A stretch of DNA of 20,391 bases from a virus: the IMG/VR virus record IMGVR_UViG_3300009537_000223, positions 1-20,391 of that record; one strand, given 5' to 3'. The position numbers and the translations under genes were made by a program. Positions 1-20,391 of this stretch are shown piece by piece (within the stretch, counting starts at the first letter, position 1; each line of letters starts with the position of its first letter). Under the pieces are notes generated by a model. That model ran no database searches. It saw only the letters and a list, made by a program, of their open reading frames with translations, and was not told the DNA's origin.

Positions 1-108
1 GGTGTAGACCTTGATGGTGCCCGCGCCGGAGCCCGCGTCGATCAGGTCGACGATGGCGTCGCAGGCTGCGCTCCGCACGGCGGCGTTGAGTCGGGTCGTT
101 GATGCCAT
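1..108 (-). CDS. Small phage structural protein, 5' fragment (runs off the left edge)
   Basis: Only the first 36 codons are in the window; the gene continues past its left end. It begins with ATG at 108 and reads MASTTRLNAAVRSAACDAIV, followed by a segment ending GTIKVYT. The start lies 16 bases after the stop codon of the fibre-like gene, and an AGGAG ribosome binding site is just upstream (CAGGAGCGCGAC then ATG). The N-terminus resembles, from memory, short proteins found near the tail-fibre region of many tailed phages, where an N-terminal helix is followed by a Gly/Thr-rich strand of the form GTIKIYTG. Such proteins are mostly annotated as hypothetical. I can assign only a probable virion or tail-accessory role from position. 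The fragment is too short to judge domains. Confidence 0.6.
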   Translation of the reverse strand, partial: MASTTRLNAAVRSAACDAIVDLIDAGSGAGTIKVYT

Positions 109-110
109 GT

Positions 111-124
111 CGCGCTCCTGCTTC
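111..124 (-). repeat. Shortened copy of the junction motif
   Basis: On the minus strand this gap reads GAAGCAGGAGCGCG, directly before the ATG at 108. It keeps the AAGCAGG and GAGC parts of the junction motif found in full at seven other sites but lacks the middle GACG and the terminal CTGA. It may be a decayed or recombined copy, or a chance match around an AGGAG ribosome binding site. Confidence 0.35.
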
Positions 125-895
125 CTAGCTGTCCACGGTCCATGTCCCGGCCGACCCGATCACCACCCACTTCACGGCGTCGATCGCGACGAGCCGGACG
201 AACGAGCCCGCCGCGGCGTTGGCGATGTAGCCCGCCGCTGCCGACGTCGTCGCGGCGTGGCTGATCGTGTCGCTCGCGGCCGCCGTGATGCGCAGCCCGT
301 TGGCGTCGTCGCAGATAAACGTGAACTCGAGACCCGCGCGCGCGGTCGGGAGGGTCTGGTAGCCCTGCGCCGCTACGCCCTTGTTCGTGATGACCTTTCC
401 CGACTCCGAGGCGAGGAGCACGTTCGGGGAGGCGGCAACCGCTGTGCTGACCTCGACCGTCTGGCTCAGATCGAAGCCGCCGCGGGCAAACTCGTTCCAC
501 GTCGTCGGGCTCGCGCCCGTGTCCGCCCAGAACAGGACGTACTGCGTCGTGGCGTCGAGCACGACGTCCTGCCCGCCGAGGAAGCTCATTTGCCCTGCGC
601 CGCCCGCAGCGTGCGTGAGCGTGATGATCCGGGCCGCGTTCTCCGCGCGGATCATCAGCCAGAACGAGGACATCGATGTCATCACGATGTTCGTGAGCGT
701 GTCGTCCGCATCGCTCTCGCCGTCGATCGAATGCAGCCCGATCGTGGCCGTGACGGAGCCAGACGAGATCGTCAGCTCGGTCTCGACCGCGCCCCCAGGC
801 AGTTGCTTCGTGGCGGCGAGCCAGTCGTCGAGGGCGGTCTGCCCGGCCGTGACGGTCGGGCCAGCAGCGAAGACTCCAGCGGCGGGGAAGGCCAT
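125..895 (-). CDS. Putative tail fibre / tail-tip accessory protein, 256 aa
   Basis: This gene follows the gpJ-like pair and probably encodes a surface-exposed fibre or fibre-tip protein at the distal end of the tail. The protein is rich in Ala, Thr, Ser and Gly and poor in Lys. The first half predicts beta-rich segments (for example around ELTISSGSVTATIGLHSIDG). The last third, from about residue 180, has the pattern GLEFTFICDDANGLRITAA, then GSFVRLVAID and VKWVVIGSAGTW. That kind of beta-sandwich end is common at the C-termini of phage fibre and appendage proteins. I do not recognise a specific family, so the role is inferred from position and composition. The ATG at 895 is well supported: the GGAG inside the junction motif at 900-920 sits 9 bases upstream. 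A gap of 27 bases separates it from the previous gene. Confidence 0.6.
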   Translation of the reverse strand: MAFPAAGVFAAGPTVTAGQTALDDWLAATKQLPGGAVETELTISSGSVTATIGLHSIDGESDADDTLTNIVMTSMSSFWLMIRAENAARIITLTHAAGGAGQMSFLGGQDVVLDATTQYVLFWADTGASPTTWNEFARGGFDLSQTVEVSTAVAASPNVLLASESGKVITNKGVAAQGYQTLPTARAGLEFTFICDDANGLRITAAASDTISHAATTSAAAGYIANAAAGSFVRLVAIDAVKWVVIGSAGTWTVDS

Positions 896-899
896 GTCG

Positions 900-920
900 T
901 CAGGCTCCGTTCCTGCTTGC
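900..920 (-). repeat. Junction motif copy 1 (before fibre-like gene)
   Basis: On the minus strand it reads GCAAGCAGGAACGGAGCCTG followed by A. It lies between the stop codon at 923-925 and the ATG at 895. The GGAG inside it is at ideal distance (9 bases) to act as the ribosome binding site of the fibre-like gene. Confidence 0.7.
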
Positions 921-922
921 GG

Positions 923-2326
923 TTAGTACCCTCGGACAGTCACGTCGACGAGCGTCGTGGTCTCGACCGCGCCGTCCGACGTGTAGGCACGGAACGCGGG
1001 GCCGCTCGCGGGGCTCTTGTGCGTAGTGACGACGGTCATCGGGTCGTCGGTGCCGACCTGCCGAGCCTCGACCTCGACGATCTTGCGGAAGGTCGCGCGG
1101 GTCGCCGGGGTGTGCCGGGTGCCGCCGTTCGCCGGGATCGAGAGTCCCTCGGTCCGCTCGGTCAGCGGGTCGGACGACACGGTCACGGCGAGCGCGGTCA
1201 CGGTGTACTGCCGTGGGCCACCCGGGACGATGAGGCGGAAGTCGTACCGCCCGACCTCGACGGGCTGGAGACGGCCGGGCCACGGTCGCCAGTACTTCGG
1301 GCTCTGCGCGGTGAACATCGGGTCGCCGCCCGTAGCCGAGAACATCAGCGCGTACGGGTCGGGGTCGAACCACGCGAGCGAGTTGTTGAGCCGGTACTGG
1401 AGTCGCCACCCGACGGCACCCGAGGCGCAGTCGACCGAAAGCGCCGAGCGCGGACCTTCCTCGCCCGCGTGGACGGTGAACGGGAAGACGTACTCCACCC
1501 ACTCGAAGAGGTCGCCGAACATGAGGTCGGCCCCGTCGTCCGCGAACCACGCCGCCCCGTCGCCCCACGTCTCGCCGAACATGAGCGCGTCGGGGTCGAG
1601 CGGGAACATCGGCGAGTCGCCGTCGGCGCTCATCCACGGCTCGATGCCGGACGGGAACATCGGCTCGGGTGCGGTCGAGAGGGCGCTAGCCGTGAGCACG
1701 CCGCCGCTCGATGTCCCGCCCGTGAGCGTGCCGTCGGCGAAGTCATTGGCCGCGTGGTCGACCGTCCGGATCGTGTACTCGCCCCGGTCGTCGATCGGCC
1801 CCCGGTGGGTCATCAGCGTGAGCGGTGGTCCTTCGTTGTCGTCCCAATCGACGGGCACGCCGAGCAGCGTGCGCGGACCCTTGGGCACCCGGCAGAGCAG
1901 GAACGGCCAGTCCGTGAAGATGTCCTCGTGCGCCTTCTCCGCGGTGTTCCACCCGATCGTCCCGCCTTGGTGGACGCCGGGCGCGTGGCGCAAGCGGTAG
2001 CCCCGCAGGTCGACGACCTCGATGTCGATCTCGCCCGTGACGCAGTCGCCCTTGGTGAGCCGCAGCGAGGCGAGCGCCGGCGGGGCGGTGCCGTCCTTCA
2101 CGATCAGCGTGGCGAGGATCTCGCGCCACCCGCTGATCGCGCCGGTGTCGGGGTCGACGAAGCGGCAGCGAACGTCGTAGTACTCCCCGAGTTCGAGTCC
2201 CTCGATCACGAAGCCGCTCTCGCTCGCCAGCGGGCGCTCGGGGTGCGAGCGCCACTGCACGGCGCGGTCGTCGTCGAGGTCGTCGGCGGTCGGGGTCGGG
2301 CGGTACTCGATCTCGTAGTACAGCAT
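923..2326 (-). CDS. Tail-tip protein, probable C-terminal half of the gpJ-like host-specificity protein, 467 aa
   Basis: The first 75 residues look like the second half of a fibronectin type III domain: LYYEIEYRP is strand C-like, then FVIEGLELGEYYDVRCRF and an SGW ending. The upstream gene ends in RGVRVRFQSPGVAV, which looks like the first half of the same domain. Together the two products total 1300 aa, about the size of a lambda gpJ-type protein. Residues 220-340 carry a spaced series of six Met-Phe dipeptides (residues 223, 240, 249, 269, 328 and 337), mostly in a PMF or ALMF context with nearby Trp, Asp and Gly. The rest is beta-rich and probably external. The ATG at 2326 shares one base with the upstream stop (TGATG), so it is likely translated by termination-reinitiation or, less likely, by frameshifting. 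The role in receptor contact is inferred from position. Confidence 0.65.
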   Translation of the reverse strand: MLYYEIEYRPTPTADDLDDDRAVQWRSHPERPLASESGFVIEGLELGEYYDVRCRFVDPDTGAISGWREILATLIVKDGTAPPALASLRLTKGDCVTGEIDIEVVDLRGYRLRHAPGVHQGGTIGWNTAEKAHEDIFTDWPFLLCRVPKGPRTLLGVPVDWDDNEGPPLTLMTHRGPIDDRGEYTIRTVDHAANDFADGTLTGGTSSGGVLTASALSTAPEPMFPSGIEPWMSADGDSPMFPLDPDALMFGETWGDGAAWFADDGADLMFGDLFEWVEYVFPFTVHAGEEGPRSALSVDCASGAVGWRLQYRLNNSLAWFDPDPYALMFSATGGDPMFTAQSPKYWRPWPGRLQPVEVGRYDFRLIVPGGPRQYTVTALAVTVSSDPLTERTEGLSIPANGGTRHTPATRATFRKIVEVEARQVGTDDPMTVVTTHKSPASGPAFRAYTSDGAVETTTLVDVTVRGY

Positions 2327-4827
2327 CAGACGGCCACCCCGGGCGACTGGAAGCGGACGCGGACGCCGCGCCGGACGCTGCCCGCGCCCCCGTTGCGCTC
2401 ACGGAGGCTCGACGACGTTGCACTGAGGACGCGGGGCGGGTTGAGCGCGGGCGGCTGGATCACGGGCGGGATGGTGATCTGCGGGGAGTACGCGGGGATC
2501 GTGGACGTGGACGCGGTCAGAACGCCGGGCGCTGCGTCGACGAGCGTCAGGCGTGCCCCGAGGTCTCCCGTCGGCTCGATCTCCTGCACGATCAGGTCGA
2601 CCGACTCCGTGCCCGCGACGCCGAACAGGAACAGGTCGCCCGCCTCCGGGACCGACGCGGAGTCGATCGGCGTCGTGAACGTGATCGTCGTCTGGTTGCC
2701 CGCGTCCGTGTCGACGAGCGCGTAGACGGTCGCGCCGTTGCTCTTGCGGAAGCGGCAGGCGTAGGACGCGGCGGCCATCGGGCACGCCTGATCGAGCGTG
2801 GCGGTCAGCACGTCGCCGCCGCCGTTGAGCGTCGTCGACAGCACGCGACCCTGCGCGAGCCCCTGGAGGACGACATCGTGCGCGAACTTGACCCAATCGC
2901 CGCGGATGCAGTCGAGGTGCTCGAACGTCGTCTCGACGATGTACTTCTCCGGGCGGAGGCGGAGTTGCGCGAGGTGTCGCCGCCCGAGCTTGTACGCCTG
3001 ACTGTGGCTCGTGATGCCCGGCATGTCGAGCAGCTCGAACGTGGTCGCGGTCGTCGGCGTGAACCCGTCGTCGGGCACAATCGCCTGCGTGTCGAGCCAG
3101 CCCGACTCGGGGTCGACGAACTGGACCTTAAACGCTTCGGGCTTCGTGATGTACGCCCGCTCGGAGTGGAACGCGATGACGTTGCGCGGCGTGAAGTGCT
3201 GCACGGGAGCGCCGCTCAGGTCGTTCGCCATGACGACCGAGTGGAGCCCGTCCTGCATCGCGGGTGACGCGAAGCCAGCCCCCGCGATCTGCCGCAGGAT
3301 GTCCCGCACCGTCGAGCGACCCTGCGTCACGGTGTTGAACTCGAAGCCGTTGGTGATGCAGTCCGCCGACCACGTCTGGAGGTTCGTCAGGTTGATCGCG
3401 CCATCCGCCACAGGCCGCTTGTTCGCGTCGCCCTGGAGGACGTGGCGGTAGAGCGCGGCGGGGTTGCTCGTCGGTCCCTGCACCCAGCTCGACCCGTTGT
3501 CGTAATTGAGGATGTTCGTCTGCACGACGGCATTAAACGAGTCGATCAGTCGGGAGAACTCGCCCGTGATCTTCACCTTCATCGCGACCGTACAGAGGTT
3601 GCTCAGGTTGTGGACCGTGCCCGCGCGGGTCACCAGCATGGACGCCCAGTCGGTGACATCGCTGATCCCGAGCGTGCCCCCGGGGTTGCTGATCCGCCGC
3701 ACCTGGACCTCGTATGTCCCCTCGATGACGGAGACGCTTCGCTTCGTGTAGACCGACGACGCGGTCTGATCGGTCATCTTGATCAGTTCGCCGCCCGCGG
3801 GGGTCGTCCACGTCGTCGCTCCGACCGCACGGTAGCGCCAGCCCATGCGTACGGTTGCGCGCTTGTTCTTCGTCGTGTCGCGCCAGATGAGCCCCTGCGG
3901 ACAGCCGACGATTATCGTGATGTTCGTCGCGCGTTCGATCGTCGTCTGCGTGACCGCGTTCCCCCACCCGGCCGAATAGCGCAGCCGCTTCGCAACGATC
4001 GTCTCCTGCACGTTCGTCGCGAACAGCGTGTGCGCGGCGTCGGTGCTCGTGCCCGCGCGCATCTCCATCTGGACCACGTTACCGTCGACCCGCGTGCCGT
4101 TGACGACCCGCCCGCCGAAGGCGTCCGTGTTGGCGAAGAACGAGCCCGTGTAGTAGAGGCTCGCGTCCGACGTCATAAGCGGCTCGTCGCCGATCTTGAG
4201 TTCGGAGATGTCGAGCTTCCCGTACCCGAACGTGAACAGCGCGTGCTGGTAGAGCTTGCCCCCCTCGACGGTCGTGTACTGCCGCGCGGCGTGAAGTGGG
4301 AAGAAGCGGTGCTTCCCGAGGACCTGCGGCACCGGGGCGTAGGCGTCGAAGTAGTTGTGGCCGCCTGTGATCGTGCGGCGGACGCCGGGGGTTGACTCAT
4401 CGTTCGGCGACTCGCCGGGCGGCATCAGCGCCTGCATGAGCAGGGATACCCCGTAAACGAACGCCGCCGTGACTGCAAGGGCGACGGCCGAGATGATGGC
4501 CGTGGTGGCGATGATCCCGAGCGACGCCGCGCCGATCACGTTGGTAACCGCCACGCCGATAGCGATCGCACCCGTAATGACCCCCGGTCGCTGCGACACG
4601 ATCAGCGACTGCCCGCCGGTCGGGACCGTCGTCCGCCACTCGTCGGGCGCGATGATCTGCCCGTCGAGCGAGACCGCGAGCGCGGCCGGGTCGATCTCCG
4701 TCGCGGCCACCACGTCGGCCACCGTCCAGTCCCGCGCCGGGATCTGCGCGAGGCGGCGGTACTCCGGGAGGGGGACAGCCGGGAGGATGGCGACGGAGAC
4801 GGGGCGGGTCTCGAGTAGTGTGGTCAC
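2326..4827 (-). CDS. gpI/gpJ-like tail-tip host-specificity protein, 833 aa
   Basis: This is a central tail-tip protein of the lambda gpJ (TipJ) type, which forms the tail tip and helps determine host specificity. Residues 1-80 resemble the small N-terminal fold of gpI-like tail assembly proteins, including an AVSLDGQIIAPDEW segment. Residues 83-135 are strongly hydrophobic and Gly/Ala-rich, as in gpI and fused I-J proteins. The long middle part contains J-like stretches such as QVLGKHRFFP, FTFGYGKLDISELKIGDEPL, a QIAGAG region and a RRHLAQLRLRPEKY segment. The C-terminus ends in the first strands of an FN3-like domain. The start is GTG at 4827, with GGAG 9 bases upstream inside a junction motif. 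An in-frame extension to 4983 is possible but its translation is charged, low-quality sequence that runs antisense to the membrane gene, so I rejected it. Confidence 0.85.
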   Translation of the reverse strand: MTTLLETRPVSVAILPAVPLPEYRRLAQIPARDWTVADVVAATEIDPAALAVSLDGQIIAPDEWRTTVPTGGQSLIVSQRPGVITGAIAIGVAVTNVIGAASLGIIATTAIISAVALAVTAAFVYGVSLLMQALMPPGESPNDESTPGVRRTITGGHNYFDAYAPVPQVLGKHRFFPLHAARQYTTVEGGKLYQHALFTFGYGKLDISELKIGDEPLMTSDASLYYTGSFFANTDAFGGRVVNGTRVDGNVVQMEMRAGTSTDAAHTLFATNVQETIVAKRLRYSAGWGNAVTQTTIERATNITIIVGCPQGLIWRDTTKNKRATVRMGWRYRAVGATTWTTPAGGELIKMTDQTASSVYTKRSVSVIEGTYEVQVRRISNPGGTLGISDVTDWASMLVTRAGTVHNLSNLCTVAMKVKITGEFSRLIDSFNAVVQTNILNYDNGSSWVQGPTSNPAALYRHVLQGDANKRPVADGAINLTNLQTWSADCITNGFEFNTVTQGRSTVRDILRQIAGAGFASPAMQDGLHSVVMANDLSGAPVQHFTPRNVIAFHSERAYITKPEAFKVQFVDPESGWLDTQAIVPDDGFTPTTATTFELLDMPGITSHSQAYKLGRRHLAQLRLRPEKYIVETTFEHLDCIRGDWVKFAHDVVLQGLAQGRVLSTTLNGGGDVLTATLDQACPMAAASYACRFRKSNGATVYALVDTDAGNQTTITFTTPIDSASVPEAGDLFLFGVAGTESVDLIVQEIEPTGDLGARLTLVDAAPGVLTASTSTIPAYSPQITIPPVIQPPALNPPRVLSATSSSLRERNGGAGSVRRGVRVRFQSPGVAV

Positions 4828-4831
4828 GGCG

Positions 4832-4852
4832 TCACGCTCCGAGCCTGCCTGA
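4832..4852 (-). repeat. Junction motif copy 2 (before gpJ-like gene)
   Basis: On the minus strand it reads CAGGCAGGCTCGGAGCGTGA with one leading T. It matches the other copies at GCAGG, CGGAGC and TGA. Its GGAG is the ribosome binding site of the GTG start at 4827. It also overlaps the upstream region of the plus-strand membrane gene. Confidence 0.6.
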
Positions 4853-4893
4853 ACCTTGGCGGGCTCGGGCGGTTGCACGTCGCGGAGGTGTCG

Positions 4894-5076
4894 ATGACGG
4901 ATAGCACACTCGGATTTCTGGGGATGATCTTCGGGGGGTTCATCGCGCTCGTGGTCTCGCTCTTGATCGCGAACGCCGCGCACGGCGGCGACGGCGACAC
5001 CGGGTGGGCCTGGGGCTTCCTCGGTCCGGTCGGCTGGATCATCGCGGCGATCAAGGGGATCCAGCCCCCACCGTAG
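4894..5076 (+). CDS. Small two-helix membrane protein, 60 aa, moron-like
   Basis: This is the only convincing plus-strand gene. It begins MTDSTLGFLGMIFGGFIALV. A first membrane segment spans about residues 6-26, followed by a short polar loop rich in Gly and Asp (HGGDGDTG), then a second segment of about residues 37-53 containing the pattern GFLGPVGWIIAAIKG. That GP-Gly-W-Ile pattern is common in small bacterial membrane proteins. The ATG at 4894 has GGAGG at 4884-4888, five bases upstream. About 90 percent of codons end in G or C, which fits real coding in this GC-rich DNA. It fills the only long gap between minus-strand tail genes (4828-5050) and overlaps the 3' end of the peptidase gene by 26 bp. 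Position and orientation suggest a moron, possibly a lysogenic-conversion or superinfection-exclusion protein; function is inference. No clear promoter or terminator was seen. Confidence 0.65.
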   Translation: MTDSTLGFLGMIFGGFIALVVSLLIANAAHGGDGDTGWAWGFLGPVGWIIAAIKGIQPPP

Positions 5077-5479
5077 CGAGCGTCTTGTGCCGGAACGCGG
5101 GACCGATGCGCAGCGCCGCCCACGGCATCCGGTCGAAGCGCGACGTCTGCACGCCGTTCTCCCGGACGTGGTAATGCAGCATCCAGCCGGGCGCGATGAC
5201 GACCGCGATGTGGATGTCTCGCGGCATGTCCGGGATCTCGAACGTCAGGCAGTCCCCGGGGACGGGCTCGCCGTCGTGCGGCTCCCACTGCGCCGCTTCG
5301 TCGTCGAGAGCGAGCGTGATCTTCCCGAGGCGGTCCAGGGCGTCGAGGTCGTCAAGCCCCGCGAGAGGCGCGATCTCGGCTCCCCACTGCTCGCGCAGCA
5401 CTTCGCGCACGAACGGATAGCAGCCGTGCGGACCGTAGCGCCGGCCGCGGTACTTCTCGATCCAGCCGGGGAGGTTCAT
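5051..5479 (-). CDS. NlpC/P60-family tail-tip peptidase (gpK-position), 142 aa
   Basis: This is a cysteine peptidase of the NlpC/P60 family carried at the tail tip, where such enzymes are thought to cut peptidoglycan cross-bridges during DNA entry or to act in tip assembly. The likely nucleophile is Cys20 in the motif GPHGCYPFVREVL. A PGDCLTFEI segment at residues 74-82 matches the family's PGD-hydrophobic-F strand. His90 in DIHIAVVI is the likely general base, and His102 or His104 in MLHYHV the third residue. At 142 aa it is a free NlpC/P60 domain without the N-terminal JAB-type domain of lambda gpK. The ATG at 5479 overlaps the previous stop as ATGA, indicating coupling to the gpL-like gene. 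The last 26 bp are overlapped by the plus-strand membrane gene. Confidence 0.85.
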   Translation of the reverse strand: MNLPGWIEKYRGRRYGPHGCYPFVREVLREQWGAEIAPLAGLDDLDALDRLGKITLALDDEAAQWEPHDGEPVPGDCLTFEIPDMPRDIHIAVVIAPGWMLHYHVRENGVQTSRFDRMPWAALRIGPAFRHKTLATVGAGSP

Positions 5480-5952
5480 CGGTCGAACCCCGCGGGGAAC
5501 GCGAGCGGCGTGAAGTCCTGCCCCGGGTAGGAGTCGTCGAACACCGCATCGGGAGCGAGCCCGAGAACGACCTGCGTCTCGCTGATGTTCGCCGACACCA
5601 TGCGCAGGTTCGGGAACGTCCGCACGATCGTATCCGGAGCGGAGAGGCGGACGATCTCCAGCGTGATGGTCGGTGGCGATGTCACGGAGCGGAAGGCAAC
5701 CGTCGTCGCCTGGTCGGTGTTGTCGAGCGTGAGCGTCGCCGCGGCGGGTCCGTCCCGATCCGCGGGCAGCGCAGCGGAGAACGCGAGCGCGGTGTAGGTG
5801 TCGCCGCCACTGACCACGTCCGCGAACGTGTTGACGTAGCGCAGCGTCGAGACGAAGTCGGCGTGCGTGACGGTGACGAGCACCACCCACTCCCCGGTCG
5901 TCGTGCCCGCGTAGAGTTCCGCCTTCTCCGCCGAGGACAGGCCCGCGCTCAC
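5476..5952 (-). CDS. Minor tail protein, DUF1833 / gpL-like, 158 aa
   Basis: This is a tail-tip protein of the DUF1833 kind, occupying the place of lambda gpL between the M-position protein and the peptidase. It helps build the baseplate-like tip at the end of the tape measure. The sequence begins around SAGLSSAEKAELYAG, continues with WVVLVTVTHADF, and is beta-rich with a C-terminal PGQDFTPLAFPAGFDR. Two GTG starts are possible. I chose 5952, because it makes a 4-base GTGA overlap with the upstream stop and has GGAGG eight bases upstream. The alternative at 5967 would add only five residues. Unlike lambda gpL I see no cysteine cluster for an iron-sulphur centre. Confidence 0.75.
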   Translation of the reverse strand: MSAGLSSAEKAELYAGTTTGEWVVLVTVTHADFVSTLRYVNTFADVVSGGDTYTALAFSAALPADRDGPAAATLTLDNTDQATTVAFRSVTSPPTITLEIVRLSAPDTIVRTFPNLRMVSANISETQVVLGLAPDAVFDDSYPGQDFTPLAFPAGFDR

Positions 5953-6326
5953 GTCACCCGCCTCCACGTCATGCGGACGTTCCCGTCGCGCTGCGCTGCG
6001 GCGTCGCCTCCCTTCGAGAAGTCGTACTCGGGACCGCTGACGATCAGGAACGTGGCAGTCGAACCGTCGACGGGATCAGGGAAGCCGGAGATGGTGGACG
6101 ACCCGCCCGAGAGCGTGGTGACGACGAACGTGACCAGGTCCGCGCGCTGCTCGCCGGTCAGGTAGAAGGCCATCTCGTAGGTGCCAAACGAGCCCGACAT
6201 GACGCGCCGCGCCTGGGGCGGGCCACGCTGCATCTCGGTCACGAGGGACTGCTGCGTCGGGATGTACCGGAACCCTGCGAGTAGGGGGGCGAGTGGGAGC
6301 GAGGCGGGCCAGGGTTGCGCAGCCAT
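5949..6326 (-). CDS. Minor tail protein, gpM-position, 125 aa
   Basis: This gene directly follows the tape measure gene, where lambda has gpM, and probably encodes a tail-tip adaptor joining the tape measure end to the tip ring. Recognisable stretches are the opening PWPASLPLAPLLAGFRYIP, then GPPQARRVMSGSFGTYEM and a C-terminal MTWRRVT, a pattern typical of small phage tail-tip proteins with a compact beta fold. The ATG at 6326 abuts the tape measure stop (TAGATG), and a GGAGAGGAGG ribosome binding site lies within the end of the tape measure gene. The family assignment rests on position and general resemblance; I cannot name a domain with certainty. Confidence 0.7.
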   Translation of the reverse strand: MAAQPWPASLPLAPLLAGFRYIPTQQSLVTEMQRGPPQARRVMSGSFGTYEMAFYLTGEQRADLVTFVVTTLSGGSSTISGFPDPVDGSTATFLIVSGPEYDFSKGGDAAAQRDGNVRMTWRRVT

Positions 6327-8099
6327 CTATCCTCCTCTCCTGCCGCGGCGCTGGAGCCCGTGGCGTGAGAGCGTGCGCGAGATCCGCCCACCGCTCTCGA
6401 TGCTGCCGATCACGACGTCCTCGATCACGACGTTCAGCTCCGGGCCGCGCGGCCCCATGCGCTCGGTCGACGACGCCTTGACGCCCGACGCTCGGTTGTC
6501 GATGTTCACGATGACATCGCCGCCCATCGGGGACTCGCCCACCGCGCGCTCCGCGTCGAGGCGGATGCCGGAGGCCGTGGTCGCCGTGAGGCCGAGCGCA
6601 GTCCCGATGACGTTGGTGAGCTGCTTCTGGATGGCGATGCGGATGAGGTCCGAGATGATCGACGCGGCCATCTGCTTGAATGCGTCGGCGGCCGTGATCG
6701 TGCCCGCCGCGAAGTCCATGATGGCGTCGGTCATGTTGCTCGCGATGACGTCGCGCGTCTGCTCTGCGGACCGCTGCACTTCCTCCATCTGGGAGCGCAT
6801 CGCGTCCATCTGCTGATCGAGCGCCTCGCCGCGTGCGTCGAAGTCCGCCTTGGTCTGCTTGTCGAGCCCAGCCTGCCGGACCTGTGCGATCTGCTGATCC
6901 CGCAGGCGCTCGAGTTCGACGGTGCTCTCGCCGTACTTCTTCGCCTCCTCGATCAGCGCCGCGTGCCGCCGGCGGATCTCCTCGACCTGCTGCTCCGTCG
7001 AGGATCGAGTGACCTGGGAGATGTCGAAGGCGAGTTGCGACTGCGCCTTGTGGATGTCCCGCACCACGTCGGCGTGCTCGTCGCGCCACTCCTTCCACGC
7101 CTTCGTGCTCTCGTCGAGATCCTTGAGCGTCTCGTCGAACCCTGCGCGGCGGTGCGCCTCGCCGATGGGCGTCTGTCCGCTCCGCGACTCGCCAGCGCCG
7201 GTTCCGCCGCCGAGATCGAAGGGGAGCGGGCGGTCGATGGGCTTACGGAGCCGAGCGTTCGCCGCCGCGATCCGCTCACGAGTCTGCTTCGCGGCCTCGG
7301 CTTCGAGCGCCGCGATCTCGCGAAGGATCAGGCGGAGTTGTATCCTGAGCGTCTCGGCCTCTTCGCCTGTGGCCTTGATGTTCTTACGGAAGCGATCCGT
7401 CGCGTCGACGGTGTCCTCGACGACGACGTACGTGAAGTCGAGCATGGCCTTGCGCCGCGCGAGCGCGCCCTCTTCCCCGGCGTCGGGGGCGAGGAACGGC
7501 TTACCGCTCAGGCGCGCGAGGATGCGGTCGCGATCCTCGGTTAGCCCCTGGATGTCCGTGCCGACGCCGCCTCCGAGAGCGCGCGCGGCGAGTGCCCGCT
7601 TGTCGAGGCTGCGCGCGAGTTCGAGGTTGCGCTCGGTCAACTTCGTGAGAGCCGTCTCCAGCTCCTTCGCCTCCGCTGCCGCCGTGCTCGTCTTGCTCGC
7701 GAACAGCGCGATAGCGGTGGTCGCGAGCGCGATGGCAAGCGAAACGCCAGTGAAGCCCGACGCGGCCAGCGACGCCATCCCTGTGCCTACGGCGGTGACC
7801 GCCGCGTTACCAGTCGCCCCGAACGCTCGCATGGACGCGGTCGCCGCTGCGATCGCGCCGGGTGCGCCGCGCGTTTGCTCCGTGAACTTGCCCATCGCCG
7901 TCGTCGTCGACGCGGTGGCCGTCCTCATCGACGCCATGCCCGACGCGCCCGAGCGGACAGCGCGCGCCGCCTTGCCCATGTCGGCCTTGGTCGTCGCGGA
8001 GAACTTCGCGACCGAAGCGCCCGCCTCGGTCATGCCCTTCTTGATGCCCGCGACGTTGGCGGTGCCCTCGATGTGGAGAGAGCCTACGGACTCAGCCAT
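6327..8099 (-). CDS. Tail tape measure protein, lambda type, 590 aa
   Basis: This protein sets tail length and lies inside the tail tube before ejection. It follows the frameshifted chaperone pair, as expected. The N-terminal 95 residues are helical and rich in Ala, Met, Lys and Thr. A hydrophobic stretch at about residues 95-135 (including SLAIALATTAIALFASK) could cross a membrane. The middle is coiled-coil-like, with many charged residues and repeated TRERIAAANARL and EIRRRHAALIEEAKKYG patterns. The C-terminal part contains MTDAIMDFAAGTITAADAF and IISDLIRIAIQKQLTNVIG, which resembles the lambda-type tape measure C-terminal domain. At 590 aa a tail of very roughly 90 nm is expected (inference from about 0.15 nm per residue). 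The ATG at 8099 overlaps the chaperone stop by 8 bp, with an AGGAGAGGG ribosome binding site. Confidence 0.92.
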   Translation of the reverse strand: MAESVGSLHIEGTANVAGIKKGMTEAGASVAKFSATTKADMGKAARAVRSGASGMASMRTATASTTTAMGKFTEQTRGAPGAIAAATASMRAFGATGNAAVTAVGTGMASLAASGFTGVSLAIALATTAIALFASKTSTAAAEAKELETALTKLTERNLELARSLDKRALAARALGGGVGTDIQGLTEDRDRILARLSGKPFLAPDAGEEGALARRKAMLDFTYVVVEDTVDATDRFRKNIKATGEEAETLRIQLRLILREIAALEAEAAKQTRERIAAANARLRKPIDRPLPFDLGGGTGAGESRSGQTPIGEAHRRAGFDETLKDLDESTKAWKEWRDEHADVVRDIHKAQSQLAFDISQVTRSSTEQQVEEIRRRHAALIEEAKKYGESTVELERLRDQQIAQVRQAGLDKQTKADFDARGEALDQQMDAMRSQMEEVQRSAEQTRDVIASNMTDAIMDFAAGTITAADAFKQMAASIISDLIRIAIQKQLTNVIGTALGLTATTASGIRLDAERAVGESPMGGDVIVNIDNRASGVKASSTERMGPRGPELNVVIEDVVIGSIESGGRISRTLSRHGLQRRGRRGG

Positions 8100-8813
8100 G
8101 ACCCTCTCCTTGCTCGCGGCGCTCCTGCGCCTCGCCGATCAAGCGGAATACGCCATTCCACGCGACGACTGCCGCGGCGTCCGCCGTCGCCTGCGCGTCG
8201 GGGCCCGGCGTTGCCTGCTCGTCGTCGGGCTCGTAGGGGGCCAGCGTGTCCGCCAGCGACGGCAGCTTGCCCACGCGACTCAGGGCACCCGCGTACCAGC
8301 CGCCGAGCACAGCGCGCACGTTGCGGCGCTTCTCGCGCCACTGCCACGCCTGGACCTCCTGCCAGAACTCTCGCCGGGTGAGGTTCCAGTAGGCGTCCCG
8401 CGTGAGGCCGATCCGCAGGGCGGTCCGGAGGTCGCGCTCCCAACACGTCAACCCGTCGTCTGGGGTTTTGGGTCCTCGCCCGTCGCGGCGGGCAGCCCCT
8501 CCCACGTCTTGTCGTGAGCGCGCAGGACGACCATCCGGATCTCGTGGCGCTGCGGACCAGTGAGGTCGCCGAGGATGTCGTCGAGCACGTCGTCGAGAGT
8601 CCACGCAGCGCGCCGGACCTTGGCCCGGACGCGGTGGCCCTCGAGCGCCCCGAGGATCAGCGCGGCCAGCTCGATGTCCGAGCCGACGCCTGACTGTGCA
8701 CGGAGCTCGGTCGTCGGGTAGCCGGTCGCCCGCTCGAACACGTAGCACGCGCGCGCGGTGAAGCACCCCGTGTACGTCTCCCCGTTCGCCGTGAACGTGA
8801 AGTCATCGAGCAC
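8092..8813 (-). CDS. Tail assembly chaperone G-T fusion, made by -1 frameshift, about 240 aa
   Basis: The second chaperone reading frame (8092-8466) has no good start of its own and is entered by a -1 ribosomal slip at 8466-8472 from the upstream G frame. The fusion would have 116 residues from the first frame, then continue TPDDGLTCWERDLRTALRIG in the second. The T part contains LTRDAYWNLTRREFWQEV and a Trp/Arg-rich helix, typical of short tail assembly chaperones, and ends in an acidic, flexible tail (EQGEGHG). In lambda the equivalent gpGT binds tail tube subunits to the tape measure and is not part of the finished virion. The stop lies inside the start of the tape measure gene, the classical order. 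Confidence 0.85.
8448..8813 (-). CDS. Tail assembly chaperone G, 121 aa
   Basis: This is the main product of the chaperone locus, placed between the tail tube and tape measure genes as in nearly all siphophages. It coats the tape measure during tail assembly and is absent from the virion. The protein opens with LDDFTFTANGETYTGCF and contains a GVGSDIELAALILGALEG helix and a C-terminal LTGPQRHEIRMVVLRAHDKT segment before the slippery site. The start is GTG at 8813, two bases after the tail tube stop (TAGCCGTG), with GAGG eight bases upstream. In-frame translation upstream of 8813 is antisense-like shadow within the tail tube gene, so I did not extend it. It ends at TGA 8448-8450, 18 bases past the slippery heptamer. 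Confidence 0.85.
   Translation of the reverse strand: MLDDFTFTANGETYTGCFTARACYVFERATGYPTTELRAQSGVGSDIELAALILGALEGHRVRAKVRRAAWTLDDVLDDILGDLTGPQRHEIRMVVLRAHDKTWEGLPAATGEDPKPQTTG
8466..8472 (-). promoter_or_regulatory. Programmed -1 frameshift slippery site CCCAAAA
   Basis: On the minus strand the zero frame reads GAC CCA AAA CCC, giving the canonical X XXY YYZ heptamer C CCA AAA. Both tRNAs can re-pair after slipping back one base (CCC and AAA). The -1 frame then opens directly into the second chaperone frame. A modest GGAG/CTCC hairpin may form about 30 bases downstream but I see no strong pseudoknot. Phase and position make this a near-certain programmed site. Confidence 0.88.
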
Positions 8814-8815
8814 GG

Positions 8816-9238
8816 CTACGTCCTCGTGACCGTGCCGGTCGGGGTCAGCGTGACGGCCGCTGTGCTGATGCCGTCGAGCGTGGCAACGATGTTGAACGTG
8901 GTGACGTGGGCGTTGAACGCCCAGACGTTCGCGCCCGTATCTACCTGCGTGATGCGGTAGAGGCGGGAAGTGAACGCGATCAGGTCGGCGGTCAGTTGCT
9001 CCTGCGTCGCGTCGCTGCTGTCGTAGACGAGGTCGAAGGAGCACGGCCCGAGCGTGCCGAGCGTCGGGGTGTTCGTCCGGAACCCCGAGGCGGTGTCCAT
9101 CGCAGTCGTGTCCGCGACCGCAACATCGAGCGTCGGGAGGTTCAGGTTGACGACGCCCCCGATGGTCGTGTACGTCCCGGAGGCGGGCGTGGTCTCGCGC
9201 GCGAGGATAGTGGCAAACGACTTGAGTCCTACGGCCAT
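8816..9238 (-). CDS. Major tail tube protein, 140 aa
   Basis: This protein polymerises into the tail tube around the tape measure. It lies between the tail terminator-like gene and the chaperone genes, the usual place. The opening MAVGLKSFATILARE and the following Thr/Gly-rich segment with VVNLNLPTLDVAVADTTAMD are typical of the phage tail tube family, in which the TT-MD or TS-D motif marks a conserved loop. The C-terminal third (RITQVDTGANVWAFNAHVTTF, followed by ISTAAVTLTPTGTVTRT) is the expected terminal beta strands. At 140 aa it is a typical single-domain tube protein without an extra Ig-like domain. The ATG at 9238 has AGGAGA six to seven bases upstream, and a full junction motif lies 20 bases before it, suggesting separate control of this abundant product. 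Confidence 0.88.
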   Translation of the reverse strand: MAVGLKSFATILARETTPASGTYTTIGGVVNLNLPTLDVAVADTTAMDTASGFRTNTPTLGTLGPCSFDLVYDSSDATQEQLTADLIAFTSRLYRITQVDTGANVWAFNAHVTTFNIVATLDGISTAAVTLTPTGTVTRT

Positions 9239-9257
9239 GACGTTCTCCTGGGGCTTG

Positions 9258-9278
9258 TCAGGCTCCGTCCCTGCTTAC
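9258..9278 (-). repeat. Junction motif copy 3 (before major tail tube gene)
   Basis: On the minus strand it reads GTAAGCAGGGACGGAGCCTG followed by A. Its TAA is the stop codon of the DUF3168 gene. A separate AGGAGA ribosome binding site lies between it and the ATG at 9238, so here the motif is not needed for ribosome binding. Confidence 0.8.
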
Positions 9279-9712
9279 TTGTCGCGGTATCCGATCATCC
9301 AGTCCTGCGAGATCACGTGCGTCTGCGTCGCGTCGTTCCAGAGCGGGCGCTGGTTGTCGAGCATCGCGGACTGAACCGTGCCGCCCCCGTCCGCCGTCGC
9401 CACGTCGCCCCGGAAGCCCGAGAGGACGGAGCGGACGATGGCCGCGAGGGAGCGCGCTTCGTCGTACCCGTCGACGCCGGGGCGGGTGAGCGCGTGGCAG
9501 TCGACCTGCACGCGGGAGTCCGCGACGCCCGCCTCGCCGCTCATCATGTACGTCGGGATGTCCGAGATCACGTCGACCACGATGGCCGGGAACGTGACCC
9601 GCTGCGGGAGGTGGGAGGCGTAGACGCGCGGGCTCGGGGTCGTCGCGCCCCCGCACATCGACGCCACGGCCGGGCTCGCCTTGAGCAGCGCGATCACGGC
9701 GTAGTCGATCAC
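9275..9712 (-). CDS. Tail terminator/completion protein, DUF3168 (gp17-like), 145 aa
   Basis: Proteins of the DUF3168 family (SPP1 gp17-like) cap the tail tube and join it to the head. The order HK97 gp10-like, this gene, tail tube supports that role. The N-terminal helix DYAVIALLKASPAVASM is followed by RVYASHLPQRVTFPAIVVDV, the hallmark strand of the family, and by RVQVDCHALTRPGVDGYDEA, where a strand leads into the Ala-rich helix that follows. The C-terminus DWMIGYRDK ends in a beta strand as expected. The GTG start at 9712 overlaps the upstream stop by four bases (GTGA), so translation is probably coupled. Confidence 0.82.
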   Translation of the reverse strand: MIDYAVIALLKASPAVASMCGGATTPSPRVYASHLPQRVTFPAIVVDVISDIPTYMMSGEAGVADSRVQVDCHALTRPGVDGYDEARSLAAIVRSVLSGFRGDVATADGGGTVQSAMLDNQRPLWNDATQTHVISQDWMIGYRDK

Positions 9713-10356
9713 AGGTCGAGCCCGATCGAGAAAGCCTCGCGCGCGCCGCGACTGAGCTTGCCCTTGGCCGCCTGTCGCCCGTAGCGGGTCGCCACGCGCT
9801 TGACCTCGTTCGCGATTTCCTGCCCGAAGATCTTGATGGCCTCGCCCTTGCGCGAGTCGAACGCGGGGCGGAGGAACGGGTGCTTGGGAACGTGGCCGAC
9901 GACCTTCCCCGCGATCGCGTCATCCGCGCGCTTGGTCACGCGGTGGCGTATCCACCGCCCTTGACGGTCCCGACGATGGTCCCACTCGACCGCCGTCCCC
10001 TTACGTGTCTTGCCCACGACCTGCCGATGGCCGAACTCCACGAGGTGCGCGTGCGGGGCGGATGACCCGAGGAAGACCTCGGCGACCGCGCGCTTCCCCC
10101 CGCGCTTGGCCTTCTGCGACCTGCTCAGCGTAGTCCGGATGATGATCGAGTCTCGGAGCTTCTTCTTGTGGACGCTACGCTCCTCGGTGCCGACAGGGGC
10201 GAGAGCCTCGGCCGCCTCTTTCATCGGCTTCATCGCCCGCTTGAGCGCGTTACGCAGCGCGTCGCGCGTCCCGATCGACCCGATGGCCTGGAACGCTTCG
10301 AGCAGGTCGCCCACCCCGCCAACGGTCAGCGTGAGGGAGTTGGCCGGCGTCGCCAT
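9709..10356 (-). CDS. HK97 gp10-like morphogenesis protein, 215 aa
   Basis: This belongs to the HK97 gp10 family, needed for joining head and tail or completing the tail. Seen in the sequence are an N-terminal helical part (GDLLEAFQAIGS and RNALKRAMKPMKEAAEALAP), the conserved patch HAHLVEFGHRQVVGK at about residues 115-130, and a late HPFLRPAFDSRKGEAIKIFG, both diagnostic of the family. The region between them is unusually basic and includes RKGTAVEWDHRRDRQGRWIR, an insertion compared with the usual 120-160 residues. I chose ATG at 10356, two bases after the upstream stop; upstream in-frame sequence is a shadow of the 120-aa gene. Confidence 0.82.
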   Translation of the reverse strand: MATPANSLTLTVGGVGDLLEAFQAIGSIGTRDALRNALKRAMKPMKEAAEALAPVGTEERSVHKKKLRDSIIIRTTLSRSQKAKRGGKRAVAEVFLGSSAPHAHLVEFGHRQVVGKTRKGTAVEWDHRRDRQGRWIRHRVTKRADDAIAGKVVGHVPKHPFLRPAFDSRKGEAIKIFGQEIANEVKRVATRYGRQAAKGKLSRGAREAFSIGLDL

Positions 10357-10358
10357 CG

Positions 10359-10721
10359 TCAGAGCAGCAGCACGGCGAACTTGATCGCCGAGCCCGATGC
10401 GTCGAGGTACAGCGTGCCGTCGGATTGCTGCCACCCGTCGCGCCCGAGGATGATGTGGACGTGGTCGTCCGCCGCGAGGCTGTACGCCGTGATCGTGGTC
10501 AGGCGTCCGCTGTCCGCGGCAGCGACGGCTGTCACGGTGATCGTGAGCGCGCCCGCGCTGTCGTTCCACGCGCACAACATGAGGCGGTTCGACGACCACG
10601 TAACCGAGTTGCCGTTCGCGTTGTCCGCGGCGGTGTACGTGATGTCGAGGTCGCCGGCGGAGACGACGCCGAGCTGCGCGCCCTGCTGCGGGGTCTGCGG
10701 TGTGATCGCTGTGCGTGGCAT
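10359..10721 (-). CDS. Putative virion-associated protein of unknown function, 120 aa
   Basis: I do not recognise a named family. The protein opens MPRTAITPQTPQQGAQLGVV, with later segments ITYTAADNANGNSVTWSSNR and LTITVTAVAAADSGRLTTIT, and closes ASGSAIKFAVLLL. It is Thr/Ala-rich, nearly free of Lys, and predicts a compact beta-sandwich, as seen in small capsid-decoration or neck-associated proteins. It sits between the head-tail adaptor and the gp10-like gene, a place normally left empty, and has a full junction motif upstream, which suggests separate expression. The ATG at 10721 has AGGAGA eight bases upstream. It ends two bases before the gp10-like start. Confidence 0.7.
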   Translation of the reverse strand: MPRTAITPQTPQQGAQLGVVSAGDLDITYTAADNANGNSVTWSSNRLMLCAWNDSAGALTITVTAVAAADSGRLTTITAYSLAADDHVHIILGRDGWQQSDGTLYLDASGSAIKFAVLLL

Positions 10722-10736
10722 GGGCGTCTCCTGTGC

Positions 10737-10757
10737 TCAGGCTCCGAGCCTGCTTAG
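10737..10757 (-). repeat. Junction motif copy 4 (perfect inverted repeat form)
   Basis: On the minus strand it reads CTAAGCAGGCTCGGAGCCTG plus A. This copy contains a perfect seven-base inverted repeat, CAGGCTC and GAGCCTG around a single central base. The TAA is the stop codon of the head-tail adaptor gene. Confidence 0.8.
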
Positions 10758-11095
10758 TCGGTCGGGTTCTCCGCGGGCGACGCCGAGGCGAGCACGTCGA
10801 CGTACTCGCGGAGTCCCTGCCCGCCGGGCACCGCGCCCTCGATGTTGTACTGCTCGCCGCGCCACTCCAGCCGCCACGACGCCTCGATCCGCCGGTAGCG
10901 CATCCGGAAGGACGTCGTGGCGCTGGCGAAGCGGTGATCGCCCGTGAACGCCTCGCGCTGGCTGATCGGCGTGACGCGCGCGCGGACGGTCGCCACGAGC
11001 ACCCACGTCTCGAGCATCATGCCGGAGCCGGTGGTCGAGAGGCCGTCCTCTTGGCGAAGGATGGTCACCCGCTCGCGCAGGTCGCCCGCGCGCAC
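10754..11095 (-). CDS. Head-tail adaptor, SPP1 gp16-like, 113 aa
   Basis: This is a head-completion (stopper) protein of the phage head-tail joining family, which closes the connector beneath the portal after DNA packaging. The sequence opens RAGDLRERVTILRQEDG, the hallmark N-terminal strand, then a W-x-x-V-A-T-V-R-A-R strand (TWVLVATVRARV), a helix-loop and FRMRYRRIEASWRLEWRGEQYNI; the last motif matches the family's R-hydrophobic-hydrophobic-W-x-G-x-x-Y strand. The usual length is about 110 aa, as here. The GTG start at 11095 shares one base with the stop of the upstream connector gene (TAGTG). A much longer in-frame extension upstream is antisense-like shadow of that gene and was rejected. 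Confidence 0.85.
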   Translation of the reverse strand: MRAGDLRERVTILRQEDGLSTTGSGMMLETWVLVATVRARVTPISQREAFTGDHRFASATTSFRMRYRRIEASWRLEWRGEQYNIEGAVPGGQGLREYVDVLASASPAENPTD

Positions 11096-11691
11096 TACCA
11101 GCCCCCCGAGACGTAGGACGACAGGAGCCGCTGCGCCGCGAGCGGGACCGTGGTCTGGATCGTGCCGACCAGCCCTTCCTCCCGTCGCTCGTACATCTCG
11201 CCGCACAGCAGCAGCGTCGCCTGGCGCAGCACGCGCGGCACCGTCGCCGCCGTCGACCCGTAGCCTGCGACGAAGACGACCGTGACCGCGAACCGCTGAC
11301 CGCGGGTCGTCGGGTACGTCACGTCGTACGCGAGCGAGACCGAGCCGCGCTCTGACCGTGGACCGGCGGGGGCGTTGACGACGTACTGGCTGGTCGCCCA
11401 CGTCTGCGTCGTGCCCGTGCCGTCGACGTACGTGATCGACGTGACGGACTGGAGCGGGGCCATCGGCAGATACCACAGGTCGGAGCCCGGGAAGCCGTCG
11501 AGCTTGAGCGTCCACGTCTGCGTCAGCATCGCGCGCGACGTGTGAGCCTCGACGGTCTCGCGCGCGGCCGTGATGATCGCGGTGAGGTAGGCGTCGTCGC
11601 CGTGGTCGTCGCTGTCGATGCGACAGTGCTCGCGCACTTCGTCGATCGTCAGCGGCTCGACAGTCGGGGCGGTCGTGAGCGTGAGGCTCAC
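11095..11691 (-). CDS. Head-tail connector protein, phiE125 gp8 / gp6-like, 198 aa
   Basis: This protein forms the connector ring that binds below the portal. It contains the family's opening strand and helix (TTAPTVEPLTIDEVREHCRI, then DAYLTAIITAARETVEAHTS), the QTWTLKLDGFP motif and the APLQSVTSITYVDGTGT strand, all marks of the phiE125 gp8 family. The C-terminal helix VPRVLRQATLLLCGEMYERR and the LLSSYVSGGW ending also match. The start is GTG at 11691, one base after the upstream stop (TGACGTG), with a GGGAACGA-like ribosome binding site. It overlaps the adaptor gene by one base, so the two are probably coupled. Confidence 0.87.
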   Translation of the reverse strand: MSLTLTTAPTVEPLTIDEVREHCRIDSDDHGDDAYLTAIITAARETVEAHTSRAMLTQTWTLKLDGFPGSDLWYLPMAPLQSVTSITYVDGTGTTQTWATSQYVVNAPAGPRSERGSVSLAYDVTYPTTRGQRFAVTVVFVAGYGSTAATVPRVLRQATLLLCGEMYERREEGLVGTIQTTVPLAAQRLLSSYVSGGW

Positions 11692-11692
11692 G

Positions 11693-12127
11693 TCACTCGT
11701 TCCCGTGCGCGACGCCCTCGACGTAGAGGTAGATGACGCCGTTCTTCGAGTTGCCCGCGTTGGTCACCGCGACCGTGAGGACAGAGCATACGGCGGGGTG
11801 CTGCGCCTTCGCGAGCGGCGTCGCGTCCGTGTCGAGCACGAAGAAGTACGTCTCCTCGGTCGTCGTCGTGTGCCGGTTCTGGAGGTCGTCGTCGCAGCCC
11901 GTGAGGACGTTGACGGACTCCGAGTCGGTCAGCACGATGTCGTAGTTGGCGGTCGGCGCGGCGGCACCGGGGTCGGTCACCGCCTTGACGAGCCGACCGC
12001 TGATCTTGTTCGCCGTCGTGCCGCTGACCGCGCCCGTCGTGTCGTCCGACGTCCACGTCCCGATGACGCGCGTGATCGGACCACCGGGCACCCGGTCGTA
12101 GGTGAAGGCCATCGAGGAACCGGCCAT
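11693..12127 (-). CDS. Putative virion structural protein, 144 aa
   Basis: I know no characterised member, but similar small proteins occur among the head or connector genes of many siphophages. The sequence contains GPITRVIGTWTSDDTTGAVSG, KISGRLVKAVTDPGAAAPTA, ANYDIVLTDSESVNVLTG and, at the end, SVLTVAVTNAGNSKNGVIYL, a series of beta strands suggesting a small beta sandwich. Its position between the beta-helix gene and the connector gene suggests a decoration or neck role, which is inference. ATG at 12127 is preceded by GAGGAGG; an alternative ATG at residue 6 (12112) would remove five residues. It starts 13 bases after the beta-helix stop and ends one base before the next GTG. Confidence 0.68.
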   Translation of the reverse strand: MAGSSMAFTYDRVPGGPITRVIGTWTSDDTTGAVSGTTANKISGRLVKAVTDPGAAAPTANYDIVLTDSESVNVLTGCDDDLQNRHTTTTEETYFFVLDTDATPLAKAQHPAVCSVLTVAVTNAGNSKNGVIYLYVEGVAHGNE

Positions 12128-12140
12128 CGGTCAGTCCTCC

Positions 12141-13073
12141 TCAGTCGGCGTCGAGTGCCGGGGAACCACCCGCGCCCTTGACGATCGCGATGGTGCCCTT
12201 GGTGTTCGTCACGAAGTTCTCGCAGTGGTTCATCGAGTCGGCCACCGCGTTCGCCGCGACGGTCGCGCCGCTCGCCTGGCCGCGCGTGCCCGCGATGATG
12301 CCGGTCGTCCCGGTCACCACTTCGAGGTACGGCTCGCCCGCGTCGGTGTTGTGGACGTAGTTGTCGATCACGTTGAAGTGCTGGCACAGCGTCGTGATGT
12401 TCGAGATGCACGCCAGCGAGAAGTCGCCCATGAACTCGCAGTTACGCACGGTCGCGTTGTTGACCGCGCCAACGAGCTGGACGCCCACGGACGCGCCGGC
12501 CACGGCGGGCTCGGCGAGGAAGCGGCAACCCTCCACCGTCGGGCGGTGCGCGCCGACGTTGATGTTCAGCGAGTTGATGAAGTCGAAGCCGGTCGTCGCG
12601 CCCCACTGGAACTCGCAGTTGCGGACGGTGCAGTCGAGGCCCGCCGCTTCGACGTCGAGCGCGACCACGACGGCCGAGATGCCCGCGACGAAGACGAGGT
12701 TCTCGATCCACACGTTCGCCGCGCCGACCGCTGCGGTGGAGTCCGTGGCGCTGTACGTGAAGACGGGGCGCAGGCGTCCCCACCCGAGGCCGATGATGCG
12801 GATGCCCGCGACGTCGGCATCGAAGCCGTCGGCCGCCGCGATGGTCTCGGCGTGGCCGGGCATCACGTAGATCGTGTCGCCCTTGGACGCGGTGCACAGG
12901 CCGATGGCGTAGTCGAGCGTGGCCGTCGGGCTGTCGGGGTTCTGCCCGTAGCCTGCCGCGTCGGTGCCCGTGCCGGAGTGGCAGAAGAAGACCGAGCCGG
13001 TGCTCAGGCCCTCGTTGACGACGGCGAACATGCCGCCGCTCTGCTTGCGAACGAAGAGTTCTGTCTTCGCCAT
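12141..13073 (-). CDS. Right-handed parallel beta-helix virion protein, 310 aa
   Basis: The sequence shows the regular turns of a right-handed parallel beta-helix. After an N-terminal segment with DYAIGLCTASKGDTIYVMPG (residues 54-73) come repeated strand-turn units: GIRIIGLGWG, VWIENLVFVAG, CTVRNCEFQWG, PTVEGCRFLAE and ATVRNCEFMGD, with Cys, Asn and Val stacked at matching places. Such folds occur in pectate lyases and in phage tailspikes and fibres, but I see no conserved catalytic signature and no signal peptide. It is encoded in the head module, between the capsid and connector genes, so it may be a capsid-surface spike, a decoration or a neck fibre; that is inference. The ATG at 13073 has AAGGAGA upstream. 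A strong hairpin lies 33 bases before the start. Confidence 0.75.
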   Translation of the reverse strand: MAKTELFVRKQSGGMFAVVNEGLSTGSVFFCHSGTGTDAAGYGQNPDSPTATLDYAIGLCTASKGDTIYVMPGHAETIAAADGFDADVAGIRIIGLGWGRLRPVFTYSATDSTAAVGAANVWIENLVFVAGISAVVVALDVEAAGLDCTVRNCEFQWGATTGFDFINSLNINVGAHRPTVEGCRFLAEPAVAGASVGVQLVGAVNNATVRNCEFMGDFSLACISNITTLCQHFNVIDNYVHNTDAGEPYLEVVTGTTGIIAGTRGQASGATVAANAVADSMNHCENFVTNTKGTIAIVKGAGGSPALDAD

Positions 13074-13105
13074 GTCTGCGTCTCCTTGTCAGCGTCTGAG
13101 GCGAA

Positions 13106-13130
13106 GGGGGCGGCGCGTGCCGCCGCCCCC
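13106..13130 (-). terminator. Strong GC hairpin between head genes
   Basis: A perfect 10-bp stem (GGGGGCGGCG paired with CGCCGCCCCC) encloses a 5-base loop. It lies in the 71-base gap between the 163-aa gene and the beta-helix gene. On the minus-strand transcript it is followed only by TTCGCC, not a U-run, so it is not a classical intrinsic terminator. It may slow transcription, protect upstream mRNA ends from 3' exonucleases, or reduce downstream expression. Confidence 0.55.
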
Positions 13131-13144
13131 GTTGTCGGTCAGGG

Positions 13145-13636
13145 TTAGGCGATGGCCGTGACGGGAACGAGGCCCGGGTAGCGGGGCTCGGAGAGGATGC
13201 AGATGACGCCGGCGACGACGGGGTCGTTCGTCGACTCCACCGACTTGAGCGCCACGAACGGGTTGCCCGCGTCCGCGCCCTCGATGTCGTCGGCGCTGAC
13301 CTCGCAGGCGTACATGTAGTTCGAGCCCGCGGTCATCGTGAGGCCCGTCGACGCGGTTGCCGTCGAGGCGCCCCAGGTGTCGACCGTGGTCGACGACGCG
13401 CAGACGCGCGACCGGAACGCCACGGCTCCGGCACCCGTGCCCGCCGCGGCGGACGCCGCGAGGATGGTGATGGTCGCGTCCGCGGTGCCGCTCGTCGCGA
13501 CGCCCGTGTGGACCAGGAACGTCGCGCGGCGGTAGTTCGCGAGCGAGATGTAGTCGGTGGTCAGCGTGCCCGCGAGCGCGTCGGCGACAGGGTACTTGAC
13601 GCTCACGATGTGGTGATCGTGGAGGAAGTCCATCAT
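13145..13636 (-). CDS. Putative virion protein next to the major capsid gene, 163 aa
   Basis: No named family is recognised. It opens MMDFLHDHHIVSVKYPVADA, continues with DYISLANYRRATFLVHTGVA and ATITILAASAAAGTGAGAVA, and ends in SEPRYPGLVPVTAIA. The protein is beta-rich, acidic in its C-terminal half (SADDIEGADAGNP) and lacks transmembrane segments. Placed 12 bases behind the major capsid gene, it could be a capsid decoration protein, which is inference from position and composition. Either ATG of the first two codons can serve; an AGGAG ribosome binding site lies 9 bases before the first. The gene is followed by the GC hairpin at 13106-13130, so the capsid and this protein form a separate expression block. 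Confidence 0.7.
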   Translation of the reverse strand: MMDFLHDHHIVSVKYPVADALAGTLTTDYISLANYRRATFLVHTGVATSGTADATITILAASAAAGTGAGAVAFRSRVCASSTTVDTWGASTATASTGLTMTAGSNYMYACEVSADDIEGADAGNPFVALKSVESTNDPVVAGVICILSEPRYPGLVPVTAIA

Positions 13637-13648
13637 GGGTCGAGTCTC

Positions 13649-14998
13649 CTAGGCGCGGGTTGCGAGCGTGAGGATCGGGGAGAGCGTGTTGGTGCCCTTG
13701 AAGGGCGTGATCGCGGAGGGGAGCCAGGGCTGTCCGTCCATCTCGAATATGAACCTGAATGCCGATTGAGCAAAATCAAACTTCAAGTGGATCGAGACCG
13801 CGCTGTCGACCATGCCGACGACGGCTACGCCGTAGGCGTTGAGGTTCACGAGGCAGATGTCGCCGGAGGTCCCGAGCGTCGAGCAGTACTCGATCGGGAT
13901 GACCGGCAGGCCCTTGAGGCGAGCGTTCGGCGTGTCGGCCACCCCGCCCGCAGGCAGGTAGACCGGGACGCCGCCCGTGCCGACGGTGGCGGAGAGCTGT
14001 TCGAGTGCGGGCTCGACGTCCTGGTTGATGAACCAGACCGCGCCGCTGCGCCAGTTGGCGTGGCAGCGCGCGTACATCTTGTCGATGTTCTCCTTCACGA
14101 CGGTTGCGGCCGCCTGGCCGGTCTCCTTCGCGATGTCGAGCGTGGCCGCGTGGCCGAGGAAGCCGAGCGGCTTACCAGCGCCGTCGCCACGGAAGATGCC
14201 GTCGCCGACCTTGAAGTTGATCTCGTCGGCCGCGCCCGCGGTCAGGACCGCGCTCGCCGTGCCGGGGGCCTTGCGCAGCATCTTGTCGCTGACGAAGCCG
14301 AAGACGTACAGCTCGTTGGGCTGGAACTTGACCTCGCGGTACTTCGGCGTGCTCGACGTCAGCGACGTCAGCTCGGCCTTCCAGTAGCCGCGGATGCCGC
14401 CGTGGCGCGAGCCGTCGGCGCGCGAGGTCTCGTTGATCGCGGGGATCGTGAGCGACTCGACGCCCGTGGGGAACGGGATGTTGTCCGTGTACCCGAGCAG
14501 GGAGTTCGACGCCATCCGCGTGCGATCCCAGATCTCCGTCGAGAACGCGGGCGGGAGGAAGACGCCGCCGTCCTCCTTCACGCTCACCTGCTGGCCCGTG
14601 CCCGCTGCGGCCATGAGCCGCTGACTCGTGCGCGGGTTCTGGCCGGCGTCCTGCACCGCCATCGCGAAGTCGCCGAGGTTGGCGAAGCCTCGCTTGGGGT
14701 CGTCGTCGGTCATCTGCCGGACGCTCGACGTGATCGCCACGCTGCCGCGCTCGATCACCGCGGCCGCCTCGGCGTTGGCGATCTCGCGGGCGAGGACCGA
14801 GCGGCGGTCCGCGATGGCGGTCAGCCCCACGGCGATCTCGTCGTCGCGCGTCTTCTCGTCGTCGGTGAACGCCTGACCCTCGCGGGCGCTGACCGTGGCG
14901 AAGAGCGTGGTGGCCTCCGCGCGCAGTTCGCGCTCCTCGGTGTCGAGCGTGGCGGCGTCCTCGCGCATGTGTCGGAGGTCTCGGGCGATGGCTGGCAT
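13649..14998 (-). CDS. Major capsid protein, HK97 fold, with N-terminal scaffold domain, 449 aa
   Basis: This is the shell protein of the head. The first approximately 105 residues are charged and coiled-coil-like (MREDAATLDTEERELRAEAT and related helices), the delta-domain type that acts as built-in scaffold and is removed by the protease encoded just upstream. From about residue 140 the HK97-fold part is seen: VFLPPAFSTEIWDRTRMAS, SLTIPAINETSRADGSRHGG in the E-loop area, FGFVSDKMLR, the spine-helix/DEINFKVGDGIF pair and FLGHAATLDIAKETGQAAAT. The P-domain and A-domain end with LPVIPIEYCSTLGTSGDICL and WLPSAITPFKG. The ATG at 14998 has GAGGAAC seven bases upstream. Its junction with the protease gene holds a copy of the junction motif. 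A 47-base AT-rich patch near the 3' end is noted separately. Confidence 0.93.
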   Translation of the reverse strand: MPAIARDLRHMREDAATLDTEERELRAEATTLFATVSAREGQAFTDDEKTRDDEIAVGLTAIADRRSVLAREIANAEAAAVIERGSVAITSSVRQMTDDDPKRGFANLGDFAMAVQDAGQNPRTSQRLMAAAGTGQQVSVKEDGGVFLPPAFSTEIWDRTRMASNSLLGYTDNIPFPTGVESLTIPAINETSRADGSRHGGIRGYWKAELTSLTSSTPKYREVKFQPNELYVFGFVSDKMLRKAPGTASAVLTAGAADEINFKVGDGIFRGDGAGKPLGFLGHAATLDIAKETGQAAATVVKENIDKMYARCHANWRSGAVWFINQDVEPALEQLSATVGTGGVPVYLPAGGVADTPNARLKGLPVIPIEYCSTLGTSGDICLVNLNAYGVAVVGMVDSAVSIHLKFDFAQSAFRFIFEMDGQPWLPSAITPFKGTNTLSPILTLATRA

Positions 14999-15032
14999 GT
15001 CGGTTCCTCGCGGGTGTGCGGGTGATCGGGGG

Positions 15033-15053
15033 TCAGGCTCTGTCCCTGCTTAC
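15033..15053 (-). repeat. Junction motif copy 5 (inside the end of the protease gene)
   Basis: On the minus strand it reads GTAAGCAGGGACAGAGCCTG plus A. Unlike the other copies it is translated: it encodes the last residues VSRDRA of the protease and its final TGA is the stop codon. It is 35 bases before the capsid ATG, which has its own ribosome binding site. Confidence 0.75.
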
Positions 15054-16130
15054 GTAGCGGAGACGGCGGCGGCGGAAGTCGAGATCGGAGACGGGGGCGG
15101 GGGGCGGGTCATGGTCCGGGTTCTCCGTGCTGGCTTCGACCCACACGGGCTTGCCGACTGGCTCGCTGGTCCTGGTGTCGGCGTCCTCGGACACGACGCG
15201 CATGTCCTGTACAAGCTCGTCGCCCGCAGCGATGTGCGCCGCCACGTCCCTGCGCTTCCTCACGCGGGCACCGCCCGCGAGTCGCTCGACCGTCGCCTCC
15301 AGTGTGGCAACGCGGTCGGCCATGCCCGCCTTGACGGCTGCCTTGCCGCGCACCATGCGGCCCTCGCCGTAGCCCGAGCGGACGGCGGACGGGGAGACGC
15401 CGCGCCCCTTCGCCACATCGGCGACGAACTGCGCATAAGCCTCATCGACGTGCGCCTGCATCTCTGCCTTCGCTTCGTCGCCGAGTGGCTCGAACGGGTT
15501 GCCCTCGGTCTTGTGCTTGCCCTTGCTGACGATCGTGACGTCGAGCCCCTCGATCTCCAGCGCCTTGGACATGTCGGCGTGCATCGAGTAGACGCCGACC
15601 GAGCCGACCTCACCCGATGGCGTGATGACGATCTCGTCGGCCTGCGCCGCGAGCCAGTACGCCGCCGACGCGGCCATCGAGTTGGCGACAGCGACGACTG
15701 GCACGGACAGCGCGCGCATCGCGTCCGCCGCCTCCTGCACGCCGTCGACCGTGCCGCCGGGGCTGTCGATGTCGAGCACGACCGCGCGCACGTTCGGGTC
15801 GTTGTCGAGCTGCTGGAGTTGCGCGATGAGTGCCTGCGTCGACGCGGTGCCGCTCGCCATGTCGCCGCCGCGGTGGACGATCGTCCCGACGACCGGAACG
15901 ACGGCGACAACGCCACGGCCGGCGCTGCGCCCGAGCGCCGCTGCCGCGACGGCGTGAGCATGGACGCTCGCGCGACCCTCGGCGGTCAGTGCCGCAACGG
16001 CCTTGCGTGTGATCTTGCGTCCTGCCGCGCGACGCCCCAGGATGCCGGAGATGAGCGCCCCGGCGGAAGGGAGGATGGCCCAGGGCGTGCGCTGACAGTA
16101 CGCGAGGATGCGGTCGATCTTGCGGCTCAT
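15033..16130 (-). CDS. Prohead maturation protease, S49 (SppA/lambda gpC-like) family, 365 aa
   Basis: This is the head protease that removes the scaffold domain of the major capsid protein during procapsid maturation. The S49 features are clear: a strand-turn VVAVVPVVGTIVHRGGDM, an AVVLDIDSPGGTVDGV loop (residues 117-131, the oxyanion-side glycines), the probable nucleophile Ser155 in SMAASAAYWLA, the segment PSGEVGSVGVYSMHADMSKA, and the probable general base Lys207 in SKGKHKTEGNPF. The C-terminal part is charged and Arg-rich. No nested scaffold gene is evident; scaffolding is instead fused to the capsid protein. The ATG at 16130 overlaps the portal stop by four bases (ATGA). An upstream extension to 16331 would be portal shadow. 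Confidence 0.9.
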   Translation of the reverse strand: MSRKIDRILAYCQRTPWAILPSAGALISGILGRRAAGRKITRKAVAALTAEGRASVHAHAVAAAALGRSAGRGVVAVVPVVGTIVHRGGDMASGTASTQALIAQLQQLDNDPNVRAVVLDIDSPGGTVDGVQEAADAMRALSVPVVAVANSMAASAAYWLAAQADEIVITPSGEVGSVGVYSMHADMSKALEIEGLDVTIVSKGKHKTEGNPFEPLGDEAKAEMQAHVDEAYAQFVADVAKGRGVSPSAVRSGYGEGRMVRGKAAVKAGMADRVATLEATVERLAGGARVRKRRDVAAHIAAGDELVQDMRVVSEDADTRTSEPVGKPVWVEASTENPDHDPPPAPVSDLDFRRRRLRYVSRDRA

Positions 16131-17527
16131 GCGGTGCTCCCGTTGCCGTTGGTGCCGAGGCGGTTGGCGAGCGCGAACGGGTTGGCCGCCTTGTCGTCGT
16201 CGTCCGCCTTGCCCGGCTTGGGCGGCGGAGTGCCGGGACCACGGCCAGGCTGCGCCGGCGCGGGCGCTCCCTGCGTCGCGGGCTTCTCGTCGCCCCACGG
16301 AACCGGCGGCAGGTTCTCGCGCGCTCGCCATTCGTTCGCCGTGAGCGCGGTGCCGTTGTGCATGATCTGGTTCGACTGCGCGCGGGAGACGGCGTCGCCG
16401 CGCAGCAGGCCGCCGACAGCGAACTCCGCGAATGCGTCATCGAGCACGAGGTCGCGCTTGATCGACTGCTCCCACAGCGTGAGCCACGGCATGAGACCGT
16501 GCGTGACGTACGCGAGCGCCTCCTGCTCGACGTTGGCGTATGTCCCGTGGCTCAGGTCGCCGAGCATCGTGGGCGGCACCCCGAACCAGCGGGCGACCTC
16601 GCTCACCTGGTGCACGCGCGTCTCGAGGAACTGCGCGTCCTCGTGGTTCATGCCGACGCTGACCGCCGTCATGCCCTTGTCCATCATCGGAGCGCCGCCC
16701 CACCCGTCAGGGCCGGACGTCATCGCGCGGAACGACGCCTCGTACTCCTTGCGCTTCTCGACGCTGATGTCGTTCGGCGAGGTCAGGATGAACGACGGCT
16801 TGGGCGTCTGGCTGAACTGCCGCGCCCCGAACTCCTCGGTGCTCATCGTCAGCCCGAGCGACGTGCGCGCGACGCCGATAACGGACACGCCGGACGGGTC
16901 CTCCGGGTCCGGGTTGAACCCCCTCAGGTGGAAGACCTCATCCTGCGTCAGCCGCTCCTCTGTCCCGTTGGGCTTGCGGTAGCGGTAGAGCACGCGGCCG
17001 GTGTCGAGCAACTCGGGGCGGATGCGGACCGTGGGCAGCGGTTCGAGCCGGTCGACGAAGCCGCGCGCGCCGGAGACGATGCGCGCATAGGCGTTGCCGC
17101 GAAGCAGGAGATTGGCGGTCATCTGCTGCCGGAACTCGAACGAGGTCTGTCGCGGGTTGGGCTGCTTGCCGAGCACCTCGGCGAGCGAGTCGCGGCGTCG
17201 CGCCTTGCCGCCGGGTCGCCCCTCCGCGCGGTCGGGCAGGAGCGTGAAGAGATGCAGCGGGAGTTGGGCCACGTCGTCCGATAGCAGTCGAACTGCGCGG
17301 TAGACCGCGCTGATCGTCAAGGCGCTGTCGGCGGTTACCGACTGCCCCGCGGCTGATCTTGAAAGGCTCGCTCCCGCTGCCGAGTACCAGAAGTCGTCCC
17401 ACCACGGCTTTGCCGCCGTCGAGCCCCCAGCCATCGCCAGCGTGCGCCGCATCGGTGTGCCATTACGCAGGCTGCGCCGGTACTCGTCGGCGACGCGGCG
17501 TGGACGGGCAGGCAGGGCGTGGGACAC
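16127..17527 (-). CDS. Portal protein, HK97 family, 466 aa
   Basis: The dodecameric portal forms the vertex through which DNA is packaged and ejected. Family marks are a TISAVYRAVRLLSDDVAQLP helix followed by LHLF, the segment FEFRQQMTANLLLRGNAYAR, VRIRPELLDTGRVLYRY, the DEVFHLRGFNPDPEDPSGVS turn, LGLTMSTEEFGARQF, and VEQEALAYVTHGLMPWLTLW with an R-D segment that follows. The C-terminal approximately 70 residues are Pro/Gly-rich and flexible. The start is GTG at 17527, 21 bases after the upstream stop. A junction motif copy lies between them. The first 30 residues are variable and basic, and alternative starts downstream (for example residue 26) are possible, so the exact N-terminus is uncertain. 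Confidence 0.93.
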   Translation of the reverse strand: MSHALPARPRRVADEYRRSLRNGTPMRRTLAMAGGSTAAKPWWDDFWYSAAGASLSRSAAGQSVTADSALTISAVYRAVRLLSDDVAQLPLHLFTLLPDRAEGRPGGKARRRDSLAEVLGKQPNPRQTSFEFRQQMTANLLLRGNAYARIVSGARGFVDRLEPLPTVRIRPELLDTGRVLYRYRKPNGTEERLTQDEVFHLRGFNPDPEDPSGVSVIGVARTSLGLTMSTEEFGARQFSQTPKPSFILTSPNDISVEKRKEYEASFRAMTSGPDGWGGAPMMDKGMTAVSVGMNHEDAQFLETRVHQVSEVARWFGVPPTMLGDLSHGTYANVEQEALAYVTHGLMPWLTLWEQSIKRDLVLDDAFAEFAVGGLLRGDAVSRAQSNQIMHNGTALTANEWRARENLPPVPWGDEKPATQGAPAPAQPGRGPGTPPPKPGKADDDDKAANPFALANRLGTNGNGSTA

Positions 17528-17531
17528 GGGG

Positions 17532-17552
17532 CGAGGCTGCGAGCCTGCTTAC
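17532..17552 (-). repeat. Junction motif copy 6 (before portal gene)
   Basis: On the minus strand it reads GTAAGCAGGCTCGCAGCCTC with one final G. It differs from the consensus at two of the central positions but keeps TAAGCAGG and AGCCT. The TAA is the stop of the 154-aa gene, and the portal GTG starts five bases after the motif. Confidence 0.65.
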
Positions 17553-18013
17553 CCGAGCGGGAAGTCCTCCACGTCGTCGACCGACAGGATGACGCCACCG
17601 CGCGCCGGGACCTTGTGCTGCGCAACCTCACCACCGCTCTTGCGCTCGCACGGCTTGTAGGCGAGCCGTGGCCCCCAATACCCAGGCACCCACTCACCCG
17701 AGCCGGGGATGTAGTGGTGCGGGAGTCGGCGGGTGATCTCCCGCCCCCACGATGTCCCGCAGTCGGGGCACGTCGTCCGCGTCTCGATCTCCGTCGGCAG
17801 TTGCTCGCCGCTCCACAGGTCCCGGCACTCAGCGACGCGACGGCGCAGACGATCGAGATGACGGGCGCTAGCGGGTCGCCGCCCCGCACCCTTCCGCGGC
17901 TTCGACCCTCGGAGCGGCACGATGCGCGGGATGGGGCGGGTGCGCAACCGGGCGACGTGGTCGACGAGGTCGGTCTGCTCGGACAGGTCGGCGGGGTCAG
18001 GTAGGGCGCGCAT
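17549..18013 (-). CDS. Cys-containing protein of unknown function between TerL and portal, 154 aa
   Basis: No family recognised. The first 60 residues are rich in Arg and Lys (RPIPRIVPLRGSKPRKGAGR) and could bind nucleic acid. Residues 82-85 form a CxxC pair in TTCPDCGTSWG, with another Cys at 63 and at 122 and His at 99-100, so one zinc ribbon-like site is possible. Aromatic GSGEWVPGYWGPRL and an acidic ending DVEDFPLG follow. In this position phages often carry an HNH endonuclease, but I find no HNH motif. The ATG at 18013 shares one base with the terL stop (TGATG), which couples it to packaging genes, so a packaging or portal-docking role is possible but unproven. Confidence 0.7.
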   Translation of the reverse strand: MRALPDPADLSEQTDLVDHVARLRTRPIPRIVPLRGSKPRKGAGRRPASARHLDRLRRRVAECRDLWSGEQLPTEIETRTTCPDCGTSWGREITRRLPHHYIPGSGEWVPGYWGPRLAYKPCERKSGGEVAQHKVPARGGVILSVDDVEDFPLG

Positions 18014-19806
18014 CAGAACCGGATCATCGTGATACCCGGCGACTCCCGCTCAGTGCTCGCCACCATGAGCCGAGACAGCGCGATGACCGTCGCCACGACG
18101 CCGTCGATGCGCCGCGTGCCCCGCGCCTCGCCGCCCGGCTTGACCGGCTTGATGTTGCCCGCGGGGTCGGTCGCGACCTCCGTATTGGCGAAGCACCAGC
18201 GCATGATCGGGTTGCCGTCGTGGCGAATGCGCTGCGCCGCGATCAGGCCCTCGAGCAACTTCGCGGGAGGGCTGAGCGAGAGGTAGCCCTGGCGCACCGA
18301 CACCATCGGCAGCCCGTCCTCCTCCTCCAGCACCGTGCAGAGCTGCGTCGCGTTGTACGGGTCGAAGCCCCACTCGCGCACCGTGTAGGCGTCGCGGATG
18401 TCGAGGAGCGTGTTGCGCACGGCGCGGTAGTCGATGATCGAGCCGTCGGTCACGGTGAGCCAGCCCTCGCGTGCCCACACGTCGTACGGCACGCGGTCCT
18501 TGTGCACGCGCTCGCGCAGCTTGTCGCGCGGCAGGAAGAACCACGCCTTGAGGTCGACGGAGAAGTCCACCGCGACCGTGCGCCGCTCCGTCCGGTTGCT
18601 CCCGCCCTCGACTTCGATCTCGTCGGCGTCGCGCGTGTCGGGTCGCCGGAACGCGGCGACGATGGCCGTGAGGTCGGTCGTCTCCGAGAGGTCGATGCCG
18701 ACGCACGCCACGAGGTCGGCTAGGTCGGGCGGGTCGCTCTCGCCCTCGCGCCGGCACGCCTCCCACGCCTCGGGTGACACCCACACCGTGCGCGACTCCG
18801 TCCACACGTTGAGGTCGAGGTTGAGGAACGAGTTGCGCTTGCGCGGCTCCTGCGATGCGGCGAGGCACTCGTCGCGCATGTAGTCGAGCCGCTTCGTGAT
18901 CCCGAGCGACGGGTTCGCCTTGATCCACACGTCCTCATCGGTCCACACGTCGGACTCGCCGATCTCGAAGACGACGGGTAGGAAGGTCGGATCGTCGCGC
19001 GTGCCCGCGAGCACATCCTTCGCGCGCTCGTACTCCTCGAAGCAGATGGACTCGCGGTTGGTGCCCGCCGTCGTGATGATGCACGTCACGGGCTGACGCC
19101 GCGCGCTCGTGCCCTTGTAGAGCGTGTCGTAGAGGTCGCGCGTCTGCTGCGTGTGGAACTCGTCGAAGATCAGGCCGTGGATGTTGAAGCCGTGCTTCGT
19201 ACCGACCGAGCGGCTCAGCACCTTGTACGTCGAGCGGGTCGACGTGCGGGTGACGGCCGTCTTGTGCACGACGAGCCCCGCATCGGTGACGAGCGCGGGC
19301 GACTCCTCGACCATCGCCACCGCGTCGCCGAACACGATGCGCGCTTGCTTCTCGTCGGCCGCCGCGGAGTAGACCTCGGCACCCGGTTCGCCGTCCGCGG
19401 CGAGCAGGTAGAGCGCGAGACCCGAGGCCACGCATGACTTCCCGTTCTTCTTCCCCACGATCAGGAACAGGTAGCGGAACCGCCGCAGGTCGTCGGCCGC
19501 GCGCTTCCACCCGAACAGCGGGCGCAGGCACAGGAGCGACTGCCACGGCAGCACCTCGAACGGCTTGCCCGCCCACTCGCCCTTGACGTGCACGAGGTAG
19601 TCGCGGAAGAACCGCTCGGGCTTGAGCGCAGCCGCGTCGTCGTACCAGTAGAGGCCGCACGGCGACACCCACCGCGCGCCGTCCCACTCGGCATCGAGGC
19701 GCAGGGAGACACCGGGCCACGAGTCCCACGGTGCCTCGCCGTCGCCCCACCAGCCCGCGGAGGGCGGGGCGCTAGGTGCCGAAGTAGTCGCGGCGTCGGC
19801 GGTCAC
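18013..19806 (-). CDS. terL: Terminase large subunit, 597 aa
   Basis: This is the packaging motor ATPase and nuclease that cuts and pumps the genome into the procapsid. The ATPase is shown by a Walker A-like IVGKKNGKS at residues 116-124, the variant common in HK97-type terminases, and by Walker B IFDEFHTQQ with Asp215 and Glu216. The nuclease domain has a first acidic motif, CVGIDLSETTDLTAIVAAF, a middle region with VREWGFDPYNATQL, and a last motif RIDGVVATVIAL. Overall length is usual. I chose the GTG at 19806 because it is preceded by GGGGAGA seven to eight bases upstream and overlaps terS by 35 bp. A longer reading frame to 19986 is low-complexity Arg-rich shadow of terS. It ends at TGATG shared with the next gene. 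Confidence 0.94.
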   Translation of the reverse strand: MTADAATTSAPSAPPSAGWWGDGEAPWDSWPGVSLRLDAEWDGARWVSPCGLYWYDDAAALKPERFFRDYLVHVKGEWAGKPFEVLPWQSLLCLRPLFGWKRAADDLRRFRYLFLIVGKKNGKSCVASGLALYLLAADGEPGAEVYSAAADEKQARIVFGDAVAMVEESPALVTDAGLVVHKTAVTRTSTRSTYKVLSRSVGTKHGFNIHGLIFDEFHTQQTRDLYDTLYKGTSARRQPVTCIITTAGTNRESICFEEYERAKDVLAGTRDDPTFLPVVFEIGESDVWTDEDVWIKANPSLGITKRLDYMRDECLAASQEPRKRNSFLNLDLNVWTESRTVWVSPEAWEACRREGESDPPDLADLVACVGIDLSETTDLTAIVAAFRRPDTRDADEIEVEGGSNRTERRTVAVDFSVDLKAWFFLPRDKLRERVHKDRVPYDVWAREGWLTVTDGSIIDYRAVRNTLLDIRDAYTVREWGFDPYNATQLCTVLEEEDGLPMVSVRQGYLSLSPPAKLLEGLIAAQRIRHDGNPIMRWCFANTEVATDPAGNIKPVKPGGEARGTRRIDGVVATVIALSRLMVASTERESPGITMIRF

Positions 19807-20260
19807 GCTCGGTCTCCCCCGCGCCCGGCGGCGCTGCCTCGACGCGAGCACGCGCAGAGGGGGACAGCCCGAACTCGCCGCGCAGCACGCGCAGCCCATC
19901 GCGCGCCGCGTCCAGCTCCGTCGCCGCACCCGTGCGCCGCGTGCCTGTCTTGGTCTCCTCGGTCCCCCCGACGAGCGAGTGAGCAACCACCGCCGCGCGA
20001 TAGCGGATCAGCGCGTCGCACAGTTGCTCGAGCGCGGGGCCGTCGGCCGGCGTGAGCACGCGCATCGACAGCAGCGACGCCGAGAACTCCGCCCAAGCCG
20101 CGCGGTGCACAGCGTCGAAGTGCTCGGGCATCGGGGGCGCGCCGGGCGCAACGTGGGGCTCGGCGCGCCGATCCGCGCGGGACTTCGTGCCGTCGAGACG
20201 GTGGAGCGCCGCGGGCTTGGGCGGACGACCGCCAACTCCCTTGCCGCGTGTGGATGCCAT
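19772..20260 (-). CDS. terS: Terminase small subunit, P27-like family, 162 aa
   Basis: TerS recognises the packaging site and hands the DNA to TerL. The P27-type pattern is visible: a basic N-terminus with GGRPPKPAALHRLDGTKSRA, then APPMPEHFDAVHRAAWAEF, a helix with LTPADGPALEQLCDALIRYR, and a C-terminal acidic and basic linker. Family proteins usually have 120-170 residues. The ATG at 20260 has GGAGG nine bases upstream, inside the junction motif copy at 20266-20286. It overlaps the terL start by 35 bp, so the two are coupled. It is the first gene of the operon in this window, and a strong inverted repeat lies upstream. Confidence 0.88.
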   Translation of the reverse strand: MASTRGKGVGGRPPKPAALHRLDGTKSRADRRAEPHVAPGAPPMPEHFDAVHRAAWAEFSASLLSMRVLTPADGPALEQLCDALIRYRAAVVAHSLVGGTEETKTGTRRTGAATELDAARDGLRVLRGEFGLSPSARARVEAAPPGAGETERDRRRRDYFGT

Positions 20261-20265
20261 GATCG

Positions 20266-20286
20266 TGAGCCTCCGTCCCTGCCTGT
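20266..20286 (-). repeat. Junction motif copy 7 (before terS)
   Basis: On the minus strand it reads ACAGGCAGGGACGGAGGCTC with a final A. It keeps GCAGGGACGGAG and supplies the GGAGG ribosome binding site for the terS ATG at 20260. It is the most diverged copy at its outer ends. Confidence 0.6.
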
Positions 20287-20307
20287 GACGCCGATCCCCG
20301 ACGCCGT

Positions 20308-20351
20308 CCCACGAACGTCAGTGGGGCTCGGTCCCCACTAACGTTCGTGGG
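20308..20351. promoter_or_regulatory. 19-bp inverted repeat in the leader before terS
   Basis: Two 19-base arms (20308-20326 and 20333-20351) flank a 6-base loop. Eighteen of nineteen positions pair. The single mismatch is C/A on the plus strand but becomes a G-U wobble in minus-strand RNA, so a transcript reading into terS would form a fully paired hairpin. It lacks a T-run close by on either side. It may be a leader attenuator, part of a terminase recognition (cos/pac) site, or a protein operator. The 104 bases between the terS start and the window end beyond the motif hold no gene I can support. Confidence 0.6.
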
Positions 20352-20391
20352 GCTCGGGGAGGCTAAGTATCGACTCTGCATTTTTTAGATA

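Follow-up and report, generated by a model that had tools for sequence, protein, structure and literature searches.

The window, as we call the whole stretch of DNA analyzed, is an IMG/VR viral contig of 20,391 bases (69% GC) that carries the head and tail genes of a long-tailed phage, all on the minus strand. In order of transcription, its tail module comprises genes for a tape-measure protein (6327-8099), a 125-aa protein (5949-6326), a DUF1833 protein (5476-5967), an NlpC/P60-like tail-tip peptidase (5051-5479) and a J-like tail-tip protein (2326-4827), followed by genes at 923-2326 and 125-895. The peptidase was assigned by alignment and by matches to Pfam NLPC_P60 (E 0.0016, under the curated cut-off) and to a PHROG minor tail protein (E 2.5e-4), and J by alignment and a match to the PHROG central tail fiber J (E 2e-74); the closest named relatives of J are encoded by Rhizobium and Bradyrhizobium phages, at about 29-34% identity. 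Neither an integrase nor a repressor was identified in this 20-kb fragment. The head genes (11095-16331) resemble those of L017, with 53-61% identity in two proteins, and those of L162. J of the window phage finds no match in L017; compared with these two, the phage appears to be a mosaic of head and tail modules. A capsid query retrieved one phage, with a different tail, while a terminase scan yielded 29 loci, in none of whose searched DNA was the tail module found.

On the plus strand, positions 4894-5076 encode a predicted two-helix membrane protein of 60 aa, with the translation MTDSTLGFLGMIFGGFIALVVSLLIANAAHGGDGDTGWAWGFLGPVGWIIAAIKGIQPPP*. A GGAGG ribosome-binding site (4884-4888, plus strand) lies five bases from the ATG, a type of motif that also precedes many of the minus-strand genes, and the GC content by codon position (0.59/0.51/0.90) is within the range of those genes. 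The gene shares 26 bases with the 3′ end of the peptidase gene, tail to tail. The initial annotation had reported the frame, its GGAGG, its roughly 90% GC at third codon positions and a partial overlap with the peptidase gene, all of which can be seen in the sequence. It had also described two clean hydrophobic segments, which is borne out for the first and less so for the second: AlphaFold2, run on the single sequence, predicts helices at residues 2-29 and 37-54 (mean pLDDT 73), and the Kyte-Doolittle peak reaches 2.6 in helix 1 but 1.4 in helix 2, which is only moderately hydrophobic.

The GC content of third positions cannot tell the two strands apart, and we rejected it as an argument for the plus strand: a second open frame, at 4824-5288 on the minus strand, has its third positions in common with the plus frame. 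We therefore trained a codon model on the phage's remaining genes; it gave a score of +20.7 for the plus frame versus +4.2 for the minus frame. As a control, we scored 460 overlapping 60-codon windows from known genes, each with its own gene left out of the training, and set the score of each true frame against that of the antisense frame with the same third positions. True frames had a mean score of 24.9 (s.d. 8.2) and lost to their antisense partner by 1.9 in the worst case, so codon statistics favor the plus strand. When the segment was simulated 4000 times with a first-order Markov model, an ORF of at least 55 aa arose in 31% of the simulations and an ORF with a Shine-Dalgarno motif in 5.3%, while a codon score of at least 18 was never reached (0/4000; observed, about 20). 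The plus strand is very probably coding at 4894-5076, and the frame is likely translated, giving a helical hairpin of 60 residues in the inner membrane.

The stop codon of the peptidase gene and the start of J are separated by 223 bp (4828-5050), by inspection the longest gap among the mapped minus-strand genes, in agreement with the earlier remark that the 60-aa frame fills a long gap in the minus-strand module. We placed the J start at GTG 4827 by aligning J with seven relatives. Further upstream, the J frame remains free of stops as far as GTG 4983, where a start would leave a gap of 67 bp; its portion upstream of GTG 4827 has a codon score of -19, which is non-coding, and is homologous to no relative. 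As single-protein queries against viral contigs the peptidase and J returned no relatives, and a three-sequence J alignment yielded 78 further J loci from viral contigs. We could locate both genes in 81 relatives, a set that includes several near-duplicates. In these, the peptidase stop and the J start, as placed by homology, are -62 to +68 bp apart, as opposed to 223 bp here; measured to the start codon nearest the peptidase stop, the commonest distance in the relatives is -4. The extra segment at 4828-5050 has no counterpart at this junction in these relatives. An apparent NlpC-J gap of 2.6 kb in L085 was resolved as an insertion inside J, the true gap being 15 bp; this transposon-like element (L085 2520-4990) splits the J gene and is IS66-like by our reading of its ORFs. 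Near-invariant junctions such as NlpC-J offer a simple way to spot insertions without any homologue.

Besides a single gene with its ribosome site, the insert contains a 66-bp leader in which a GC-rich stem-loop can form. The peptidase ends in ATVGAGSP; these residues overlap the plus-strand gene and fall beyond the part that aligns with most relatives, which suggests that the peptidase may have gained a new C-terminal end from the insert. Morons, small cargo genes, are common in phages, and the anatomy of the insert is moron-like: a single phage carries the gene, and its two flanking genes are neighbors in the 81 relatives. A shift in base composition, usual for morons though not required, is absent (68.6% versus 69.4% GC), and no promoter or terminator match was found at the 60-aa gene, the promoter scan covering the sigma-70 type only. 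We describe the segment as a moron-like insertion because a real plus-strand coding gene sits in DNA that is absent from the junction in relatives.

Searches with the 60-aa protein returned little. A tblastn search of phages gave chance matches only (E 7-10), and none were found in plasmids or viral contigs. No match was obtained with PADLOC, Pfam or NCBIfam, and a PHROG family of moron membrane proteins matched at E 0.14 only. No homologue or conserved plus-strand frame was found in any of the related phages examined, although very close relatives may exist outside the records that these searches covered. Genome contigs provided a single match, to the N-terminal hairpin of a Verrucomicrobial protein (62% over 26 residues), where a similar hairpin is followed by zinc ribbons; across 141 genomes of the class of this match, we found weak matches only (E 0.01 or worse).

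The second helix carries the motif LGPxGWI(I/V)A. A DNA pattern for it matched 40 viral contigs, which we sorted by eye: most clear cases are tape-measure-like, a few are N-terminal hairpins and some are apparent antisense artefacts. Helix 2 shares eleven identical residues (GFLGPVGWIIA) with the tape-measure protein of L012, and LGP(V/I)GWI(I/V)A occurs in many other siphophage tape-measure proteins; we accordingly dropped LGPVGWIIA as a family signature. By inspection, the motif is missing from the tape-measure protein of the window phage, and it is also missing from the long ORFs of the J-module relatives. Five proteins (L112, L119, L123, L130 and L002), spanning viral contigs and one bacterial genome, share a recurring N-terminal hairpin with LGPxGWI(I/V)A in helix 2 and varied C-terminal parts, including a zinc ribbon; the L002 hairpin has no Pfam match of its own. 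A profile of such hairpins gave the window protein 11.6 bits in hmmsearch, a score reached by 8 of 20,000 layout-preserving shuffles, with hairpins that were chosen by the motif and are not independent of it; with hhalign, the probability was 90 over 21 columns only, again with a set selected by the motif. We conclude that LGPxGWIIA is a recurrent membrane-segment motif from which no family can be assigned, since it recurs both in tape-measure proteins and in bacterial N-terminal hairpins. The initial annotation had likened this motif to small bacterial membrane proteins; it does recur in bacterial hairpins but is commoner in phage tape-measure proteins.

Taken together, these observations make an orphan moron gene, genuine and coding for a small inner-membrane protein, the most likely reading of the locus. 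Some 223 bp of DNA would have been inserted at the NlpC/P60-J junction, bringing a single coding frame on the opposite strand with its own ribosome-binding site. The gene is probably a cargo gene (moron) lying outside the late tail operon; it would be expressed apart from that operon, and its product would form an inner-membrane hairpin. A possible moron had been proposed before, and a coding frame with a ribosome-binding site in a segment that relatives lack speaks for it, while the absence of a recognized promoter or terminator and, among the relatives examined, of any that carries the gene does not. By analogy, the leading candidate function is to exclude other phages as their DNA enters: made in the lysogen and located at the inner membrane, the protein would act there when other long-tailed phages bring in their DNA, as proposed for HK97 gp15. 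We regard this mode of action as tentative and, on balance, doubtful. The chain as a whole, from insertion through translation to moron, with function left as the leading guess, strikes us as possible, at somewhat less than even confidence. Small opposite-strand genes within late operons are easily overlooked in annotation.

The gene could alternatively be a remnant or passenger that was acquired as coding sequence, from a host or from a different phage, and now serves no function. Its restriction to this phage, the lack of a recognized promoter and the motif-level likeness to bacterial hairpin domains, whose usual further domain (e.g., a zinc ribbon) is missing here, all point in that direction; against it, the frame is intact, its ribosome-binding site is well placed and its codon use is like that of the other genes of this phage, and we consider this reading unlikely. 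It is still less likely that the gene encodes a small membrane protein of the lytic cycle, holin-like or otherwise membrane-disturbing, rather than an exclusion protein. Class II holins have two helices and a charged C-terminal tail, and their genes lie beside that of the endolysin. The size of the protein and its two helices fit this class in outline, and neither another holin nor any lysis gene was identified in the 20-kb fragment, but the gene runs opposite to the late operon and is not beside a recognized lysis gene or endolysin, no charged tail of the usual kind is present at the C-terminus (IKGIQPPP), and the Pfam, PHROG, PADLOC and NCBIfam searches gave no family match.

The insert might also act as RNA or DNA, with the plus-strand ORF incidental. 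The stem-loop at 4839-4868 has 11-nt arms with one mismatch and an 8-nt loop, and separates the two divergent starts. It lies just ahead of both the J ribosome site and the plus-strand gene, and one end touches the GGAG motif of J. Its z score is about -2.7 on either strand, an equally good structure arises in 0.7% of simulated 66-base leaders, and there is no U-tract on either side. The stem-loop could affect translation of J or serve as a regulator site. The same scan returned a strong GC-rich inverted repeat at 13104-13130, in a 71-bp gap between the minus-strand genes 12141-13073 and 13145-13636. The strength of the stem-loop and its reach into the J ribosome site favor a control element of this kind, which would however leave the coding statistics over 180 bases unexplained and matches no Rfam family at a meaningful score, and we judge it improbable that this is all the insert does. 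Finally, a minus-strand protein whose frame ends at 4824 with a stop that overlaps the start of J (GTGA), leaving the plus frame as its shadow, is very improbable: the minus frame is open, it shares the 90% GC third positions and such a stop-start overlap is usual for NlpC-J in relatives, but it would have to lose to the plus frame by 16.5 where no true frame among the 460 control windows lost by more than 1.9, its GC1 would be below its GC2, unlike the genes of this phage, and the protein would be proline/serine-rich with no Pfam or PHROG match.

We return to the orphan moron as the preferred reading, and to how it compares with known systems. The gene of HK97 gp15 is located among tail genes; the window gene also lies within a tail module but, unlike HK97 gp15, on the strand opposite to the tail genes. 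Gp15 is a small predicted inner-membrane protein of a long-tailed phage that provides superinfection exclusion (PMC10883804). The 60-aa protein is likewise a small predicted inner-membrane protein of a long-tailed phage, with no detectable sequence similarity to gp15 in the phage collection; the phage tblastn, Pfam, NCBIfam and PADLOC searches detected no homology to a known exclusion protein. It shares with the LGPxGW hairpins of bacteria and viral contigs the same layout of a helix, a short glycine-rich loop and a second helix with LGPxGWI(I/V)A, but these proteins carry zinc-ribbon or other C-terminal parts, whereas the window protein has no C-terminal domain. Tape-measure proteins have the same helix-2 motif embedded in several hundred residues. 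Conceivably, the hairpin could be a membrane decoy whose helix 2 mimics the tape-measure segment GFLGPVGWIIA and blocks superinfecting phages as they assemble their DNA-entry channel, sparing its own phage because the tape-measure protein of the latter lacks that segment; we give this idea very little credence. The inner membrane is in general a plausible site of action, since the membrane-bound defense protein SNIPE associates with tape-measure proteins during DNA entry (PMC13190303), a parallel that speaks to general plausibility only and is not evidence about the 60-aa protein. If exclusion is indeed its function, a minimal membrane hairpin would be added to the short list of proteins known to act on DNA entry that depends on the tape-measure protein.
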